Shown here: positions 1 to 64,000 of the stretch, piece by piece | Numbering within the stretch: the stretch's first letter is position 1 | Layout: each line of letters starts with the position of its first letter | IMG/VR virus record: IMGVR_UViG_3300028840_008180 | Span: 1 to 64,000 of that record | Length of the DNA stretch: 64,000 nt | Source: a virus | Direction: 5' to 3' (one strand) | Made by a program: the position numbers and the translations under genes | Notes under the pieces: model-generated | Database searches by the model: none | What the model was told of the DNA's origin: nothing | What the model saw: only the letters and a program-made list of their open reading frames with translations

Positions 1-2
1 AC

Positions 3-542
3 TTACATTCCCATCTTATCGTTGGTAGATGGTTGAATATCCTTTTTCATTTGGTACTTCTGTGTTGGTCGCATGGAACCCTTTGTCGGCCCTGTCTTTC
101 CTTTTACCGGCTTGAGACCGCCTACGTGATGTGGTGGTTCTTCACGCACCTTTTCTAGCTTCTGGGAGAGTGACTTGAATATCTCAGCCGCAGAGTCACC
201 ATCACACTTCTCACTGGAGTCCTGAATCGTTACAGTATCTCTGTCCTTGTTGTAGAAGCCTTTTGATATGATGAAGCAGTCCATGCGTGAGTGATACGAA
301 ATGACGTACACCCATTCACCATCAACCCAGTTTTTCGTCGAGACGATGATCCTTATGGGTTCTTGGTCAAAGACTTTCTTCGTGTGATAACCCCTTTGTT
401 TGACGGCGGCACTGATGTATGTCAGAACGAGTTTTGCAAACCCTTCCTTCATTTCCTTGGCTGTTGTGCGATAGTTGACCTCGACACTATATCTTGTCGT
501 GGCCTCAGACAGCATTGCGGATTCTACGTCATAGAAATTCAT
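3..542 (-). CDS. Hypothetical protein downstream of gp13-like
   Basis: 179 aa protein whose start follows the stop of the gp13-like gene by two bases, so the two are very probably co-transcribed and translationally coupled. No family recognised. The first half looks like a compact alpha/beta domain; the last 45 residues are rich in Lys, Pro and Gly and probably disordered. The N-terminus (MNFYDVESAMLSE) loosely resembles the capsid-targeting-like motif seen on other small proteins here, with LSE as a possible prohead-protease site. Position next to the neck gene suggests a head or neck role (gp14 position), but length and sequence do not match gp14, so that is only positional inference. Confidence 0.7.
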   Translation of the reverse strand: MNFYDVESAMLSEATTRYSVEVNYRTTAKEMKEGFAKLVLTYISAAVKQRGYHTKKVFDQEPIRIIVSTKNWVDGEWVYVISYHSRMDCFIISKGFYNKDRDTVTIQDSSEKCDGDSAAEIFKSLSQKLEKVREEPPHHVGGLKPVKGKTGPTKGSMRPTQKYQMKKDIQPSTNDKMGM

Positions 543-544
543 TC

Positions 545-1501
545 TTACCCCACGATTATCGGTAGTATGTCACCGTACCTAGTTAGGAGTCTTTCCTCCC
601 AATTATCACGATCTGTGATCCCACGTTGCATAATATCCTGGCCATTTAACACGGTTCCACCAGAAGCACCTGGGATATTCTGATATTTGGATCGAATCTC
701 ACCCACCATGATCATGGCGTAAGCTAGCGCACCTTCACGAAGTGCTTGATAATTCTTCTGCCAGTCTTTGCACTTCTGGAGGTATCTGACGATAACATAC
801 TGTGGTCGACACGGTACGGGGTAGAGTTTCACATTGTTGTAACCGCCGATCCATTCCCAACCACCTAAGTTTGAGGACACACGGCTATACATTTGCTCGT
901 ACTGTTTGTAAAGTACCCACTCCCCCATGCGGCCCCAAATTGGCTGGATAGGATCAATGAGACCACCCTGAATTGAACTGTAAGCACCCCCTGGATAAAA
1001 GTATTCAATAGGAATGGCTCCGTCGAGGTCTGATGCCTGAAAAGCGTATTGTGCCATCTCTTTGTAGTGGATGGACCGAATGTGTCCCACGTCTGGCGGC
1101 ATCTCGTAAACGCTTCTACCAGGGATGGTCTGGAACGTGTAGTACTCATAGAACTCTGCCGGGGCGTAATCTTCCCAAACATCAAGCGCCTCTTCAATGG
1201 CAAGGTCTAGCTGTTGTTCATCCAGTTCAATATCGAGAACTGGGGCACCTAGTTTGAGTAGGATATAGTCGTGAAGCTGCTGTCTCACGTTTTCCCGATT
1301 TGGACGTGGCCCGATACCCTCTGCGGTACATTGCACCGGTTTCAGGTCGACACAGCCACCTACTGTGCCCGTGCTGCCGACCACGGTGGCCGAGGCACTG
1401 CTGGGAGCACAAGTTCCGCCTGCGCTTGTGGCACAAGCTGCTGAGGATGAGTTGACTGGTCCTATGACCAAACGGGTTGTTGGTGTGCATGAATTACTCA
1501 T
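545..1501 (-). CDS. Neck protein, T4 gp13-like
   Basis: 318 aa. After a Cys/Ser/Thr-rich low-complexity leader of about 65 residues comes a segment (HDYILLKLGAPVLDIELDEQ and following) that matches the start of T4-like gp13 neck proteins: a helix, 'LG-P-V', an acidic 'D-E-Q' and an 'A-I-E-E-A-L' helix. The rest contains the Tyr/Trp-rich beta region expected for a head-tail connector subunit. The role would be in closing the filled head and joining the tail. The Ser/Cys-rich leader is unusual for the family. The start at 1501 has no Shine-Dalgarno, but a TATATA box lies about 9 nt upstream of ATG. It faces the 1625 gene across a 123-bp divergent spacer. Confidence 0.65.
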   Translation of the reverse strand: MSNSCTPTTRLVIGPVNSSSAACATSAGGTCAPSSASATVVGSTGTVGGCVDLKPVQCTAEGIGPRPNRENVRQQLHDYILLKLGAPVLDIELDEQQLDLAIEEALDVWEDYAPAEFYEYYTFQTIPGRSVYEMPPDVGHIRSIHYKEMAQYAFQASDLDGAIPIEYFYPGGAYSSIQGGLIDPIQPIWGRMGEWVLYKQYEQMYSRVSSNLGGWEWIGGYNNVKLYPVPCRPQYVIVRYLQKCKDWQKNYQALREGALAYAMIMVGEIRSKYQNIPGASGGTVLNGQDIMQRGITDRDNWEERLLTRYGDILPIIVG

Positions 1502-1540
1502 AGTATTGGTATATAGCTTTTACAGTGACGCTTTCGGATA

Positions 1541-1571
1541 AATGCCCGTGTGGAGGCTTTGTATCTACAAC
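1541..1571 (+). repeat. 31-bp inverted repeat, left copy
   Basis: A 31-nt sequence in the divergent spacer between the gp13-like gene and the 1625 gene. It recurs in reverse complement at 7884-7914 with two mismatches (core GCCCGTGT, then GAGGCTTTGTATCT). Both copies lie in divergent intergenic regions, so they may be regulatory or recombination sites. Confidence 0.85.
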
Positions 1572-1588
1572 TTATTTTGAACGTGCTC

Positions 1589-1599
1589 TAATAAATACT
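1589..1599 (+). promoter_or_regulatory. Candidate late promoter (TAATAAATACT)
   Basis: TAATAAATACT lies 26 nt before the ATG at 1625. T4 late promoters read TATAAATACT, and this phage encodes a gp55-type late sigma factor, so this is a plausible late promoter for the following structural-type genes. It has not been tested. Confidence 0.45.
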
Positions 1600-1624
1600 C
1601 AAAAGCACCGCAAGAGAGGAACTC

Positions 1625-4516
1625 ATGAAGAACTTCTGGACGTTTTACACGATGAATGAGACCATCAGGCGAACCTACGAGCAGATGGACTATTGCCTTC
1701 GACAAACACCGAACCGTGAACTACGGTTATTGATAGAGCAGGGATTGTTTGAGGCAGAAAGACCTGAAGAGAAGGAGATTCGTGTTCGTGGCACTACCCG
1801 AAAAACTCCTGAAGCTGAGTTGGAGCTTGTGTCCCAGGAGCGGCATGCAAGGAATGAACAGTGGGCCGCATGGTTGAGTTTGGCAGGAGCGCTTTATGAG
1901 CAGTGGCGGGAGAAAATTAAGCCACAGTGGGAAGAGAAAATTCGAGAGTGGGAAAGCCCAAGTTCGGGCATTGATGCGATGAAGGCCGATCTTGAAGCTT
2001 CACGGGATGAGATGAACAAAAAGCAAATCGCAAAAGCAGATAGGGCAATTCGTGAGGCAGAGCGGGATTTGGTGGCGTTCAAAGACACTATCGAGAGATT
2101 TTCCGATCCGCACAGAGCGATGATGTTAATCATGTCGAAAGTGGACCCAGCAACCAAGAGGAAAGTGCCCAAGTTTCTACTGGAATTGGGTAGACCGCAC
2201 CTGAAGGCAGAAGATGTCTACAAGTTCTTGACGGACAAAGGGGTGAAGATTCCTGGGGAATCTCCGGAAGATCAGGTCAAGAGTCTTGATCAGTTAAAGA
2301 TGCAACACACAAGGACATTAGGCTACCCGTCCACCGAGAAGGAACGGGCAGAAACCGGTGAGGCACCTTATTTCCAAGACGAGCCGGGTCAAGTAGAGAT
2401 TCAGGCTAAGCTCGCCGACCATGAGCGATATATCGCTAGCATGTATGAGGAGCTTGGTAAGAATCGTGACCCCGAGGAAGTACGACAGGAGATGCGTGAG
2501 CAAGGAATTGATATCCTGCCCGACGAAAGGATGGTAAAGGAGTACGGTGTCATCAAGTTGCAGGGGATAGCAGATAAGGTGCTTAGGGGGGAAGCTCTCG
2601 ATACTGAGGAGCGGGCTATCTATCAAGCGTGGCAGGATGTTCACCAAAGTGCAGGTGCGCCCGAAGGCGTAAGGCACAAGGCTGCGCTAGAGTACATGAA
2701 GCGTGCCGCAGCACAGATTCTGAAAGGTCGTACCTATCCGGTAGAAAAGGGGCGACTCGAAGAGTTGATGGCTATCATTCCCCACTTAGGAACAGACCCC
2801 AAGAATATCAAGGCGAAAAGAGACGCAGGCAAAACTCTTGAAGATTACGAACAGCGAGCCCTAACGGTTTATGAGAAATTGGAGAAGGCCGCTGCGATAG
2901 CTGATGAGGCTAAAGATAATCCAGAATTGGCTAGTGAGCAGGAAATACTGCTGAGTAATCGAGGCCAAGACCCCGGTGCGGCAATCCTAATAGCTAAGTG
3001 GCCGTTGTATGTCGGGTGGGGAACCGAAGAGGGGGGAGACGCTTGGGAAGCTGGTGGCGAAGAGTTTGGGCGAATGGAAACGGGTAGTCGAGAAGTTCGC
3101 AAAGAAATGCAAGTTATCGATAGACTGGAGTACGGTAGCCAATTAAGCCCAGAGGATCAAGTAGTTTGGGAAAAGTTGAAAGCACGGGTCCAAGCTAAAC
3201 TGACTGCTGGTCAGGAGTTGGTACCGTATGAGCAACGGGTGCAAGCTCTTATAGCACAAGAGCAGCAGCCCGCCGCAGTTGAGCACAATCTCTACGAGGA
3301 GACAGAAGAGGAAGACCAATGGGCTACCCCGGTATACAAATTGATGGATGTGGTCAGTGCGTATGACAAACTCGCAGATCAAGGTGTTCAGGTCATTAGT
3401 CAGGAAGAGGCAGAAAGAGCTTATCTCAAGACTGTTCGCCAGCATATGGAAAGTGGTCAAATTTTTGAGCCTGCTGACGATTGGCAGGACCCAGCATCGG
3501 CGGCTGGTAAAAGCGTTAGAGATGCTATTAAGCGATGGGGCCGTGAATCTGAGAAGTGGGCCGAAGGCGAGATGGTTGGGAAACGGGCAGGCATAGCCAA
3601 GCTAGGCATTTTTGCCGGTGAGGAGTTGATGGAGCCGTTCCTGTATACACCCGAAGCTGAGCCCGACCAAAATATTATCGATAGGTACAAAGACCCCGAA
3701 ACAGGTAAGGAGTTATGGACGGATGAGGTCTTGTTGCCGGTATGCCGACAGGCGGTGAGCTTGATGGTGGATCGAATTGAACAGCTTGGGCCATATGAAT
3801 TGCGAGGCACACGTATGCCATTCCCAGGTGTAAACCTTTGCCCAAGGAGTCAGTCAACAACCGATCCGGTGAAAAAGAAGGAGTTCCAACGCAAATACGG
3901 TAGCTATTGTAGAGATCGTGGCAGAGATATCGCCGATGGCTACTGTGGAGGTCATCCCAACTCTGGTGCAATGCGAATAGTCGAAATCATGCTAGCTCCT
4001 TACGATTGGCCTACACTTATCGAGCGTGTGGCGGGGAGTTGGCCGAATATTGAGAGAGCAACCCTGTTAAGGTACACGGGTGCTGAGAAATGGGCCGGGC
4101 CTGAAGGTGAAGGTGTCAGAACGGGAACCGCCCGTTGGTTGGTCTGGCGTGAGATTTACAACATGACAAGAGGTCTCCAAACTCAGTCAGAAATCAATCG
4201 AGAGCTATACCGGGCTGCGCAACAAAATGTCGCACCAGAACTAACGGAAGAACAACAGCAATTCCAAAGTGAGGTCGATGCACTCTACGCAAGAGACTAT
4301 GAAGACATGGACCTAGAAATGTATATGGAAATCGTAGAAAAAGTCAAGGCTGGTGAGTTGGGTGAAATCAGTCCTATCGAGAAGGCTTGCTTACTCAGGA
4401 AGACTTACGAATTAGGTTTAGGCCCCGATCAAGACCCCGAAGAGGAAGCGGAGGCGGAAGCTGGTGCCGAGGCCGAAGCGAGTGCTGCTGTATCACCAGA
4501 AGTTGAGCCCGAATAA
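1625..4516 (+). CDS. Large Glu-rich helical protein, probable virion or internal protein
   Basis: 963 aa, unrecognised. The start is supported by AGAGAGGA just upstream. Nearly the whole length is highly charged and helical, with long coiled-coil-like stretches in the first 400 residues. A Cys-containing, more globular patch lies near residues 730-850 (the YCRDRGRDIADGYCGG region), and the tail is an Ala/Glu repeat. The N-terminus MKNFWTFYTMNE resembles the capsid-targeting-like motif, with M-N-E at residues 10-12. Followed at 4528 by a small protein with the same motif. Possible roles are a scaffold or an internal/ejected protein; none is established. Confidence 0.7.
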   Translation: MKNFWTFYTMNETIRRTYEQMDYCLRQTPNRELRLLIEQGLFEAERPEEKEIRVRGTTRKTPEAELELVSQERHARNEQWAAWLSLAGALYEQWREKIKPQWEEKIREWESPSSGIDAMKADLEASRDEMNKKQIAKADRAIREAERDLVAFKDTIERFSDPHRAMMLIMSKVDPATKRKVPKFLLELGRPHLKAEDVYKFLTDKGVKIPGESPEDQVKSLDQLKMQHTRTLGYPSTEKERAETGEAPYFQDEPGQVEIQAKLADHERYIASMYEELGKNRDPEEVRQEMREQGIDILPDERMVKEYGVIKLQGIADKVLRGEALDTEERAIYQAWQDVHQSAGAPEGVRHKAALEYMKRAAAQILKGRTYPVEKGRLEELMAIIPHLGTDPKNIKAKRDAGKTLEDYEQRALTVYEKLEKAAAIADEAKDNPELASEQEILLSNRGQDPGAAILIAKWPLYVGWGTEEGGDAWEAGGEEFGRMETGSREVRKEMQVIDRLEYGSQLSPEDQVVWEKLKARVQAKLTAGQELVPYEQRVQALIAQEQQPAAVEHNLYEETEEEDQWATPVYKLMDVVSAYDKLADQGVQVISQEEAERAYLKTVRQHMESGQIFEPADDWQDPASAAGKSVRDAIKRWGRESEKWAEGEMVGKRAGIAKLGIFAGEELMEPFLYTPEAEPDQNIIDRYKDPETGKELWTDEVLLPVCRQAVSLMVDRIEQLGPYELRGTRMPFPGVNLCPRSQSTTDPVKKKEFQRKYGSYCRDRGRDIADGYCGGHPNSGAMRIVEIMLAPYDWPTLIERVAGSWPNIERATLLRYTGAEKWAGPEGEGVRTGTARWLVWREIYNMTRGLQTQSEINRELYRAAQQNVAPELTEEQQQFQSEVDALYARDYEDMDLEMYMEIVEKVKAGELGEISPIEKACLLRKTYELGLGPDQDPEEEAEAEAGAEAEASAAVSPEVEPE

Positions 4517-4527
4517 GGAGCTAACGG

Positions 4528-4800
4528 ATGTTTACCTTCAAAGAATTTCTGAAGGATCGAGACATTGGTCTCTATAATGAGGTAGAGCAACCTAATGGGG
4601 CACCTATGGATGCAGCAGCACCGCTCGAAGCACAGACTGATGGGCTGAGCGTTGATGAGTTGATAGAGCTAGCAAGACAAGCCAACGTTGGGGAGCGGTC
4701 CTTAGGCCCCGAAGAACAGCTTGCCATCGTCCGCTCACTCATGAAGAAACAGCCTGACCTAGTGAAGGGCGGCATCCAATACCTCCAACAAGCCGTTTGA
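4528..4800 (+). CDS. Small protein with capsid-targeting-like N-terminus
   Basis: 90 aa. Starts MFTFKEFLKDRD, one of the clearest matches in the window to the T4 capsid-targeting sequence MKTYQEFIAE. Good Shine-Dalgarno (AAGGAG) 12 nt after the previous stop, so it is co-transcribed with the 1625 gene. The rest is an acidic helical domain (residues 35-90). No enzymatic motif. Inferred to be a small head-internal or core protein. Confidence 0.7.
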   Translation: MFTFKEFLKDRDIGLYNEVEQPNGAPMDAAAPLEAQTDGLSVDELIELARQANVGERSLGPEEQLAIVRSLMKKQPDLVKGGIQYLQQAV

Positions 4801-4801
4801 T

Positions 4802-5056
4802 ATGCAGTTACCCCAAAACTTCAATCCGCACGCTATCGCTATCAAGAAATATCTGGTGCAAACACTACCAGATAAGTGCAATAACCAAACGATGGACATG
4901 ATCGACCGGATTGCCCATATTCTGGTCACGAAAAGAGATATGGAGACGTTCATCAAATTGATAGCCGACCTTTACCAAGGTGGCTATACTAAGGCGATTG
5001 AAGTGACTTCAGAAAAACTTGAGCAACAGGGTATCAAACTCAAGTTTGCTAAGTAG
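4802..5056 (+). CDS. Hypothetical helical protein
   Basis: 84 aa, starting two bases after the previous stop and therefore coupled to it. Helical and weakly basic, with no recognisable domain. Its 3' end overlaps the convergent minus-strand gene by 8 bp. Confidence 0.6.
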   Translation: MQLPQNFNPHAIAIKKYLVQTLPDKCNNQTMDMIDRIAHILVTKRDMETFIKLIADLYQGGYTKAIEVTSEKLEQQGIKLKFAK

Positions 5057-5690
5057 TGGCGGTAAAATCTGGTTTGAGTCGTGAGGGAACACAAGTAAAC
5101 AAGAAGCCGTCGCCAGAAGGGTCATCGTCTAACTGCTGAACCTCCCACCACCGTCGTTCCTCAGGGCTAAAAATGATGGACCTGTTGGTAATGACACTCA
5201 CGCTTGACCAGAAAAGCATCCTGAGGTCTCCCGTTGCCACAACTGTGCCCCAAAAGCTAAATGGCTGTTGATAGGACATCCTGGTGATGTCCTGATCGTA
5301 CAGCCTATCTCTTGTGGTGGTTTGTTTGGCCGGGAGGCAGTATAGTTTCACCTTTGTCTCTGATCGGTGGCGACTCGGGTTCTCCATCACCGGCTCTTTT
5401 GGTGCCGGTGGTGGTGTTGGTGTTGGTACTGGTGGCATGTCTGTGGGTTCGGTGGTAATCACACCCACCTCCTCGACGGAAACCGTCGAGGAGGTGGGTG
5501 GTGCAACCTCTTCAGCCGGTGGTGGGGGTGTTTCTACGATTTCTTCTGTGCCTAGGATGACCTTCTCCAAGTTATCGAGATTGTGGATGACGACCTTTTC
5601 GTCATCGTCAAGCCAGAACTCCTGTTCAATGAGGAGCTTGTTTGGCCCTCGGAGTCTGTAAATGGAGCCGTCTTTTCTTCTGATGACCAT
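5049..5690 (-). CDS. Paralogous virion-type protein (MVI..DG family), Pro-rich linker
   Basis: 213 aa. Starts MVIRRKDGSIYRLRG, a small domain also found at the start of the proteins at 6440 and 7166 (M-[VL]-I-x3-DG-x). A Pro/Thr/Glu-rich linker (residues 52-105) follows, then a C-terminal domain with IIFSPEERRWWEV that resembles IFSPHLRENWEV in the 6440 protein. Good Shine-Dalgarno (GGGAGAAAA). The linker DNA contains an 18-bp perfect inverted repeat (5462-5500). Role unknown; neighbours suggest a structural or fibre-associated protein. Confidence 0.65.
   Translation of the reverse strand: MVIRRKDGSIYRLRGPNKLLIEQEFWLDDDEKVVIHNLDNLEKVILGTEEIVETPPPPAEEVAPPTSSTVSVEEVGVITTEPTDMPPVPTPTPPPAPKEPVMENPSRHRSETKVKLYCLPAKQTTTRDRLYDQDITRMSYQQPFSFWGTVVATGDLRMLFWSSVSVITNRSIIFSPEERRWWEVQQLDDDPSGDGFLFTCVPSRLKPDFTATT
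5462..5500. repeat. 18-bp perfect inverted repeat inside a CDS, AAA loop
   Basis: Two 18-nt arms (5462-5479 and 5483-5500) are exact reverse complements around an AAA loop. They lie in the Pro/Thr/Glu linker of the 5049-5690 gene and encode part of its low-complexity segment. One of nine such intragenic palindromes in the window. Confidence 0.95.
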
Positions 5691-5709
5691 TTTTTCTCCC
5701 TATGTAACT

Positions 5710-5719
5710 GTATATATTA
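5710..5719 (+). promoter_or_regulatory. Candidate late promoter (TATATA box), possibly bidirectional
   Basis: GTATATATTA lies 20-40 nt from both divergent start codons (5690 minus, 5752 plus). Similar boxes precede several other genes here, and a late sigma factor is encoded nearby. Confidence 0.35.
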
Positions 5720-5751
5720 GACGATCAAACCTAAAGAAACGGAAGAGAACT

Positions 5752-6156
5752 ATGGCTATTGTTGCCCCGAATGTTGGAGAGGTCCTTCTGCTGAAGTACA
5801 TGCTAAACCACACAGCAGCAACCGATGTCGTATTACGGCTCTATACATCAAACATTACGCCTGCTGAAAGTGATACGATAGGTACATATTCAGGTGACGA
5901 ACCTTCGGATATCGCCTATACTCCAGCAACGCTAACCGGGACGAGTTGGACGGTTGCTACGGTTTCGGGCACGACATCAGCAACTTACGCAGAACGGTTC
6001 TTCAGCTTCTCAACTAGTGCCTCTTCATACGGCTACTTTGTAACAGATAATAGTGGTAGTAGCTTACTTTGGGCTGAGCGATTTGACGCCGCTCCATTCA
6101 ATATTCCTAGTGGGGGTGGTGAGATCGCTATCATCCCGAAAATTGAGCTATCGTAA
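5752..6156 (+). CDS. Virion-type protein, paralogue of 54078 gene
   Basis: 134 aa starting MAIVAPNVGE; this start is chosen over an upstream in-frame ATG because it matches MAIVVPNEGE at the start of the 54078 protein and has a Shine-Dalgarno (GGAAGAG). The two share NxGE-x3-L near the N-terminus, an L-[YK]-LY segment, and 'YGYF-x-LLWAERF' near the C-terminus. The beta-rich, Ser/Thr-rich make-up suggests a fibre, decoration or receptor-type structural protein; function inferred only. Confidence 0.65.
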   Translation: MAIVAPNVGEVLLLKYMLNHTAATDVVLRLYTSNITPAESDTIGTYSGDEPSDIAYTPATLTGTSWTVATVSGTTSATYAERFFSFSTSASSYGYFVTDNSGSSLLWAERFDAAPFNIPSGGGEIAIIPKIELS

Positions 6157-6209
6157 CTGGCGTTTGTCAGGTACAATGACTATGGTTTCTGTCATAAAGG
6201 GACATTGTT

Positions 6210-6428
6210 ATGCCTTGTTACCGTTGTTTTCGATACTACGACCATTGGTGTAGCTTGGAGAAGAAGGCGGAAGGGGGTCCGTGGTGGGTGTGCCTTGATG
6301 GTTCGATGACTCTCATTACGCCATCAGACAGAGAAGCTGACGAGAAGTACGAGGAGCTTGTGAGGGAGCTTCATAAACTCAAGGAAAAGGAGAGGCCAGA
6401 AGAGGACGATTTCATTGTGATACCCTAA
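6210..6428 (+). CDS. Small Cys-containing hypothetical protein
   Basis: 72 aa. CYRCF plus a further Cys at residues 14 and 28 could make a small metal site; a charged helix (residues 39-64) follows. Lies between two structural-type genes in the block bounded by the inverted repeat. No family recognised. Confidence 0.5.
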   Translation: MPCYRCFRYYDHWCSLEKKAEGGPWWVCLDGSMTLITPSDREADEKYEELVRELHKLKEKERPEEDDFIVIP

Positions 6429-6433
6429 ATACT
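6426..6433 (+). promoter_or_regulatory. Candidate late promoter 6 nt before ATG (leaderless)
   Basis: TAAATACT lies 6 nt before the ATG at 6440, and no Shine-Dalgarno exists between them. The match to the T4 late consensus core (AAATACT) and the spacing suggest transcription begins at or near the start codon. Confidence 0.4.
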
Positions 6434-6439
6434 ACTGTT

Positions 6440-6991
6440 ATGGTTATTCACAACTGTGATGGATCGGTATACAAGCCCAGTGGTAGCTTGGCACAACTTA
6501 ATCCTGATAGTCCTTCGCACGAACTCTTTCAGAAATGGGATGCAGAAACAATCAGGTTAGGTGGTTCTCCGCTACTGTACTACGAACTGTTCATTCCATC
6601 TTCATCTATTGACCCCATCTATCTCGAAAGTCGGGGGAAGATGTGGTCCCAGCACCCAACGCAAATCTATGCAATCTATGATCCCGTGCAAAGCACATTT
6701 GATGTGGGTCCTTTTGGTGCTGATGGTCCTGATGACATCACATTTTACACCAACTACAAAGAAACCCTTGATGCTCTAGGTCACCTTCCAGTCATCGGAT
6801 CGAGGATTTTCTCTCCTCACCTTCGTGAAAACTGGGAAGTCATCAACCGTAAGTTGAACGATTTCCATCGGTGGAAAGTTTACCGATGTGAGATTTACTG
6901 TCGTCGGTTCCAAGAGAACCTCACAACTGGTGAGGGTCAAGTTACACAGAACATACCGCCGAATCCGCAACCCGACTTTAAGATTGATTGA
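6440..6991 (+). CDS. Paralogous virion-type protein (MVI..DG family)
   Basis: 183 aa. N-terminus MVIHNCDGSVY matches the proteins at 5049 and 7166; the C-terminal part (IFSPHLRENWEV) matches the 5049 protein, which has an extra Pro-rich linker. Three divergent members in 3 kb point to local gene duplication. No Shine-Dalgarno; a TAAATACT box lies just before ATG. Function unknown. Confidence 0.65.
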   Translation: MVIHNCDGSVYKPSGSLAQLNPDSPSHELFQKWDAETIRLGGSPLLYYELFIPSSSIDPIYLESRGKMWSQHPTQIYAIYDPVQSTFDVGPFGADGPDDITFYTNYKETLDALGHLPVIGSRIFSPHLRENWEVINRKLNDFHRWKVYRCEIYCRRFQENLTTGEGQVTQNIPPNPQPDFKID

Positions 6992-7165
6992 TGTCATCTT
7001 CGGAGCGGTACAACTTAGGGATTGGGTGTAGGTCCGTAAAGAATACTTGAAGGCGTGGCGTGGCTCGCTCGAATGCTTGGATTATGGTAATCGCATACTG
7101 TGGCCTTACCCTTATTTCTTGGCCAGCGAGTTGTACATTGCCCTCTCTTGGTATTCGGTAGAGTT

Positions 7166-7834
7166 TCATTTCCAGAACAATCGGGGTTTGGGTTTCTTAC
7201 TAGGTTTCACCTCATCAGGTAACTTGCCAGCCCTCTTCATGTAGAGAAGTCTTTCGTATAAGTTTGTTTGCTCACTATAGCCTTCAACATGCGTTCTTCG
7301 TGTTACGAACTCATCTTTGTGGGTTTCAACGAATTGCCTAGCTTCGCCTCTTCTTTCCTCTTCTGATTTGAGCATCTTCTTCACCTCGCAGTCCTTCCTG
7401 GGAATTGCTATTGCTTGGGCGAATGGTTTGTCTTTGTGGAAGGTGCAGTCGTTGCAGAAGAACACGACCTTAATTTCGCCGGGCCACCAGTCGACTTCGA
7501 TGAGTTGTGGAACTGCTACCGGTGGCATTTCTATCTCATTCGACACTATATAGGACGTGTAGTGTGGAAAGATGAATAGGCTATGGTTTTCCTGAACACT
7601 GATGTGTGACGGAAAATTGACAGCGAAGAGTTCCTTGGACAGCCATTCCACAGAACAATCCTTTGGCTCCTCTGAGGTATCCCAGTCAGAATACGGCCAA
7701 ACGAACTCTGCGCCCAGCGAGTTAGCATCGTAAAACTGCTTGAATTGCCACAGTTGTGGATCGGAACCTACCTTTGCGAAATCGTCATCAAAGTTAAGCT
7801 CCCTAATCAACCCGTCGTTGCTATGAATTAGCAT
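7166..7834 (-). CDS. Paralogous protein (M[VL]I..DG family)
   Basis: 222 aa with a clear Shine-Dalgarno (GGAGG). N-terminus MLIHSNDGLIREL belongs to the family of the 5049 and 6440 proteins. The middle is beta-rich and aromatic; the last 75 residues are charged and helical, ending in a Lys/Pro-rich tail. Contains C-x2-C-x-F at residues 126-131. No enzyme motif seen. Confidence 0.65.
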   Translation of the reverse strand: MLIHSNDGLIRELNFDDDFAKVGSDPQLWQFKQFYDANSLGAEFVWPYSDWDTSEEPKDCSVEWLSKELFAVNFPSHISVQENHSLFIFPHYTSYIVSNEIEMPPVAVPQLIEVDWWPGEIKVVFFCNDCTFHKDKPFAQAIAIPRKDCEVKKMLKSEEERRGEARQFVETHKDEFVTRRTHVEGYSEQTNLYERLLYMKRAGKLPDEVKPSKKPKPRLFWK

Positions 7835-7883
7835 TTAGCCTCCGAACTACTCAGTTTTGAAGAAGAGTTTCATATCTAAGATG

Positions 7884-7914
7884 TTGCAGATACAAAGCCT
7901 CTACACGGGCATTG
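7884..7914 (-). repeat. 31-bp inverted repeat, right copy
   Basis: Reverse complement of the element at 1541-1571 (29 of 31 identical). Lies between the divergent 7834 and 7927 genes. The pair brackets a 6.3 kb segment inserted between the gp13-like and gp15-like genes. Confidence 0.85.
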
Positions 7915-7926
7915 TATTAAAGGAGA

Positions 7927-8985
7927 ATGATGACTAAGAAAAGTCTACACGAGTGCGCTGAACCTAGTCAGCCGCTCCCGAGGTCTCCTAAGGACCCCCC
8001 AGTTCAAAACTGTCCGCCTAATGAAGCTAAGTTTCAGGAGTGCGATGGTATAGAGAATCTCTATAATGCACCCAGTGCCAACTTTTCTGGCATCGATGAA
8101 GACCTGACCTACAAAAGGGAGGGCTTGGGCGAGCCCAACTATTGTGATCCCATGCTCGCTGGGAAGATCGTCGATGACCAAGATGACGCCGAATTACCGC
8201 CTGATAGATCGGTGATCTATCGGTACGCTCAAGGTTTCCGGAGCATCGATGAGGCTGTCAAAAAGTTGATGATGCACTTGAATGTGATCGACGATAACGG
8301 AAAGGTCTTCACTGTCCCTGTAGTTTGGGGGAGTCAAGACGCTGCTGTTGACTTCATCTTGCAATCTAATGTGAGAAAGGACAACACCGCCGTTACGGAT
8401 AGGGTCATGCTTCCGGCGATCTCAGTTTACACGTCTTCTTACAACTTTCCCGCCGAGCGGTTCATCTACCACATGGCCCTCGATTACAAGCGAGGGGCCT
8501 CATTAACGGACAACAGGGGAAACCCTGTTGGTAACAGATTTGGTTCGCCGACTTTGGTTCACCAAGAGAAATGGAACCGTGACACCGTGTTAGGTCTCGC
8601 TAGGGGTATCCCTGTGGATTTGGGTTATACGGTTACGATCTGGACACTGTACTGGGAGGACATGAACCAGATACTAGAGCAAATCGCTATGAAATTCAAT
8701 CCGCTAGCGTATATACGGGTACAAGGTGTGACCAACTGGGAGAGCACTGTACGGATTGAGTCAGTCAGTAATAATTTGGACATTGAAGTAGGTGACACTA
8801 ATAAGAGAATCTTCAAATTTCAAATTGATTTGACTGCTGAATCGTATATCCCACAGCCCATCGTTAGGCGAAAGGCTGTGCTTAAAACGAAGGTCGAATT
8901 TACGGATAGCGTTGATATTGATGACTCTGAAATTGAACGGGTCATCTCCAGAATTGAAGAAGCTGTAGGAGAGTTAGAAACATGA
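7927..8985 (+). CDS. Tail sheath stabiliser/completion protein, T4 gp15-like
   Basis: 352 aa. Residues from about 130 onward follow the gp15 pattern: 'F-x-VPV-x-x-GSQ' near the start of the conserved region, then 'LPAISVYTSSYNF', 'YTVTIWTLYWEDMNQILEQI', 'FNPLAYIRV' and 'LTAESYIPQPIV'. In T4, gp15 caps the contracted-capable sheath and joins the tail to the neck. The first 90 residues are an extra Pro/Cys-containing leader not found in T4. Two ATGs stand at 7927 and 7930; the second has the better spacing from AAAGGAG. Followed by the sheath gene, as expected for its role. Confidence 0.75.
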   Translation: MMTKKSLHECAEPSQPLPRSPKDPPVQNCPPNEAKFQECDGIENLYNAPSANFSGIDEDLTYKREGLGEPNYCDPMLAGKIVDDQDDAELPPDRSVIYRYAQGFRSIDEAVKKLMMHLNVIDDNGKVFTVPVVWGSQDAAVDFILQSNVRKDNTAVTDRVMLPAISVYTSSYNFPAERFIYHMALDYKRGASLTDNRGNPVGNRFGSPTLVHQEKWNRDTVLGLARGIPVDLGYTVTIWTLYWEDMNQILEQIAMKFNPLAYIRVQGVTNWESTVRIESVSNNLDIEVGDTNKRIFKFQIDLTAESYIPQPIVRRKAVLKTKVEFTDSVDIDDSEIERVISRIEEAVGELET

Positions 8986-9212
8986 TGCAAATTCGTAACA
9001 GACACAAGGGTCCGACACAGTTAGTGGTGAGATCGTTCTCAGAGCGGCGTGAGCATGCTAGAGCCTTCACAACACTTAACATCCCAGGAAACACAACTAT
9101 TACGCTTCCAGATGAGCGAATAGTTACTGAATACTTAGAAAGAAGCAAGAAATGGGGATTGCTTTCGACTAAATACATTCCGGATAACGAGGTGCAAAAA
9201 GAGGAGAAATAA
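8982..9212 (+). CDS. Small protein between gp15-like and sheath genes
   Basis: 76 aa, overlapping the previous gene by ATGA, so translationally coupled. Basic N-terminus and a short beta-type middle (NIPGNTTITLPDE). No family recognised; the position suggests a tail-assembly or tail-terminator accessory. Confidence 0.6.
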   Translation: MMQIRNRHKGPTQLVVRSFSERREHARAFTTLNIPGNTTITLPDERIVTEYLERSKKWGLLSTKYIPDNEVQKEEK

Positions 9213-9214
9213 GC

Positions 9215-11545
9215 ATGGCGATTCTCAGGGGTTTTCCACCAAGCAATACAATTAGTCCTAGCATTAGGATCAAAGAAACGGATCAGAGCTTAGTGCTACC
9301 TGCTCCCTCTGTTCACAGAGCGGGTATCGTTGGCTTTTGTTCCAAGGGGCCTATCAACGTTCCCACACCAATAGCGACAAGGCGTGAACTGTATCGCACA
9401 TTCGGGTATGCACACCCCGATGCAAGCGATCCATACATGATCTATGCCGCCGAACAGTTCTTGCTAGTAGCGTCAGAATTGTACATCGTGCGTGTGGCAG
9501 ATGAGACTCCAACAAGTGATGAACAAGCAGAAGTGGCAAGTGTCGATGTTCCAGCTTCTGGAACGACAGTGCAAATTGAGTCCGATACTGCGGGGCCTTA
9601 TACCTTCGCATCGGACACCTTCTTCCGTTGGAGGTTGAACGGTGTCCTGAAGAGTAAGACTCTGGTAGTTATGGCCGACACTTACACGACAGACGAGTTG
9701 GTTGAGACATTGAATGATCAGCTTGAGGCTGAGTTCGATGGCATCGAGTTCTACGCCACGAGTGCCGATGAGATTGCCGTTCAAACCACCTTCGCCTATG
9801 GCCCAGATGCCGAACTTGAAATGGTTTCGGTAGCGGATGCCATGTATGGCGGTGCGGTGATAGACGGAAATGTCGCCGGTCTCGGAACTGGTATGGAGCA
9901 AGCATCCACGACTGGCTCGAACAACAAGTATCCTCAAACAGCATATCAAACTCAGGGTAGGTATGACTTTACTGGTCTTACCGACCTTAACCTTCAAGTG
10001 GTTATCACCGGAACCGACAGTGTCTTGATTGACGATGTTGTTCAGGTGATTGATCTGGAAGACCTCGAAGGGATGGATGTTGGAATTGATGATATTGTTA
10101 TTGAGATTAACTCTCAAGCCCTTGGGTTTACCGCTACTTCAACCGGTGGAAACCTAACCTTGAGTACCGACGCTCACGGGCGAGACTCGGCTCTGCTGGT
10201 GAAACCCGCTAGTACAGCCGATGAGATTTTCGGTTTCGACAACCTGACCGCTACGGGTGTGAGCCCGACTGGTGTCACGGGTGATGCCGATATCCACACG
10301 GTAGGTATTGCCAACGGTGCCGCTGACGGTACCGGCGCAACCACCTTCTCACTTGATGCGGATTCACCAGGAATCGAAGGCAACAACACTGAGGTCGTTA
10401 TCACAGTCGATGACCGCTCAGGAGGCTTCAACATGAATGTCTTCTCAAACGGTGCGGAAGTCGAACAGTGGGGTCCGCTGACCAAAGATGCAACGAGTCG
10501 ATTCTATGTCGAGTCATACCTTTCCTTGGTAAGCGATTTCATTCGAGCCACGGATAACACAGATAACCCCGCAACACCAGTTGCTGGCACTTACGCCTTG
10601 TCAGGCGGTTCAGACGGTATTCCAGCCGATCCTGATGAGCAGGATGCCTTGATCATCGGTAGCGAGATCGGAATGACAGGTATGTTTGCCTTGTCTGACC
10701 CAGAGCAGATCGAAATCGATCTTATCGCTATTCCGGGTCACGCTTCAACAGATGTAATCACCGAGATGCTGCGACTCTGCCGAGATGTCCGTTCAGATTG
10801 TTTCTCGATTGTTGATCCGCCATTTGGATTGACGGTTAACGAGATCGTTGATTGGCAAAACGGAACACACCCGTTGAATCTCACAAGGTTCGATTCGGAC
10901 TTTGGTGCCCTTTACTGGCCATGGTTGCGTTATCGAGATACGACTAACCAAATCGATGTTTGGGTGCCGCCCTCCGGATCAGTTCTAGCTGTATACGCTA
11001 GGTCTGATGACCTTTCTGCACCATGGTTTGCACCTGCTGGCATAACTCGTGGTATCGTTCCTAACATTTCCGACGTGTTCTCACGACCAACATTGGCTGA
11101 GCGAGACCTAATGTACGGGAACAGGAATGCCGTGAACCCAATTATCCAGTTCATAGATGTTCAGGATTACTTGGTTTGGGGTCAGAAAACGCTGCAAAGA
11201 ACGCCAACCGCCCTTGATAGGGTGAATGTACGCCGAATGATGCTCTACGTTGAAAAAGAGATCAAGAGGCAGGCCCGAGTATTACTCTTCGAGCCCCATG
11301 ATGAGGCGTTGCGTGAGCAATTCATTAGCTTGGCTAATGATGTGCTTTCCACCGTCGCAGGTCAACGAGGTATCACAGATTACCTAATCCAGTGCGACGA
11401 AGAATTGAATACGCCCGATGTTATCGACCGTAATGAGTTGCGGGCAAGAATAGGTATCGTACCCACGAAAGCTGTCGAGTTCATTTACATTGACTTCTCG
11501 ATCCATCGCACGGGTGCGTTTGATGAAGGTACCGAAACCTTCTAA
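9215..11545 (+). CDS. Tail sheath protein (gp18-like)
   Basis: 776 aa, longer than T4 gp18 (659 aa). The N-terminal pattern (a SPSIRIKETDQS segment, then 'AGIVGFCSKGP', 'P-T-x-I-A-T') is typical of myoviral sheath subunits, and the C-terminal 250 residues contain the conserved sheath core ('SIVDPPFGLT', 'LYWPWL', 'PPSGSVLAVYARSD', 'WFAPAG', 'LMYGNRNAVNPI', 'WGQKTL'). The middle (about 95-460) is a set of Gly/Thr-rich surface domains. Forms the contractile tail sheath around the tube encoded next. Shine-Dalgarno GAGGAGAAA. Confidence 0.95.
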   Translation: MAILRGFPPSNTISPSIRIKETDQSLVLPAPSVHRAGIVGFCSKGPINVPTPIATRRELYRTFGYAHPDASDPYMIYAAEQFLLVASELYIVRVADETPTSDEQAEVASVDVPASGTTVQIESDTAGPYTFASDTFFRWRLNGVLKSKTLVVMADTYTTDELVETLNDQLEAEFDGIEFYATSADEIAVQTTFAYGPDAELEMVSVADAMYGGAVIDGNVAGLGTGMEQASTTGSNNKYPQTAYQTQGRYDFTGLTDLNLQVVITGTDSVLIDDVVQVIDLEDLEGMDVGIDDIVIEINSQALGFTATSTGGNLTLSTDAHGRDSALLVKPASTADEIFGFDNLTATGVSPTGVTGDADIHTVGIANGAADGTGATTFSLDADSPGIEGNNTEVVITVDDRSGGFNMNVFSNGAEVEQWGPLTKDATSRFYVESYLSLVSDFIRATDNTDNPATPVAGTYALSGGSDGIPADPDEQDALIIGSEIGMTGMFALSDPEQIEIDLIAIPGHASTDVITEMLRLCRDVRSDCFSIVDPPFGLTVNEIVDWQNGTHPLNLTRFDSDFGALYWPWLRYRDTTNQIDVWVPPSGSVLAVYARSDDLSAPWFAPAGITRGIVPNISDVFSRPTLAERDLMYGNRNAVNPIIQFIDVQDYLVWGQKTLQRTPTALDRVNVRRMMLYVEKEIKRQARVLLFEPHDEALREQFISLANDVLSTVAGQRGITDYLIQCDEELNTPDVIDRNELRARIGIVPTKAVEFIYIDFSIHRTGAFDEGTETF

Positions 11546-11570
11546 ACTTTGACATTGAACAGGAGAAACA

Positions 11571-12215
11571 ATGCCATTAACATTATTTAATCCAGCACCC
11601 GGTGGTGACGCCATGGGCGTTGGTTCTGTGGGTATCGGTAACCCCGATGTAGTTTTCAAAAGGAAGTTTCGATGGACTTTTGAAGTAGAGGGCAAGAGCC
11701 GCCAATGTCCGTTCGCAGTTCCTGCATACTTCTGCAAAATTTCCGCTCGACCTAACATCTCTTTTGAAGACACAGAACTCAACTGGTTGAACGACAAGAT
11801 GTGGATTCCTGGTAAGGCTTCTTGGGAAACCATTACAGTAACATATCTTGATGCCGCTGGAACACTGAGCGGGCCTGACGCAGGGGCAAATCTTGGTTTG
11901 TACCAATGGTTGCTGAACGTCTACGACTTTGCCGTTCCAACGGACGGTAATGTCAACTTCACCCTGAAGAGGATGAACTCTAAGCGAAAGGCGTATTCCG
12001 GAGAAGTAACCCTACGTCTCTGGGATGGCTGCGGGCATGAGCTTGAACAATGGAAGCTGTTAGATGCTTGGCCACAGGCTATCAACTTTGGTGATCTCGA
12101 TTACAGTTCTTCGGATACTGTTGACATTGAGTTAACCTTGCGATATTCGATGGTCCAATTCACGCACAAGTGTCCCGATAATCCATACAAACACTGCTGC
12201 GAAGAGTGTGCTTAA
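11571..12215 (+). CDS. Tail tube protein (gp19-like), copy 1
   Basis: 214 aa. The gp19 fold is indicated by 'FKRKFRWTFEVEG', 'SARPNISFEDTELNWLND', 'GKASWETITVTYLD' and the C-terminal 'TLRLWDGCGHELEQWKL', 'AINFGDLDYSSSD', 'ELTLRYS'. Follows the sheath gene as in T4. Unusually it ends in a Cys-rich tail (CPDNPYKHCCEECA). One of three tandem tube paralogues; which one forms the main tube cannot be read from sequence, but position favours this one. Confidence 0.9.
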   Translation: MPLTLFNPAPGGDAMGVGSVGIGNPDVVFKRKFRWTFEVEGKSRQCPFAVPAYFCKISARPNISFEDTELNWLNDKMWIPGKASWETITVTYLDAAGTLSGPDAGANLGLYQWLLNVYDFAVPTDGNVNFTLKRMNSKRKAYSGEVTLRLWDGCGHELEQWKLLDAWPQAINFGDLDYSSSDTVDIELTLRYSMVQFTHKCPDNPYKHCCEECA

Positions 12216-12242
12216 CAACCTGAATAGACAAGAGGAGAATCG

Positions 12243-12878
12243 ATGGCGTCGTTCTTCGACCCAAGAAGACTGGGTATGGGGATCGGCTGGGGTGGTATCG
12301 GTGACGCTAACGTTGTATTCAAACGTAAGTTTCGCTGGACTATGGAAGTGATCGGTAACGGTTGTAAGGTCTATATACCACCCATGTTTGTCACGGTTGC
12401 CGCCCGCCCCCACGTAACATTTGAAGAAGTGGAAGTCAACTTCCTCAACAAAAAGACCTTTTGGGCGGGCAAACCGACATGGGAGCCGATTACCGTCACA
12501 TACCTCGATACTGCCGGGGGTTGGTATAATACCACGACCTGGGGCATCCTCGCATGGCTTAGTGCCGTCTATGATTTCAACGATCCTTTGCGCCGAGAAC
12601 GCCAATCGACAAAACGATGGAACTACATCGCTAATGTTAAGTTAACAATGTACGATGGGTGTGGCAAGCAGATGGAGGAGTGGATTCTTAAAGATGCTTG
12701 GCCAGCAGCAGCGAACTTTGGTGACGTTGACTACAGTGTTTCCGATGTCGCCAATATTGAGCTAACGCTACGTTACTCAGATGTACTTTACTCTGCTACT
12801 TGTGGTCTTAGGGGCTTGGGATGCCTATGTGGCGAATGCGAAGACCCCTCTGCCACCCCACAGGTACAAAATGTGTAG
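12243..12878 (+). CDS. Tail tube paralogue, copy 2
   Basis: 211 aa, clearly homologous to copy 1 ('FKRKFRWTMEV', 'AARPHVTFEEVEVNFLN', 'GKPTWEPITVTYLD', 'NFGDVDYSVSD', 'ELTLRYS'). Shares the Cys-rich C-terminus (CGLRGLGCLCGECED). Shine-Dalgarno GAGGAGA. May be a specialised tube ring, for example at the baseplate or tail end (a role filled by gp54 or gp3-type proteins in T4). Confidence 0.9.
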   Translation: MASFFDPRRLGMGIGWGGIGDANVVFKRKFRWTMEVIGNGCKVYIPPMFVTVAARPHVTFEEVEVNFLNKKTFWAGKPTWEPITVTYLDTAGGWYNTTTWGILAWLSAVYDFNDPLRRERQSTKRWNYIANVKLTMYDGCGKQMEEWILKDAWPAAANFGDVDYSVSDVANIELTLRYSDVLYSATCGLRGLGCLCGECEDPSATPQVQNV

Positions 12879-12889
12879 GATAGAGTAAT

Positions 12890-13567
12890 ATGGCACAAAA
12901 GCCACCAACCTGCGAACACCTAGGAAGGATGAACCTGGACTTCGGCCTCGAAGACTGGAACGTCTGCCAGAAGATGAAGAATCGCTGGTTGTTCAAGATT
13001 GATGGGGTTTCGGCAACTGTCTCTGGTTCGATTAGTGCCTTACCTCCATTGAAAGGTGGCCGTCCCAAGTTGGACTTGGTGGAACAAGAGGTCCAACACT
13101 TGGTGCAAAAGGTCTATTACCCGGTGAAAGCCGAGTGGAAACCCATCCAACTAACCCTGTATGATATAACCCGTCACAACCCCGTATTCCTCTGGCTGGA
13201 AATGGTATACAGTCCCCAACCCTCTGGGGGTTTCTACGAATGGAACCTATTGTCACCTGAATTTTGCCAAGCAACATCGACTCAAGTTCCTTTTGATGAT
13301 CAGCAATCGTGCTTCAAACGAACCGGTGCAATATGCATTTATGGTGGTTGTGGCGAATTGTTGGAAGCTTGGAAGTTGGACAACTGTTGGCCCCAATCTA
13401 TAGATTGGGGCGACTTAGACATGGCCGATAGCAACGTCATCACGGTAGATGTTACCCTTCGTTATGACCGGGCCTACCTCGTCTTCCCAGAACGACCTTC
13501 AACCGCAAGCCCCAACACTTACACAGGGGGCACCAATCTCGGTGGCGTACCAAGCCCTAATAACTAA
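12890..13567 (+). CDS. Tail tube paralogue, copy 3
   Basis: 225 aa. More divergent than copies 1 and 2 but keeps 'KNRWLFKIDGV', 'KAEWKPIQLTLYD', 'IYGGCGELLEAWKLDNCWPQ', 'IDWGDLDMAD' and 'VDVTLRYD'. Lacks the Cys-rich tail, ending instead in a Pro/Asn/Gly stretch. The 22-bp palindrome GCCCCAATCTATAGATTGGG(GC) lies within it near 13385. Its last 4 bp overlap the convergent gene. Confidence 0.85.
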   Translation: MAQKPPTCEHLGRMNLDFGLEDWNVCQKMKNRWLFKIDGVSATVSGSISALPPLKGGRPKLDLVEQEVQHLVQKVYYPVKAEWKPIQLTLYDITRHNPVFLWLEMVYSPQPSGGFYEWNLLSPEFCQATSTQVPFDDQQSCFKRTGAICIYGGCGELLEAWKLDNCWPQSIDWGDLDMADSNVITVDVTLRYDRAYLVFPERPSTASPNTYTGGTNLGGVPSPNN

Positions 13568-13800
13568 CCCAAAAGGTCAGTTAGGTCCTTTTCCAGCAAT
13601 TTCTTCATGTCTGCGAAGTTGTCGTCAAGTTGCTTGGGTTTGAAGTCAAGTACACGGCATGCGCCGCTCTTGTTAAGCCGACCTTTCTTCGTATAACACT
13701 TCGTGTCGTTGAGCAGAAAAGCATCTACGATGTGTCCGTAACCGGCTTTGATTAGTTTCTCGATAAGTTCTTTGGTTTCGATCTCTTCTACGAAATTCAT
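13564..13800 (-). CDS. Small protein, possible late-transcription co-activator (gp33-like)
   Basis: 78 aa with Shine-Dalgarno GGGAGA. Contains 'CYTKKGRLNKSGACRVLD' followed by 'KPKQLDDNFADMKKLLEKD'. This pattern, and the position directly after the gp55-like gene in the same orientation, suggests the small late-transcription co-activator seen in T4-like phages (gp33 bridges gp55-RNA polymerase and the sliding clamp). Family assignment is from memory and is tentative. Confidence 0.4.
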   Translation of the reverse strand: MNFVEEIETKELIEKLIKAGYGHIVDAFLLNDTKCYTKKGRLNKSGACRVLDFKPKQLDDNFADMKKLLEKDLTDLLG

Positions 13801-13871
13801 GAATCTCCCACGATGTAAGGACCTATAAGTAGTATCGTCATATAGAAGTCAAATCTTCAGAAAATCCGACC

Positions 13872-14363
13872 TTAAGATCGAAAATTGCCTATGCGCCGAG
13901 GTGTTCCATCCTTGTACGCCGCCCTGCTTTGTCCATTCGTACCCCAGTCACGGAAGATGTAATCTAACCTATCGATGAGATGGTCATAGTACTTCTTCTG
14001 TAACTCGTGTTGGTTCTTTGCGCCTCGATAGAGTTGCCTGAAATGATTTAGCACGCATGTCGTCATGTAATTGAAGGCTTTTGCCTTCTTGCCATTCTTA
14101 CCAACATACGTGTGGTCGAATCTATCTACTTTCTGTAGCGCAATGAGAACGCCCTCTTGGAGGGCGTCGTCTCGATCAATGAGTTTGAATCCGAAAGCTC
14201 GAATGATATTCTCAGACAACTCATAGAAGAAGTGCGCTAGCTTCGTCTGTAGCTCGTCATATTCCTCTTGGAATTTTGGATCGGTGTCCTTTTTGCGCTT
14301 CGCCTCTTGAAAGAGAGCGATAGTCTCCTCAAGTTGGGAGTTAATGATGTATTCATTTGCCAT
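13872..14363 (-). CDS. Late-transcription sigma factor, T4 gp55-like
   Basis: 163 aa from MANEYIINSQ, chosen over an upstream in-frame ATG because of its Shine-Dalgarno (AAGGTGAT). Contains a sigma region 2-like core: 'FGFKLIDRDDALQEGVLIAL' then 'VDRFDHTYVGKNGKKAKAFN' and 'YMTTCVLNHFRQLYR', the same order as T4 gp55 (helix, Asp-rich turn, 'F-D', 'N-x-Y-x-T', basic helix). gp55 redirects host RNA polymerase to late promoters with only a TATAAATA-type element, which fits the TATA-like boxes seen upstream of many genes here. Confidence 0.75.
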   Translation of the reverse strand: MANEYIINSQLEETIALFQEAKRKKDTDPKFQEEYDELQTKLAHFFYELSENIIRAFGFKLIDRDDALQEGVLIALQKVDRFDHTYVGKNGKKAKAFNYMTTCVLNHFRQLYRGAKNQHELQKKYYDHLIDRLDYIFRDWGTNGQSRAAYKDGTPRRIGNFRS

Positions 14364-14472
14364 AATCACCTTAGAATAGAAAGCTGCCGAGAAAACTGGA
14401 TGTAGAAAATGCCATATAGTATATCTGTACCCGGCTTTCATTTTTCTCAAGAATTTTCTTATTTGAGGTATA

Positions 14473-14718
14473 ATGAGTCAGATAACCAACATTTCAGACC
14501 TCTATGTCGATGTGTTAAGACATCCCTCGTCACCACGCACCTACCGCCAGTTGAAGGAATACTACAAGTCGAAAAAACAGCATCACGAAGCGGATGCGTT
14601 TACTTTCTTACTACAGGATCACTTTGGTGAGCTACCCGAATGGGGTTGGAGAAGATATGAGTCCGCCGAAAATATTCACCCATGTCCTGACGCTGAACAA
14701 CGAGAAGACGATAGCTAG
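14473..14718 (+). CDS. Hypothetical small protein
   Basis: 81 aa; overlaps the start of the following glycosyltransferase gene by 62 bp in another frame. Helical, with a C-terminal acidic tail. Start follows a TATA-rich stretch (TTGAGGTATA). No family recognised. Confidence 0.55.
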   Translation: MSQITNISDLYVDVLRHPSSPRTYRQLKEYYKSKKQHHEADAFTFLLQDHFGELPEWGWRRYESAENIHPCPDAEQREDDS

Positions 14719-15664
14719 ACTCCTCGATTCTTTGACGCCGTTGGGCTGTGATGTGTTGTGTGTCGATCTCGGCTCTTCCGATAAGACCGTCGAGATATGC
14801 TACGACCGAAACGTGGCGATACAGCATGCTCGTGGTCAGAAGGATATGGCATCCGTAAGGAATCGGATTGTTGAAACCGCAGAACACGATTGGCAGTTGT
14901 ATTTGGAGCCGTGGGAGGTATTGGTCGACAACCACCTCCTAACTGCATCGAAGATGCAGTTAGGAGGTGCGTACAGCCTCCGTATTGTCACTGGGGAAAT
15001 GGTAAACCACGAGGTTCGCTTCTGGAACCGTACAGATGGCTTCAAGTTCAAGAATCCCGTTTATGAGCACTTGGATGTGCCAGATGCACAAATCAAGCCA
15101 ATCAACTGCTCGATCTATAGCGACGGCTCGAAGAGTGTGAGCTTAGAGCGGATTTTGGAGTGGAAGCAATCATCGCCCGCCCTTGTTGAGCCGTGCTATT
15201 ACGAGGCATTGTATCACTTGGGTAAGGGTGACTGGAACGGGTTTATAGCGAGTGCGATGCATTACCTATTCAACCGGAAGTTGTCTTCCCAATCATCGAT
15301 CATGATGAAGTACTATCTGGCAATAGCCCTTTGCCACATCGAGAAGAATGCAAACGAGGCCATTAAGCATATTCTGGAGTGCATTGCGGTAAAGCCCCTG
15401 ATGGCCGAGTTCTGGTGCCTGTTGGGCGATGTCCACTACCACTTGCTGCGGGAGTACAAGAAGGCACACCAATACTATCGGAATGCCATGACTCTTGGAT
15501 CGTATCGACTCTCTGACGATCCGTGGCCTATGGAGTTGGCTAAGTACAACAAGTACCCTCAAAAGATGTTGGGGAGTTGCGAGAAGTTGATCGAGGCGAA
15601 CCGGAACTTAGTCCAGGTTCAGTCTTCTTCGGGAGGCGGGATGAAGTCACAAGAAGCACGGTAG
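14657..15664 (+). CDS. GT2-type glycosyltransferase with C-terminal TPR region
   Basis: 335 aa from MSPPKIFTHV, preceded by GGAGAAG. N-terminal GT-A fold: 'THVLTLNNEKTIARLLDSL', 'DVLCVDLGSSDKTVEI', 'ASVRNRIV' and 'QLYLEPWEVL', as in family 2 enzymes that lack a classical DxD. The second half (about 190-310) carries helical repeats ('LGKGDWNGFI...', 'AIKHILECIAVKPLMAEFWC', 'LGDVHYHLLREYKKAHQYY') of TPR type. This GT2-TPR layout is common in bacterial and phage glycan enzymes; the sugar and acceptor are unknown. Contains a 17-bp perfect palindrome at 14933-14969. Confidence 0.8.
   Translation: MSPPKIFTHVLTLNNEKTIARLLDSLTPLGCDVLCVDLGSSDKTVEICYDRNVAIQHARGQKDMASVRNRIVETAEHDWQLYLEPWEVLVDNHLLTASKMQLGGAYSLRIVTGEMVNHEVRFWNRTDGFKFKNPVYEHLDVPDAQIKPINCSIYSDGSKSVSLERILEWKQSSPALVEPCYYEALYHLGKGDWNGFIASAMHYLFNRKLSSQSSIMMKYYLAIALCHIEKNANEAIKHILECIAVKPLMAEFWCLLGDVHYHLLREYKKAHQYYRNAMTLGSYRLSDDPWPMELAKYNKYPQKMLGSCEKLIEANRNLVQVQSSSGGGMKSQEAR
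14933..14969. repeat. 17-bp perfect inverted repeat inside glycosyltransferase CDS, GAA loop
   Basis: Arms 14933-14949 and 14953-14969 are exact reverse complements around GAA closed by C-G, a type of triloop known to form very stable DNA hairpins. It sits in the reading frame just after the LEPWEVL segment. Confidence 0.95.
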
Positions 15665-16242
15665 TACCGTTGTGCTACCTGTTTACAGTCGTCAGAGAGC
15701 TTCTGGGCCTTTCGTAGCTTCTTTCGGAGTAGTTCGACTCTCTTCTTGAAGTGATCTCGCTCTGCTCGCAGGGCGTGCGTCTGAAGCCATTCTACGATCC
15801 GGTAGGTGTCTTGCTCCTCGACTACCTCACTTGACCAGCCTTCATGCTCAAACAGCTTGGGGAAGACGGTGTCGCCCTCGTGCTTGCCGTAGACCTCGGT
15901 AGCGATGACTTTGTCGACCAATCCTAGGTAGAGGAATCGCCGGTATATCTGCTCCCCGCCAATGACAAATGGCTCGTGACCCGTAGCTAGCTCAATCGCA
16001 TCTTGTGGTGACCTAGCTACAACGAGACCAGCCTGTTCGGGCATTGTTTTGGATATGACGATGTTGACCCGCATTGGCAGAGCACCGTTGGGAAGGCTCT
16101 CGAAGGTCTTACGACCCATGATTACGGCACCGAAGAGGGTAGTCTTCTTAAACCGCTTCAAGTCGGCAGGGATATGCCAAGGGATCACACCCTTATTGCC
16201 GATTACACGACCTTCGTCGTGTGCTACAAGGATCGTTGTCAT
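15619..16242 (-). CDS. folA: Dihydrofolate reductase with C-terminal extension
   Basis: 207 aa. Residues 1-155 are a normal DHFR: 'VIGNKGVIPWHIPADLKRFK', 'VIMGRKTFESLP', 'FVIGGEQIYRRFL', 'T-E-V-x-G-x-x-EGDTVFP'. Reduces dihydrofolate to tetrahydrofolate with NADPH, regenerating the cofactor used by the phage thymidylate synthase at 17911. About 50 extra charged, probably coiled-coil residues follow (RAERDHFKKRVELLRKKL and on), which bacterial DHFRs lack. The 3' end overlaps the convergent glycosyltransferase gene by 46 bp. Confidence 0.92.
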   Translation of the reverse strand: MTTILVAHDEGRVIGNKGVIPWHIPADLKRFKKTTLFGAVIMGRKTFESLPNGALPMRVNIVISKTMPEQAGLVVARSPQDAIELATGHEPFVIGGEQIYRRFLYLGLVDKVIATEVYGKHEGDTVFPKLFEHEGWSSEVVEEQDTYRIVEWLQTHALRAERDHFKKRVELLRKKLRKAQKLSDDCKQVAQRYYRASCDFIPPPEED

Positions 16243-16393
16243 GGTGCCTCCTAAGTTTCTTTTCCAGTCGCCCTACCTGGGCTCTCAGTCGTTTGACCTC
16301 GTCAGCGACCTTCCTTCGCTGTTCTATGCAATGGCTACATAGGTTACAGCCGGGACAAAGAGCGGGACCGTATCTTATGTCGGTGTCAGTCAT
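16193..16393 (-). CDS. Small zinc-finger coiled-coil protein
   Basis: 66 aa from MTDTDIRYGP. CPGCNLCSHC gives four cysteines for a metal site, followed by a heptad-like helix (RRKVADEVKRLRAQVGRLEK). Its 3' end overlaps the DHFR start by 50 bp and its start is just 5' of the end of the preceding gene, so it belongs to the DHFR operon. No known family. Confidence 0.5.
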   Translation of the reverse strand: MTDTDIRYGPALCPGCNLCSHCIEQRRKVADEVKRLRAQVGRLEKKLRRHHDNDPCSTRRRSCNRQ

Positions 16394-16397
16394 GGCA

Positions 16398-16622
16398 TCA
16401 CATCTTCTCCAACGCCTGTTCGTTTTTCTCATCCCAGATCAGACACAGAACTCCCGCCTTCCACGGCTCGAAGTGGAGTTCGATGTCACCGTACACGTAG
16501 CGGGCTGGTGTCCGGTATTTCCGTGACGTGCAACCCTTGGCGTCAGGTTCACCTACGGCTGTGACAACCTCTTCACGGGTCATGCCGAGCTTGACGGCTT
16601 GGAGCAATTCGTGCTGTTCCAT
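16398..16622 (-). CDS. Small protein with SmpA/OmlA-like pattern
   Basis: 74 aa from MEQHELLQAV (a longer GTG-started form of 88 aa is possible but lacks a Shine-Dalgarno). 'LGMTREEVVTAVGEPDAKG' followed by 'YVYGDIELHF' is the pattern of SmpA/OmlA-like domains, small folds that often bind proteins; here there is no lipoprotein signal. Overlaps the 3' end of the upstream gene. Confidence 0.55.
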   Translation of the reverse strand: MEQHELLQAVKLGMTREEVVTAVGEPDAKGCTSRKYRTPARYVYGDIELHFEPWKAGVLCLIWDEKNEQALEKM

Positions 16623-16960
16623 TTCCAATGCCTCGTTGATCTCGCTTTGGATTCGCTCCTGCACGAGTGGTAGTACTCGTAGATTTCCTTACATCTCTTC
16701 TCGTCGTTGAAGACCCCGAGCCAAAAACAGAACACGTAGTGGGCTGTGGCAAGGAACCAAAGAATGGGTACTGCTAGGAAGTCGCACCACTTAGGGAGGC
16801 TTGCGCCGAGGAAAAACAGCATGACGAATGGCCACGCAAGGATTTTGGCCCATAGGGGGCATTTGTCGTGTTCCTTCAACCATTCCTTCCAGTGCTTTTC
16901 GCACAAAGGTTCTGGAACGTCGTATTGACCGGCTGGTTCGTCACATTTGGCACATTTCAT
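16580..16960 (-). CDS. Zinc-finger membrane protein
   Basis: 126 aa from MKCAKCDEPAG, with Shine-Dalgarno GGGGGA. CAKC and a later Cys-His pair (PLCEKHW) form a probable N-terminal metal site, followed by two hydrophobic segments (ILAWPFVMLFFLGASL; FLAVPILWFLATAHYVFCFW). Probably membrane-anchored, role unknown. Confidence 0.6.
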   Translation of the reverse strand: MKCAKCDEPAGQYDVPEPLCEKHWKEWLKEHDKCPLWAKILAWPFVMLFFLGASLPKWCDFLAVPILWFLATAHYVFCFWLGVFNDEKRCKEIYEYYHSCRSESKARSTRHWKWNSTNCSKPSSSA

Positions 16961-16982
16961 TTGTTCCCCCTGATCTTCTGAA

Positions 16983-17054
16983 TCAAGAACTGAAGACGAA
17001 TACCACCAATCCGGCCACAGCAAGGATATAGCCAACAAATTCGCCCAGTGTCAT
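16983..17054 (-). CDS. Tiny membrane peptide (23 aa)
   Basis: MTLGEFVGYILAVAGLVVFV plus three residues. One transmembrane helix, preceded by AAGAGGAAAA. Very short, so uncertain, but the ribosome site and hydrophobic pattern agree with a real product, and it fills the gap between neighbouring co-directional genes. Confidence 0.4.
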   Translation of the reverse strand: MTLGEFVGYILAVAGLVVFVFSS

Positions 17055-17064
17055 GGTTTTCCTC

Positions 17065-17235
17065 TTACCATGTTAGCAATCGCATTCCAAACCGGACCAG
17101 TTTTCGACCCAACCATTTCGGCAGGCCATACCGGACAGCCAGCCAAGCGAAATAGGGCTTGTGATACCAGCGGCCCGTGACCAGGATGTAATACCCTTGG
17201 TTTTGCTTGCCACGCTTGATGAATCGATTTTTCAT
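17065..17235 (-). CDS. Small basic protein (56 aa)
   Basis: Starts MKNRFIKRGKQNQGYY with Shine-Dalgarno GGAGA. Strongly basic with many aromatics (GRWYHKPYFAWLAVRYG); could be a nucleic-acid or membrane-surface binding peptide. No family recognised. A longer ORF in another frame (17051-17410) covers the same bases but has no ribosome site. Confidence 0.5.
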   Translation of the reverse strand: MKNRFIKRGKQNQGYYILVTGRWYHKPYFAWLAVRYGLPKWLGRKLVRFGMRLLTW

Positions 17236-17285
17236 GTAACGATCTCCAGTTTAGTACTGAAACTAGCATATCAGCCCTAGGGGCT

Positions 17286-17903
17286 TCATGCAATGTCAGT
17301 TTTGAGGACGAAGGCGGCAGTTGACTTGTAAATCTCGTGGTTCTCCCAGATGGAGTTGGAATCGAACAGCTTCTTGATTTTGGCCGTGTATTTGATGCAT
17401 CTGGGGGCACCGTAGTCGTGAATCATCACGAGGGAGCCGGGGAACAGCTTGCCGATCCAGCCATTGTACTCCGCTTGTAAGACCTTAGGCTGGTGGCAGG
17501 TGTCAATGAAGAGAACGCCTACGTCCCCAACTTCATCTGGTGGTGTTCGGGAATCGCCCGTGATAATCGTAGCCTCAAACCCACGCTTGTTGAGGTTGTG
17601 CCGGGCGAGCTTCTCACCATCCTTGGTATTGAACTTTTTACCCTTGAAACGGCACGTTTTCTTACCGAATCTACGGTTCCGCCATACGTCGATACCAAAG
17701 ACTCTCCGATCTGGGAAGGCATAGCATAACGCTGCTGTGGACCGTCCGAAGAGGACGCCGAGATTGACAACATCGCCTGTGGGTGGAGCATACTTTCTAC
17801 AACAGTAGACCATAAATTCCAAGGAGTCGTCAGAATGAAGTCCCGGTATCGACCGAGCCTTTTTCGGTAACTTGGGTAGTTGCTTGCGTGATATTCTTCT
17901 CAT
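17286..17903 (-). CDS. Class I SAM-dependent methyltransferase-like protein
   Basis: 205 aa. Pattern of Methyltransf_24-type enzymes: glycine motif 'DVVNLGVLFGRSTAALCYAF', 'RVFGIDVW', 'ATIITGDS', 'VGVLFIDTCHQPKVL' and 'PGSLVMIHDYG'. Such enzymes often methylate sugars or small molecules. Located between small proteins and thymidylate synthase, but probably part of the glycan-modifying set. A TATAGATA box ends 4 nt before ATG with no proper Shine-Dalgarno. Confidence 0.7.
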   Translation of the reverse strand: MRRISRKQLPKLPKKARSIPGLHSDDSLEFMVYCCRKYAPPTGDVVNLGVLFGRSTAALCYAFPDRRVFGIDVWRNRRFGKKTCRFKGKKFNTKDGEKLARHNLNKRGFEATIITGDSRTPPDEVGDVGVLFIDTCHQPKVLQAEYNGWIGKLFPGSLVMIHDYGAPRCIKYTAKIKKLFDSNSIWENHEIYKSTAAFVLKTDIA

Positions 17904-17910
17904 ACCCTAT

Positions 17911-18882
17911 CTATACTTCGACCGGTATCGTTATCTTTGGTTCTGGGGCATAACCCACAATTACAAAGTCCTTCAGTTCGTAAGACAGGATATTATCAGC
18001 TTTCTTCAAGACCAGTTCGGGTGACTTGCCTTCAGGCCGTGCCAGATACTCCTCGACAGCCTCGATCTGGTTGACATAGATGTGACTGTCGACCGTTGTG
18101 TGAATAAACTCATACGGCTCGTAGGAGGCTTGCTGAGCGAACATGTAGACAAGGGCACTATAGAACTGGATATTGGCCGGGACGCCCACAGGGAAGTCAC
18201 AGGAGCGTTGTGTGAGGTGTCCTGAGAGCTTTCCGTCATGCACAAACAACTGGAATGTGAAATGGCATGGCGGGAGCCTAACCCCCTTCATCTGCTGGGG
18301 GTTCCAGAGCGAGAACAGGATTCGGCGTGAATCCGGATTCTCTTTGAGTTCCCTCATCATGTACTTAAGCTGGTCAAAGCCTCTTTCTCCGTACATGTTG
18401 CGGTTACCTCCGATGACCTTAGGGTTGCCGACGTAGGTCATTCTGCGGCGTTTTTCACTGTCCCAATGCGGAGGTTGCTCGACTTGTGGCCTCGGCCATC
18501 GGCCTGACTTTCCGCCAGCGCCGTTACCATAGAACCCACCGAAGTGTCTCAACTGGAATCCATAGACAGGCCCGAATGCGCCCGGAGCGTAGCCATGTTC
18601 CTTCTCGAACTCCTCATCGACCCAGGCTGTCCAGATGTTGGAGCCGAGGTCTTGCAGGTCCTTATTGTTGGTACTACCAGAGAGTATCCAGAGTAATTCG
18701 GCGAATATGGAACGAGGCCACACTTTCCGCTTCGTTAGAAGCGGAAAGTGTGTGTCGATGCGATACCGCTTTTGCATTCCGAAGATAGCCAGGGTATCGA
18801 CACCAGTACGATTCTCTTTGCGGACACCGTCTTCGAGTATTTCACGTAGGGCGTCATCATAGGGTTGTAAGATATACGTCAT
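17911..18882 (-). CDS. thyA: Thymidylate synthase (ThyA type)
   Basis: 323 aa. Converts dUMP to dTMP with methylene-tetrahydrofolate. Conserved blocks: 'HFPLLTKRKVW', 'LWILSGSTN', 'GPVYGFQLRHFGG', catalytic Cys206 in 'RLPPCHFTFQLFV', 'LTQRSCDFPVGVPANIQFY' and 'DSHIYVNQIEAVEEYLARP'. About 55 residues longer than E. coli ThyA, mainly through an insertion around residues 115-160. Works with the DHFR at 15619. Contains a 15-bp perfect palindrome over the FPLLTKRK codons. Ends just after the methyltransferase start with an 8-bp gap. Confidence 0.95.
   Translation of the reverse strand: MTYILQPYDDALREILEDGVRKENRTGVDTLAIFGMQKRYRIDTHFPLLTKRKVWPRSIFAELLWILSGSTNNKDLQDLGSNIWTAWVDEEFEKEHGYAPGAFGPVYGFQLRHFGGFYGNGAGGKSGRWPRPQVEQPPHWDSEKRRRMTYVGNPKVIGGNRNMYGERGFDQLKYMMRELKENPDSRRILFSLWNPQQMKGVRLPPCHFTFQLFVHDGKLSGHLTQRSCDFPVGVPANIQFYSALVYMFAQQASYEPYEFIHTTVDSHIYVNQIEAVEEYLARPEGKSPELVLKKADNILSYELKDFVIVGYAPEPKITIPVEV
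18719..18752. repeat. 15-bp perfect inverted repeat inside thyA, GTTA loop
   Basis: Arms 18719-18733 and 18738-18752 pair exactly. They encode the conserved THFPLLTKRKV segment, so a palindrome has been reached by synonymous choices within a constrained protein motif. Confidence 0.95.
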
Positions 18883-19076
18883 TTCGGTAGTGTTGCCCCC
18901 ATGATCTCAAACCACATGATGTAAGCAACGCCAATACCCGTGAGTTCCCAGACAAGCTTGTGAACTACCTGTTTCCAACCCTCTTTCGGAAGTTCAACAC
19001 CAAGATGTTCATCAATCCTCACACCTGCTATGGATGTGAACAGAACCCAGAACATAAGTAAAATCCAACCGTTCAT
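18879..19076 (-). CDS. Small membrane protein
   Basis: 65 aa with two hydrophobic segments (GWILLMFWVLFTSIAGV; LTGIGVAYIMWFEIM). Stop overlaps the thyA start by ATGA, so it is translated just before thyA in one operon. Function unknown. Confidence 0.65.
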   Translation of the reverse strand: MNGWILLMFWVLFTSIAGVRIDEHLGVELPKEGWKQVVHKLVWELTGIGVAYIMWFEIMGATLPK

Positions 19077-19456
19077 ACCATTACTCCTGACTCTTTGACA
19101 ATTACTGTTACTTGGTCCTCGTACCGGGCGACAGCCACCTGCGGATGTCCAACCTTATGCAATTTGTTAAGGACCTCTTCTAGTTTATCGACAGAACAGT
19201 TGATCACATTCCAATGATTTTGGTTCAATTCTTGAACTTCTTCTTCAGGGGATTTGATTTCCCGTCCTGAGAAGTACTTTGCCAGTCGATCTTTGAATTT
19301 GAAGAACTTATCGTAGTACGGTACGTTGCAACCGCACGACGGATTGTTCAATACCTCTGCCATGTCGTTCTTTAGTTCTGGGAAGAGGTTCCGAAATCGT
19401 GCATCAGTCAGTATCGCTTGTTTGATCTCCAAGCGACTTAATCTTCTCTTGGTCAT
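19073..19456 (-). CDS. Conserved hypothetical protein
   Basis: 127 aa. 'LFPELKNDMAEVLNNPSCGC' followed by 'YDKFFKFKDRLAKYFSGRE' looks like a conserved phage hypothetical I recall from T4-like phages, but no function is known to me. The C-terminal part is a small alpha/beta fold. Overlaps the downstream membrane protein gene by ATGA and the upstream one by 53 bp. Confidence 0.65.
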   Translation of the reverse strand: MTKRRLSRLEIKQAILTDARFRNLFPELKNDMAEVLNNPSCGCNVPYYDKFFKFKDRLAKYFSGREIKSPEEEVQELNQNHWNVINCSVDKLEEVLNKLHKVGHPQVAVARYEDQVTVIVKESGVMV

Positions 19457-19826
19457 CTTGCTCCAAATCGTCTATGGAAATATTGATGTTCATCTGTAGC
19501 CAGTCAATGGTTGCTCGTGTGAACCAGGACAGGATGCTGATTGCGCACCCGGAAATAATCACGAAGGGCAATATGAGTATGCACGCTGCTAGGAATGTGT
19601 ACTCCAACCTCGGCAACCAAAGCGCTAAAAATGGAGAGCCAATGGCCCCCACCCAAAATCCTGCGCATTGGTGGCAGTCTATCATTTCACTCATCTGGTG
19701 ACCGCCGATTTCGATTCCCGAGTGCTCCCGCCACCACCTCCGAAAGCCACTGGCGATCTTGCTATCGACGATAATAAAGGTCATTCCGATTAAACCGATT
19801 ACAGAGAATACAAACGCATAAGCCAT
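19404..19826 (-). CDS. Membrane protein with CxxC-GFW motif
   Basis: 140 aa. N-terminal hydrophobic helix (FVFSVIGLIGMTFIIV), then 'CHQCAGFWVGAIGSPFLALW', a pattern shared with small DUF1360-like membrane proteins, and another long hydrophobic stretch (AACILILPFVIISGCAI). Acidic C-terminal tail. Shine-Dalgarno GGAGGTG. Function unknown. Confidence 0.65.
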   Translation of the reverse strand: MAYAFVFSVIGLIGMTFIIVDSKIASGFRRWWREHSGIEIGGHQMSEMIDCHQCAGFWVGAIGSPFLALWLPRLEYTFLAACILILPFVIISGCAISILSWFTRATIDWLQMNINISIDDLEQDDQEKIKSLGDQTSDTD

Positions 19827-19829
19827 TTT

Positions 19830-20192
19830 TCACCTCCAGAAGGATAAATACGCATACTCAGCATTCCGACTGATGCTGGTAAAGTCGGTGAACCCATCGA
19901 GTTCATTCAGCATGATTTCTAAGTCTTCCAGAGGCACCTTGTGGTGCCTTGCTATGTGGTAGTCAATAGAGATCACAACCACCTTTTCACCAAAATGCCT
20001 TTCCAGAAGATCGAGCTTGGTCTCAAGTTTTTCCAAGAGTACCAATTCGGATTTTTGCTTAAGGAATTTCAGCTTTGGGACCCGTAGTCCTACGAGCCAC
20101 TGGTCGAATAGGTACTTGAACTCGGGGAGTTGCTTCTGTAACTCCTTATCCGTAAAGACAAGTTCGCCGATATTCTTATCGTGAATACGCAT
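19830..20192 (-). CDS. Hypothetical protein (120 aa)
   Basis: Starts MRIHDKNIGELVFTD; the longer in-frame ORF runs through the divergent plus-strand gene and is not likely. No Shine-Dalgarno; an AT-rich box (GATAATA) ends 8 nt before ATG, matching the leaderless pattern. A helical middle (VLLEKLETKLDLLERHFGEK) and an alpha/beta end. Not recognised. Confidence 0.6.
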   Translation of the reverse strand: MRIHDKNIGELVFTDKELQKQLPEFKYLFDQWLVGLRVPKLKFLKQKSELVLLEKLETKLDLLERHFGEKVVVISIDYHIARHHKVPLEDLEIMLNELDGFTDFTSISRNAEYAYLSFWR

Positions 20193-20240
20193 GACAATAC
20201 TATTATCAGATAGTAAGCGAGACTTGAAAGAGGAGCGAAT

Positions 20241-21494
20241 ATGACAGAAAGCAACTTCCGTCAAGAACGTAAAAAGAAGGTTACGCCCGAAGAGGTGGGT
20301 AGCCTTCCTGAAGCAAAAAAACCAACCGAGCAGGGACCACCGCCACCGATGGTGGAGAGTCCTGGTGAGGGAAACCCACTTGATCAAGTCCATGCCTTTC
20401 AGAGAGAGGCTGGGGTAAGTGTTGGGGGGCAACAACAAGGACACACACCGGGTGAACAACAGGTTGGCGATATACTTGCAAAACCCATGGAGGGAGTTTC
20501 TGTTACTGGAAAAATACCCCCAGCAATGCAACAGGCTTTGCAACAGCGGATTTCTCAGGTGCAGCAGGGCGACGAAGATGAAATGCATATGCCACCACCC
20601 GTGCGAGAGATGCCCGACTATGAATTGCCGCCCCATCAGCAGCAACAGCCTCCAATGCCAGATTACAATCCTTCGCAGATACAGACTAACGATCCCAATC
20701 TGAATGCTCTGTTGGCTGGCTTGTCGACACAGAATTATGAAGAAATCCTCCTTCCATCACGAGGGGTCCTCTATGATTCGCCCGATCTACCAGTTAACGG
20801 TGTACTACATCTACGACCGATGACCGGTCAAGAGGAAAGTATCCTTTCGACAGTTCGCTTTATGCGAGGTGGCCGAGGTATCGAGATGATCTTCAAGAAC
20901 TGTATACAGGAGAAGAACATCAATACCGAGAACATGCTGAGCGTCGACCGGACGTTCCTATTGGTCTACCTCCGAGCTATTTCGTATGGAAACATGTACG
21001 AGGTTAGTGTCCGTTGTCCCGATTGTAACCATCAATTCGATTACGATATCGATTTGAACCTGCCGATTGACTACTGTCCAGAAAGCTTCACTAAGGCTAG
21101 CATGACGAGGCAGTTGCCAAAAACTGGGTATGTTTTCAACTACCAGTTGATGACCGGTGCCATCGAGACACAAGTTGGCCAATATCGTGATCATAAATCG
21201 AAGTTCTCGAATGCAACCGATGATTCGTTCATCTATCGAGCTTCGATGCTGATTACCGAAATTGGCAACAAGGATGCGAAGATAGATCAGCGACATGGCA
21301 TCCAAGCATTGATCGAGCGGCTGCCCGCTCAAGATGTGAACTACATTCGCAACGTGTTGAACGAGCCGCCATTTGGCGTCGATACTGAGGTGAAGGTTAT
21401 TTGCCCGGCTTGTACGAGCCAGTTCCCGGTCGAATTGCCGTATGAAGCCAATTTTTTCTTCCCACGGGAGAGGATAGAGGACACGCAGCATTAA
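20241..21494 (+). CDS. Baseplate protein, T4 gp26-type
   Basis: 417 aa. The C-terminal 240 residues match the T4_baseplate family (gp26 and relatives): 'ILLPSRGVLYDSPDLPVNGV', 'LHLRPMTGQEESILST', 'GRGIEMIFKNCI', 'LLVYLRAISYGNMYEVSVRC'. Two CxxC pairs (CPDCNHQFDY; CPACTSQFPVEL) probably bind zinc. The first 170 residues are a Gln/Pro-rich disordered region. In T4 gp26 takes part in baseplate hub assembly. The end of the gene carries T-TTT-TTC followed by an open -1 frame with no start codon, suggesting a frameshifted longer product (see 21458). Shine-Dalgarno AGAGGAG. Confidence 0.8.
   Translation: MTESNFRQERKKKVTPEEVGSLPEAKKPTEQGPPPPMVESPGEGNPLDQVHAFQREAGVSVGGQQQGHTPGEQQVGDILAKPMEGVSVTGKIPPAMQQALQQRISQVQQGDEDEMHMPPPVREMPDYELPPHQQQQPPMPDYNPSQIQTNDPNLNALLAGLSTQNYEEILLPSRGVLYDSPDLPVNGVLHLRPMTGQEESILSTVRFMRGGRGIEMIFKNCIQEKNINTENMLSVDRTFLLVYLRAISYGNMYEVSVRCPDCNHQFDYDIDLNLPIDYCPESFTKASMTRQLPKTGYVFNYQLMTGAIETQVGQYRDHKSKFSNATDDSFIYRASMLITEIGNKDAKIDQRHGIQALIERLPAQDVNYIRNVLNEPPFGVDTEVKVICPACTSQFPVELPYEANFFFPRERIEDTQH
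21452..21458 (+). promoter_or_regulatory. Probable -1 ribosomal frameshift site TTTTTTC
   Basis: T TTT TTC in the zero frame of the baseplate gene (codons AAT TTT TTC) fits the X-XXY-YYZ slippery rule exactly. A -1 slip opens a 67-codon frame that has no ATG, GTG or usable TTG before its conserved-looking part. Confidence 0.65.
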
Positions 21495-21661
21495 CCTACT
21501 CCCAGTGGCTCTACCAGGAATTGTTCTTCCTGGCGTACCACTTGAAGCAGGATATTATCAAAGTGAAGACATGTCTCTCCCCTGTAGAACGGCGATACTT
21601 CATTGACCAGTTTGTCGAACAACGAGAAAGAGAGCATAAGGAGTTGAACAAGAAGAATTGA
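21458..21661 (+). CDS. -1 frame extension of baseplate protein (assembly-chaperone-like)
   Basis: 67 codons read only after a -1 shift: LPTGEDRGHAALTYSQWLYQ, then 'ELFFLAYHLKQDIIKV', 'LSPVERRYFIDQFVEQRERE', ending in TGA. The 'W-x2-YQE-x-FFLAYHL' pattern resembles small helical proteins that follow gp26-type genes in other T4-like phages. The fusion would be about 473 aa. In this frame a TGA lies upstream at 21442, and the first start-like codon (TTG) falls after the motif begins, so separate initiation is unlikely. Comparable frameshift products act as tail-assembly chaperones in lambda- and P2-type phages. Confidence 0.6.
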   Translation, partial: LPTGEDRGHAALTYSQWLYQELFFLAYHLKQDIIKVKTCLSPVERRYFIDQFVEQREREHKELNKKN

Positions 21662-21668
21662 GCATACC

Positions 21669-22400
21669 ATGAAAGAGCGTAACCAAAACCTGAACCTGGG
21701 CGACACTGTGAGGCTTCGCTTCTTTGTCTGGAACGATGTCTTGGCCGACCCACACGAGATTACACAAGTCGATATCTACAAGCTCTTCGATGTGGAAACC
21801 ACAGAAGAGAATCCGCTTGGGAGACGACTTCTTCAAACGGTGGAAGCCGCTGATATTGTCAAGGAAGATGTAGGGAAGTACTACATCGACCTTGTATTGG
21901 ACAGTCCGCTTTACACGCAGGGTCGCCTTCAGGATGAATGGAATGTTGTCTTCGAGGATAATGGGCCAACGTCCTACTCCCCGATGGACTTCATGATCGG
22001 ACCAGATGCTTGGTTCACGGACAGCAGGCCGCTTGTCCATGACTTCAACTTCGCCTTCCGTCCCAATCGCATTGTGCAAGGAAGCGTCAAATACCTTGAG
22101 ATTACCATGACTCCAGATGTGCCACGAGGTACCGATAAGGAAAGGTATTACAAGCACTTGGTTTCGGGCGGCACGCTCTATGTTTCTATCGAACAGAAGT
22201 GTGGCGAGTGCCTCCCACAGGAAGAGGACCTCCGCATCGTTGTGGAGGACGAGGAAGTGACCGAGCGAGATGGTTGCGTTTCCTATTACAAGCTCGACAC
22301 AACGGACCTTGATTGCGGTATCTACAACGTCTGGTTCAAGTTGGAGATCGGCGAGAACATTTATGTGAGCGACAAGCAGCCGCTCCAGATATTCCACTAA
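21669..22400 (+). CDS. Virion structural-type protein
   Basis: 243 aa. Beta-rich with repeated '[DE]-x-Y-x-[IL]' strands and an Ig-like look ('DTVRLRFFVWND', 'GKYYIDLVLDSPLYTQG', 'YNVWFKLEIGENIYVSDKQP'). Contains 'KCGECLPQ', possibly a metal or disulfide site. Directly after the baseplate gene and ending at a strong terminator. No exact family recognised; a tail or baseplate-associated protein is likely. Confidence 0.65.
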   Translation: MKERNQNLNLGDTVRLRFFVWNDVLADPHEITQVDIYKLFDVETTEENPLGRRLLQTVEAADIVKEDVGKYYIDLVLDSPLYTQGRLQDEWNVVFEDNGPTSYSPMDFMIGPDAWFTDSRPLVHDFNFAFRPNRIVQGSVKYLEITMTPDVPRGTDKERYYKHLVSGGTLYVSIEQKCGECLPQEEDLRIVVEDEEVTERDGCVSYYKLDTTDLDCGIYNVWFKLEIGENIYVSDKQPLQIFH

Positions 22401-22436
22401 GGAGTAGTCACGTTCTGTTGCGAGGGTACCTGTGTT

Positions 22437-22475
22437 AAAACCACCACCCCCGGCATTGCCGGGGGTGGTGGTTTT
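22437..22475. terminator. Bidirectional terminator, 18-bp stem
   Basis: AAAACCACCACCCCCGGC pairs exactly with GCCGGGGGTGGTGGTTTT around ATT. A-tract before and T-tract after make it work both ways between convergent genes ending at 22400 (+) and 22484 (-). Confidence 0.95.
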
Positions 22476-22483
22476 ATGCGCCA

Positions 22484-23434
22484 CTAGTACTTGTGCCCAC
22501 AGACGTGGCAGAAGTTAGCTTTTGCCGGTTTTCGCTTGGCACCACAATTTGGGCAGTAGCCACCCTTAACGGCCCCAAAGCCGCCGCCCTCTTGTATTTC
22601 GGCGATTTCCTCTTGTTGGTGACCTCGTAGGAAGACCTTCACCGTAGTGAATTGTTCCTCTAGGTCAATATCCACCTTACGGAACCGTTGGCTAGAGTAG
22701 CTACCTTCGACGGTTACGCCTGGGGTAACTTCTCTCTTAGCCCGACAACGCTTAGCGGTAGGTGCGGCATCAGCGAAGCCGAAGCTACTATTGAGCAACT
22801 CGGCATCCGCTGGGGCGGTCTCCGGTTGCACAACACCACCAGCCTGATATTGGATGGTTGGTGGTACTGCACTTGAAGTTGTCCCGCCGCCACCGCAACA
22901 GTGTATCTCGGATGGGATCGGCGGACAGTCGTCTGTCGTTGGGTCGGAAAACCAGGTCATATCCCAGTTCGTGATGTGCCCATCATAGTGGTGGTGGTGG
23001 TGATGGATATCCCTTCTCCGGTACCACGGCGTCTTCTTTTCGTGGTGGTGGTGATGATGCACCTCCACCGGCTTCGCCTTCTCCAGATAGAAGCGTGCTT
23101 CAATCACGCCGTTCAACCGATCCTTGTTCTCTGGGTCCTTTCCGAAGTCTTGTGCCTCAGTGGAATCCGGAGCAACGAATAAGAACTTTCGAGGCGAGTA
23201 GCTATTCCGCTCGATGTCAACATAGCTATTCGGCTGTATCACGTAGCCGTTTTTGCTTTGTTCCTCACCATCGATGTACAGCTTAACGACTGCACGTCGA
23301 TCACGGTGCTTATTCCTGAAGCGGATGCTATACTCGGTGTCGAAGGGAAGTTCAACGGTACTATCATTCAGTTCTTTCTGAATCTTACCGTTGACGAGAA
23401 TTGAAACTACGAAGCGATTGCTGTAAGCCATCAT
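22484..23434 (-). CDS. Protein with two natural His6 tracts and a double zinc ribbon
   Basis: 316 aa from MMAYSNRFVV, preceded by AAAGGAG. The N-terminal 115 residues form a beta domain ('VSILVNGKIQKEL', 'LPFDTEYSIRFRNKHRDRRA', 'KLYIDGEE', 'GVIEARFYLEKAKP') known from assorted bacterial and phage surface-type proteins. Then come two exact six-His runs 14 residues apart (VEVHHHHHHE; DIHHHHHHYD), a Gly/Cys patch, and a C-terminal CPNC-x13-CHVC zinc ribbon. Role unknown; the His runs should bind Ni, Zn or Cu strongly. Isolated by the terminator at 22437. Confidence 0.75.
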   Translation of the reverse strand: MMAYSNRFVVSILVNGKIQKELNDSTVELPFDTEYSIRFRNKHRDRRAVVKLYIDGEEQSKNGYVIQPNSYVDIERNSYSPRKFLFVAPDSTEAQDFGKDPENKDRLNGVIEARFYLEKAKPVEVHHHHHHEKKTPWYRRRDIHHHHHHYDGHITNWDMTWFSDPTTDDCPPIPSEIHCCGGGGTTSSAVPPTIQYQAGGVVQPETAPADAELLNSSFGFADAAPTAKRCRAKREVTPGVTVEGSYSSQRFRKVDIDLEEQFTTVKVFLRGHQQEEIAEIQEGGGFGAVKGGYCPNCGAKRKPAKANFCHVCGHKY

Positions 23435-23770
23435 TGAAAACTCTCCTTTTATCTCTGTAGGACATACCCTCAGCCTCATTGGGCGGTTGAAAATTCGGGG
23501 TCCGAGTCAGGACTCCAAGGCATTTCTGTCCTTTTTCTATCTATCGACAGGAGAGTAATAGAACTTGAGGAAATCCCCAATTTCTTGCTTTTTCCCGAGA
23601 GAGTGTGTACGATGGTTGTAGAGGGTGCGACAAAGAATTTATCCGTGGAGGGTCAGAGAAATTGCCGATATATGCGGGATTTCCGCAATATACAGGAAAA
23701 AGTGGGGTTGACCGGTTTACGAAAGGCCCATAGAATGGCTTCGGAACACAAAAACCCTGATGGAGGTGAA

Positions 23771-23941
23771 ATGGAGACTCTGATTGAGGGGAGGCAAGAA
23801 ACCCAGTCGGGGGCCATCATTCATTTCAAGTTGCTTGATACGATGCTTGCTCAGTCGGAACTGGGCTTGCAACACAACAATCGGCCCGAGCCGATTGAAG
23901 AAAGTACGGAGTCGAAAACAGGAAAGGATGACTCCGGTTGA
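23771..23941 (+). CDS. HFKLLDTMLAQSE peptide, copy 1, ends at in-frame TGA
   Basis: 56 aa from METLIEGRQE, with an excellent Shine-Dalgarno (TGGAGGTGAA). Shares HFKLLDTMLAQSE with the protein at 24198. After the TGA at 23939 the same frame stays open for 19 codons to TAA at 23999-24001 and reads ...VSRKLKDR, matching SRKLKDGQ at the end of copy 2. So the stop interrupts a once-longer (or read-through) protein. A longer upstream reading from 23585 lacks a ribosome site. Confidence 0.5.
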   Translation: METLIEGRQETQSGAIIHFKLLDTMLAQSELGLQHNNRPEPIEESTESKTGKDDSG

Positions 23942-23954
23942 TCTAGTGGGGCAG

Positions 23955-24160
23955 AAGTTCTTCTAAAGAAGACAGTAAGCAGGAAGCTCAAGGACCGTTA
24001 AGTCCGGGGGCGAACTATATCGCCATCCCACCTGATGCTCAAGTCTTTCTCAACTAGCTATGCTTTGAGAAACGCTAGCCACGGAAGGTGATCTCTCTTC
24101 CCAGCAAAGCAAACGGTTATCTATCCGTACCGCTACGTCGAGTTCGGCATGATCGCATTC
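23955..24160 (-). pseudogene. Decayed 3' fragment of the 24312 nuclease gene
   Basis: On the minus strand, bases near 24030-24120 repeat the 3' part of the nuclease gene (for example the LLCW codons and the stretch coding for LAFLKAEL), but with a TAG replacing GAG and a frameshift. The fragment lies about 355 bp from the intact copy, as part of a tandem duplication that also duplicated the HFKLL peptide gene. Confidence 0.6.
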
Positions 24161-24197
24161 GACATAAGGCGGGAATTTTGCTAAGAGAGGTGCCTAA

Positions 24198-24356
24198 ATG
24201 TCCGATGCAGTTAAGATTGAGGAAACCCTTATCCATTTCAAGTTGCTCGATACGATGCTCGCTCAATCTGAACGTTGTGACTCACAAGGCCAGGGTGAGC
24301 CCGAATCTAGCCTAGTCGAAGAAGAACCCAGTAGGAAGCTGAAGGACGGCCAGTAG
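24198..24356 (+). CDS. HFKLLDTMLAQSE peptide, copy 2 (52 aa)
   Basis: MSDAVKIEETLIHFKLLDTM, then LAQSERCDSQ and an acidic tail ending SRKLKDGQ. Shine-Dalgarno GAGAGG. Intact version of copy 1. Its last 45 bp overlap the convergent nuclease gene. A short amphipathic helix with acidic tail could be an inhibitor or adaptor peptide; function unknown. Confidence 0.55.
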   Translation: MSDAVKIEETLIHFKLLDTMLAQSERCDSQGQGEPESSLVEEEPSRKLKDGQ

Positions 24357-24830
24357 GCCAGTGCCAAGCCAATCTCGATACCTGACATGGTACTCAAGGT
24401 CCTTCTGAACTAGCTCTGCTTTGAGAAAAGCTAGCCATGGTTGGCGGTCTTTCTTCCAACAAAGCAACGGTTGTTTACCCGTGCGATTTGCATCGTCGCT
24501 TGCTTGATCAAGGAACTCGTCCAGCAGGGCTACCTTGCTTTGAGTGGCTACGTACATGTCCAGTTCGTTGTAGCCGTTTTTGCATTCGACGGTGAAGCGA
24601 AAGTTCGGCGGGCAGACAATGTCCCCGATGTAATCCTTAGTGACGCACTCAACCTGACTCCAGCGGTTCCCGCTGCCGACGACCCTGGAGAATTGAGATG
24701 TGTCGAACCGTTCATTCAGCAGCTTGACGAGCGCCAGTTCGCCACGTTTTCCCTTGTGCTTCGAGTTCTTCTTCTTCTTTTTCTTATCGTCGAAGATATC
24801 GATATCAACCTCATAACCATCCAAATCCAT
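24312..24830 (-). CDS. PD-(D/E)XK nuclease, resolvase-like
   Basis: 172 aa with Shine-Dalgarno GGAGGG. After a Lys-rich leader, 'KRGELALVKLLNERF' gives the first conserved Glu, 'RVVGSGNRW' follows, and 'YIGDIVCPPNFRFTVECKNG' supplies the catalytic D...E-x-K of the PD-(D/E)XK fold. Layout resembles Holliday-junction resolvase-type and other small phage nucleases. Likely a recombination or DNA-degradation nuclease; exact substrate not readable. Confidence 0.65.
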   Translation of the reverse strand: MDLDGYEVDIDIFDDKKKKKKNSKHKGKRGELALVKLLNERFDTSQFSRVVGSGNRWSQVECVTKDYIGDIVCPPNFRFTVECKNGYNELDMYVATQSKVALLDEFLDQASDDANRTGKQPLLCWKKDRQPWLAFLKAELVQKDLEYHVRYRDWLGTGLLAVLQLPTGFFFD

Positions 24831-24871
24831 CTATCCCTCCGGGGTAATAGAGTGATAGGTGGCGATTTTGG

Positions 24872-27094
24872 TTACGCAGGTGTCCGACGAATGTTCTCGA
24901 TCATAAACTTATCGGTCTGAAGAAGTCCTGACACGTCTTCGAGGTTGCTGAGAAGTCCGTCGAACTCCTCTTTCTGAAGTGTCCCCTCTCGGAACAGGTC
25001 AGCGACCATTACATCAAGATCGTCGAGGTTCGCACGGACGTTCACGAGTATCTCGTTGAACTTGTCAAGATCGGCTGCGTCGATCATCTTTTTTTCGATA
25101 GCCATTGTGTCTATCCTTATGGTTGCGGGATCGGAATCAAAGGGAGGTGTCAGGTTGTTGATGTGTGAGTTTACCGCTGTTGTGCGGTCCCCGTCTTCGT
25201 CCCCTTCTCCCTCCTCATCGTCATCGATCTCGATAACGACTTTGTTCTTAGGGTCGCTGGTTGTGGTGTCAATAAAGGCCAACCACGTTTCGTGGAAGTC
25301 CTTAAGCATCTGTTCCATCGATACCAGCTTTCCTTTGGTGGCACGGTCGCACCATCCGTACTCATCTTGCAAGATATCGGCCCAATCCTTATAGTCGTCG
25401 TCTTGCAATTCCGCTGTGGTGATACTAGGATCGGGGACCCCTGCGGCCAGGGAGGACTGTTCGATATCGCTGACTGGTCCATACTCCACCCGCTTGGGAT
25501 CGACCCAGGCACCACTCGGTTCAGACATCGTGAGAATGCACTTGTGTATGAACTCAAAGCAATCCCTTGGGAACGAGGCGATATCCATGATTTTCGTCTT
25601 CGGTTTTTCCTCCCCAGCGGTGTTCTGGATATGAGTAACCCAAGATTCGTGAGCCTCCTTCAACAATGAAGACAGTGTCACCATATTATCGCCCCGGTAG
25701 CGAGGCATCCACTTAAACTCCTGCTGGAGGTACTGTGCCCACTTAATGTAATCGTTCTTATTGACGATCTTCGCCGCAACCCTTTGGTCTTTGCTAACCT
25801 GGGCCGTCCAACTTGGGTTGGGGAGGTTTGTTTTTTCAGCGGCAGTTTTTAGGTCCTTTGGCGAACCGGGGACGGTGGGGTGTGACGACCCCTTTGCCGT
25901 TGTCGAGAAGGTGATATACCGGTGGAGGTACTCGTAGCAGTCATCCGGCCAATCAGAGATTTGGTCTGGGGCGCACATTGGGGGGACTGTTGTAGGGTTT
26001 GTACCACCCGTTTGAACCGGAATTTTGTTCGACTTTGGCTTTGGGTTGGTGATATGGCTAGGCGGCTTGATTGGTGTGTTTGTAGGCTTCTTGACAGTCT
26101 TTGTTTTGACCTCATGGTTGGCGAAGTCAAGATTGGTGATCACCCTGATAGGCTTAGCATCTTTCGCATCCTCCAATGGTGGTCGCTCTTGCTCGAAGGT
26201 CGTATTGTATTTGCGGTGTCGATTGACGTGCATCTTCTTGACGCTGATCTCATTATCCGTTGTGAGCATAAGCACCCAGATATACATCGGGGGGAACTCC
26301 AAGATCGGCGTATTCCCTTTGACGTATTTCCTCACGCTGGGTGTAGCCTCGACGGCTTCCCTGAAGATTCGCTTCTCCGAGACGACATAAACTTGGCCTA
26401 GCGTCTCCCGCATGTCGACGACCTGTAAGGGGCGATCTTTGTCTCTGAACAACCACAGTGCCCTCGTGTCATCTTCCCACCTTTCGGCGATTGCGACGGC
26501 CATCGCACCGTAGTTGATACGGGCGAAGATGTCAGCAAGGCCCAGCACCTTGTGACTCCACAATGGTACATCTTCATCCTTCAAATCCTTGATCAGATCG
26601 CCGTCGATGGTCTTCACCTTCTTGAGTTGTTGGCGAAGGAAGTCGAGAGGGTAACGAATGCCCAGTTCCATGATTCTGAGAAGTATCTCGCTGTCACATT
26701 CGGTGGCGATATCATACTTACCCCGGAGTACATCAAACTCGGGTACATTCCCATTGTGGACCAATGCAGTTCGATAGCTCTTTGAAAAGAACGGGTGGTT
26801 GTTACGGTTCTTGTTCTCTGAGCCCTTTGAGGAAGAGCGGCGGCAGTGAGAAATCAGGAGGTTGAGGTCCCTGTTTTTGAGTTCTAACCAGGGGTCGGTC
26901 TTTATGAACTCTGTGGATTTCTTTGCTGCCTTGGAAAATATGGCGAGACCGTTGTCGCCGTTAGCTGTGTTGGTTGCCCAAAAGCCCGACGCATCATCGC
27001 CACGCACTTGTGTTTTTGCAAGGAGAGCCGTTGTTAGGGCGAAACAAGCCTCACGATCCTTAGGCTTACCAATGAATCCGACGATTCCACACAT
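24872..27094 (-). CDS. Class II glutamine amidotransferase with duplicated C-terminal domain
   Basis: 740 aa. MCGIVGFIG with nucleophile Cys2, 'RGDDASGFW', 'ISHCRRSSSKGSE' (shortened 'HxRxATxG' region), 'NHPFF', 'ALVHNGNV' and 'TECDSEILLR' define an N-terminal Ntn-type glutaminase (about 1-270) as in GlmS, PurF and AsnB. No synthase or isomerase domain follows. Instead a Pro/Thr linker leads to two homologous 100-residue repeats: 'WPDDCYEYLHRYI ... YLQQEFKWMPRYRGD ... ESWVTHI' (around 390-500) and 'FPRDCFEFIHKCI ... ILQDEYGWCDRATKG ... ETWLAFI' (515-625), then an acidic tail. The ammonia acceptor is unknown. Confidence 0.8.
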   Translation of the reverse strand: MCGIVGFIGKPKDREACFALTTALLAKTQVRGDDASGFWATNTANGDNGLAIFSKAAKKSTEFIKTDPWLELKNRDLNLLISHCRRSSSKGSENKNRNNHPFFSKSYRTALVHNGNVPEFDVLRGKYDIATECDSEILLRIMELGIRYPLDFLRQQLKKVKTIDGDLIKDLKDEDVPLWSHKVLGLADIFARINYGAMAVAIAERWEDDTRALWLFRDKDRPLQVVDMRETLGQVYVVSEKRIFREAVEATPSVRKYVKGNTPILEFPPMYIWVLMLTTDNEISVKKMHVNRHRKYNTTFEQERPPLEDAKDAKPIRVITNLDFANHEVKTKTVKKPTNTPIKPPSHITNPKPKSNKIPVQTGGTNPTTVPPMCAPDQISDWPDDCYEYLHRYITFSTTAKGSSHPTVPGSPKDLKTAAEKTNLPNPSWTAQVSKDQRVAAKIVNKNDYIKWAQYLQQEFKWMPRYRGDNMVTLSSLLKEAHESWVTHIQNTAGEEKPKTKIMDIASFPRDCFEFIHKCILTMSEPSGAWVDPKRVEYGPVSDIEQSSLAAGVPDPSITTAELQDDDYKDWADILQDEYGWCDRATKGKLVSMEQMLKDFHETWLAFIDTTTSDPKNKVVIEIDDDEEGEGDEDGDRTTAVNSHINNLTPPFDSDPATIRIDTMAIEKKMIDAADLDKFNEILVNVRANLDDLDVMVADLFREGTLQKEEFDGLLSNLEDVSGLLQTDKFMIENIRRTPA

Positions 27095-27173
27095 AATGAA
27101 ACCTCTTCATAGGGAACTACATCGTATGGGACATACGTGTTATAGACTTTATGAGTGAAAAACACAAGACGAC

Positions 27174-27545
27174 TTACTCGGGGGCGGGACCTTCTGTTGT
27201 TGCTCCGATGGTGTTTACAGGCTCACCTAACTTTTCAGATGATTGTTGTAGGTCCTGTACCGCTGTCGCCAGCGTACTTTTCAGGTCCTCATTAGACTCA
27301 ATAGCGTTGCTTAGTGCAACACCAACTCGTTGGAGAGCTTCGAGTGAAGACTTTTCTGTGTCGGGCCAGTTGTCTTTAAGGATGGGTCGGATGTTATCCA
27401 CGATACCTTTGGTGCTGTCAACAAGCTGTTTTGTTCCCATATTCGGGGCGTCTTCGCTTAGGTTTTGCAAGGCGGCAAGGATATCGCCAAGTTTTTCACC
27501 TAAATGTGACTTAACTTCGTTGATAATGAAATGTTTGAAACGCAT
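27174..27545 (-). CDS. Small helical protein with capsid-targeting-like N-terminus
   Basis: 123 aa. MRFKHFIINE then a fully helical domain with heptad-like repeats. The first ten residues parallel T4's MKTYQEFIAE; I-N-E at 8-10 matches the (I/L)-x-E consensus of the T4 prohead protease. No Shine-Dalgarno of normal spacing; an ATAGATA box ends 4 nt before ATG. Lies 3 bp from the CTP synthase stop. Confidence 0.65.
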   Translation of the reverse strand: MRFKHFIINEVKSHLGEKLGDILAALQNLSEDAPNMGTKQLVDSTKGIVDNIRPILKDNWPDTEKSSLEALQRVGVALSNAIESNEDLKSTLATAVQDLQQSSEKLGEPVNTIGATTEGPAPE

Positions 27546-27548
27546 GAC

Positions 27549-29174
27549 CTATCTATGATTTTCTGCTGAAAAATCTACTGCGGCGGCGATGAGGCCGTCA
27601 AAGAGCGGGTTGGGGTTGCCCAACCTACTACGAAACTCGGGGTGTGCTTGTGTACCGATGAAATATGGATGTAATGATTGATCTAGTTCCATGATTTCAA
27701 TGAGGTTCGTTTCGGGATGACGCCCCGAAACAACGAATCCTCGTTCAGCGAGCCTTTCAGTGTAATCTTCATTGACTTCATACCTGTGGCGGTGCCTTTC
27801 AGATATCAGCTTTCGTTTGTATAATGCTCTGGCTAACGTGTTCTTTAATACGTTACAATCGTAGGCACCCAGTCGCATGGTGCCGCACTTCTTTCGTATC
27901 TTTTCCTGTCCTTCCACAAAATGGATGAGGGGATGGTCAGTTTTAGCATCAAATTCGATGCTGGTTGCACCTTTGATACCGATGGACCTCGCAAATTCAA
28001 TCACAGCACATTGTAAACCAAGACATATGCCTAAAAATGGTATCTTCTTCTCCCGAAGATATTTGATACCTTTGATCTTACCTTCCACGCCACGGCAGTC
28101 AAAACCACCGGGAACAATCGCACCGGACAAACCTTCAATGTAAGGTCGCACACTTCGCATGTCTTTGGCCGATTCGAGTGCTTCTGCTGCTATCCATCTT
28201 ATCTTCACCTTCACGTCGTTAGAAACGCCCGCATGATATAAGGCTTCCTTCAATGAAATGTACGCCTCATCACAATTCTCATACTTACCAATGATACCTA
28301 CTTCGATTTCTGGTAGGTCCACGGCGCTCATGTACTTCTCAACCAGATCACGGTACTTATGAATCCTTACGCCTTGCCGACGCATGTGAAACTTGTCAGC
28401 AATAAGATCATCGATGTGCCGATTATAGAACTCGATGGGTACTTGGTAGATTGAGTCGACATCCGGTGCTTCGCAAACAAAGTCACGGGGTAGGTTGGTT
28501 AGATGCGAGATTTTATCAAGGATTTTCTCAGGTACCGGGCGGTCGACACGACAGAGTAGTATGTCGGGATTGATACCGAAACCTTGTAATGATTTCACAG
28601 AGTTTTGGAGCGGTTTGGTCTTGAACTCCTTAATAGTCGGTATCCAAAGGATCGGTGCAACCATCAGTACAAGTACGTCATCAGGGTTCTTTTGCTTATA
28701 TTGCCTAATCGCCTCCAGATAAGGACCTGATTCGAGGTCACCAATCGTGCCACCGATTTCACAGATACAAACGTCACAATCGGCACCCACGGTTTTGAAT
28801 CGTTCTTGAATTTTATCAGTACAGTGTGGGATGATTTGTACCGTTTGACCTAGATAGTGACCTTCCTCTTCCTCATCCAGTATTTCTTTGTAAAGCCGAC
28901 CGCTGGTAAAGATGTTATCAGAGGAGACTTCGATACCCGCAATTCGTTCATAATGCCCTAGGTCTAAGTCGGCTTCGGTACCGTCATTACAAAGAAACAC
29001 CTCGCCGTGTTGGCGAGGGTTCATGGTTCCAGCGTTGATATTGAGGTAAGGATCGAACTTGACTACCTGGACAGTCGCTCCCCGCATTTTCAAGAGAAGC
29101 CCTATGCTGGCGGAAGAGATACCCTTACCAGTTCCACTGATCACCCCACCGACAACGATAACATACTTGGCCAT
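27549..29174 (-). CDS. pyrG: CTP synthase
   Basis: 541 aa, full length. Synthetase domain: 'YVIVVGGVISGTGKGISSAS' (P-loop), 'DPYLNINAGTMNPRQHGEVF', 'CEIGGTIGDLES'. Class I glutaminase domain: 'GAIVPGGFDCRG', nucleophile Cys in 'PFLGICLGLQCAVIEFARS', 'GTMRLGAYDC', 'RHRHRYEVN' and 'IGTQAHPEFRSR'. Makes CTP from UTP, ATP and glutamine, raising the pyrimidine pool for replication. Rare but known in large phages. Looks catalytically complete. Confidence 0.96.
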   Translation of the reverse strand: MAKYVIVVGGVISGTGKGISSASIGLLLKMRGATVQVVKFDPYLNINAGTMNPRQHGEVFLCNDGTEADLDLGHYERIAGIEVSSDNIFTSGRLYKEILDEEEEGHYLGQTVQIIPHCTDKIQERFKTVGADCDVCICEIGGTIGDLESGPYLEAIRQYKQKNPDDVLVLMVAPILWIPTIKEFKTKPLQNSVKSLQGFGINPDILLCRVDRPVPEKILDKISHLTNLPRDFVCEAPDVDSIYQVPIEFYNRHIDDLIADKFHMRRQGVRIHKYRDLVEKYMSAVDLPEIEVGIIGKYENCDEAYISLKEALYHAGVSNDVKVKIRWIAAEALESAKDMRSVRPYIEGLSGAIVPGGFDCRGVEGKIKGIKYLREKKIPFLGICLGLQCAVIEFARSIGIKGATSIEFDAKTDHPLIHFVEGQEKIRKKCGTMRLGAYDCNVLKNTLARALYKRKLISERHRHRYEVNEDYTERLAERGFVVSGRHPETNLIEIMELDQSLHPYFIGTQAHPEFRSRLGNPNPLFDGLIAAAVDFSAENHR

Positions 29175-29186
29175 AAGATATCAGAG

Positions 29187-29384
29187 CTAGTCTTCCCCCA
29201 ATGCTTCCTTAATTTCTACGAGTGGTATAATCCCCGACTGTGGCTTCCCGTTTTCATCAAGCCAAACACCTTTGTAGTGGCTTTCATTACCTTGCTTGTG
29301 AAGAAACACCTCCACTCGTCGGCCAAACCGCTTAAGCTGTATGGTTCGTCCGGTATAATCATTACTCTTCTTCTTCGTCATCAT
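29187..29384 (-). CDS. Small basic hypothetical protein
   Basis: 65 aa from MMTKKKSNDYTG, with Shine-Dalgarno GGAGAG; the longer upstream reading lacks one. A small beta-type protein ('GRTIQLKRFGRRVEVFLHK', 'GVWLDENGKPQSGIIPL'). Overlaps the next upstream gene by 23 bp. Confidence 0.55.
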   Translation of the reverse strand: MMTKKKSNDYTGRTIQLKRFGRRVEVFLHKQGNESHYKGVWLDENGKPQSGIIPLVEIKEALGED

Positions 29385-29562
29385 CTCTCCTGGGTTTGCG
29401 TAATACAACAACGAGACCGTTGTATTGGCCGCCCTCTGTCTTCTCTGGGTGTGAGAAGATGTTGAAGATTGTCCAATCGGTCTTTTCTTCGATCTCATTC
29501 AGTGTTTCGGTAAGCTCAATTCCGGTCGTCCGGATAGCTTTCCAGAGATACTTCGTTTTCAT
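29362..29562 (-). CDS. Small hypothetical protein, acidic tail
   Basis: 66 aa with Shine-Dalgarno AGGGAGA. 'IELTETLNEIEEKTDWTIFN' then 'GGQYNGLVVVLRKPRRDDDE'. Looks like a small ferredoxin-like or signalling fold, not assigned. Confidence 0.55.
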   Translation of the reverse strand: MKTKYLWKAIRTTGIELTETLNEIEEKTDWTIFNIFSHPEKTEGGQYNGLVVVLRKPRRDDDEEEE

Positions 29563-29574
29563 GGTATCTCCCTT

Positions 29575-29895
29575 CTATTGGTAGCCAAGCTGATCCCATA
29601 TGAAATCTTCGTTGACGGCCTCGGGTGGCGCATCAACGTCCTGGGGTATCGGCAATGAGCTAATTCTTCCGGCTCGCTTATCTTTCAGAATGTCTCGCAG
29701 ATCAGCGGTGTGGAAGATCATGTTCCATCTTATGGTAAGGTCGGCAACAGGTTCCTTCTCGTTGAAAATCTGTGCTTGTAGTGGTTCGATCATCTTCCTA
29801 AGTCGATCCTTGACATGAATGCCTATGAACTCCCGTGCCCGCATGGACATTTCGTCCAAGATGACCTCCAGTTCCTCATTGGTCAATTCTTTCAT
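29575..29895 (-). CDS. Hypothetical helical protein
   Basis: 106 aa from MKELTNEELE, chosen for its Shine-Dalgarno GAGGTG (an upstream in-frame start exists). Acidic helical N-terminus and a C-terminal 'DEDFIW'-like end. Directly after the ribonucleotide reductase gene and overlapping none of its product if this start is right. No family recognised. Confidence 0.55.
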   Translation of the reverse strand: MKELTNEELEVILDEMSMRAREFIGIHVKDRLRKMIEPLQAQIFNEKEPVADLTIRWNMIFHTADLRDILKDKRAGRISSLPIPQDVDAPPEAVNEDFIWDQLGYQ

Positions 29896-29906
29896 TCGTA
29901 CACCTC

Positions 29907-32102
29907 TTAGATCAGTTCGCATGTCCCGCCTGAGCAGGCAACCTCCTCAAGCGGCTTAGTGTTGTCTTCGAGTTCAACTAACCCCATATAATCTACATCG
30001 ACATAACTGCGTCTCAAATCCAGCCATTTTTTCCAATTATTGACTTCCTTCATCAAATAGGTGCATCGTCGCACGTCTCCATCGCAATATCTGTCGGCGA
30101 ATTGTTTGACTCGTCTGATCCACTCTTCCTTGCGTTTTTGGTGTTCTTCGGTCTCCCCGTGCATCAATTTGCCGTTCAAACCTAATGCGGCATCACAGGC
30201 TGCCCAGAGGTTATCACGAAAGGCAGCTAACCCGTCCACAATGAGACCACTCGCTAGTAACGCTCCATCGCCATAGCGACTCAAAATTTCTCTCGGTGTA
30301 TGTACATTTACCATTGGAGCCTGGGGATAGTCCAGATCACCTGAAACCGGTAGGAGACTAACACCGGCGAACCACTTGCGATTTTTGTAGATAAAGTCGC
30401 AAATGTCGTCCCATTCGTCCTCATGTACGTTGATAGTGTTGCTCACATTATGTGTTAGCCACTCTTGGGTGCAAAGTTCCTTTCTCTTTCCGCCAGCCAC
30501 CCAGTTCTGCTGGGTTGATTTAACGTTCTCTAGTAGTTCAACCGCTGACAGATCGTTCTTCGTCTTCGCTCCGTCAGGCACCTCCACACAAAACGTAATG
30601 ATTTGATCGGTGTCGTTTGCACTCCATACACTCTTCTCACAAGCCTTTGGGTTGTAACCCTCGAAGTGCGTGAAGACCTCCTCCATTTCATTGGCCTGAA
30701 CTCGTCGAAAGTAACGACGGGCGTGGTGCGGGTGAACACCACTAGCCGAACCTAAGATGCAACTGGCGGTGCCTGAGGGCTTGATGCAAGTACACCGTGC
30801 AGCAGGGTTAATACCAATTTTCTTCGCCATCCATTCATTCGTTTCAATGACAAGCTGCGCCATCTCACGTTGTAGTCTGGGGTTGAATGTTACATGGGGA
30901 TTATCTTGCATGCCTGTAACGGATACGCCTAGTAACGCTTCCTTTTGAACAATCTCTTCAGTGACCTCCCCGAGGTATGGGAAAGAAGTGTAACCGGCTT
31001 GAAGTGTTCCTAAGATGGCGGCAGCACGGGCGGCTAGTGCAAAGTCTTCCTTGCATTTCACTTTCTTGCCGTTGATCTCTGAAAGGTTACACATTTGCAC
31101 GCCGCTTTCACCGGTCTTCCAATGCACGGGCCAACCGCCAATTTCAACACACGGGTTCGGCAACTGCTCAGTTGAGTCGCTCCAATAGAACGCAGGTTCG
31201 CCAAACTGCTTGACAGAGTCAATCAGTTTGGCGAACTGCTCCTTCGTCACCTCGCCCCGCACCAACATAGCTGAGTTGTTAGATCGCCCACGTTGTGGAT
31301 TTTCTCTAAACCAGTTCCCCGTCTTGGCTTGGATCATCTCCTCGTCATCGAGTGAGAAGATGCAAATCGAAGCGGAACGTCGCACTCCACCCGACAGTAC
31401 AGCGTCGGACGCATGCATCGTAATGTCGTAAGCGTCGATTGGCCGCAAGTGACTTTGCTTGGTCATGCGATCATCGAGAAGCTCCCGAATAATTTCCAAT
31501 GATCTCTTCAATGGTTCTGGTCCTGGTGCTTTACCTGCGCATGAAGAGAGTGGTGAGCCTGCGGGTCGGATTAACGAGTAATCAAACTTGACTTCACAAT
31601 GTCGAAATTCTGGAAACTCTGGATGGTTGAAGTAACTTGCTAGAAGGACGCCAAGTGCATCAGCCCAACCTTCAATCGAGTCAGGGACTTTGAAGGTTTT
31701 TACTTTTTTCTTTTTAGAAACAAGATCGAATGGTGGTAGCTTTACAACGTGGTGCTTCTGGACGGAAAACCCAACACCAGACCCGCAAAGGAGAAGCCAG
31801 AATGCTTCTTGAAAGAAACGGATGCGGTCGCAAAACGACATTGTACAATTATACAACCTAGCTGGATTTTTCTCGATGGGTCGGCCACCAAACTGTAGTG
31901 CTCGTTGCGAACCGAGTACCCTCTTCTCTTTCATCAACGGTCGTACCCATTCTATTTCCTCTTCAGCTTGTGGGTACCGCCGCAAGTGCATATCCATAAC
32001 TCGATCAACTGCTTCATGCCATGTTTCTCGTCGTCGTTCATCGGAGTTGTATCTTGCGTATTTGCTGTAGTACGTATATTCCTGTAGCGCACGAATTGAC
32101 AT
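29907..32102 (-). CDS. nrdJ: Adenosylcobalamin-dependent ribonucleoside-triphosphate reductase (class II)
   Basis: 731 aa. Monomeric class II type as in Lactobacillus leichmannii RTPR: 'GSQRALQFGG', 'LYNCTMSFCD', 'LLLCGSGVGFSVQ', 'RPAGSPLSSCAGKAPG', 'SGGVRRSASICIFS', active-site Cys in 'PNPCVEIGG' and 'VQMCNLSEINGK', 'CTCIKPSGTASCILG' and the redox-active C-terminal pair in EVACSGGTCELI. Makes dNTPs from NTPs with B12, without oxygen dependence. It needs host or environmental cobalamin. Contains a 13-bp stem palindrome at 31196. A terminator and ATTAACC repeats lie upstream. Confidence 0.93.
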   Translation of the reverse strand: MSIRALQEYTYYSKYARYNSDERRRETWHEAVDRVMDMHLRRYPQAEEEIEWVRPLMKEKRVLGSQRALQFGGRPIEKNPARLYNCTMSFCDRIRFFQEAFWLLLCGSGVGFSVQKHHVVKLPPFDLVSKKKKVKTFKVPDSIEGWADALGVLLASYFNHPEFPEFRHCEVKFDYSLIRPAGSPLSSCAGKAPGPEPLKRSLEIIRELLDDRMTKQSHLRPIDAYDITMHASDAVLSGGVRRSASICIFSLDDEEMIQAKTGNWFRENPQRGRSNNSAMLVRGEVTKEQFAKLIDSVKQFGEPAFYWSDSTEQLPNPCVEIGGWPVHWKTGESGVQMCNLSEINGKKVKCKEDFALAARAAAILGTLQAGYTSFPYLGEVTEEIVQKEALLGVSVTGMQDNPHVTFNPRLQREMAQLVIETNEWMAKKIGINPAARCTCIKPSGTASCILGSASGVHPHHARRYFRRVQANEMEEVFTHFEGYNPKACEKSVWSANDTDQIITFCVEVPDGAKTKNDLSAVELLENVKSTQQNWVAGGKRKELCTQEWLTHNVSNTINVHEDEWDDICDFIYKNRKWFAGVSLLPVSGDLDYPQAPMVNVHTPREILSRYGDGALLASGLIVDGLAAFRDNLWAACDAALGLNGKLMHGETEEHQKRKEEWIRRVKQFADRYCDGDVRRCTYLMKEVNNWKKWLDLRRSYVDVDYMGLVELEDNTKPLEEVACSGGTCELI
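31196..31236. repeat. 13-bp inverted repeat with inner 5-bp stem inside nrdJ
   Basis: GTTCGCCAAACTG (31196-31208) pairs exactly with 31224-31236. Inside, TTGAC-AGA-GTCAA continues the palindrome after one mismatch, giving a near 19-bp quasi-palindrome with an AGA loop. Confidence 0.9.
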
Positions 32103-32190
32103 CTCTTTCTATCCTTCTAATTCTTGTGTGATCCCATTGAAGCGTAGAGATATGTAACAAATTCCATCCAAAAAATTGCACTTATTATGC

Positions 32191-32216
32191 GGTTAATTTT
32201 AGGTTAATAGGTTAAT
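32191..32216 (+). repeat. Three GGTTAAT direct repeats
   Basis: GGTTAAT at 32191, 32202 and 32210 (ATTAACC on the minus strand), in the 148-bp AT-rich gap between the gp46 stop and the ribonucleotide reductase start. Could be operator sites for the reductase gene; no known binding protein can be named. Confidence 0.6.
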
Positions 32217-32224
32217 ACAAAAAT

Positions 32225-32251
32225 GTGGCTAAAACAGGTAAAAAAAGCCAC
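32225..32251 (-). terminator. Terminator after gp46-like gene
   Basis: On the minus strand, GTGGCT (overlapping the stop) pairs with AGCCAC and is followed by ATTTTTG. A short stem with a T-rich loop and T-tract, so moderate. Confidence 0.5.
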
Positions 32252-35200
32252 TAACCGATCCTTCTGGTGAAGCCATTTTGCTTCTGTACCATGATGGTTC
32301 TGACACCATCAAGCATCTGTCGAAGATGGGTGTTGTGAGTAACAACAAAGACTTGTTTTTCCTTCGCCAACTCACAGATAGTTTGGTAGATGCTTCTCAC
32401 TCCTCGCTGGTCGATACTGTCAGAAACCTCGTCAAGGAAAACGAGGGATGGCCATGTTCCACTAGAGAACATCATTACATGAGCAAACGCCTGGGAGATA
32501 GCTAGGTTGATCCGTTTTCGCTCACCACCACATGTGACAGAGTAGCTGTAAGCTTTGCCCTTAATAGGCTTGATGGTGGCATCTAAATGTCCATCGAAAC
32601 TGACCTCCATGCGGCCATCCATCAGGTGTTCCATCCAGTAAGCAATCCTTGCGTTCAATGCCGGTGTAATACCTTCGATGATATAAGAGCGAATACCATT
32701 TGGGCCGAATACTTTGATTGCATACTTGTAGTAGGGAATGATTTCTTCTGTCGCCTTTACCTTGACATCTTGATCTTCCTTCTTCTCGATGATTTCGATA
32801 AGGTCTTTGCGAGCTTGTTTCAGAATCTCTACGTAAGGACCACCATCAACTAGTTCATCCTCCTTAGCTTGAATGCTTCTTTCTGTTTGAGACAGCTTTT
32901 CCTTCAGCACCAGTTCTGTTGAGGTGAGGTCAGGTCGTTGCACGCCCCCAAGCTCTTCCAGTCGACTCTTGTCGTTTTGAATCGATTTCTTGATTGCATT
33001 CAGTTTGATACCAGCAATCCTCTTGAGTTCAGCTAGTTTGGCTAACGTTCCTTCATACTTTGCGATCTCAAGTTTGATGCTATCCTTCCGGACTTCATTA
33101 GCATTGATCTTTGGTTCCAAATGGTCGATCTTATTGTTGTGAAGTTTGATCACATGCTTGTAGTGTTGTTTGTTAATAGGTCCATAACAGTGCGGGCACT
33201 TGGCACCTTCGGGAAGCTTATTGAGTTTAGCGATCTCTCCCTTGCACTTCTCACGTTCCTTTATCATGTCCCGCATTTCACGATCTAGCGATTTGTAGCT
33301 AAGTTTCAACTCGTGAATCTTCAAGGAGACCTTGTTGTGATTCTCTTTGGTTTTCTGGAGCGCCTCATCCATGTTGGTCTCTTTAACGTCCTTATCAGCC
33401 AACCCATCTTGAATCGCCACAATTTCATTTTGTGCCCCTTCGTATTCGAGCAACGCCGAGCCGATATCCGTATTTCCGATTTGACCTTTGAGGACTTCGA
33501 TTTGACCTTTGAGGGTCTCAATATCTTTGAGACAGTTAGCACGCCACGCTTTGTTTTGTTGCTCAACTTGCGAAATACGATCAAGGCACGACGCTTCCGA
33601 TTCCTTGATCTGTTCGTAGGCGGTCATAAGCGATTTCAATTCCGCCTCGGTTGCTTTCAACTCCTTCTTAGCGGTCTCCAAGTAGTCGTTGTAGACTTCA
33701 AGTGACAGAAGGTTCTCGGCAATCGCTCGCTGCTCTTTTGAATCACACTCCAGAAAGTTGTATTCGTTGTGCTGTCCAAAGCAGACGACGTTCACAAATG
33801 CTTTGTGATTCATCTTGAGGATTTCTTCAATTCGCTTCTGCGTGGGTATCTGCCCACCACGACTATCCTCGTTGTTGTTCTTGGCTGGAGCATCAATCCA
33901 TGGTGGGCCTCCTTGCCACAATCGGACAGTGTCGGGTTGTCGGGTGCGGACAATCCGGTACCGTACATCGTCGATGCTGAAGATGATCTCAACCTCAAGC
34001 TTCTTACCTGTCCGGTTGTGGATGGCATCTGTATGCTTAACCTTCTTCCTAATGGTGTTACCATACAAACCGTAGACAACCATTTCGGCTATGGTGGAGT
34101 TATGTACAACAGTAAAATCGGCCAAGAGAAACAAGTGGTTACCGTCAGTTTGGAAACCATAGTAATTTCCGGTGCCTATTGGTTGTACCGAAATACCTAC
34201 CGTTAGCGGGTCTTTGGATTTAGATGTAGGTTGACAAGTTTTACGTGGTACTCTGGTTGGTATTTTTGAACAGTCGCCGCCAATATGAACTCGCCAGTAA
34301 GTTCCGGTTGCTCCCGTTTGACATTTTTTTTGACATTCTTTGGGGTAAGCTGAGAAGCCTAATGATCTAGCGAGGTAAGCGACATCAAATACTAACTTCT
34401 TGTTCTTATTTACAAACTCGAAACAGCCGCCGTTAAGGTGCCCATCCGAGTCCATGAGTCCAGCTAAAAGCTCCAAACGTACTTGTCTTGAATTAGCCTT
34501 GTATTGTAAGGGCACATGTTTGTTGTCTATTAGCTGGTAAGACTTAAGGTCTTTTAGTAAAGAGTTACAATTACGTGGGAAGCAATCTTTGGGTGATGTG
34601 GCTTTATGCTCCATTTGAAGCCATTTACGAACTCTGTCTATCGACCGCCACACAGCGGCAACACTCGGTTTCTCCTCTTGGTACCTAGAACAGTACTTCG
34701 GATATGATTTTCCAGCCTTCGTGGCAATTTCACTATAACACGCACCATTGAGATGTTGGTTGTAAATGAAAAACTCCGGAGGGTCGGGGCGAGCATCTAA
34801 ATTATCACTATGAATGGCTAGGTGCGGAACATCTTTTGAGTTCTTAAATTCACGAACTTGTAAGTTGCGTGATGCTGCCTCGGTCTTCACCACTTCGTGT
34901 ACCACCGAGTCAATGTTTGTAATAATGGTTCCGGTCGAATTTCCGTCCCCCAACCAAATACCCAAAAAATACGGATCGATTCTTATTGGAGCCTTAGGAA
35001 AATCTACTGCTGTTCTGTAACCGCCCATTAAGTGCTTAAACGTCTTTGATTGTTTGAGGTAATCCTTGACGCTGATATTGAATATTGAAGAGTCCTCTTT
35101 GCTTGCGAATTTCGATTTGCTATACCGGTTGTACTTTTTGTCCTTAGTTTTCAACGTTAATATATGAGATTCGTTCACTACATACGAGTCTCCTTTGTTA

Positions 35201-35547
35201 GGAATGACCCGGTATAGTGGTTCTCGACCACGAGCTAACTTAAGCACTTTGCGGGGTGACGAATCATTTCCCATCACCTCATCGCCCACGACTATATCCT
35301 CTACCTTTTTGATAGTTCCATCATACATTAAGATGGGTGTGCCCTTACCAAAACATTTCCCCGCAGCATTCGAGTGGTACTCATTGCCTGATTCGCTACA
35401 CTCAAGTTCGTCCCACTCATCTTCATCGTGTAGGTCGAGATTACGACCTTTGATAAGAACGATGTTACCCAGTTCTGTGAAATTTATTTCGATAGGTTCT
35501 TCGCCGATGCAAAAGAAGTTCTTTGCACGGATGTATTCAATTCTCAT
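32251..35547 (-). CDS. Recombination nuclease SbcC/Rad50-type subunit (T4 gp46-like), intein-containing
   Basis: 1098 codons, of which residues 65-483 are an intein; the mature extein would be about 679 aa. Walker A is split: SNAAGK at 59-64, then ST after the intein. Downstream 'VVCFGQHNEYNFLE' (Q-loop region), long coiled coils, a zinc hook CPHC near residues 784-787, 'SYSVTCGGERKRINLAISQA' (ABC signature) and 'PSLVFLDEVSDSIDQRGVRS' (Walker B and D-loop) complete the family. With gp47 it forms the exonuclease complex used in recombination-dependent replication and host DNA breakdown. Overlaps the gp47 stop by ATGA. Confidence 0.92.
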   Translation of the reverse strand: MRIEYIRAKNFFCIGEEPIEINFTELGNIVLIKGRNLDLHDEDEWDELECSESGNEYHSNAAGKCFGKGTPILMYDGTIKKVEDIVVGDEVMGNDSSPRKVLKLARGREPLYRVIPNKGDSYVVNESHILTLKTKDKKYNRYSKSKFASKEDSSIFNISVKDYLKQSKTFKHLMGGYRTAVDFPKAPIRIDPYFLGIWLGDGNSTGTIITNIDSVVHEVVKTEAASRNLQVREFKNSKDVPHLAIHSDNLDARPDPPEFFIYNQHLNGACYSEIATKAGKSYPKYCSRYQEEKPSVAAVWRSIDRVRKWLQMEHKATSPKDCFPRNCNSLLKDLKSYQLIDNKHVPLQYKANSRQVRLELLAGLMDSDGHLNGGCFEFVNKNKKLVFDVAYLARSLGFSAYPKECQKKCQTGATGTYWRVHIGGDCSKIPTRVPRKTCQPTSKSKDPLTVGISVQPIGTGNYYGFQTDGNHLFLLADFTVVHNSTIAEMVVYGLYGNTIRKKVKHTDAIHNRTGKKLEVEIIFSIDDVRYRIVRTRQPDTVRLWQGGPPWIDAPAKNNNEDSRGGQIPTQKRIEEILKMNHKAFVNVVCFGQHNEYNFLECDSKEQRAIAENLLSLEVYNDYLETAKKELKATEAELKSLMTAYEQIKESEASCLDRISQVEQQNKAWRANCLKDIETLKGQIEVLKGQIGNTDIGSALLEYEGAQNEIVAIQDGLADKDVKETNMDEALQKTKENHNKVSLKIHELKLSYKSLDREMRDMIKEREKCKGEIAKLNKLPEGAKCPHCYGPINKQHYKHVIKLHNNKIDHLEPKINANEVRKDSIKLEIAKYEGTLAKLAELKRIAGIKLNAIKKSIQNDKSRLEELGGVQRPDLTSTELVLKEKLSQTERSIQAKEDELVDGGPYVEILKQARKDLIEIIEKKEDQDVKVKATEEIIPYYKYAIKVFGPNGIRSYIIEGITPALNARIAYWMEHLMDGRMEVSFDGHLDATIKPIKGKAYSYSVTCGGERKRINLAISQAFAHVMMFSSGTWPSLVFLDEVSDSIDQRGVRSIYQTICELAKEKQVFVVTHNTHLRQMLDGVRTIMVQKQNGFTRRIG
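34099..35355 (-). other. Intein with LAGLIDADG endonuclease in gp46 Walker A
   Basis: 419 residues. Block A 'CFGKGTPILM' begins with Cys1; block B around 'NESHILTLKT'; two endonuclease motifs 'YFLGIWLGDGN' and 'ELLAGLMDSDGHLNGG'; splice end 'GNHLFLLADFTVVHN' then Ser+1. The C-terminal His-Asn and the Cys/Ser nucleophiles are intact, so splicing should work. Insertion splits the P-loop between Lys and Ser, a favoured intein site, since only precise splicing restores ATPase activity. Confidence 0.92.
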
Positions 35548-36623
35548 TCAACTTGACTCTTTTCGCAAATGTTCTTCAAAGTTGCCAGTAACTTATCAAA
35601 GTCAAGTCCTTTTGGAACTCCCTTCTCTTTGATGTATTCTTCTAGCATTTCTTCTTGGCCGCACGCAACAATGCGTTGTACGTCCTCAATCTTGTGCCTC
35701 GTTTTTACATCCTCTTTTCCCTTGGGTGAAGAAAACTCGAATGTGAGGATGTTGTGACTCTCCATCAAATCCTTTTTGAGGTCAACAAGATTTGTTGCAG
35801 AGATATCCTTTGGTTCCAACTTGATGAACGTGTTATCAAGGTCAAACGTCTCAAGTTCACTCTCCTTGACGATGAGATGCTTTGGTGAAAAGTCGTTGAT
35901 CACATAATCCGTCTCTAACGTTTCTGTGTCCAACAATACCAAGTGCTTCTCTTGGAAGGCTTCTGCGAAATTGATCTCTAGTGGAGACCCAACATATTCG
36001 ATGTTGTCGATTCGTTGGGCAGCGTGGTAGTGACCGAGGAAAACTCGTCTCCACGGTCGGAACTTCTCCGCATCAACATTCACCATGTCTCCCTCATATT
36101 CCACTGACACATCTGCGTGTGTTTTGTAGAACGTATTCAACTGGGCTCCGTGCAATGCAATGTGACCGCACAATACAGGAGACTGGCTATATGCGAAATG
36201 CTCTAGTTCGTCGAGGGGATTCAACGTGAATGGTAGGAAGTCAATGTCCAGACCTTCAATGTTGATCGTTTCACATTTAGTGATGATGTTAACGTTGGGG
36301 ATCGATCCGAGAGGGATGATGCTACTGATGTCAAGCTTGTCAGCGAACCACATATCATGGTTGCCGATTAACATGTGAAGCTTGAGAGGGGACCCTTCTT
36401 CGCCAACATACTTTTTGATGATTTCGTACGTGCGTTGATAAGGTAAGACCTGAATCTTTTCACGGTCTTGAAAAAGGTCACCAAGAAAGATGATGTGATG
36501 CGCTTCTTTTTCGAGCGCAGTTTCAAAAACCCATTTCAGAGCATCGAGACAGTGCTGCAAACGTCTGAGACTGTCTTTGTGTGCGGCAACATGAATGTCA
36601 CCTGTCAGTAAAACCTTTGCCAT
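35544..36623 (-). CDS. Recombination nuclease SbcD/Mre11-type subunit (T4 gp47-like)
   Basis: 359 aa. Metallophosphatase motifs in order: 'LLTGDIHVAAHKDS' (I), 'IIFLGDLFQDR' (II), 'LIGNHDMW' (III), 'LCGHIALHG' and 'VFLGHYHAAQ' (V). Two-metal nuclease that pairs with the gp46-like ATPase encoded next (overlap 35544-35547). Its start overlaps the stop of the 36623 gene by one base, so three genes are coupled. Confidence 0.92.
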   Translation of the reverse strand: MAKVLLTGDIHVAAHKDSLRRLQHCLDALKWVFETALEKEAHHIIFLGDLFQDREKIQVLPYQRTYEIIKKYVGEEGSPLKLHMLIGNHDMWFADKLDISSIIPLGSIPNVNIITKCETINIEGLDIDFLPFTLNPLDELEHFAYSQSPVLCGHIALHGAQLNTFYKTHADVSVEYEGDMVNVDAEKFRPWRRVFLGHYHAAQRIDNIEYVGSPLEINFAEAFQEKHLVLLDTETLETDYVINDFSPKHLIVKESELETFDLDNTFIKLEPKDISATNLVDLKKDLMESHNILTFEFSSPKGKEDVKTRHKIEDVQRIVACGQEEMLEEYIKEKGVPKGLDFDKLLATLKNICEKSQVE

Positions 36624-37162
36624 TAGAATCCTGGGCCAATACCTGGAGGTCCACCCATCCCAGGTCCTGCCGCAGGTCCGCCCATCGGGGCAGGTCCCAT
36701 CGGTGCTCCACCCATCGGCGGTGCGCCGGGCGGTGTTGGCGGTGGTGCCATACCCGGCTGCTCTGCACCAGGGGCAGGAGCTTGGGGAGGAGGAGTTTCT
36801 CCACTATCTTTAGTATCGGCAATAGGCTCCCCAGACAATAGTTTTTCTAACAAAGACCAGACATCTTTTGCATTGAGTTCTTGCTGTGGTGCTGCGGCCT
36901 GTCCTGGGGCCCCAGGAGGCCCGCCTAAGCCCGGTCCACCAAGCGGAGGTCCACCTAGTCCGCCGCCGCCCATTGGCGGTGGAGGGCCTCCTAAGCCGCC
37001 TAATGGCCTTCCTCCAAGACCACCACCCATTGGTTTCGGTCCACCAAGTCCTCCCGGTGGTGCGCCAGGGGGTGGTAAAGGAGCGCCAGCACCAAGACCC
37101 CCCGGAGGAGGTCCGCCTAGCGGCTGTTCGTTGATCTGTTTTATGAACGCTTTGAATCGCAT
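36623..37162 (-). CDS. Gly/Pro-rich protein with capsid-targeting-like N-terminus
   Basis: 179 aa from MRFKAFIKQINEQ. This start is chosen because it matches the recurring MRF[KEG]x[FW]-type N-terminus and lies 4 nt after a TATATA box (no Shine-Dalgarno); a longer reading from 37273 would bury the motif. INE at 10-12 fits a prohead-protease site. The rest is almost all Gly, Pro and Met repeats, broken only by a short helix ('NAKDVWSLLEKLLSGEP', about residues 95-115). Probably disordered, possibly an internal head or scaffold-type protein. Confidence 0.65.
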   Translation of the reverse strand: MRFKAFIKQINEQPLGGPPPGGLGAGAPLPPPGAPPGGLGGPKPMGGGLGGRPLGGLGGPPPPMGGGGLGGPPLGGPGLGGPPGAPGQAAAPQQELNAKDVWSLLEKLLSGEPIADTKDSGETPPPQAPAPGAEQPGMAPPPTPPGAPPMGGAPMGPAPMGGPAAGPGMGGPPGIGPGF

Positions 37163-37437
37163 GTCGTATATATGCAAAGAATTTTCGATATTCGAGCGAA
37201 CATTTTGGGTCCGAGGAGCGTCTATGATAGTACTCCGGTGTAAAAGTGCGACAACTGACGGTTGTCTTAACATCGAGAGGAAAAATACTTCCCGGCGTTC
37301 CAGTGGGATGTCGGGCCAAAAATGAGGAATACGATGAGAACTCTATTGTCCAGTTTGTTTAGTCTCAGCCTGTTATCATCGCTCTATAGCGATGGAATTG
37401 GAGGGTCTGTCTAAGCAGTCTTGGACATACGGGGAAC

Positions 37438-37482
37438 AAAAAACCCCTTCGGCCCTCTCAGGAGAGCCGAAGGGGTTTTTTT
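37438..37482. terminator. Strong bidirectional terminator
   Basis: AAAAAACCCCTTCGGC pairs with GCCGAAGGGGTTTTTT, with an inner TCTC-AG-GAGA stem; A-tract upstream and T-tract downstream. Stands between the minus-strand 36623 gene and the tRNA region. Confidence 0.95.
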
Positions 37483-37591
37483 ATTGGTGTGATATGAAGC
37501 CGAAAGCGACAAAACCGAAGCGAAAGCGAAAAAAGAAGTCGTTGGATCACAAAGAGGCTGCGGAGACAGCCGATTGGTCGGCAGACAAAAA

Positions 37592-37665
37592 GGTACGGTA
37601 GCTCAGTCCGGTAGAGCACTTGGTTGAAGCCCAGGGTGTCGTCGGTTCAATTCCGACCCGTGCCA
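37592..37665 (+). tRNA. tRNA-Phe (GAA)
   Basis: 74 nt. Acceptor GGTACGG/CCGTGCC, anticodon loop TTGAAGC closed by CTTGG/CCAGG, T-arm GTCGG-TTCAATT-CCGAC. Discriminator A followed by CTT; no encoded CCA. Confidence 0.92.
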
Positions 37666-37790
37666 CTTGCGGGAATGCCCGAAGGGATTACATTTCCAGA
37701 AAAGATGGTGACAGTCTCTTCATTGTTTTGTCCCGCACAAGTTTGATCTTTGACAATTTGGTAAACTCAGTGATCTTCGTGCCAAATCCA

Positions 37791-37810
37791 GGGCGTGCGA
37801 AAGTGCGCCC
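37791..37810 (+). other. GAAA-loop hairpin before tRNA-Tyr
   Basis: GGGCGTGC-GAAA-GTGCGCCC, 8-bp stem with two wobble pairs, 5 nt before tRNA-Tyr. Possibly a processing signal. The 125 bp between tRNA-Phe and this hairpin show no gene. Confidence 0.4.
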
Positions 37811-37815
37811 TATTT

Positions 37816-37897
37816 GGGTCGGCATCCCATTGGTGAGGGAAGCAGTCTGTAAAACTGTGGTCTAACGACTTTGGTGGTTCAATTCCACCCCGGCCCA
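37816..37897 (+). tRNA. tRNA-Tyr (GTA)
   Basis: 82 nt. Acceptor GGGTCGG/CCGGCCC, anticodon loop CTGTAAA, long variable arm, T-arm GGTGG-TTCAATT-CCACC. Discriminator A then CTT; no CCA. Confidence 0.92.
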
Positions 37898-37903
37898 CTT
37901 AAG

Positions 37904-38269
37904 CTATGATTGATCGGCTTGCCACGGCATGCCGGTGTATTTGGCAAACTCCTCATCGGACATTTGGTCACCCAGCTTGGTCGGATTGTAGCCGAGGGAC
38001 TTGAGACGCCACATTTCGGCCTCTACGTCTTCGGCACCATGACGGGCCATATCGTCCCAGTGAAGTGTTTTGAGTTCGGGAGATTCGCTAGCGTTCATTA
38101 CGTCGCCGCCGAAATCGTCTGCTGCGTTGTGAAGCTGGTACTCGGGTGGGGGAACATCACCAAGAGAGCGATTTGTTTGATCTACGGTGTTTATCTCACC
38201 GGTGTTATCATCCGGCTCCGAGTCGGACTGATTTTCCATTCGGTCGTGGTAACTTTGAAAACTGAACAT
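37904..38269 (-). CDS. Acidic hypothetical protein with capsid-targeting-like N-terminus
   Basis: 121 aa. MFSFQSYHDRME resembles MFTFKEFLKDRD of the 4528 protein. Followed by an acidic Asp/Glu/Asn-rich region and a helical C-terminus ('EDVEAEMWRLKSLGYNPTKL'). Converges on tRNA-Tyr with 6 bp between. No enzyme motif. Confidence 0.6.
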   Translation of the reverse strand: MFSFQSYHDRMENQSDSEPDDNTGEINTVDQTNRSLGDVPPPEYQLHNAADDFGGDVMNASESPELKTLHWDDMARHGAEDVEAEMWRLKSLGYNPTKLGDQMSDEEFAKYTGMPWQADQS

Positions 38270-38304
38270 GGGGGTATATAGCTGCTAGCTCGATAAATAG
38301 ATCG

Positions 38305-38904
38305 ATGCGATACAGCCAATTTGGACAAGATGAGTGGGTTCTGAAGACCATCCCTGATGGGAAGTACTTCGTGGATATCGGCGCAGGCGACGGCATTAGA
38401 TTCAGCAACACGTTTGCCCTTGAGCGGGCCGGTTGGAAAGGTATCTGCGTCGAACCCCACTTGGCACAATACAGAAAGCTGCGGCAAAACAGGAGATGCC
38501 ACCGGTGCCGCTACGCAGTAGCGGCACGAAGCAACACGATGGTGCCCTTTTGGGAAGGCTTGGGTGGCCTCAACGGACTGTCGGGAATAGTGGGATATTT
38601 TCAAGATGACCATCGGCGAAACCCATCAAAGGGCCGAATAGTAGCCAGGAAGACAATATCGCTGGTTGATCTTTTGAAGAAGTTCGGCGCACCTGAGGCA
38701 ATCGACTATCTAAGCATCGACACAGAGAACTCTGAATACATGATCTTGAAGGCTTTCGATTTCTCATACACCTTCAAGAGTATCACGATTGAGCACAACA
38801 ACCTCGAAAAGAAGCGTGAGGCAACGAAGAGGTTGCTCGAATCTCACGGTTACAAACGAGTTGGTATACTTGAGGTCGACGACCTATATCTTTACGATCA
38901 CTAG
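38305..38904 (+). CDS. FkbM-family methyltransferase
   Basis: 199 aa. 'SQFGQDEWVL', 'YFVDIGAGDGIRFSNTFALE', 'WKGICVEPH', 'ISLVDLLKKFGAPEAIDYLS', 'SIDTENSEYMILKAFDF' and 'FKSITIEHNN' are the FkbM pattern (SAM-dependent, usually O-methylation of sugars or small molecules). A GATAAATAG box stands 5 nt before ATG without Shine-Dalgarno. The stop shares its last base with the first base of tRNA-Leu(TAA). Contains a 10-bp perfect palindrome with GCA loop at 38505-38527. Confidence 0.85.
   Translation: MRYSQFGQDEWVLKTIPDGKYFVDIGAGDGIRFSNTFALERAGWKGICVEPHLAQYRKLRQNRRCHRCRYAVAARSNTMVPFWEGLGGLNGLSGIVGYFQDDHRRNPSKGRIVARKTISLVDLLKKFGAPEAIDYLSIDTENSEYMILKAFDFSYTFKSITIEHNNLEKKREATKRLLESHGYKRVGILEVDDLYLYDH
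38505..38527. repeat. 10-bp perfect inverted repeat inside FkbM CDS, GCA loop
   Basis: GTGCCGCTAC-GCA-GTAGCGGCAC. C-GCA-G closing is the same triloop type as at 50757. Confidence 0.9.
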
Positions 38905-38986
38905 GCCCTGTGGTGGAATGCTAGACACGGCTGGCTTAAACCCAGTTGCCCGTATGGGCGTGCAGGTTGGAATCCTGCCAGGGCTA
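38904..38986 (+). tRNA. tRNA-Leu (TAA)
   Basis: 83 nt with long variable arm (GCCC-GTAT-GGGC). Anticodon loop CTTAAAC. T-loop TTGGAAT has G instead of the usual C at position 56. First pair is G-T if the acceptor starts at 38904. Discriminator A then CTT. Confidence 0.85.
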
Positions 38987-39117
38987 CTTGTTTTCACACG
39001 AAATCACTAACGAAAGGAGAAACACTCGGTTCCTGATGCTCTGGCGGCTGCGTAGGCCGAAAAGATCAGAGATTGGGCAGACGGGCCGATTCACCCCCAA
39101 CACTGTTGGAGGTTATC

Positions 39118-40287
39118 ATGAGCGAGAAAACTCATGTAAACGTCGGTACCATCGGTCACATCGACCATGGTAAAACAACTCTTACGGCTGCGATCTTGGC
39201 GGTCCAGGCAAGTAAGGGTCTAGCAATTAAGGTTCCCTATGGCAAGATTGCTACTGGCGGAATCGTCCGTGACGATCAGAAGGTTGTTACGGTAATCACG
39301 AGTCACGTTGAGTATGAGACAGAGGACAGGCATTACGCCCATATCGACTGTCCAGGCCACGCAGATTACGTCAAGAACATGATCACGGGTGCGGCCCAGA
39401 TGGACGGGGCAATTTTGCTCGTCTCTGCCGCAGATGGGCCGGAACCCCAGACTCGGGAACACGTTCTGTTGGCAAGACAGGTCGACGTTCCGAACATCGT
39501 TGTCTTCCTGAACAAGTGCGATCTTGTGGAGGACGAGGAATTGATCGAACTGGTCGAGTTGGAAGTCAGAGACCTGTTGACCGAGTACGGATTCGATGGC
39601 GACAATGCCACGGTTGTCCGAGGTAACGCCAAGGGCGCAATGGATGACCCAGAGAACCAGGGTGAGTGCATCACAGAGTTGATGAACGCCTTGGGCAAGA
39701 ACATCCCAGAGCCAATCCGGCAACTCGACAAGCCGTTTATGATGGCTATTGAAGGAGTCTACTCCATCGTTGGCCGAGGAACGGTAGTCACTGGTAAGAT
39801 CGAGCAGGGCAAAGTACAGCCCGGTGATAAGGTGGAGGTCGTAGGTCTGCAAGATAGATCAGAAACGGTCTGCACAAGCATCGAGCAGTTCAACAAGCAA
39901 CTGCCTGAAGGGAAAGCTGGTCAGAATGTTGGATGCCTGCTTCGGGGTGTCAAGCATGACGAGGTCCAGCGAGGGCAAGTGCTGTCGGCTATCAACGCCA
40001 TACAGCCCTACACTCGATTCAAGGCAGAGACCTATGTTCTGGGTAAGGAAGAGGGCGGAAGGCATACACCGTTCTTCGGTGGTTACAAGCCCCAGTTCTT
40101 CTTCCGAACAACAGACGTGACAGGCATAGTCAATCTGGTGGACGCCGAAATGGTGATGCCAGGAGACCATGTTACGGTAGAAGTTGAGCTAGATAAACCC
40201 GTTGCCCTTTACAAGGGGAACAGATTCGCTGTCCGTGAGGGCGGCAGGACGGTTGGCTCCGGTCGTGTGATCGAAGTCCTAGCGTGA
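39118..40287 (+). CDS. tuf: Translation elongation factor Tu
   Basis: 389 aa from [11 protein letters not shown], with GGAGG 7 nt upstream. All GTPase motifs: '[14 protein letters not shown]' (G1), '[15 protein letters not shown]' (G3), 'LNKCDL' (G4). Domains 2 and 3 are complete ('[17 protein letters not shown]', '[20 protein letters not shown]', '[10 protein letters not shown]'). Switch I reads '[13 protein letters not shown]' where E. coli has the RGITI motif; as I recall, planctomycete EF-Tu has a similar change, and '[12 protein letters not shown]' also looks planctomycete-like. Delivers aminoacyl-tRNA to the ribosome. Placed inside the tRNA array, between tRNA-Leu(TAA) and tRNA-Ser(GCT). 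Confidence 0.96.
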
Positions 40288-40293
40288 GATTAC

Positions 40294-40317
40294 GAGCCTT
40301 AGCTTCGGCTAGGGCTC
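40294..40317 (+). terminator. TTCG hairpin after EF-Tu gene
   Basis: GAGCCTTAGC-TTCG-GCTAGGGCTC, 10-bp stem with one G-T pair, 3 nt before tRNA-Ser. No T-tract, so it may be a processing or stability element instead of a terminator. Confidence 0.5.
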
Positions 40318-40320
40318 TAC

Positions 40321-40409
40321 GGAAGCGAGGCAAATAATGGTTCGTTGCGGCACTCTGCTAAAGTGTTCCGGGGTAACAGCCGGTGCTGGTTCAATTCCAG
40401 TCGCTTCCG
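40321..40409 (+). tRNA. tRNA-Ser (GCT)
   Basis: 89 nt. Acceptor GGAAGCG/CGCTTCC, anticodon loop CTGCTAA, long variable arm. Discriminator G then CTT. Confidence 0.92.
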
Positions 40410-40413
40410 CTTT

Positions 40414-40495
40414 GGATAGGATGGTGGTTGGCTCACCAAACGGTCCCGAAAACTGTACCTCGTAAGAGGCCAGAGTTCGATTCTCTGCCTATCCG
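40414..40495 (+). tRNA. tRNA-Ser (CGA), copy 1
   Basis: 82 nt. Acceptor GGATAGG/CCTATCC, anticodon loop CCCGAAA, variable arm CCTC-GTAA-GAGG. Discriminator G then CTT. Confidence 0.92.
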
Positions 40496-40500
40496 CTTAC

Positions 40501-40584
40501 GGAAGTGATCCGGCTGGATGAGGAGCGAATTTTGAAAGTTCGTGGGTGTAAAAAGCCTTTAGGGTTCGAGTCCCTACGCTTCCG
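40501..40584 (+). tRNA. tRNA-Ser (TGA)
   Basis: 84 nt. Acceptor GGAAGTG/CGCTTCC, anticodon loop TTTGAAA in CGAAT/GTTCG, long variable region. Discriminator G then CTT. Confidence 0.88.
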
Positions 40585-40595
40585 CTTGGAGGAAA

Positions 40596-40769
40596 ATGGA
40601 ACTAGAAGAACACAAAAAAATGCTAATCAAGAACGTTGAGTGTCTTAGAGACAAGTGGCACCGTGTCGATATGGGTCACAACAAGATGATCGAAAACATC
40701 AAAAAAGCCCAAGCTCTCGAAGAGCTACAAGCTATCGAAACGATTTACAGTACTTGGTTAGATGCTTAG
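40596..40769 (+). CDS. 57-aa protein, RDKWHxxDxGH family, copy 1
   Basis: MELEEHKKML start with Shine-Dalgarno GGAGG. 'LRDKWHRVDMGHNKMIENIK' matches 'YRDKWHKGDFGHTEMIEKIK' in the next gene; both end in 'W-L-D'. Two helices with a His/Asp-containing turn. Unknown function, embedded in the tRNA array. Confidence 0.65.
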   Translation: MELEEHKKMLIKNVECLRDKWHRVDMGHNKMIENIKKAQALEELQAIETIYSTWLDA

Positions 40770-40776
40770 GAGGAAC

Positions 40777-40950
40777 ATGACATTTGAAGAGGATAAGAAG
40801 CCGCTGATCGATTTGATTACATGGTATCGAGACAAATGGCATAAGGGTGACTTCGGTCACACTGAAATGATCGAGAAGATCAAGGAAACCGACGATCCGA
40901 AATTACTGGAATTGTATTGGAAGATTACGGATGGTTGGTTAGATTACTAA
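40777..40950 (+). CDS. 57-aa protein, RDKWHxxDxGH family, copy 2
   Basis: Starts MTFEEDKKPLIDL after AGGAGG; 7 bp after copy 1 stop. Same length and layout as copy 1, about half identical over the central helix. Followed immediately by tRNA-Leu(GAG). Confidence 0.65.
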   Translation: MTFEEDKKPLIDLITWYRDKWHKGDFGHTEMIEKIKETDDPKLLELYWKITDGWLDY

Positions 40951-40951
40951 T

Positions 40952-41037
40952 GGCCTCGTGCCGGAACAAGGTAGACGGACCAGACTGAGATTCTGGGGAG
41001 CGTTACGCTCGTGCAGGTTCGATTCCTGTCGAGGCCA
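40952..41037 (+). tRNA. tRNA-Leu (GAG)
   Basis: 86 nt. Acceptor GGCCTCG/CGAGGCC, anticodon loop CTGAGAT in CCAGA/TCTGG, long variable arm. Discriminator A then CTT. Confidence 0.92.
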
Positions 41038-41042
41038 CTTAT

Positions 41043-41122
41043 GGCGGTGTACGCAAAATGGTAAAGCGGCAGTACTCAAAATGCTGTGATGTTGTTTGTC
41101 GGTTCGAGTCCGACCACCGCTA
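41043..41122 (+). tRNA. tRNA-Leu (CAA), reduced variable arm
   Basis: 80 nt. Anticodon loop CTCAAAA in CAGTA/TGCTG; variable region of about 11 nt with little pairing, shorter than usual for Leu. First pair G-T. Discriminator A then CTT. Confidence 0.8.
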
Positions 41123-41126
41123 CTTT

Positions 41127-41201
41127 GGCGAGGTAGCCCAATAGGTAGAAGGCGGTAGTTTCAAGAACTACAGGTTGCGGGTTCGACTCCCGCCCTCGCT
41201 A
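41127..41201 (+). tRNA. tRNA with CAA (Leu) anticodon in a short-arm body
   Basis: 75 nt. Acceptor GGCGAGG/CCTCGCT, anticodon loop TTCAAGA in GTAGT/ACTAC, five-nt variable loop. Bacterial tRNA-Leu normally has a long arm, so charging identity is uncertain. Discriminator A then CTC. Confidence 0.75.
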
Positions 41202-41206
41202 CTCAC

Positions 41207-41281
41207 GCCGGGGTAGCCCAACTGGCAGAAGGCGCATGATTTAGGATCATGAGGTTGAGGGTTCGACTCCCTCCCCCGGTA
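41207..41281 (+). tRNA. tRNA with TAG (Leu) anticodon in a short-arm body
   Basis: 75 nt, very like the preceding tRNA (GTAGCCCAA D-arm, AGGTT variable loop). Anticodon loop TTTAGGA in CATGA/TCATG. Discriminator A then CTT. Confidence 0.75.
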
Positions 41282-41286
41282 CTTAT

Positions 41287-41372
41287 GGCCTTGTGTCGGA
41301 ATAGGTAGACGAGTGGCGCTCAGACCGCCATGGGTGTAATTGCCCGTGCAGGTTCGATTCCTGTCAAGGCCA
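41287..41372 (+). tRNA. tRNA-Leu (CAG)
   Basis: 86 nt. Acceptor GGCCTTG/CAAGGCC, anticodon loop CTCAGAC, long variable arm. Discriminator A then CTT. Ends 2 bp from the convergent 41375 gene. Confidence 0.9.
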
Positions 41373-41374
41373 CT

Positions 41375-41794
41375 TTATCGTTTGATAGGAATAGCCCACG
41401 GAGTTTCTGGGATTTCTTCAGCGGCAGCAAGAGCGTCTTCAACGGCTTGTCGCATGTCGGGGCCGATGCCCTTCATGACCCATTCCTTTTTGCTTGGGTC
41501 AGCTTTGATTCGCTTGACGTACTCCGCTACTTTGTCTCGTTTGATAGGAATAGCCCACGGAGTTTCTGGGATTTCTTCAGCGGCAGCAAGAGCGTCTTCA
41601 ACGGCTTGTCGCATGGCGGGGCCTAAGCCCTGCATGACCCATTCCTTTTTGCTTGGGTCAGCTTTGATTCGCTTGACGTACTCCGCTACTTTGTCTCGTG
41701 CTCCAGCAGCGATGCCCGCACCCATGTCTCCAAATGCTCCTTTGATATCCCCGTAGCTGCGAGTTTCTAACCATTCATTGAATGAGCGTCTCAT
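41375..41794 (-). CDS. Protein with two 53-aa tandem repeats
   Basis: 139 aa from MRRSFNEWLETR, chosen because of GGAGG 7 nt upstream and a TATATA box before that; the N-terminus fits the capsid-targeting-like group. After a Gly/Ala-rich linker ('GAFGDMGAGIAAGA') come two nearly identical 53-residue units (RDKVAEYVKRIKADPSKKEW and on to EEIPETPWAIPIK). The unit is a three-helix module of unknown role. DNA copies are almost identical, so the duplication is recent. Confidence 0.7.
   Translation of the reverse strand: MRRSFNEWLETRSYGDIKGAFGDMGAGIAAGARDKVAEYVKRIKADPSKKEWVMQGLGPAMRQAVEDALAAAEEIPETPWAIPIKRDKVAEYVKRIKADPSKKEWVMKGIGPDMRQAVEDALAAAEEIPETPWAIPIKR
41379..41696 (+). repeat. 159-bp tandem duplication
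   Basis: Copies 41379-41537 and 41538-41696 differ at only a few bases (near 41460 and 41620). Entirely inside the 41375-41794 coding region and in frame. Confidence 0.95.
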
Positions 41795-41831
41795 TTCATA
41801 CCTCCACGGTATATATGGCCTTGCGTCGGGA

Positions 41832-42401
41832 TTAGTAGTACCTGAAATCATTCGCATGCCTCTTGCGAATGATTTCTTTCAACTGAGGTGTGAGAAGTTT
41901 TTTGAATATCGCTGATCGGGTTGTATTCTTTCTCCTAATCGCCTTAGGTGGTGGTAACCCAATACGTTTGAAGACCTGGGGGATGGCATCTTCTATGTTC
42001 TCCAAACGTATGACAACATCAACAAGCGATCTCCCCTGCTTATCACATGTGAAAGCTTTGATGTCTACGAAGTGCTTGTAACGCTTATTGCGAACATAGG
42101 TGTCGAAATCACACCGGGCGGACGCCATGTTTCGCTTTTTCTCAAAAGCGAAACATGACAGAATGCGGTCGAAGGGGTTTCGGATCGTTGTAAAGACGAA
42201 ATAGTCGCCCCATCTCCGTCCGGTTTTCTCAATAAATTGCTTTACCTTGTAGGCAGCATCGTGCCGACCCACCGGTTTTGCCCGCAAACCCTGGTCGTAG
42301 ACCCGACATTTATAGGCTCGAAAGTGCGAGTGCAGGCTGCTAGAGCCGCATTTCTGATTGGCCAGAAAGATGAACTTGTGAGTGTGAGATATAACGGTCA
42401 T
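41832..42401 (-). CDS. Sulfotransferase-family protein
   Basis: 189 aa from MTVISHTHKF (an upstream ATG would add 8 residues). 'FIFLANQKCGSSSLHSHF' is the PAPS 5'-phosphosulfate loop and 'FTTIRNPFDRILSCF' the 3'-phosphate motif of Golgi-type (Sulfotransfer_2) carbohydrate sulfotransferases. The usual Lys of the loop is here 'QKCGSSS'. Would transfer sulfate from PAPS to a glycan. A TAAATACT box lies just before ATG. Contains a 14-bp palindrome at 42126. Confidence 0.75.
   Translation of the reverse strand: MTVISHTHKFIFLANQKCGSSSLHSHFRAYKCRVYDQGLRAKPVGRHDAAYKVKQFIEKTGRRWGDYFVFTTIRNPFDRILSCFAFEKKRNMASARCDFDTYVRNKRYKHFVDIKAFTCDKQGRSLVDVVIRLENIEDAIPQVFKRIGLPPPKAIRRKNTTRSAIFKKLLTPQLKEIIRKRHANDFRYY
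42126..42157. repeat. 14-bp perfect inverted repeat inside sulfotransferase CDS, TCTC loop
   Basis: CATGTTTCGCTTTT-TCTC-AAAAGCGAAACATG. Confidence 0.95.
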
Positions 42402-42461
42402 ATCAGTATTTACCCCAGACGGCATATCCGTTAGGATATTAAGGGGTAAAAGGAGGATGGT

Positions 42462-42854
42462 ATGATCATCAAAGAAGTCGAAGTCGTCATCAATGTGGAA
42501 TACGGAGGTTTCTCTCTTGATACAGAGATGGCCCTCTGGTTGATGGAGAACAAGGGGTGGACGAGCACAAACGTCGACAGTGGTGAGGATGAGACCGAGT
42601 TCGATTTGATATCACTCGGTGATATGTTCCTCCGCTCGAAGAAATACGACGAGGTCGGGTTCAGAATGAACCCCGACCTCGTCGAGTGCGTTAAAACCCT
42701 CCAAAAGAAACACGAAGGTACGAATTGGTCTGGTGTTGCATACAACGACATCCCAAAGGTCTTGCAATTAAATGTCGTTCATGTAGAGGTTCACCTTACC
42801 GTCGAGCCTGTGTATGACGGCATTGAGAATATAGCATGTTGGTCCAAGATGTAG
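42462..42854 (+). CDS. Conserved phage hypothetical (YGGFSL family)
   Basis: 130 aa with Shine-Dalgarno GGAGGA. 'VEYGGFSLDTEMALWLMENK', 'MNPDLVECVKTL', 'VHVEVHLTVEPVYDGIENI' match a small family widespread in large phages ('YGGF-x-LS', 'R-x-DP-x-LV', 'YDG-x-E'). Biochemical role unknown. A near-perfect palindrome (CGACGAGGTCGGG arms) lies at 42648-42685. Its stop ends at the first base of the next tRNA. Confidence 0.75.
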   Translation: MIIKEVEVVINVEYGGFSLDTEMALWLMENKGWTSTNVDSGEDETEFDLISLGDMFLRSKKYDEVGFRMNPDLVECVKTLQKKHEGTNWSGVAYNDIPKVLQLNVVHVEVHLTVEPVYDGIENIACWSKM

Positions 42855-42937
42855 CCAGGATGACGGAATTGGTAGACGACAATCGCTTAGAACGATTGGT
42901 CCGTAAGGGCGTGCGAGTTCGAGTCTCGCTCCTGGCA
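42854..42937 (+). tRNA. tRNA-Leu (TAG), long-arm
   Basis: 84 nt. Acceptor GCCAGGA/TCCTGGC, anticodon loop CTTAGAA in AATCG/CGATT, long variable arm. Discriminator A then CTT. Second TAG-Leu tRNA, this one of normal class II shape. Confidence 0.92.
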
Positions 42938-42941
42938 CTTA

Positions 42942-43082
42942 CTAGATAAACCCGAATACTCTGAGAAATACAAGGGTACTGAATAAAGCTGCTGCGGCTG
43001 AACCAATGGTTCGGATTAGTTCCATTGTGTGGTTGTGCTTGTTCAACCACGTCTCGACTCGATTTCTACGATGGTCTGTCAT
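42942..43082 (-). CDS. Small membrane protein (46 aa)
   Basis: MTDHRRNRVETWLNKHNHTM, then a hydrophobic helix (SAAAALFSTLVFLRVFGFI). Shine-Dalgarno GGAGGTG. Converges on tRNA-Leu with 4 bp between. Confidence 0.6.
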   Translation of the reverse strand: MTDHRRNRVETWLNKHNHTMELIRTIGSAAAALFSTLVFLRVFGFI

Positions 43083-43146
43083 AAACACCTCCTACTAGTA
43101 TTATACTGTCGTTGTTAATAAAACTTAAGGGTGCAAGGAGAGGGAA

Positions 43147-43569
43147 ATGTCAGTGAAGAAGATTACGGTAAAGAGATTGGAGTGGTCGGAACTGAAGGAT
43201 AGTCAAAGACATCGAATCAGGAAAAAGGTCGCTCGCCACGCTTCTGAAGTACAGGCTAAGCACAACTACATGAAGCGACTGAAGCGATCCCGAACAACCA
43301 GTGATGCTCCCTATGTACTTCTTCCTAAGAGTGTGATCAAGCCGAAGAACGGCTTTTGGGTTGTCTGGCGGCGGTTAGGCACCGAGGCTGTTGTCACTCG
43401 TCGGACATTGGTTCACAAGGTGACGTGGGAGTTATACGGCCCACGGGAGAATGGTGTCCGATTTGTTCTAAAGGCACCCTTTCCAGTGAATGTCACCTGT
43501 ACTCAGGATAGGAAGGTTTGGGAGGATTTTGCCGCTTCGTTGTCGGTAGGTCATCGATTGGGAAACTAG
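43147..43569 (+). CDS. Basic hypothetical protein
   Basis: 140 aa with AAGGAGAGG. Strongly basic first half (RHRIRKKVARHASEVQAKHN), then a beta-rich part ('VIKPKNGFWVVWRRLGTEAV', 'VRFVLKAPFPVNV'). Possibly nucleic-acid-binding; not recognised. Confidence 0.6.
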   Translation: MSVKKITVKRLEWSELKDSQRHRIRKKVARHASEVQAKHNYMKRLKRSRTTSDAPYVLLPKSVIKPKNGFWVVWRRLGTEAVVTRRTLVHKVTWELYGPRENGVRFVLKAPFPVNVTCTQDRKVWEDFAASLSVGHRLGN

Positions 43570-43627
43570 CGAATTTACGCTAAAGTCTCGTAAACTATCT
43601 GCCGATACAAGCGATAGGAGAAAAGTT

Positions 43628-43912
43628 ATGGGAATACCAGCTTACGGAGACGTACTGACTCGTAAAGTGACTTTGCCCAACAAGCAAGTCCTGAGTATCG
43701 GTGTTTTGACAGCCCATGTTGGGGTCGGCGCAGTGCCGGAATTGACGGTCTCACTTCAAGACGAAGGTGGAATTGCTACCGCTTCACTGAAGACCGCCCT
43801 CAATTCAACCAATGATCTTCGATACGTTGCCAACATGTTGAATCAGGTGGCAACACGTATCGATCAGGTCAACGAAGAGGCCAAGGACGATTACTACGAA
43901 GAAGATGAGTGA
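43628..43912 (+). CDS. Hypothetical protein, acidic tail
   Basis: 94 aa with AGGAG. Compact beta-type domain ('YGDVLTRKVTLPNKQVLSIG', 'ELTVSLQDEGGIATASLK') and an acidic C-terminus (DDYYEEDE). Not recognised. Its 3' end overlaps the minus-strand 43894 gene by 19 bp. Confidence 0.6.
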   Translation: MGIPAYGDVLTRKVTLPNKQVLSIGVLTAHVGVGAVPELTVSLQDEGGIATASLKTALNSTNDLRYVANMLNQVATRIDQVNEEAKDDYYEEDE

Positions 43913-44046
43913 TCCCAATAGCGACAATACTGACAGTACTTGCTATAGTACCACGTCTGTCGCTTACAAATTGGGCAAATACGTGTCCTGTCAGCGATCC
44001 GTTTTGCACGTCGTCGTAGTAGTATCCGTTTAAGCCACCGGAGCAT
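43894..44046 (-). CDS. Small zinc-finger protein (50 aa)
   Basis: MLRWLKRILLRRRAKRIADR then CPICKRQTWYYSKYCQYC: two CxxC pairs 13 residues apart after an Arg-rich helix. Probably a nucleic-acid-binding zinc ribbon. Weak ribosome site. Fills the 200-bp gap before tRNA-Ser(CGA). Confidence 0.5.
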   Translation of the reverse strand: MLRWLKRILLRRRAKRIADRTRICPICKRQTWYYSKYCQYCRYWDHSSSS

Positions 44047-44125
44047 TGGGCATCTCAGCCTTCATTGCTATCTATAATCGGCACAAGAAAGTGAAACGGA
44101 GTAGAAGAAAAACGTTAGGAAATAC

Positions 44126-44209
44126 GGAATCGAAGCGAATTGGCTAAGCAGCCTATCTCGAAAGTAGGTGCGGGTAACACCGTTGGGAGTTCGAGTCTCC
44201 CCGATTCCG
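44126..44209 (+). tRNA. tRNA-Ser (CGA), copy 2
   Basis: 84 nt. Acceptor GGAATCG/CGATTCC, anticodon loop CTCGAAA in CCTAT/GTAGG, long variable arm. Discriminator G then CTT. Different from copy 1 in most of the body. Confidence 0.92.
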
Positions 44210-44257
44210 CTTAAAGGTTAAGGTGAGATTGGTAGGAAATTATCGGGAGAATGAAAA

Positions 44258-44398
44258 ATGGAATGGCTTGGTAATTGGATCGCCGCTTGGTTAGACATGA
44301 TCTGTGGTTTCATCTCGGTGGTTACCTTGTGCATCTGGCGTCCGTGGTGGGATTTCCAGTTTCGTGCGTATTGGGCAAATAAAATACTCCGGAAGTGA
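44258..44398 (+). CDS. Small membrane protein (46 aa), Trp-rich
   Basis: MEWLGNWIAAWLDMICGFIS, then VVTLCIWRPWWDFQF. One hydrophobic helix and six Trp. Shine-Dalgarno GGGAGA. Stop lies 8 nt inside the next tRNA gene. Confidence 0.6.
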   Translation: MEWLGNWIAAWLDMICGFISVVTLCIWRPWWDFQFRAYWANKILRK

Positions 44399-44470
44399 AG
44401 CGAATGGTTAGCAAGCCGGTTGGAAGCCGGTCGCCCTCACGGGTTGCAGGTTCGACTCCTGTCACTTCCG
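44391..44470 (+). tRNA. tRNA-Ser (GGA)
   Basis: 80 nt. Acceptor GGAAGTG/CACTTCC, anticodon loop TTGGAAG in GCCGG/CCGGT, long variable arm. Discriminator G then CTT. Completes the Ser set. Confidence 0.92.
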
Positions 44471-44473
44471 CTT

Positions 44474-44875
44474 ATGATCTCCATGAAAGGCAATTTGAAG
44501 TACAGTGATATCGCTGCGGGGCACCGCCCGCAAGCGGCGGTCTATCTCCCTAAAGAATTTGGAGACTACTACCGTGCGTTGGTACCTAAAGCGAAGGACA
44601 TACAACCACAAACCTACCCTCCGCACGTTACCGTTGTGAGGACTGGGCTTGAGACGCCGCCAAACATGGAGCCGTGGGGAAAGTACGAAGGTGAAATCAT
44701 TGAGTTTACCTACAACCCAGTGGTAGTGACAGACGGTATGTACTACTACTTGGATGTAGAATCGGAAAGGATCGCCGAAATCCGAAAGGAGTTAGGGCTT
44801 CCACGCTACCGTTTCGGCGATAACAAGAAGTACCACATTACGATTGGGAATGTCAAACATCATGCCACTTCCTAA
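44474..44875 (+). CDS. 2H phosphoesterase (LigT/Acb1-like fold)
   Basis: 133 aa from MISMKGNLKY, or 130 aa from the next ATG. Two H-x-T motifs: 'YPPHVTVVR' (H48, T50 counting from MKGN) and 'KKYHITIGN' (H118, T120), spaced 70 residues. This is the 2H superfamily of cyclic-phosphodiesterases and RNA ligase/repair enzymes. As I recall, T4 Acb1 (gp57B), the anti-CBASS enzyme, has the same two motifs 69 residues apart. The gene begins right after tRNA-Ser(GGA), so a tRNA-repair role is equally possible. Confidence 0.75.
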   Translation: MISMKGNLKYSDIAAGHRPQAAVYLPKEFGDYYRALVPKAKDIQPQTYPPHVTVVRTGLETPPNMEPWGKYEGEIIEFTYNPVVVTDGMYYYLDVESERIAEIRKELGLPRYRFGDNKKYHITIGNVKHHATS

Positions 44876-45194
44876 AGCATGTGACCGAGCCACCCAGGAC
44901 CTGATTGTGGACTTGTACGAAAACTACGAGTACCCAATCCAGACCATCTCTAAAATGACGGACGTATCGAGATACTATGTCCGCCAAGTCTTAGACCAAC
45001 GACGTGTTGAGCGTCGACCGCAAGCAAGCTGGCTTCGCACCTCTAAAGAGCGAGAGGACGAGGTTGTGCGACTCTATGTTGAAGAGCGGCTACCGATGCG
45101 TCTCGTGGGAGAGGAACTGTCGATGTCTGATTTCACAGTTCAGAGAGTTCTAAAACGTCGAAACGTTCAGACCCGCAAACGGAAAGACTACTGA
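44862..45194 (+). CDS. Double helix-turn-helix protein
   Basis: 110 aa from MPLPKACDRATQ, overlapping the 2H gene by 14 bp. Two similar units: 'ATQDLIVDLYENYEYPIQTI' with 'MTDVSRYYVRQVLDQRRVE', and 'REDEVVRLYVEERLPMRLVG' with 'LSMSDFTVQRVLKRRNVQT'. Each looks like an HTH with recognition helix. Basic ends. Likely a DNA-binding regulator; possibly derived from a transposase or homing-type HTH pair. Confidence 0.6.
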   Translation: MPLPKACDRATQDLIVDLYENYEYPIQTISKMTDVSRYYVRQVLDQRRVERRPQASWLRTSKEREDEVVRLYVEERLPMRLVGEELSMSDFTVQRVLKRRNVQTRKRKDY

Positions 45195-45199
45195 GTGTT

Positions 45200-45583
45200 T
45201 TACTTGTAGAACCTTGAGTTCCCGTTGCTGTCGATCTCCCAATGGATTCCGAACTTGTTCTCCAGGTCCGAAACCATGTCTGACCGAGCTTTCCGGAGGG
45301 CGGGGATAACGTAGCGACCGTAGACATTATCCATTGCCTTGTACTCACCTATCGTCTGGGTTATTTGCCGGATCATCCGGATGAATTGACTGGGGTCAAT
45401 CTCAAAATTCTCTCCCATTACCCTAACGACGGCTGTGGATCGTCTTACCTCTACCATTTGCGTCCGTTGCTCGATCACGACGGGTGGCGTCTGTTTTGCG
45501 GGCGCAGGTACGGGCGCACGAGTGGATTTTGCCGTGTCTTTGAGTTGCCAGCGTGGCGACGGTATCATGTTTCCGCTACTCAT
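45200..45583 (-). CDS. Hypothetical protein
   Basis: 127 aa with AAGGAG. Pro/Ala-rich first 35 residues, then 'STAVVRVMGENFEIDPSQFI' and a helical part ending 'KFGIHWEIDSNGNSRFYK'. Not recognised. Confidence 0.6.
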   Translation of the reverse strand: MSSGNMIPSPRWQLKDTAKSTRAPVPAPAKQTPPVVIEQRTQMVEVRRSTAVVRVMGENFEIDPSQFIRMIRQITQTIGEYKAMDNVYGRYVIPALRKARSDMVSDLENKFGIHWEIDSNGNSRFYK

Positions 45584-45747
45584 GACGTTATCTCCTTTAT
45601 CTTGGTATCGGCATTATAGCTGCTTTTCTTTAGTTCGTAAATGTCAAATGTGTTAGGCAGGGTGTGAGAAATTCGCTCAAGTTTCCCATGTTAGATGTCG
45701 ATACCATTATTAGGGCCCAAAACATGGGCGATTTGCCTCCTGTGATC

Positions 45748-45783
45748 AGCCCGCCCCCGAAATTGCAGCACCGGGGGCGGGCT
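45748..45783. repeat. 12-bp GC-rich inverted repeat before 45803 gene
   Basis: AGCCCGCCCCCG pairs with CGGGGGCGGGCT over a 12-nt loop, 19 nt before the 45803 start. No T-tract on either side. May be a leader structure controlling translation. Confidence 0.7.
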
Positions 45784-45802
45784 AAAGGGTATAGGAAGAA
45801 CA

Positions 45803-46150
45803 ATGGAAGAAGACAGAATAATATGCGACGAACTGGCTTTGGACCTCATGATCAACATGGAGTTACCGAGGCGAGAAAGGAAAAAGAAGGCAAAAAGGCG
45901 TTTCAGCAGGGCTCCGAGGGTAGCGGCGGTGATGTCTTCGCATTCGTCTGTAGAGACGGTAACAAGTGAGTGGCCTGACACCATAGATCACTTCGAGACA
46001 CAGAAAGCTCTAATAAGAGAACTAGATCGGGCGGCAATGGAATTATCGGAAGCAGAGCGGAAGTTAGATGTGCAGAAGCCGCAAAAGGTATCGGGCTTCA
46101 AGAAATTCAAATCAGGCTTCAAAAAGATCAAATCAAATCGAGCGTCTTGA
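45803..46150 (+). CDS. Basic helical hypothetical protein
   Basis: 115 aa with AGGAAGA upstream. 'LPRRERKKKAKRRFSRAPRV' basic patch, a helical middle, and a Lys-rich end (KKFKSGFKKIKSNRAS). Possibly DNA-binding. Overlaps the convergent 46128 gene by 23 bp. Confidence 0.6.
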   Translation: MEEDRIICDELALDLMINMELPRRERKKKAKRRFSRAPRVAAVMSSHSSVETVTSEWPDTIDHFETQKALIRELDRAAMELSEAERKLDVQKPQKVSGFKKFKSGFKKIKSNRAS

Positions 46151-46589
46151 AAAGGAGTCGCCTCTCAAGTGGACCTAATGGTTTACCGTTAAGGTCTTTA
46201 AGTTGGTAGAATAGGAATGAATCTGTGCCGGTGTCTACCATTTCATAGAACTTTGAGTCAACGGCATTGTCCCATGTTGGGGTAGCTGGATGTAGCCGAA
46301 GGTCCGCTACTTTCTCATCGAACTCACGGAATGTCCATTCTTTTTCATCAACGACGATCTGTTTGTTAGGTGACCAATACTCTGACTTTGTCTTTAGAAA
46401 TGGCACATCCTTCTCAAGCATGTTAAAGATGAAAGTCATGTCATGACCTTGCTCTTTAAGGTAGTTGGCTAGAGCGGTGGTGTGCTCCCACACATCACGC
46501 TCGTTACTTGCCTCCTTCACACCTTGAACCAACCCTCGGATCGTTTCGGGTACGGTGCCGTAGACTTCTAGCCACTGTTTGAATCTCAC
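46128..46589 (-). CDS. Hypothetical protein with MRFKQWL N-terminus
   Basis: 153 aa. GTG start inside the previous stop (GTGA overlap). N-terminus MRFKQWLEVYG belongs to the capsid-targeting-like group. Body is mixed alpha/beta, with 'TFREFDEKVADLRLHPATPT'. Not recognised. Confidence 0.65.
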   Translation of the reverse strand: MRFKQWLEVYGTVPETIRGLVQGVKEASNERDVWEHTTALANYLKEQGHDMTFIFNMLEKDVPFLKTKSEYWSPNKQIVVDEKEWTFREFDEKVADLRLHPATPTWDNAVDSKFYEMVDTGTDSFLFYQLKDLNGKPLGPLERRLLFKTLDLI

Positions 46590-46801
46590 ACGAACTCCGC
46601 AGCCTCTTCAGGTTCTAGGTACATGTCTGTCCGAGAGTCGTAGTACTTACCCTCTTTGGGGTCGTAGTAGACTACTCTTCCGTTCTTCATTCTGAATGGC
46701 CCTTCCAAACCGGGCCTCTCTGGATACTCTTCGGGGTCAATAGGCGGCATCGCTTGCCAGTCTTCTTTCATTTGGACCCATTTGATGAATTTGATATGCA
46801 T
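46586..46801 (-). CDS. Small protein with MHIKFIKW N-terminus
   Basis: 71 aa from MHIKFIKWVQMK, with AAGGGAG upstream; the longer reading runs across the divergent promoter and gene and is rejected. Tyr-rich 'MKNGRVVYYDPKEGKYYDSR' and an acidic end, a pattern ('G-x-VYYDP-x-x-GKYYD') common in small phage structural-type proteins. N-terminus is related to the capsid-targeting-like group. Confidence 0.6.
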   Translation of the reverse strand: MHIKFIKWVQMKEDWQAMPPIDPEEYPERPGLEGPFRMKNGRVVYYDPKEGKYYDSRTDMYLEPEEAAEFV

Positions 46802-46873
46802 AAGCACTCCCTTCTTCGACAAGCTATCTATGACGTTTGGGTTCCAATATACTCTCCATCGCCATATATATCC

Positions 46874-47302
46874 ATGATGAAGAGCTTCAAAGAATACAAA
46901 GCCACCCGTGATTTCCAGCAGGAGTGGCACGACAATTTGAGATTTGCCAAGAGAATCTACAAGGACTACCTCGTCGACAAGGTGAATCCGTTTGAAAGAC
47001 TTGAGGACCACAATCTGATTGTCGGTGCATTTCGTGCCCTCAACCATCCGAAGATTAACCACCACCTAAAGCGAGTTGAAGAGATGCGACCAAACTATCA
47101 GGATTTGGAGGTCGCCCAACTAGGTCCGCCATCGGCAATAATGATGGACAACGAAGGAATAATGCTGCACCCGTCGACAGAACACCAGGATGCTCAGGGT
47201 CAACTGGAGCGGAAGGCTCGACGGTATTACTACCGAATGAGAGACTTAGGAGATTGGCTTAGCTCTCGCTCACTAGAACCGACACCGGCGATATCGACTT
47301 AG
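46874..47302 (+). CDS. Hypothetical protein with MMKSFKEYKATR N-terminus
   Basis: 142 aa. Start chosen because it matches the MK[TS]F/YxE[FY] motif and lies 3 nt after ATATATA, with no Shine-Dalgarno. The body is helical and charged; the C-terminus is basic ('QLERKARRYYYRMRD'). Not recognised; divergent to the 46801 gene across 72 bp. Confidence 0.65.
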   Translation: MMKSFKEYKATRDFQQEWHDNLRFAKRIYKDYLVDKVNPFERLEDHNLIVGAFRALNHPKINHHLKRVEEMRPNYQDLEVAQLGPPSAIMMDNEGIMLHPSTEHQDAQGQLERKARRYYYRMRDLGDWLSSRSLEPTPAIST

Positions 47303-47313
47303 CGGAGAGAATC

Positions 47314-47736
47314 ATGCGATTCGGCCAATGGCTCCTACTCAACGAAGTTCCGCACAAGACACTCAGAGTGCCTATCGAATACGAGGGTAACTTCATCATG
47401 ATCATTGATCTGAAAGTGGAGGATTGGCGGATTGATGAAGAGGATGAAGAGACAAAGCTTATCCAACGCCGGTTGATGATGGCCCTACCGCCACCACCAC
47501 CATACTACGGCTTCATACCCGATTCCGGTGGCCGCTATCTTTATTATGACGGAAACGAGGAGTATCGCTTTGAGCTTACCAGAACCGAACCATCTAGGGG
47601 AATCAACCTAGACGAGTTGAATATCGGAGGCTCCTGGTGGGATTATGTCGAGGGAGTAGACCAGGACAATAACATGGTTAAGAAACCGTCACCACCAATA
47701 CCCTCTCGTATCCCTCAAAGGGTCCGTACCCAGTAG
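47314..47736 (+). CDS. Hypothetical protein with MRFGQWLLLNE N-terminus
   Basis: 140 aa with GCGGAGAGA upstream, 11 bp after the previous stop. L-N-E at 9-11 is a possible prohead-protease site. Includes a 'GGRYLYYDGNEEYRFEL' segment like that in the 46801 protein. Overlaps the convergent KpsS-like gene by 22 bp. Confidence 0.65.
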   Translation: MRFGQWLLLNEVPHKTLRVPIEYEGNFIMIIDLKVEDWRIDEEDEETKLIQRRLMMALPPPPPYYGFIPDSGGRYLYYDGNEEYRFELTRTEPSRGINLDELNIGGSWWDYVEGVDQDNNMVKKPSPPIPSRIPQRVRTQ

Positions 47737-48743
47737 TGGTTCTTCCGATATCCGTCGTCATCACGTAGCCTGTGTCGGTACGCTTGTCGCTCTAAAAGCC
47801 GGTTGATGAATGCTCTGGCGTCTTTTGGTGGCTCGCACCTCAAAAGAGAAGCAAACTGCGCCCGATCCGCCACCTTCTCAAAGGTTAAACCCTTCTGGGT
47901 GAAGATGTCTTCTCCATAAGTGAAAACGGGTCTCTCAACCAACATCGCCTCCAGAACACTTGTGGAGTTGATAGCCACCATCGCTTTCATGTGTTGGTAC
48001 AAGTCTAGCTTATTGATCTTCGCTTTAGAAATGTCTACCATGCCTGACGGCACCCGTGTTGGCTTGTTATTTGCCGGGTGATTCTTGACTAGGATTTTGA
48101 TGCCAGGGGGCACAACCTTCCTAATGTGCTCAAGAAATTGATGGTTGTTTTTGAATGGGGTGAAACGGAACTTGAAGTCTGGCTTCCCGTCACTCGTAGG
48201 CGTATCCACTTGTAGCGGCACGTAAATATAGTCTCTGTAACCTACAGCGCTGCCCACGTTCCACTTGTTCTTGATGTACTTGTACTCCACTGGATTGTCA
48301 GGAGCGCCTCGTAACTCTGTTATTCCCGCCTGTCGGATGGAGGATAACGGCCCTGCACCTTGGTCGTCAATGTAGAAACACTCGTTCCACGGCAACCAAC
48401 CGTACTCGGAGAAGAGAAATTTGGCCTTAATCTTGTTCTGCAACCACTTACCCGTGTCGTCATTGCCGTTTCCCAGACAGATGTAATCGGAATCGAGCTT
48501 GCCAATTTGGTCGGCTAACTGGCTATGACTAGACCACGACCGGTTCGGAAGGTCGGTGAGTTTCGTGACAATGCTGTTCCTGACAGATGGTTTGTACTTA
48601 CCTGTCTTAAACCACCCTTTTCTGGCAATAGAGGAGTGCCAGAGCACACCCACGACCTCATGTTCCGTGGAACGGAACATGAGGTCGAAATCGCATGCGT
48701 TGATGCTATATCGTTTCGTTGCAATGATGATTATTTTAGACAT
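47715..48743 (-). CDS. Capsule polysaccharide synthesis-type glycosyltransferase (KpsS/KpsC-like)
   Basis: 342 aa. 'FSEYGWLPWNECFYIDDQGAG' (acceptor-side motif), 'ILVKNHPANN' (KxHP) and 'VAINSTSVLEAMLVERPVFTYG' are hallmarks of the KpsS/KpsC and related GT-B family that in bacteria adds Kdo or other sugars. Begins a run of four glycan genes to 52831. A 15-bp palindrome lies near the 5' end (48653-48687). Confidence 0.75.
   Translation of the reverse strand: MSKIIIIATKRYSINACDFDLMFRSTEHEVVGVLWHSSIARKGWFKTGKYKPSVRNSIVTKLTDLPNRSWSSHSQLADQIGKLDSDYICLGNGNDDTGKWLQNKIKAKFLFSEYGWLPWNECFYIDDQGAGPLSSIRQAGITELRGAPDNPVEYKYIKNKWNVGSAVGYRDYIYVPLQVDTPTSDGKPDFKFRFTPFKNNHQFLEHIRKVVPPGIKILVKNHPANNKPTRVPSGMVDISKAKINKLDLYQHMKAMVAINSTSVLEAMLVERPVFTYGEDIFTQKGLTFEKVADRAQFASLLRCEPPKDARAFINRLLERQAYRHRLRDDDGYRKNHYWVRTL
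48653..48687. repeat. 15-bp perfect inverted repeat inside KpsS-like CDS, TGGAA loop
   Basis: CGACCTCATGT T CCG arm (48653-48667) pairs exactly with 48673-48687. Confidence 0.95.
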
Positions 48744-48755
48744 AGGAGATTTCTT

Positions 48756-49424
48756 CTACGCAACAGCCACGATATCCATAAGTGTGTAATCAAACAAAAC
48801 ATTGATGAAATCGCATGGCTCGGAAGCATCGCCTGCCCAGCCAACGCTGTCACAACCACTACCACCCGTGTTGAAATTGGTTACACAATTACCATTAGAG
48901 CCCGATGTATAGATTTGGAAATCGAGACGGGCGTATGTTAGGTCTGGGTAACAAATTGTCGTTGCCCCAAGGGCTGTACCGGTTGATCCATTGCTAAGCA
49001 ATTCTACAACAATGGCAGATGTTCCACACGGTAAACCACTAGTTGATCCATAGTAACACCCTGCTGTGGGAGGTTGGTTGGTGAAGGCTCCGGACCACGA
49101 GGCGTTGAGTGTATCGACTTGCGTTTGGGTTAGTTGTGGGCATGCCCAAGCGGCGGCAAAGTCGTCACAGTTGCCACTGCAACCGTTGCCGCTTCCGCCG
49201 AGGTTTGTGCCGGTACCGAAGGTAACTGTTATACTTGATGGCGTCGTATCTGTATCGCAAAGACCACATGTAAGGCCAGCCGGTGGTGGTGCTGGTCCTG
49301 TTGGGCACGTACATTCTGCGCAACAATGCCCACAACAGCAGCACTCAAGAAATGCCTGTGAGCCGCAGATACAGTCCTGAAGCTGCTGCGCAAACCCACT
49401 CATATCAAATCTCATGCCAACCAT
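48756..49424 (-). CDS. Cys-rich, Gly/Ser/Thr-rich protein
   Basis: 222 aa from MVGMRFDMSGF, with TAGGAG upstream. About 20 cysteines: a tight cluster CCCCGHCCAECTC (28-45), then scattered pairs ('CGLCD', 'GCSGNCDDF', 'GCYYG', 'GLPCG'). Beta-rich with many Ser, Thr, Gly. MRFDMSGFAQQL resembles the capsid-targeting-like start. Sits between two glycosyltransferase genes with 3 bp to the next; it could be a disulfide- or metal-bound virion protein and possibly the glycosylation target. Confidence 0.65.
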   Translation of the reverse strand: MVGMRFDMSGFAQQLQDCICGSQAFLECCCCGHCCAECTCPTGPAPPPAGLTCGLCDTDTTPSSITVTFGTGTNLGGSGNGCSGNCDDFAAAWACPQLTQTQVDTLNASWSGAFTNQPPTAGCYYGSTSGLPCGTSAIVVELLSNGSTGTALGATTICYPDLTYARLDFQIYTSGSNGNCVTNFNTGGSGCDSVGWAGDASEPCDFINVLFDYTLMDIVAVA

Positions 49425-49426
49425 AA

Positions 49427-50119
49427 TCAACTCCTAGCTAAGTACTTATGCCAAACTTCTTCAAATTCCTCGTACCCCCTTTCACCGCCCAACCATGGTT
49501 TTTTTCCGACAAAGTGCAGCCCAATGTAATCCCGGTTCCTTTTGGCGAGACGTTTCGTCGTATTCCATTTCATTGGTAATCGGGTGAGGGTGAAACATTT
49601 TCGGCGTATCGCCTGCATCAGAACCGTTTGGTCTGCGAGGTGTGCCCTCTTCATAGTACTCATTAACTTGATGATCTTGTCATAAACGGTGGGTTTGAGT
49701 TTGTTTAAGAGGATCAACCCGCTGTTGTATTCCCGATGGCTTGCGTGGTAGACAAACCCCGCTTCTGTTCGGAGCTTCATATCCAGCAACGGTTGAATCG
49801 AATCCACAAACACCATATCCGAGTCGATGAAGAGGAGTCGGTCGTAACTGCACACTAATCTAAAAATCTCCAACTTGAAGAATGCATTTTTCAGTGGTGG
49901 TGTGTGCTTTGGAAGTTGCCTATACTTTGATCGGTCGGGTTGAATGAATTGACATCGTGGATAGGTCTTGAGGCAGAGATTTCGATCCTTCTCGGTCAGG
50001 TCGATATCCAAACACAACATGGTTTCATCAAAACCCTTAGTGTGCATCTGGATGCTGTTCATCAGGGCTCGAAACCCAGGAAGGAATTTACTTGTAAGTA
50101 CGGTGCAAACACACTTCAT
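49427..50119 (-). CDS. GT8-family glycosyltransferase
   Basis: 230 aa from MKCVCTVLTSKF. 'LLFIDSDMVFVDSIQPLL' contains the D-x-D site, 'EYNSGLILLN' and 'DQTVLMQAI' follow, and 'YIGLHFVGKKPW' is the C-terminal G-x-x-H-F motif of family 8 (LgtC, glycogenin). Transfers a hexose from a nucleotide sugar with a metal. Overlaps the upstream gene by ATGA. Confidence 0.85.
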   Translation of the reverse strand: MKCVCTVLTSKFLPGFRALMNSIQMHTKGFDETMLCLDIDLTEKDRNLCLKTYPRCQFIQPDRSKYRQLPKHTPPLKNAFFKLEIFRLVCSYDRLLFIDSDMVFVDSIQPLLDMKLRTEAGFVYHASHREYNSGLILLNKLKPTVYDKIIKLMSTMKRAHLADQTVLMQAIRRKCFTLTRLPMKWNTTKRLAKRNRDYIGLHFVGKKPWLGGERGYEEFEEVWHKYLARS

Positions 50120-51195
50120 AAACCTACCGTCTCGTGCCAAATTTGCCTAATATGCCCATCGAAATACGGCTTAAGTTCCGTGTATCGATGTTGTATCTGT
50201 TCTCCCAACTCTCCGATGCGGGCAACATGATCCTCAACTTGATCTTCGATATCCCTATCGGTAAGCTTCAATACTCTTCCGCCTCCCCTGTAAAGGAGAT
50301 TATCACCGTCCACTTTACAACTCTTTGAGGCGATTGGGAGGAATGGGCATCCAGAAAGGAAGGACATGACTGTTCCGTGGTGTCGGCCTGTGATGTTCAG
50401 AGATGCTTGTGAGCACAGCCGGATATAGTCTTTGAAGTAGACCACATTGACACGCTCCACCGGTAATTTGTATCGTTTCATGAACTCGTTGAAAAACACA
50501 TCATCGCCCTTGATCATGCTGGGCCAGCCAACCAGAACAATTTCGTATTGGTGCTTGTACTGTAGCAACTGATCAACGATTCTCTTGTATCCCTTCATCG
50601 CCACGTCAGTGGACACGGTTTTCAAACATGTCCCACCACCAACCATAATGATATTATCTCGCCACGTATCAGCTTTTTTGTGCGTGCAGGTAAGGTCGGG
50701 GAAGAGCTTAACTTTGGGGAATAGGGGTTTCACTCGGTCGAATGACATGGGCTCCCGCACGCTTACGCCGACGCAGTCGGCGTAAGCGTGCTGTGCTTGC
50801 CTGTTGTTCCCCTTACTGTGGATATTGTGCGTGTAGTTCACCATGTAGGTTTTTACGCCTGCGTTTTTTGCCTTGTGGATGAGTGAGAAGATTCCCTTCG
50901 AGACGTTGGAAAGGCGATCTTTGCTATACTCGCCCATTCCGCCCTCACCGTTGATGATCATGAAGTCGTAATTCTGAATACTCAATCCACCGGTGGTACG
51001 GGTGATGCTTTTCCCGCCACGGTAAACACGTTCTCTCATTGTGATCCGCCGCCCGTTGAGGAGCGACCGGAGGGTGATACAGTCTATGTCTGTTTCTGGC
51101 TGGTATTTCAGGATGTTCTCGTACAACGCCGCCGTGTTTGCTTGGCAGCCCAGATTTGGGTTGGTAGAAGTATCACAAGTAAGCAAAATTCGCAT
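50116..51195 (-). CDS. Polysaccharide pyruvyl transferase-family protein
   Basis: 359 aa from MRILLTCDTSTN, with AAGGAG upstream. 'NLGCQANTAALYENIL', 'DFMIINGEGGMG', 'VSVREPMSFDRV' and 'LNITGRHHGTVMSFLSGCPF' are typical of the CsaB/WcaK family (normally 'GxRxH'). These add pyruvyl ketals to sugars. Could act on virion or host glycans. Contains a 16-bp palindrome at 50757. Confidence 0.8.
   Translation of the reverse strand: MRILLTCDTSTNPNLGCQANTAALYENILKYQPETDIDCITLRSLLNGRRITMRERVYRGGKSITRTTGGLSIQNYDFMIINGEGGMGEYSKDRLSNVSKGIFSLIHKAKNAGVKTYMVNYTHNIHSKGNNRQAQHAYADCVGVSVREPMSFDRVKPLFPKVKLFPDLTCTHKKADTWRDNIIMVGGGTCLKTVSTDVAMKGYKRIVDQLLQYKHQYEIVLVGWPSMIKGDDVFFNEFMKRYKLPVERVNVVYFKDYIRLCSQASLNITGRHHGTVMSFLSGCPFLPIASKSCKVDGDNLLYRGGGRVLKLTDRDIEDQVEDHVARIGELGEQIQHRYTELKPYFDGHIRQIWHETVGL
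50757..50791. repeat. 16-bp perfect inverted repeat inside pyruvyltransferase CDS, GCA loop
   Basis: Arms 50757-50772 and 50776-50791 pair exactly around GCA. Confidence 0.95.
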
Positions 51196-51233
51196 TGATA
51201 ACTCCTTCTGTATATAGCCAGGAGATTTGAACA

Positions 51234-51863
51234 ATGGGATTTGATTACAGCCAACCTTACAAGTATTGGAACAATCGTTTCGAGGAACAGGGGCAGGAGT
51301 ATGTAGCTCACCGCCAGCTTCGGAACTACGACAAGCAGAAGGAGATCATCGGTAATGCCGTGAGGCCATTCCTGGTGAAGCGGTCTAAGACCTTGGACTT
51401 TGGTAGTGGTGTTGGTCGCTTCCAAGACATGTTGTGGCGGCATTCGGATGAGGTCTACGCATTGGATTATGTCAAAGGTGCTTTGGGAATCTTGAAGGAG
51501 AGTTGGCCTCAGACGGAGACGGTATGCCATGGTCACTTACCGCTCCCGTTTAGCACCGGGACATTTGACCTCATTTGGACGTGTACGGTGTTGCAGCATA
51601 TTGTGGAGCAGGATTACTTCGAGGGGACGTGCAGAGAACTCTACCGTATCGCTGCTCCTGGTGGGAATTTCCTGATGGTTGAGAATGTCTCAGATGATGC
51701 GCCGCATGTTAAGCCGAGGGCCGCTCTCGATTACGCAGAAGCGATAGGTTTCGATCCGATGCACATTGAGAAGATATCGGTCGACCACAAGGATAGTCAC
51801 TGGGTGATTTACGGTCGCAAACCTATACCCGCATGCATCTCCAACAATTCGACTTGCTTATGA
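51234..51863 (+). CDS. SAM-dependent methyltransferase
   Basis: 209 aa. 'TLDFGSGVGRFQDMLWRH' (motif I), 'VYALDYVKGAL', 'FDLIWTCTVLQHI' and 'LYRIAAPGGNFLMVENVSDD' are the Methyltransf_11 pattern. Target unknown; placed among glycan genes. GGAGATTTGAACA before ATG, and a TATATA box at 51211, shared with the divergent 51195 gene. Confidence 0.85.
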   Translation: MGFDYSQPYKYWNNRFEEQGQEYVAHRQLRNYDKQKEIIGNAVRPFLVKRSKTLDFGSGVGRFQDMLWRHSDEVYALDYVKGALGILKESWPQTETVCHGHLPLPFSTGTFDLIWTCTVLQHIVEQDYFEGTCRELYRIAAPGGNFLMVENVSDDAPHVKPRAALDYAEAIGFDPMHIEKISVDHKDSHWVIYGRKPIPACISNNSTCL

Positions 51864-52831
51864 ACGGGTTGTCTCTCTTGGATCATGTACTTGTCTAACC
51901 ACCAGAGCATCCGGAGTTGTTGTAGCTTCATCTCCTTGGCGTCATAGTCCTTTTTGAGCATCTTCGTTAAGCCTCGCTCGACATTCGGGTCGTAGACAAC
52001 GGTCCCCGAGTTAGAGAAGAACGATTTGCCGCAACAATAGACTGGTGTTAGAGAGACAATGTTGTCGATGATCGAGCCAGAGTTGACACATGACGTGAAT
52101 ACTGCCTTCTGCATGAGGTTAAAGACTGAGTTGTTAACAACATGGAAGTTCTTATGGCTCTTGAGAGTCTTCTTCTGGAACCTTTCTAACTCTCGCTTTC
52201 CGTGGGCGGGCGAGTCACCGATACCGGGGTGTGGCTTATATACGACATGTAACTTGTGTTGGGTGGCGAAATCAAGCGTTCTCTGGATTAGTTCCTTCAA
52301 TCCGATTTTACTGTAAAATACCACAGAGGCGTCGTAAAGTACCTGTCCTGGGACGAAAATGTATGGTACGTCCGGAATCTTGTCGCTCTGGGGCTGCGCT
52401 CTCTTTGAAAGGTGGCTCTTCATCATGCTCCTCCGAAGACCTTCTACGGAGGTTCGAGATGGACATTCCTTGATGAGGTTTCGGATGGTATCGTAGTAGT
52501 GCGAATCACCGAAGAGCTTCTTACGGTCCACCACAATGGATTTAGGGAGCCATCCGTGATCGTAGCATGTGACCGGCTTTCCAGCCTTACGGTGTTGCTT
52601 GTATCTCGCTGTTCGCTTCTCGTGGCCGTAAGGGCTAAGGCAGATGTAGTAGTCGAAAACCCCATTCTTGTACGTCTTGAAGCCCGTATTCTTCACACGG
52701 TGGTTTGCAGACCAAATCTGATGGCCACATTTGACAAGCTCTTTGCAAATTCCTTGCCAAATCTTGTATCGCCAATCGTATGTCGAACCACCGGCATGAG
52801 GGTAGTTAATGAGGTCAATGAGAATCTTCAT
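51809..52831 (-). CDS. GT-B-type glycan enzyme (capsule/teichoic-type)
   Basis: 340 aa. 'LHVVYKPHPGIGDSPAHGKR' (KxHP) and 'VFTSCVNSGSIIDNIVSLTP' with 'VYCCGKSFFS' suggest the KpsS/KpsC or CDP-glycerol transferase-like group. N-terminus 'MKILIDLINYPHAGGSTYDW'. No Shine-Dalgarno; AACTAAACTGT precedes ATG. Overlaps the convergent methyltransferase by 55 bp. Confidence 0.7.
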   Translation of the reverse strand: MKILIDLINYPHAGGSTYDWRYKIWQGICKELVKCGHQIWSANHRVKNTGFKTYKNGVFDYYICLSPYGHEKRTARYKQHRKAGKPVTCYDHGWLPKSIVVDRKKLFGDSHYYDTIRNLIKECPSRTSVEGLRRSMMKSHLSKRAQPQSDKIPDVPYIFVPGQVLYDASVVFYSKIGLKELIQRTLDFATQHKLHVVYKPHPGIGDSPAHGKRELERFQKKTLKSHKNFHVVNNSVFNLMQKAVFTSCVNSGSIIDNIVSLTPVYCCGKSFFSNSGTVVYDPNVERGLTKMLKKDYDAKEMKLQQLRMLWWLDKYMIQERQPVHKQVELLEMHAGIGLRP

Positions 52832-52910
52832 ACAGTTTAGTTAGTACTGCCATTGACAAAATCGGGTCCTATCATCTATCGTATAAGAGTCTCGTTTTAG
52901 GAGGAAAACC

Positions 52911-53189
52911 ATGAGAGTGGCCGTACACTTCGAGGTCTCAGAGGGAGGTAGTGTCTACCACAAGACCAAGATTGTGGAGACGGACTTTCTTGAAGAGGAG
53001 ATGGATGCGATAGAGTTTGCCCACCGCAAGGATGAGACATTCTGTTGGTTACCGTTTCGAGACCTCCAGATCAAGTTGATCAAAACTGCTCTACCTGACA
53101 TGTTCGTCGATCCGCTCCATTTCTCATACGACTTCCGACGTGCTGTGATCAATCAAAAGGGCGTCAGTAACGCCAAGCTAAAGAAATAG
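52911..53189 (+). CDS. Hypothetical protein
   Basis: 92 aa with TAGGAGG. Small alpha/beta domain, basic end (SNAKLKK). Followed directly by a hairpin. Not recognised. Confidence 0.6.
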   Translation: MRVAVHFEVSEGGSVYHKTKIVETDFLEEEMDAIEFAHRKDETFCWLPFRDLQIKLIKTALPDMFVDPLHFSYDFRRAVINQKGVSNAKLKK

Positions 53190-53221
53190 CCCTCCCCCAG
53201 ATTCAAGGTCTGGGGCAGGGC
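53189..53221 (+). terminator. 13-bp hairpin after 52911 gene
   Basis: GCCCTCCCCCAGA pairs with TCTGGGGCAGGGC (one C-C mismatch) around TTCAAGG. No T-tract; probable terminator or mRNA end structure. Confidence 0.6.
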
Positions 53222-53407
53222 CAAGCACGTCGCTTCTAGCCCGAGCCCAGGCAAAATCAGCACCTGTACTCCTTGGAGAGAGAGTTGCCACGGTGGGACT
53301 CTAACCCACGTCCTCGAAAATGATCGAGGTGTTCACCGACACTTCATGACGACTCTGGGCCAAGCGGAAACTAAATTGTCAGCGCACCATGTAGGGGTGC
53401 GCACGAG
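53222..53407 (-). other. Structured non-coding region, possible tRNA-like RNA
   Basis: No credible ORF. On the minus strand a chain of hairpins: GCGCACC-CCTACAT-GGTGCGC (53381-53401), GTGT-CGGTGA-ACAC, CCTCGA-TCATTT-TCGAGG and GTGGG-TTAGAGT-CCCAC. The last is a T-arm-like stem with A at position 56, followed by CGTGGCAACTC, so discriminator A plus CTC as in the real tRNAs. The matching 5' acceptor strand is poor. Either a decayed tRNA (the loop holds CAT) or a structured RNA. Confidence 0.35.
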
Positions 53408-53545
53408 CTATTGGTTGATGACATGTTCGATCATCTTCATAGCCCTTTCATACCCTCTAATTGTACCTACTTGATAGCCTATGTAAAGACCAATCAGGGT
53501 GCCTATGACAAACATCCAAAAAACCGCACGCTTGAAAATTCCCAT
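53408..53545 (-). CDS. Small membrane protein (45 aa)
   Basis: MGIFKRAVFWMFVIGTLIGL then YIGYQVGTIRGYERAM. One transmembrane helix, GAGG upstream. Follows the 53554 gene by 8 bp, so it is probably in the same message. Confidence 0.6.
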   Translation of the reverse strand: MGIFKRAVFWMFVIGTLIGLYIGYQVGTIRGYERAMKMIEHVINQ

Positions 53546-53553
53546 TGTATTCC

Positions 53554-54000
53554 TCAAATTCGATATTCTAGTTCATCTGGGTCTTCCTTCCAATAGTTCC
53601 AACGGGCGTACTCTTCGGCGTATTGATCGTCGACTTCCTGCATCTTCCACCGGGCCATCTGCTCAATGGCGTCGGTTTTACTGATAAATGGTCGGGGCAT
53701 AAACGACTGCCACTCGTTTGGGATAGGGCGGGATTCCAACGCCACGCCGTCTCTCGTCCACGATAGGGCTTTTCCATACTCCTCGTAGTCTGGATACGTG
53801 GTTAGTTTGGGGAAGACGTAAGCCCAAAATAATGCGAATCGCTTCAGGGCTAACTTCCTACCGCTATACTCAGCCCAATAGATATTGTGGCGATCTAACG
53901 ACTCGATGAAGCGATATTTCCCTTGCTGGAGATCGTAAGCGAGGATACGATATTCCTCGTATTTGGCGACAACCATTGATGATGTCGAACTGTGTAACAT
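53554..54000 (-). CDS. Hypothetical protein
   Basis: 148 aa with AGGAGG. Rich in Tyr and Trp ('HNIYWAEYSGRKLALKRFAL', 'YARWNYWKEDPDELEYRI'). Not recognised. Confidence 0.6.
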   Translation of the reverse strand: MLHSSTSSMVVAKYEEYRILAYDLQQGKYRFIESLDRHNIYWAEYSGRKLALKRFALFWAYVFPKLTTYPDYEEYGKALSWTRDGVALESRPIPNEWQSFMPRPFISKTDAIEQMARWKMQEVDDQYAEEYARWNYWKEDPDELEYRI

Positions 54001-54077
54001 AACTACCTCCTATCTCGTTATCGGCATATTGAGGGCTTTCCTTTAGGAGAAACGTATATAATCACACAGGAGGAATT

Positions 54078-54500
54078 ATGGCCATAGTCGTCCCTAACGA
54101 GGGTGAGCTAGAACTGCTCGAAAAGATGATCAAAGAAGCCTTAGGCACTGATGAGAACTACAGTCTGAAGCTCTACGGCAACAACTACACGCCCGTCGCA
54201 ACAAGCACCTCGGCGGACTTCATTGAACCGGTATTTACCAATTATGCGGCAAAAACACTTACCAGGGCCGGATGGGACAGCCCCATTACCTTAGCCAATG
54301 GTGAAGCGTATATCGAGTACGCAACCGAACAGGTCTGGACGTGTGGGGTCGTGGGAGACACGGTCTACGGCTACTTCATTGAGGGATCAACTTCTGGAAA
54401 GGTCTTGTGGGCTGAGAGATTAGAGTCGGCGGTGGTACTTACGAGCGGAGATGACCTCAAGATAACACCCTCCTTCACACTTCGTAGTCGGGAGGGTTAA
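54078..54500 (+). CDS. Virion-type protein, paralogue of 5752 gene
   Basis: 140 aa with AGGAGG and a TATATAA box 25 nt upstream of ATG. MAIVVPNEGELELLEKMI parallels MAIVAPNVGEVLLLKYML; both have 'SLKLYGNNYTP' or 'VLRLYTSNITP' and 'VLWAERLE' or 'LLWAERFD'. Likely a fibre- or decoration-type structural protein; second member of a family split 48 kb apart. Confidence 0.7.
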   Translation: MAIVVPNEGELELLEKMIKEALGTDENYSLKLYGNNYTPVATSTSADFIEPVFTNYAAKTLTRAGWDSPITLANGEAYIEYATEQVWTCGVVGDTVYGYFIEGSTSGKVLWAERLESAVVLTSGDDLKITPSFTLRSREG

Positions 54501-54964
54501 TGGCAACGTACATAATCGTACCAGACGGTGGTGCTGATGTTGATGGTTGTGCCGAGGCATACCATGTGAAGACGTTTGACTATGAGTTCGGAGAGAACGA
54601 TTACGCATTCGTCAAACGTAAGGCTGAGGGTGGCTACCTTGAAGAGGTGGTCATTGAAGAGGTCCAGGTCGGCCAGGATCAGTATGGTCACGACTTCATT
54701 ACGTATAAGGATACGTGGCACTCCATCTGGAATGAGAATGAATTGGTCGCCGAACAAGATGCTATCGATGTTGCTATCGATTACTGGGAGACCCAGATTG
54801 TAAGATTAGAGGCGGTCCCATTGTGCGAGGGTGATAACGAAGACCTCTTATTCAGTGACGTTTTGGAACGAATTGAAGCAATGATTGAAAGGTTGCAGAA
54901 TATAACAGATATCAAGATTCCCTTGGGTGGATATTATCAAAGAACCGTCAGTGTAGGGCGGTAA
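54500..54964 (+). CDS. Hypothetical protein
   Basis: 154 aa; start overlaps the previous stop by one base (TAATG), so the pair is coupled. Mostly acidic, with 'DAIDVAIDYWETQIVRLEAV' helix. Probably works with the 54078 protein. Confidence 0.6.
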   Translation: MATYIIVPDGGADVDGCAEAYHVKTFDYEFGENDYAFVKRKAEGGYLEEVVIEEVQVGQDQYGHDFITYKDTWHSIWNENELVAEQDAIDVAIDYWETQIVRLEAVPLCEGDNEDLLFSDVLERIEAMIERLQNITDIKIPLGGYYQRTVSVGR

Positions 54965-55003
54965 TTTCTCAACTTTCGTACCCGAAATGCCGATACATAG
55001 AGT

Positions 55004-56422
55004 ATGGAGACTCTTCTTAAGATCGGGACAGTTTACTCCCGTTTACACACAAGCGACGATTGGTTGAAAGAAAAGTTCTGGCGTGCCTTCAGGAAACGTG
55101 AACTGAACTACTATCACAACCCTCTGTATAAAGCGAAGAAGTGGGATGGCTTTCGGGATTTCTTCACCAGAAAGGCCGGTCAATTTCTAACAGGGCTTCT
55201 GCCTGAAGTTGTTTACAACCTCAGACGATGTAAAACGAATTATAAGGTAGTGGATACCCGCCAGCCAATCGACTTCCTGCGGAAGTCGATTGGCGAGGAC
55301 TTCATCTGGTGCCGGGACCATGAGAAGCCGATCATTTTGCGTGACTATCAAGTAGACTACACCAACCAGATACTGAAGTACAAGCGGGGTCTTGTCTACG
55401 CTCCCACCTCATCGGGTAAGACCTATTGTATGATTAGTGCTTTGAAGTGCCTTCCCCCGAAGACACATGCGCTTGTTCTGGTGGATCGAAAAGAGCTTGT
55501 TTGGCAAAACTACGAGGAGATTAGGAAGTTTGGGTTTGATGATGTCGGTGTCTTCTACGGCGAAAAGAAGGACCCTAATTACATCACCGTATGCCTCATC
55601 AACAGCGCACCTAAACTAAGCAAGTATTACCCTGAGATTCGGGCGGTCATTGTTGATGAAATACACGACATGATTTCGGATCGGTGTATTGCTCTCTACA
55701 AGCAACTCCGCAGCGCTGATATCCGTATCGGGTTCTCTGCTACTCCGTTTCGCTCTGGTGGTAAAGATCATTGCCATAAAATGAAGGTGAAGGGACATAT
55801 GGGTGGCGTTTTGAAGACGGATGCGGTAGAAAGTGGCCGCTTGACTACTGCTGATCTTCAAGATCGAGGCGTCTTATCCTCATCAGACTGCACGTTCTTC
55901 ATGGTTGAAGAACCTCAGAGGCAGTATGACATCTATCAGGATGCTGTTACTTTCGGCATTGCCCAGAATGATTACCTTCACCACAAAGTGGTGAAGTTGA
56001 TGGAAACCCTTAAAGGTCGGACACTTCTGGTTGTCGAGCGGATCGAGCACGGCGAGAAGCTTAAGGAGATGATACCCGGATCATTTTGGCTACATGGTAG
56101 TCAGAAGAAAGGGATTCGTCAGCAAACCGTGGAGGAACTGAAGTTCCATGAAGGCGATTTTGTTGGTATTGCTGTTGATAGTATTGTCAATAAGGGTGTA
56201 AACGTCTTTATTCATAACCTCGTAAACTGTGCTGGGGGAAAAGCCGAGCATCTGGTGATTCAACGTATGGGTCGTGGCCTTCGCACGGCGGATGACAAAG
56301 AGGGCCTCAATTACTACGACTTCTTCTTCACAATCAACCCCTACCTCGAAAAGCACTCCGAAGAACGCATCAGAATCCTCAAAGCTGAGGGTCACAACGT
56401 GAAAATTGTCGACTCTCTCTAA
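55004..56422 (+). CDS. uvsW: DNA helicase, T4 UvsW-like (SF2)
   Basis: 472 aa. 'LRDYQ' (Q-like), 'GLVYAPTSSGKTYCM' (I), 'ALVLVDRKELVWQNY' (Ia), 'AVIVDEIHDMIS' (II, DEIH), 'IRIGFSATPFRSG' (III), and 'HLVIQRMGRGLRT' (VI). N-terminal basic extension of about 90 residues. UvsW unwinds branched and R-loop structures and switches T4 from origin to recombination-dependent replication. A 14-bp palindrome lies at 55264. Confidence 0.88.
   Translation: METLLKIGTVYSRLHTSDDWLKEKFWRAFRKRELNYYHNPLYKAKKWDGFRDFFTRKAGQFLTGLLPEVVYNLRRCKTNYKVVDTRQPIDFLRKSIGEDFIWCRDHEKPIILRDYQVDYTNQILKYKRGLVYAPTSSGKTYCMISALKCLPPKTHALVLVDRKELVWQNYEEIRKFGFDDVGVFYGEKKDPNYITVCLINSAPKLSKYYPEIRAVIVDEIHDMISDRCIALYKQLRSADIRIGFSATPFRSGGKDHCHKMKVKGHMGGVLKTDAVESGRLTTADLQDRGVLSSSDCTFFMVEEPQRQYDIYQDAVTFGIAQNDYLHHKVVKLMETLKGRTLLVVERIEHGEKLKEMIPGSFWLHGSQKKGIRQQTVEELKFHEGDFVGIAVDSIVNKGVNVFIHNLVNCAGGKAEHLVIQRMGRGLRTADDKEGLNYYDFFFTINPYLEKHSEERIRILKAEGHNVKIVDSL
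55264..55294. repeat. 14-bp perfect inverted repeat inside uvsW, TGC loop
   Basis: GCCAATCGACTTCC-TGC-GGAAGTCGATTGGC would exceed the display limit if extended; arms 55264-55277 and 55281-55294. Confidence 0.95.
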
Positions 56423-56432
56423 TACCTACTGT

Positions 56433-56849
56433 ATGCGATTCGAGGAATACTACAAACGACGGCTAGACGAGGATAAAGCAGGTCCACATAAACCCGCCCG
56501 TTCCAATGTAGCCTACGAGTTGGGTGTGGCGGCAGCTACTGGTACGTTGGCGGGGAGTAAGATACAGGGTAAGAACATCATAGTCCAGAAACTCCGTCCG
56601 GTGGTAATGGATGCTTTCAGGATATTCCGCCGAAAGGGTTTCCACCCACAGGATATCGAAGAGATGCTTTTGGATAGCTTGCGATTGGCCATTCTCTACA
56701 CGAGTGCTGAAGGTGGCATCCGAGGTGGTTACAAGAGCAGCATGCCAGTTGCGGAGTTCATGCGTCGTAGCAAAAAGAAACACGCTGGTTATAAATCGCT
56801 AGATAAAGACGAAGATACGCCAGAAGAACCCGAACCCGATCTTGAATGA
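56433..56849 (+). CDS. Small protein with MRFEEYYKRRLDE N-terminus
   Basis: 138 aa; start chosen for the capsid-targeting-like motif (L-D-E at 11-13). No Shine-Dalgarno; TAATA ends 8 nt before ATG. Helical with basic and acidic ends. Overlaps the next gene by ATGA. Confidence 0.6.
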   Translation: MRFEEYYKRRLDEDKAGPHKPARSNVAYELGVAAATGTLAGSKIQGKNIIVQKLRPVVMDAFRIFRRKGFHPQDIEEMLLDSLRLAILYTSAEGGIRGGYKSSMPVAEFMRRSKKKHAGYKSLDKDEDTPEEPEPDLE

Positions 56850-57634
56850 TTACGTACAGCAGCATTGGTCACATGGGTCGCTTGGGAAACCAACTATTTG
56901 AATTTGCTGCGACTATTGGTACGGCCATCAAGAACGACATGCCCTACATGTTTCGCCCGTGGTACTACAACCAGTTCCTTCAAAACCCAATCCCCACCGA
57001 CAAGAACCTGAAAGTGCCTGCTAAGAGGTTTAGAGAGCAGCATTATTACTACCAGGATATCCGGTTAACGGAACCGACTGATCTCGTGGGCTTTTTCCAG
57101 AGCGAGAAGTACTTTAAGCATTGTGAGTCACTCATCCGATATCACTTTGAGCTTAGACATGACTTACGAGATTACCTAAAGAAGAAGTACAAGCGGATGC
57201 TTGATCAAAAGCCTTGTTCCCTCCATGTGCGGCTGACAGATTATCTCGTCCGTGGTAACTTTGCGAACCTTACGAAGGACTATTACAAAAAGGCAATACG
57301 CCATGTGACGGAACACTTCAATAATGACCCAATATTCTTAATCTTCTCAGATGACATCAAATTGGCTAAGCGATTGTATCGGAGTAAGCGATTCGTTTAT
57401 ATCCACGAAGAGCTTGATATACTTGACATGTTCTTGATGTCGATGTGTGACTCACACATTATCGCTAATTCGAGTTTTTCGTGGTGGGGCGCATGGCTTG
57501 CCAACAACCAAAAGGTGGTTGCGCCTGAGCGTTGGTATAAAGGTAGGAAAATGAATCCAAACGTACCCTTCATAAAGGGCGGTTGGCACGAGATGCGGGA
57601 CTTGCGGCCCGAACCTTGGGTGATCATCGACTAG
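56846..57634 (+). CDS. GT11-family (alpha-1,2-fucosyltransferase-like) enzyme
   Basis: 262 aa. 'MGRLGNQLFEFAATIG' (GGxGNQ motif), 'CSLHVRLTDYLVRG' (family HVRRGDY; second Arg and Gly changed to Leu and Thr), 'FLIFSDDIKLAK', 'HIIANSSFSWWGAWL'. Adds fucose or another deoxy sugar in a 1,2 linkage. The 'HVRLTD' change may alter GDP-sugar binding. Coupled to the 56433 gene. Confidence 0.82.
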   Translation: MITYSSIGHMGRLGNQLFEFAATIGTAIKNDMPYMFRPWYYNQFLQNPIPTDKNLKVPAKRFREQHYYYQDIRLTEPTDLVGFFQSEKYFKHCESLIRYHFELRHDLRDYLKKKYKRMLDQKPCSLHVRLTDYLVRGNFANLTKDYYKKAIRHVTEHFNNDPIFLIFSDDIKLAKRLYRSKRFVYIHEELDILDMFLMSMCDSHIIANSSFSWWGAWLANNQKVVAPERWYKGRKMNPNVPFIKGGWHEMRDLRPEPWVIID

Positions 57635-58485
57635 AACTTTAGGGTTAGGCATTTGCATGCCCCACCGGCCTTGATAAACTCGCTCATATCAATAGGATGG
57701 CAGGTGTAACCCTCGTTTCTCAGTAACCTCATTGTGTTTTCACAATGTGTGGGGATGATGACATCTTTACCCAGGATGACGGAGTTGCATGCGAAATTGT
57801 TGGCGTCGGCTTGGCTGACACGGATAGTTTTGAAGGTACTTTCAATTTCGTGCTGCTCGTGGTCAGCGAAAGCGCCTGGGTAGTACATAACCTTTTCGTC
57901 GTCTAGCGGACAGAAGCATGTATCCAGGTGGTAGAATTGCTTGTTGGAAAGCTTCAGTGGGAGTGTATTAACACCCAGTAATTTACCGATCAAATCGATG
58001 GCAGCGTAATCCGTGCGGAAACCGTACCCACAACACAGTAGATCGCCTGCGAATAAGGCGTCACCTGCACCTTCAAAGGAGTGCTGATTGAGGATATGGA
58101 TGAACTTGAATCGACGTTGAAACATGTTCCAGCTATTCTTTCGGGTCCGAGCCCAACAAAGCCAATACTCTTCTTCTGGTTGCCTTTCCTTGTGTTTGAA
58201 ACTCGCCAGCACAAAATGGTCACCGTACACCAAACCTGAATTTGCTGAAAAGACGCCATCAGGACAACCAGGAAGCTTCACTTTGATGGTAAAGGCACCG
58301 AGTCTAGCTAACGTATTAACAAGCTCCACCCATTGTGAACACGCCTTCTCTTTGTTCACATTGTTCTTTTCAGGATGCATCCAAGGATTGATTTTGTATG
58401 TCACGTCATACGTGGAGAACGGTGTAGAAACCAAGACGCAGCCGTGCGGAAACAGTTGTTTGTGCAGATACTCTTGTTCGTGCAT
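57631..58485 (-). CDS. Amidinotransferase-family protein (DDAH/arginine deiminase-like)
   Basis: 284 aa with GGAGGA. 'FEGAGDALF', 'HLDTCFCPLDDEKVMYYPG' (catalytic His-x-Asp), 'NNFACNSVILGKDVIIP', and 'FIKAGGACKCLTLKF' (nucleophile Cys at the end) are the pentein-fold guanidine-modifying pattern. It would act on arginine or a related guanidino compound. Closest class (hydrolase or transferase) cannot be set from motifs. Confidence 0.8.
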   Translation of the reverse strand: MHEQEYLHKQLFPHGCVLVSTPFSTYDVTYKINPWMHPEKNNVNKEKACSQWVELVNTLARLGAFTIKVKLPGCPDGVFSANSGLVYGDHFVLASFKHKERQPEEEYWLCWARTRKNSWNMFQRRFKFIHILNQHSFEGAGDALFAGDLLCCGYGFRTDYAAIDLIGKLLGVNTLPLKLSNKQFYHLDTCFCPLDDEKVMYYPGAFADHEQHEIESTFKTIRVSQADANNFACNSVILGKDVIIPTHCENTMRLLRNEGYTCHPIDMSEFIKAGGACKCLTLKF

Positions 58486-58529
58486 AGCGATCCTCCTATT
58501 TAAGGTATCGTCACTAATCGCACGAAACT

Positions 58530-58886
58530 TTAGCCTTCTGGGCTGATATCCTCAGGTTCGGGGGTAGAATCACCTAATCCTGGTAGTTCAGGAGGGGTTG
58601 CCGCCTTGCCTACTTTTGTGAGCCCATCGAGCCTATCCACCTCATTGATAAGCTCTTGTATGGATTTCTGACCATGGCTGCCGATCCAACCCTGAATTTC
58701 TGAGAGGTAACTCCGTAATTCGGAGTACTTTTCAAGGTCTTTGGGCAGTCGGGGGTATTGGTCTATCCGAGCGGAAAGAACGTTGTTCACGGTTTCATCA
58801 TCTGCGCCTGCTGCGCCAACGGCGTCAAGCACAATCCGCCTCGCCTCGCCATGAGTGATTTCTTCTAGCCAGAGCTTGAACCTCAT
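58530..58886 (-). CDS. Small helical protein with MRFKLWLEE N-terminus
   Basis: 118 aa, ATGA overlap with the peptidase-like gene. L-E-E at 7-9 fits the prohead-protease consensus. Helical middle, Pro/Glu-rich end. Member of the capsid-targeting-like group. Confidence 0.65.
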   Translation of the reverse strand: MRFKLWLEEITHGEARRIVLDAVGAAGADDETVNNVLSARIDQYPRLPKDLEKYSELRSYLSEIQGWIGSHGQKSIQELINEVDRLDGLTKVGKAATPPELPGLGDSTPEPEDISPEG

Positions 58887-59647
58887 TCATCCTCCACTAT
58901 AATTGGTATTGGTAGATACTTAGGTGGTACCGCCAATAATTTCCCGTTCCTTTCGATGGGAATCTTGTTCCATGGGTTGTTTTTCTGGGGAATGATATCC
59001 GGATCACCATAGATCATGAAAGCCCAACCCCTCCAAACCTTGTGGAATTTCTCCCAAGACCACGTCTGGATAGATAAGCTACGGTCTGCGTTATCAATAA
59101 CCTTGATAATCTTCTTATTTGGGTCATAGTGAACGAGAACAAGCATATGTCCCTTGATATCAAAGGCAACGCCCCGTCGCTCAATCTTACAACCCCGTAT
59201 GAGTAAATCGGTACGTGTCGTATCCTGCGGCCAGACGACTCGATATTTGATCTTCTTTTCATCTAAGAGAGCCTTAACCGGTGGCCACCAAGCTCCGTCT
59301 TGGCATCTAGGGTCACCACCATCTTCCGGGTCCTTCGTGATATCGTAAAGGCTTTTGATTTCTGCGTAGCGTGCCAACATTTCCAGACTACACCAAACGC
59401 AGTTGCCATTTTCGTTAAGTACCCTATCTTTACGTGGTATAGGAACTTGAACGCCTCTTAACTCTTTGTTCTCAGGGACTTTTTTTGTTTGATAGAAGTT
59501 ATTAAGTGGCCCTGGCGCTCCATCTAGCCCTGAAGAAACTGAGTAAACGCATTGATCCAGTGCGACTGCTTGGATGTGAGAGGTGGGAACTCCCAGCAGT
59601 ACACTTAGGATCATGATAACCGAAACGAGTCGGTGTAACATATTCAC
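58883..59647 (-). CDS. Secreted C39-like cysteine peptidase-family protein
   Basis: 254 aa. Signal peptide-like start (LHRLVSVIMILSVLLGVPTS then HIQAVALDQ). 'NENGNCVWCSLEMLARY' supplies the Cys, 'GHMLVLVHYD' the His, and 'VIDNADRS' a possible Asn/Asp, the order of papain-like C39 peptidases. Coupled to the 58530 gene. Exported, so could act on the cell envelope during lysis or infection, or be a host-type enzyme. Confidence 0.6.
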   Translation of the reverse strand: MNMLHRLVSVIMILSVLLGVPTSHIQAVALDQCVYSVSSGLDGAPGPLNNFYQTKKVPENKELRGVQVPIPRKDRVLNENGNCVWCSLEMLARYAEIKSLYDITKDPEDGGDPRCQDGAWWPPVKALLDEKKIKYRVVWPQDTTRTDLLIRGCKIERRGVAFDIKGHMLVLVHYDPNKKIIKVIDNADRSLSIQTWSWEKFHKVWRGWAFMIYGDPDIIPQKNNPWNKIPIERNGKLLAVPPKYLPIPIIVEDE

Positions 59648-59699
59648 CCCCTAAATTGCTGTTTCCACTACGTATATACCGCATCAAGATGAGAAAGCT

Positions 59700-60500
59700 A
59701 TGAACCCATACCTAGAAGCAAAATTTGCCAATTTTGGATTTGGTGACGAAGAATCCGAACAAAGCATTAAAGACCGGAGTCCAAATTTCCCAAGTGAGGA
59801 TGGAGATGGTAACCTTCCGCTTCATAGTTTCGACCTGGATTACGCTACGGACCTTATTAGTGAACATCCAGTTGGTATGAAACAACCACGTAAACTCTTT
59901 ATCGATAAAGTGATATGGGGAGAAGACGTTGGCGCACTACGTTTGACCTTCGGTACCGTGAACGACATAATCATTGACCGCCTTTCAACCGACCTTGAAG
60001 GTATGCCAGTTTGGATCACGAAGAGGATCATGAACATCAACCGAGAGTTCTTTTCGCAACGAGAGCAAGAGGTGGTGCAGGAGATTTTCAAGAATCTGGA
60101 AGAGATCGATGAGACGCAGATCGATAGCCCTCTACGCAACTATCAAGACTTCGAGAAGCTGGTAACGGCTGTTGCCTATCGCACAGGAATGGTAGCAAAT
60201 GATCCGCTCTTCATAGACGGGGTCACAAAGATAAGCGACGAGCGGTACTTGGTTGTATTCGGCGTGCGAGGCATGGGTCAGGGAGCACCAGAACAAAGCC
60301 GGGTGAATGAAGTCTTAATCGACATGAACTTTGATCCTAAAACTGGTGTCATCAAGATCATTGAGGGTAACATCGAGTCGATGCATAAGAAAGGAATGGA
60401 ATGGGCTCTGGTACCTTCGGACTTCATTATTCACTTCATGCCATCACAACCTAAAGATGAGATTGTGTCATCGATTTCAACCATCATGAAATGGTTTTAA
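59700..60500 (+). CDS. Hypothetical protein (266 aa)
   Basis: N-terminus acidic, then 'KLFIDKVIWGEDVGALRLTF', 'MPVWITKRIMNINREFFSQR', 'RYLVVFGVRGMGQGAP', 'VLIDMNFDPKTGVIKIIEGN'. Compact alpha/beta; no motif known to me. A TATATA box lies 34 nt before the ATG. Overlaps the convergent gene by 4 bp. Confidence 0.65.
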   Translation: MNPYLEAKFANFGFGDEESEQSIKDRSPNFPSEDGDGNLPLHSFDLDYATDLISEHPVGMKQPRKLFIDKVIWGEDVGALRLTFGTVNDIIIDRLSTDLEGMPVWITKRIMNINREFFSQREQEVVQEIFKNLEEIDETQIDSPLRNYQDFEKLVTAVAYRTGMVANDPLFIDGVTKISDERYLVVFGVRGMGQGAPEQSRVNEVLIDMNFDPKTGVIKIIEGNIESMHKKGMEWALVPSDFIIHFMPSQPKDEIVSSISTIMKWF

Positions 60501-60742
60501 GATTGGAATAAGACACCGCCGTTGTTTCCACCATCACCAAGATACTTGCACTCATAGCTCTTTGGCTTCGGTGAACTACGCCCGTGCTTTCTGGATAGCT
60601 GCTTCAATGCGCAGTTCAGCTTATCCCGTAGCATCACCGCTTCTTCGTGAGAAAGTGAAACTGTTTGGGTGAATTTACCCTCCACTTGGTTGACTTCAAA
60701 AACAAGATCGCCCAAGGACGCTTTGACATGTATTCCTACCAT
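60497..60742 (-). CDS. Hypothetical protein
   Basis: 81 aa with AGGAG. 'VSLSHEEAVMLRDKLNCALK' helix, Ser/Lys/Gly-rich end. First gene of the 60-64 kb minus-strand group by position; last in transcription. Confidence 0.6.
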   Translation of the reverse strand: MVGIHVKASLGDLVFEVNQVEGKFTQTVSLSHEEAVMLRDKLNCALKQLSRKHGRSSPKPKSYECKYLGDGGNNGGVLFQS

Positions 60743-60752
60743 GGTTTTACTC

Positions 60753-61211
60753 CTAAATCCAAGGTGGTGCTTTCTCTGGGGGTTTATAGAGTGGTAATTT
60801 GCCCTCTCGAAGAATCTGTTTGACGTGGTCGATGGCTTGACCTATGTTATAAATGGTCTCTAATAGGTCGGGATCATCCTCTTCAGAACGAACACCCACC
60901 TTGAGGTCCTCATATTGTTCGGTGGCAGCATCAACCAGCATCTCTAACACTGCCTTCGGAATCATGGGGTCGGGAACGCTATCGCAGATGGTTGCGTTAA
61001 CGATATTGCCGCAAAGCCGTTCTTCCACCAGCGGGTCTATCCAGTACATTTCGCCGCACTTCCAACACTTGATGATCTCGACTTCTTGATGTTGTTGGCC
61101 TGGGTAGAATCCGACGATCCAGTTCATAGCACAGCAGTCGGGGCACTCTCGACATTCATAGGGTATGTCTTCCCTACCGAGCCACTTCAAATTCATATTG
61201 ATATTCGACAT
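60753..61211 (-). CDS. Zinc-ribbon hypothetical protein
   Basis: 152 aa (or from M6). 'CRECPDCCAMNWIVGFYPGQ' and 'IIKCWKCGEMYWIDP' give two Cys pairs for one zinc ribbon. Helical C-terminal half. Overlaps the upstream gene by 38 bp. Confidence 0.65.
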   Translation of the reverse strand: MSNINMNLKWLGREDIPYECRECPDCCAMNWIVGFYPGQQHQEVEIIKCWKCGEMYWIDPLVEERLCGNIVNATICDSVPDPMIPKAVLEMLVDAATEQYEDLKVGVRSEEDDPDLLETIYNIGQAIDHVKQILREGKLPLYKPPEKAPPWI

Positions 61212-61914
61212 GGAAGAACTCCTTAATCCCTTCCGTTAGGCCCGGTTCATAGAGCCCGAAGTCGATGTGGAAGATCGAGTCAACCGTTAGTTTATGATCT
61301 TTCAACCACTCATGCAAGACCGGTGACAAAAGGGCGTAGTACGGGCTGAGTTGACCGTTAGCTACCCACCGTAGCAATGCACGTCCCTCTACCGCTTTTT
61401 CCACGTTCTCCCGTGTTAATTCCTTCAATCGGGTTGTGAGAAACTCCTTATCATCCATGAGTAGCCCCGTGACACGTTTTTCGTCGTTCCGGTCAACTCC
61501 CCGCTCCTCGGCGGTAAGTGGTTGGGCTATTTGGTAATCGTACAGTTTCTTCCAAAGATACCACCTCTTCCAAGCCCTCTCACCTAACAAGCAACTTGGG
61601 GTGACACACAGGAGGTAATCTTTGTTCTTCTTCGTCATGGACTTTAGTATGTCGAACTGCGCCCGGACGTATAACGGATAATCACTATCCTCTATCTGCC
61701 TGTCCTTTTCACGCAACAGTTTGTAACAACATTTGAACAGGTAGGTCTTGCGAGGGTCGCCACGATTCGCCCTTCCCATCTGGTCAGGGCATGCCCGGCG
61801 CATGTTGTCCTTGAACAAACAAGCAATCTTGTATGCCTTCGCTTCCATTGAAGTCATCTCATAGTTGAGAATCGTTTCAAGGCATCTTATTTCCATTGAC
61901 ATAGATTCTGACAT
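61174..61914 (-). CDS. Hypothetical protein, Cys- and Lys-rich
   Basis: About 246 aa from MSESMSMEIRCL; other in-frame ATGs at 61902 and 61896 are possible. Helical throughout, with 'TYLFKCCYKLLREKDRQIED' and 'RALLRWVANGQLSPYYALLS'. Overlaps the first paralogue of the MxYE[ED]F array by up to 38 bp and is probably coupled to it. No family recognised. Confidence 0.6.
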   Translation of the reverse strand: MSESMSMEIRCLETILNYEMTSMEAKAYKIACLFKDNMRRACPDQMGRANRGDPRKTYLFKCCYKLLREKDRQIEDSDYPLYVRAQFDILKSMTKKNKDYLLCVTPSCLLGERAWKRWYLWKKLYDYQIAQPLTAEERGVDRNDEKRVTGLLMDDKEFLTTRLKELTRENVEKAVEGRALLRWVANGQLSPYYALLSPVLHEWLKDHKLTVDSIFHIDFGLYEPGLTEGIKEFFHVEYQYEFEVAR

Positions 61915-62230
61915 TGTCGGCGGTCCAATAAGCACTACCAAGTTTTTTCTTGCCGGTAATATAGATGGCAATCATGCCGTTTCCCACTTTGAAGTTGATC
62001 CTAAAATTGGCCTCATATGAGCTAGCTGAATCGTTTCCAAGTAAGTAACTGTTGAAAGCCCCTTTCTCCTTAAAGAACTCCAGTACCATCTTCAATCGGC
62101 ACGACCTAACGAAGGTGCAAGACAGATTCACATCGACCGATTCGATGGACTTCTTGAGACACTTTCCCAAGAACCTCAACATCATGGCCCTATGAGCATT
62201 ATTCAGTCGTGGGAACTCTTCGTAAATCAT
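61877..62230 (-). CDS. MxYE[ED]FP paralogue 6 (last transcribed)
   Basis: 117 aa. MIYEEFPRLNNAHRA, then helix, 'FFKEKGAF', and a C-terminal beta sheet. Most divergent of six tandem copies. Start overlaps the next copy's stop by ATGA. Confidence 0.75.
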   Translation of the reverse strand: MIYEEFPRLNNAHRAMMLRFLGKCLKKSIESVDVNLSCTFVRSCRLKMVLEFFKEKGAFNSYLLGNDSASSYEANFRINFKVGNGMIAIYITGKKKLGSAYWTADNVRIYVNGNKMP

Positions 62231-62565
62231 CCGACCATCGTTCCATCTCGGTAAATCCAGAAACAGTGGTAACCATTACAATTAAACAACTTCGTGTAGA
62301 CTCTTATCTTTATACGAGGTTGCAACCCGTGCCCAGTTATCTCTTCTATCTCAATGGTGTGGCTTTCCAACCCGTTCTTATTCATAAAAAACTTACAGAC
62401 GCACGCAAGGTCATTTTCTATACAACGCCTCACCAAACCAAACCCGACGCCACCACCGTACAAGTTCCGAAATCTCTTCACCACATTCCTACACGTTGCG
62501 TCTATCAACTTCAGCAACGTCGTTGTCGCTACATCTTTCAAGTCTGGGAACTCTTCGTACCTCAT
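62227..62565 (-). CDS. MxYE[ED]FP paralogue 5
   Basis: 112 aa. MRYEEFPDLKDVATT, 'CVCKFFMNKNGLESHTIEIE', beta-rich end. ATGA overlap with both neighbours. Confidence 0.8.
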   Translation of the reverse strand: MRYEEFPDLKDVATTTLLKLIDATCRNVVKRFRNLYGGGVGFGLVRRCIENDLACVCKFFMNKNGLESHTIEIEEITGHGLQPRIKIRVYTKLFNCNGYHCFWIYRDGTMVG

Positions 62566-62900
62566 GCAACTACCCTTCGCTCTACCGCCATCTGCCCGTC
62601 TGGCACCAGTAGAAAATCCAGGTTCTGTAGGTTCTTCTGAAACCCCAGGTAGACACTAACCTCAATATCACCACGATCATTTCTCTTTACAAAGTACGAT
62701 GAAACAAGCATTGCACTCTTACTCTTGAAAAACCGTAGGACCTCCCTAATACCTAGGTCGATGGCACTTACCAACCTCTCCGACTCAAATATCCAGACAC
62801 CGTAGTGCTCGAAAATCGCATTCGTACAAGAGGATTTGATTAACTTTACAACCACGTCCTCGCTACCACCTCTCAGATTCGGAAACTCTTCGTATCTCAT
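62562..62900 (-). CDS. MxYE[ED]FP paralogue 4
   Basis: 112 aa from MRYEEFPNLRGG (a longer in-frame reading is rejected because the shorter one aligns with the family). 'EVLRFFKSKSAMLVSSYFVK'. ATGA overlap with the copy upstream. Confidence 0.8.
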   Translation of the reverse strand: MRYEEFPNLRGGSEDVVVKLIKSSCTNAIFEHYGVWIFESERLVSAIDLGIREVLRFFKSKSAMLVSSYFVKRNDRGDIEVSVYLGFQKNLQNLDFLLVPDGQMAVERRVVA

Positions 62901-63262
62901 CCCACGATCCTCCATCGACCATCCGACACGCAAACAATATATGGAAAGATGCGGGGGTAACCCTTCCGCATGTCGAAACTTACCAACCAATGATCCGGTG
63001 TGCCTAGTGCTTCTATAGTAATACCACTAGCCTCGAAGGCGTGCTTAGAGTTGAAGAATTGTTGCAGTCGTTCCAAGTCTATCCGCACGTACCTCAAATG
63101 TGTCCGTCTCGCCGAGTCGAGGTGATGCTGCTCCACCATACCAAAGAAACTGTAACTGATAAGTAGCGAATCTCTGATCGAATTGCGTATAGATTGCTCC
63201 ACCAACTTGCTAAGTGGTATAGGTCTCGCATTCTTCAAGTTTGGGAAGTCTTCGTATTTCAT
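62897..63262 (-). CDS. MxYE[ED]FP paralogue 3
   Basis: 121 aa from MKYEDFPNLKNAR. 'DLERLQQFFNSKHAFEASGI', 'DGRWRIVG' end. ATGA overlap. Confidence 0.8.
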   Translation of the reverse strand: MKYEDFPNLKNARPIPLSKLVEQSIRNSIRDSLLISYSFFGMVEQHHLDSARRTHLRYVRIDLERLQQFFNSKHAFEASGITIEALGTPDHWLVSFDMRKGYPRIFPYIVCVSDGRWRIVG

Positions 63263-63627
63263 CTCGTTACAACCCATCTCATGTTGTCGATCCTAATTCC
63301 AAATACGAGACAACCATGCTTCGGCCCAAAAGTACCGAATCTTTCGTAGGTAAAGTATAACCGCCACTTCTTCCCTGCAACCCTTGTTACTTGTGTAGCC
63401 GAAGACTTAAACGCACGTTTATTTTTGAAGAAACGACGCACCTCATTTAAGCCGTTTTGCACCTTGGTCAACTCTGGATTGAGGTTCGCAAGCTCTACAA
63501 CTGTTGGCCCCTCAGTGTACCAATATCTAAGTGACTTTTCAATGGCACGTTGAAACGATTTACCCATCAACGATACCACCCGAGTTCGGTTAGCCGTTAA
63601 GAGGTCTGGGAAGTCTTCGTAATTCAT
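63259..63627 (-). CDS. MxYE[ED]FP paralogue 2
   Basis: 122 aa from MNYEDFPDLLTAN. 'GLNEVRRFFKNKRAFKSSAT', 'NMRWVVTR' end. ATGA overlap. Confidence 0.8.
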   Translation of the reverse strand: MNYEDFPDLLTANRTRVVSLMGKSFQRAIEKSLRYWYTEGPTVVELANLNPELTKVQNGLNEVRRFFKNKRAFKSSATQVTRVAGKKWRLYFTYERFGTFGPKHGCLVFGIRIDNMRWVVTR

Positions 63628-63980
63628 TCCACCACCCATTGGTTATTTTTGAGAAGAACGCTGAAGGTTACTCTACATGTACTTGAACGTCTTAGAAAGC
63701 TAACATTGATACTCCACCTGGGCCCGGTTCCCTTATGCGTACTAACATACGAATGCTGAAAGGCATCTTTTTTCTCAAAAAAGCGACAGATGCTTTCCAA
63801 ATCCCGACGCAAATCAAGCATATCTTCGAGCAAAGCCCGCATAGATGATGGGTGGCCGTTTACGTCGGTGTACAACCTCTTAAGCGATGCGGCTGTCGCC
63901 TTCATGAATACCACCTTCAAGAAAATCGCCAGCTTAGTCCCGTCCGCCGTTTGTAGGTTTGGGAAATCTTCGTACAACAT
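63624..63980 (-). CDS. MxYE[ED]FP paralogue 1 (first transcribed in window)
   Basis: 118 aa. MLYEDFPNLQTADGT with AGGTGGTGAT upstream. 'DLESICRFFEKKDAFQHSYV', 'NNQWVVE' end. Shares with copies 2-3 the pattern N-terminal motif, two helices, [RC]-FF-x-[KN]-K-x-AF, then beta strands ending '[RQ]W-[RV]-[IV]'. More copies may lie beyond the window. Confidence 0.8.
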   Translation of the reverse strand: MLYEDFPNLQTADGTKLAIFLKVVFMKATAASLKRLYTDVNGHPSSMRALLEDMLDLRRDLESICRFFEKKDAFQHSYVSTHKGTGPRWSINVSFLRRSSTCRVTFSVLLKNNQWVVE

Positions 63981-64000
63981 ATCACCACCTGTAGTATCTT

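Follow-up and report, generated by a model that had tools for sequence, protein, structure and literature searches.

Frameshifted tail chaperones have been described for phages lambda (G/GT) and P2 (E/E') (Xu, Hendrix and Duda 2004, cited in PMC9024508). For phage T4, PMC3004832 lists gp26 and gp51 among the chaperones of hub assembly, and tail assembly chaperones were identified in T4-like phages by Vladimirov, Gautam and Davidson (Virology 2022;566:9-15, as cited in PMC10885494 and PMC12846349). According to the PRFect paper (PMC10885494), which cites that study, frameshifting is replaced in some T4-like phages by a short chaperone gene and a long fused one, and the paper on phage Adele (PMC12846349) refers to the same study for slippery poly-T sites in the TAC-N genes of such phages. 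In the Adele locus itself the small downstream ORF had long been annotated as separate or missed (PMC12846349).

We analysed a stretch of 64,000 nucleotides (the window) from a 92 kb virus record. The neighbourhood of the gene under study contains genes for a tail sheath and a tail sheath stabilizer, three tail tube genes, a ribonucleotide reductase gene and nuclease genes of the gp46/gp47 type; these mark the virus as a T4-like contractile-tailed phage. The three tail tube paralogs (11571-13567, + strand) stand in tandem and all belong to PHROG 4542. The gp46/SbcC-type gene (32251-35547, - strand) likely carries an intein, with Hom_end_hint (1.3e-23) covering residues 65-155 and LAGLIDADG domains lying at about 348-422. 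A 331-aa protein encoded at 22484-23479 on the - strand combines two runs of polyhistidine (HHHHHH or similar) with a zinc ribbon at its C-terminus.

The 0-frame product of the gp26-type gene matches the T4_baseplate family PF12322 (3.9e-18; 66.4 bits against a curated cut-off of 24.5) and the baseplate hub group PHROG 150 (2.7e-19). Within the window no recognised tape measure gene adjoins it, the next gene encoding a 243-aa protein of no recognised function. Lambda-type tail chaperone genes usually sit just ahead of the tape measure gene, but this place is not strictly defining for the T4 type, and T4 genes 26 and 51 are also not located there. The features of the locus are compiled in Table 1.

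Table 1. Features of the gp26-type locus (window coordinates) and loci of relatives with the extension in the +1 frame (coordinates of the respective locus)
Feature	Position	Strand	Basis
gp26-type gene; its 0-frame product, the predicted TAC-N short form, has 417 aa	20241..21494	+	PF12322 and PHROG 150 matches
Slippery heptamer T TTT TTC, in register	21452..21458	+	sequence; codon constraint across relatives
Predicted TAC-C: extension of 67 aa in the -1 frame, then TGA	21458..21661	+	open frame, dN/dS, AlphaFold2
Predicted stimulatory stem-loop, arms 21462-21470 / 21499-21508	21462..21508	+	fold and covariation
0-frame TAA stop, end of short form	21492..21494	+	
+1-frame loci	L005 2733-2771; L006 2706-2744; L007 2664-2702; L008 2724-2762; L191-L195		

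As the preliminary description had proposed, a T TTT TTC heptamer of the X XXY YYZ type lies in register near the end of the gene, ahead of the 0-frame stop, and the -1 frame then stays open for 67 codons up to a TGA at 21659-21661. The 0-frame codons at the site read AAT TTT TTC TTC CCA, the right register for a tandem -1 slip. Fusion of 0-frame residues 1-406 to the extension gives a predicted product of 473 aa (TAC-NC). The string TTTTTTC is not enriched in the window (11 observed, 15.6 expected), and among 34 long ORFs checked an in-frame T TTT TTC is unique to the gp26-type gene. Judged from the window alone, 67 open -1 codons would follow a random codon by chance in about 2.3% of cases. 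The case from this single genome is thus modest and suggestive, a lead only.

Of the loci that a profile search returned, 80 were viral and one came from a Neisseriaceae metagenome-assembled genome. The set of distinct members of the window's clade comprised 64 sequences including the window and a 595-kb phage (L004); no cultured phage was found in this clade. An alignment of relatives had been suggested as a check, and in it the heptamer is in frame in 62 of the 64 distinct relatives, the remaining two (L133 and L134) reading C TTT TTC, while the -1 extension is open in all 64. The slip codons 404-407 are the top four of 256 columns for codon constraint: the codons AAT/GGT TTT TTC TTC show identities of 1.0, 1.0, 1.0 and 0.97 against 0.50-0.52 expected, with a mean excess of 0.04 over all 256 columns. 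The fourth of them, TTC, is probably held by a proline in the -1 frame. Phe395, about nine codons upstream of the slip site, is written TTT in 42 and TTC in 22 relatives. Judging from its substitution pattern past the 0-frame stop the extension is under purifying selection, with a median dN/dS of about 0.075 and rates of 0.30/0.18/0.51 at codon positions 1/2/3, a third-position variation as in coding sequence. This comparative evidence puts the predicted frameshift arrangement far beyond chance. Heptamer, codon constraint, conserved -1 frame and purifying selection on the extension together strongly support the programmed -1 frameshift of the preliminary description, and the uncultivated clade is a new, further member of the frameshifted gp26-type chaperones.

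The predicted stem begins 3 nt past the heptamer and spans the 0-frame stop. In the window it folds at -19.6 kcal/mol with a shuffling z of only -1.19 (72 nt), and shuffling over the relatives gave a mean z of -0.88, which is mildly structured. In the set of 64 relatives each arm pairs better with its partner from the same sequence than with one from another sequence (z -4.0), a difference that three control arms did not show. The covarying stem, which is new, is judged likely, and it would act as a stimulatory element after the slip site.

The arrangement extends to other phage lineages. All 79 genes of cyanophage relatives finish with NNT TTT TTC NNN stop, their extension lying in the -1 frame, although phenylalanine elsewhere is encoded by 739 TTT and 132 TTC codons (85% TTT). 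T TTT TTC followed by a -1 extension is also present in Pseudomonas phage Cassandra, Agrobacterium phage Atu_ph07, Vibrio phage 2.275, Desulfovibrio phage 7757, Vibrio phage phi-Grn1 and contig L016. Two jumbo phages, XacN1 and RAS14, have T TTT TTT with seven T, and Rhizobium RHph_I1_9 has T TTT TTG; a profile of the XacN1 type found no relatives in viral contigs. Throughout these lineages the codon preceding the slip has T as its last base whatever the amino acid (N, G, S, D, H, Y, A), so selection acts on the base rather than on the protein.

It could be argued that the small ORF is a separate gene, translated alone through reinitiation or translational coupling where the gp26-type gene ends. 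Start codons for such a gene are found in parts of the family: an ATG lies at the 0-frame stop of L002, L003 and L004, all 79 cyanophage relatives have one 2 nt past the stop, and the annotation of cyanophage P-SSM2 contains a separate gp51. In Ackermannviridae the phages L105, L108 and L109 have a gp26-type gene without the slippery heptamer, and the TAATG stop-start overlap of L105 and L109 suggests coupled separate translation. An ATG of its own in relatives had been named beforehand as speaking against frameshifting; a minority of the clade has one, but these members also keep the heptamer, and where an ATG sits at or after the 0-frame stop independent translation of the extension may coexist with the frameshift. 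The window itself has no ATG anywhere in the 67-codon extension. The earliest possible start is a TTG at 21521, within the conserved-looking core, which corrects the earlier statement of no start until after the core; initiation there would remove most of predicted helix 1. Among the 64 relatives ATG is missing before the core in 35, which further supports the frameshift, and ATG, GTG and TTG are all missing in 19. Since a separate gene also leaves the top codon constraint at the heptamer codons unexplained, and since T4 gp51 joins both parts covalently in one protein, we consider this reading improbable.

Even less probable is transcriptional slippage, in which RNA polymerase would slip on the T run and produce mixed mRNAs. 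The site is indeed a T run, and the seven T of the two jumbo phages would fit, but nearly all sequences retain both the C after six T and the exact codon register, which suits re-pairing of tRNAs and not a signal of length only. Six T are also short for transcriptional slippage. That the T run merely reflects conserved phenylalanines, with the -1 ORF due to chance or sequencing error, would agree with the FFF conserved in the protein and with the odds for the window's open frame, but the fixed TTT TTC at the site against mixed Phe codons elsewhere and a -1 frame that is open in every relative, with its low median dN/dS, rule out chance, sequencing error and pure amino-acid conservation.

Other members of the family differ in how the extension is connected. 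In SP-15-like phages and one huge phage (LR756508) it lies in the +1 (or -2) frame, and the SP-15-like genes have in common GAR TTY TTT NNN NCC (C/A)GA (MGA) right before the stop. A +1 frameshift in SP-15-like phages is possible from this pattern and would be a new variant; if this group is real, the direction of the shift was swapped in evolution with the product kept. In Alishewanella phage Slickus01 (L013) no recognisable extension follows the gp26-type gene in either shifted frame (after 2711), and a 203-nt gap separates the gene from the next one. Taken together, the chaperone family may reach the long form or its parts by at least four routes: for most phages -1 slippage at T TTT TTY, for SP-15-like phages a +1 (or -2) shift near GAR TTY TTT NNN NCC MGA, for Ackermannviridae coupling through a stop-start overlap, and for T4 duplication of the gene together with fusion. 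We would give this joint reading even odds.

We also compared the predicted proteins with known structures and with T4. AlphaFold2 modelled the last 258 residues of the short form with a pLDDT of 92, and the structural neighbours of the model are baseplate hub and gp26 proteins. Against solved structures Foldseek found no significant fold for the short form; as to the known TAC-N fold (HK97, YqbN), the tail chaperones 2ob9 and 3klu came up with non-significant E values of 4-5. The extension is predicted to be a confident three-helix domain (pLDDT 93; helices 5-28, 33-39 and 42-65). PHROG and Pfam scans of its 67 aa gave nothing significant, and Foldseek against viral models gave weak matches only, including tail assembly chaperones from BonaeVitae and RcRhea as well as a 246-aa protein of a Campylobacter phage. 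T4 gp26 and gp51 both match PF12322; gp51 carries an extra C-terminal piece, and gp26 ends in GAG TTC TTT GAG without the heptamer. The gp51 tail aligns with the cyanophage-type extension (E 1e-5), which in turn aligns with the extension of the window's clade (E 8e-4); the direct match between the latter and the gp51 tail is weak, so the link runs via the cyanophages. Along this chain of alignments T4 appears to encode the short and the long form as two paralogous genes.

In summary, we assign a probability of about 0.92 to the reading that the gp26-type gene yields both TAC-N and TAC-NC by -1 slippage. Most ribosomes would read to the TAA and release the short form. The analysis shows the heptamer with its register and codon constraint, the conserved coding -1 frame and the homology of the short form to T4 gp26/gp51, and we infer that some ribosomes slip back one base on T TTT TTC, with an efficiency to which the stem probably contributes; these would read 67 more codons and complete the 473-aa form with its three-helix C-terminal domain. 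The predicted forms have their N-terminal domain in common, and T4 gp26/gp51 represent such a pair as two genes. Since both T4 proteins belong to PF12322, with the additional piece in gp51 and the heptamer absent from gp26, we read the products of the window as TAC-N and TAC-NC. They are most likely tail assembly chaperones and not baseplate structural proteins. A longer form is thus predicted, as the preliminary description had it, although that text spoke of a baseplate protein by analogy with tail-assembly chaperone frameshifts and the product is best read as a chaperone of gp26/gp51 type itself. By analogy to lambda gpG/gpGT, both forms probably help the tape measure and hub assemble and then leave.

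This reading would correct the annotation of a very common gene pair: in most lineages tested the small ORF after gp26-type genes, now labelled 'gp51' or 'hypothetical protein' or left unannotated, is most likely a frameshifted chaperone tail. The locus also offers a natural T TTT TTC site that is deeply conserved and accompanied by a covarying stem, and the gp26-type family allows different solutions to one isoform problem to be compared.

Several groups of T4-like phages reportedly keep frameshifting, and the window locus is a well-supported further case of what has already been described for these phages. The preliminary description had known of no frameshift in a T4_baseplate-family gene; such frameshifting had, however, been described before for the family (Vladimirov et al. 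2022, as cited by PMC10885494 and PMC12846349). Lambda G/GT and P2 E/E' resemble the window in that a short chaperone gene carries a -1 slip close to its end, which gives a longer minor form; no sequence similarity to the window gene was found. The lambda-type place right before the tape measure gene is seen in the relative LIS04 and probably in SP-15, but not in the window. The Vandenendeviridae/Andersonviridae locus of phage Adele (PMC12846349) likewise shifts to -1 at a T-rich site, but with a GTTTTT motif and in other phage families. Closer is the gp26 and gp51 pair of cyanophage P-SSM2, which has the same domain order and a -1 extension, with T TTT TTC one codon before the stop; unlike in the window, an ATG just after the stop makes separate translation possible there. 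T4 gp26 (TAC-N) and gp51 (TAC-NC) correspond to the window in PF12322 membership and in the combination of a short form with a long form carrying a C-terminal domain, but they are encoded by two divergent paralogous genes, where the window has one gene and a slip site.
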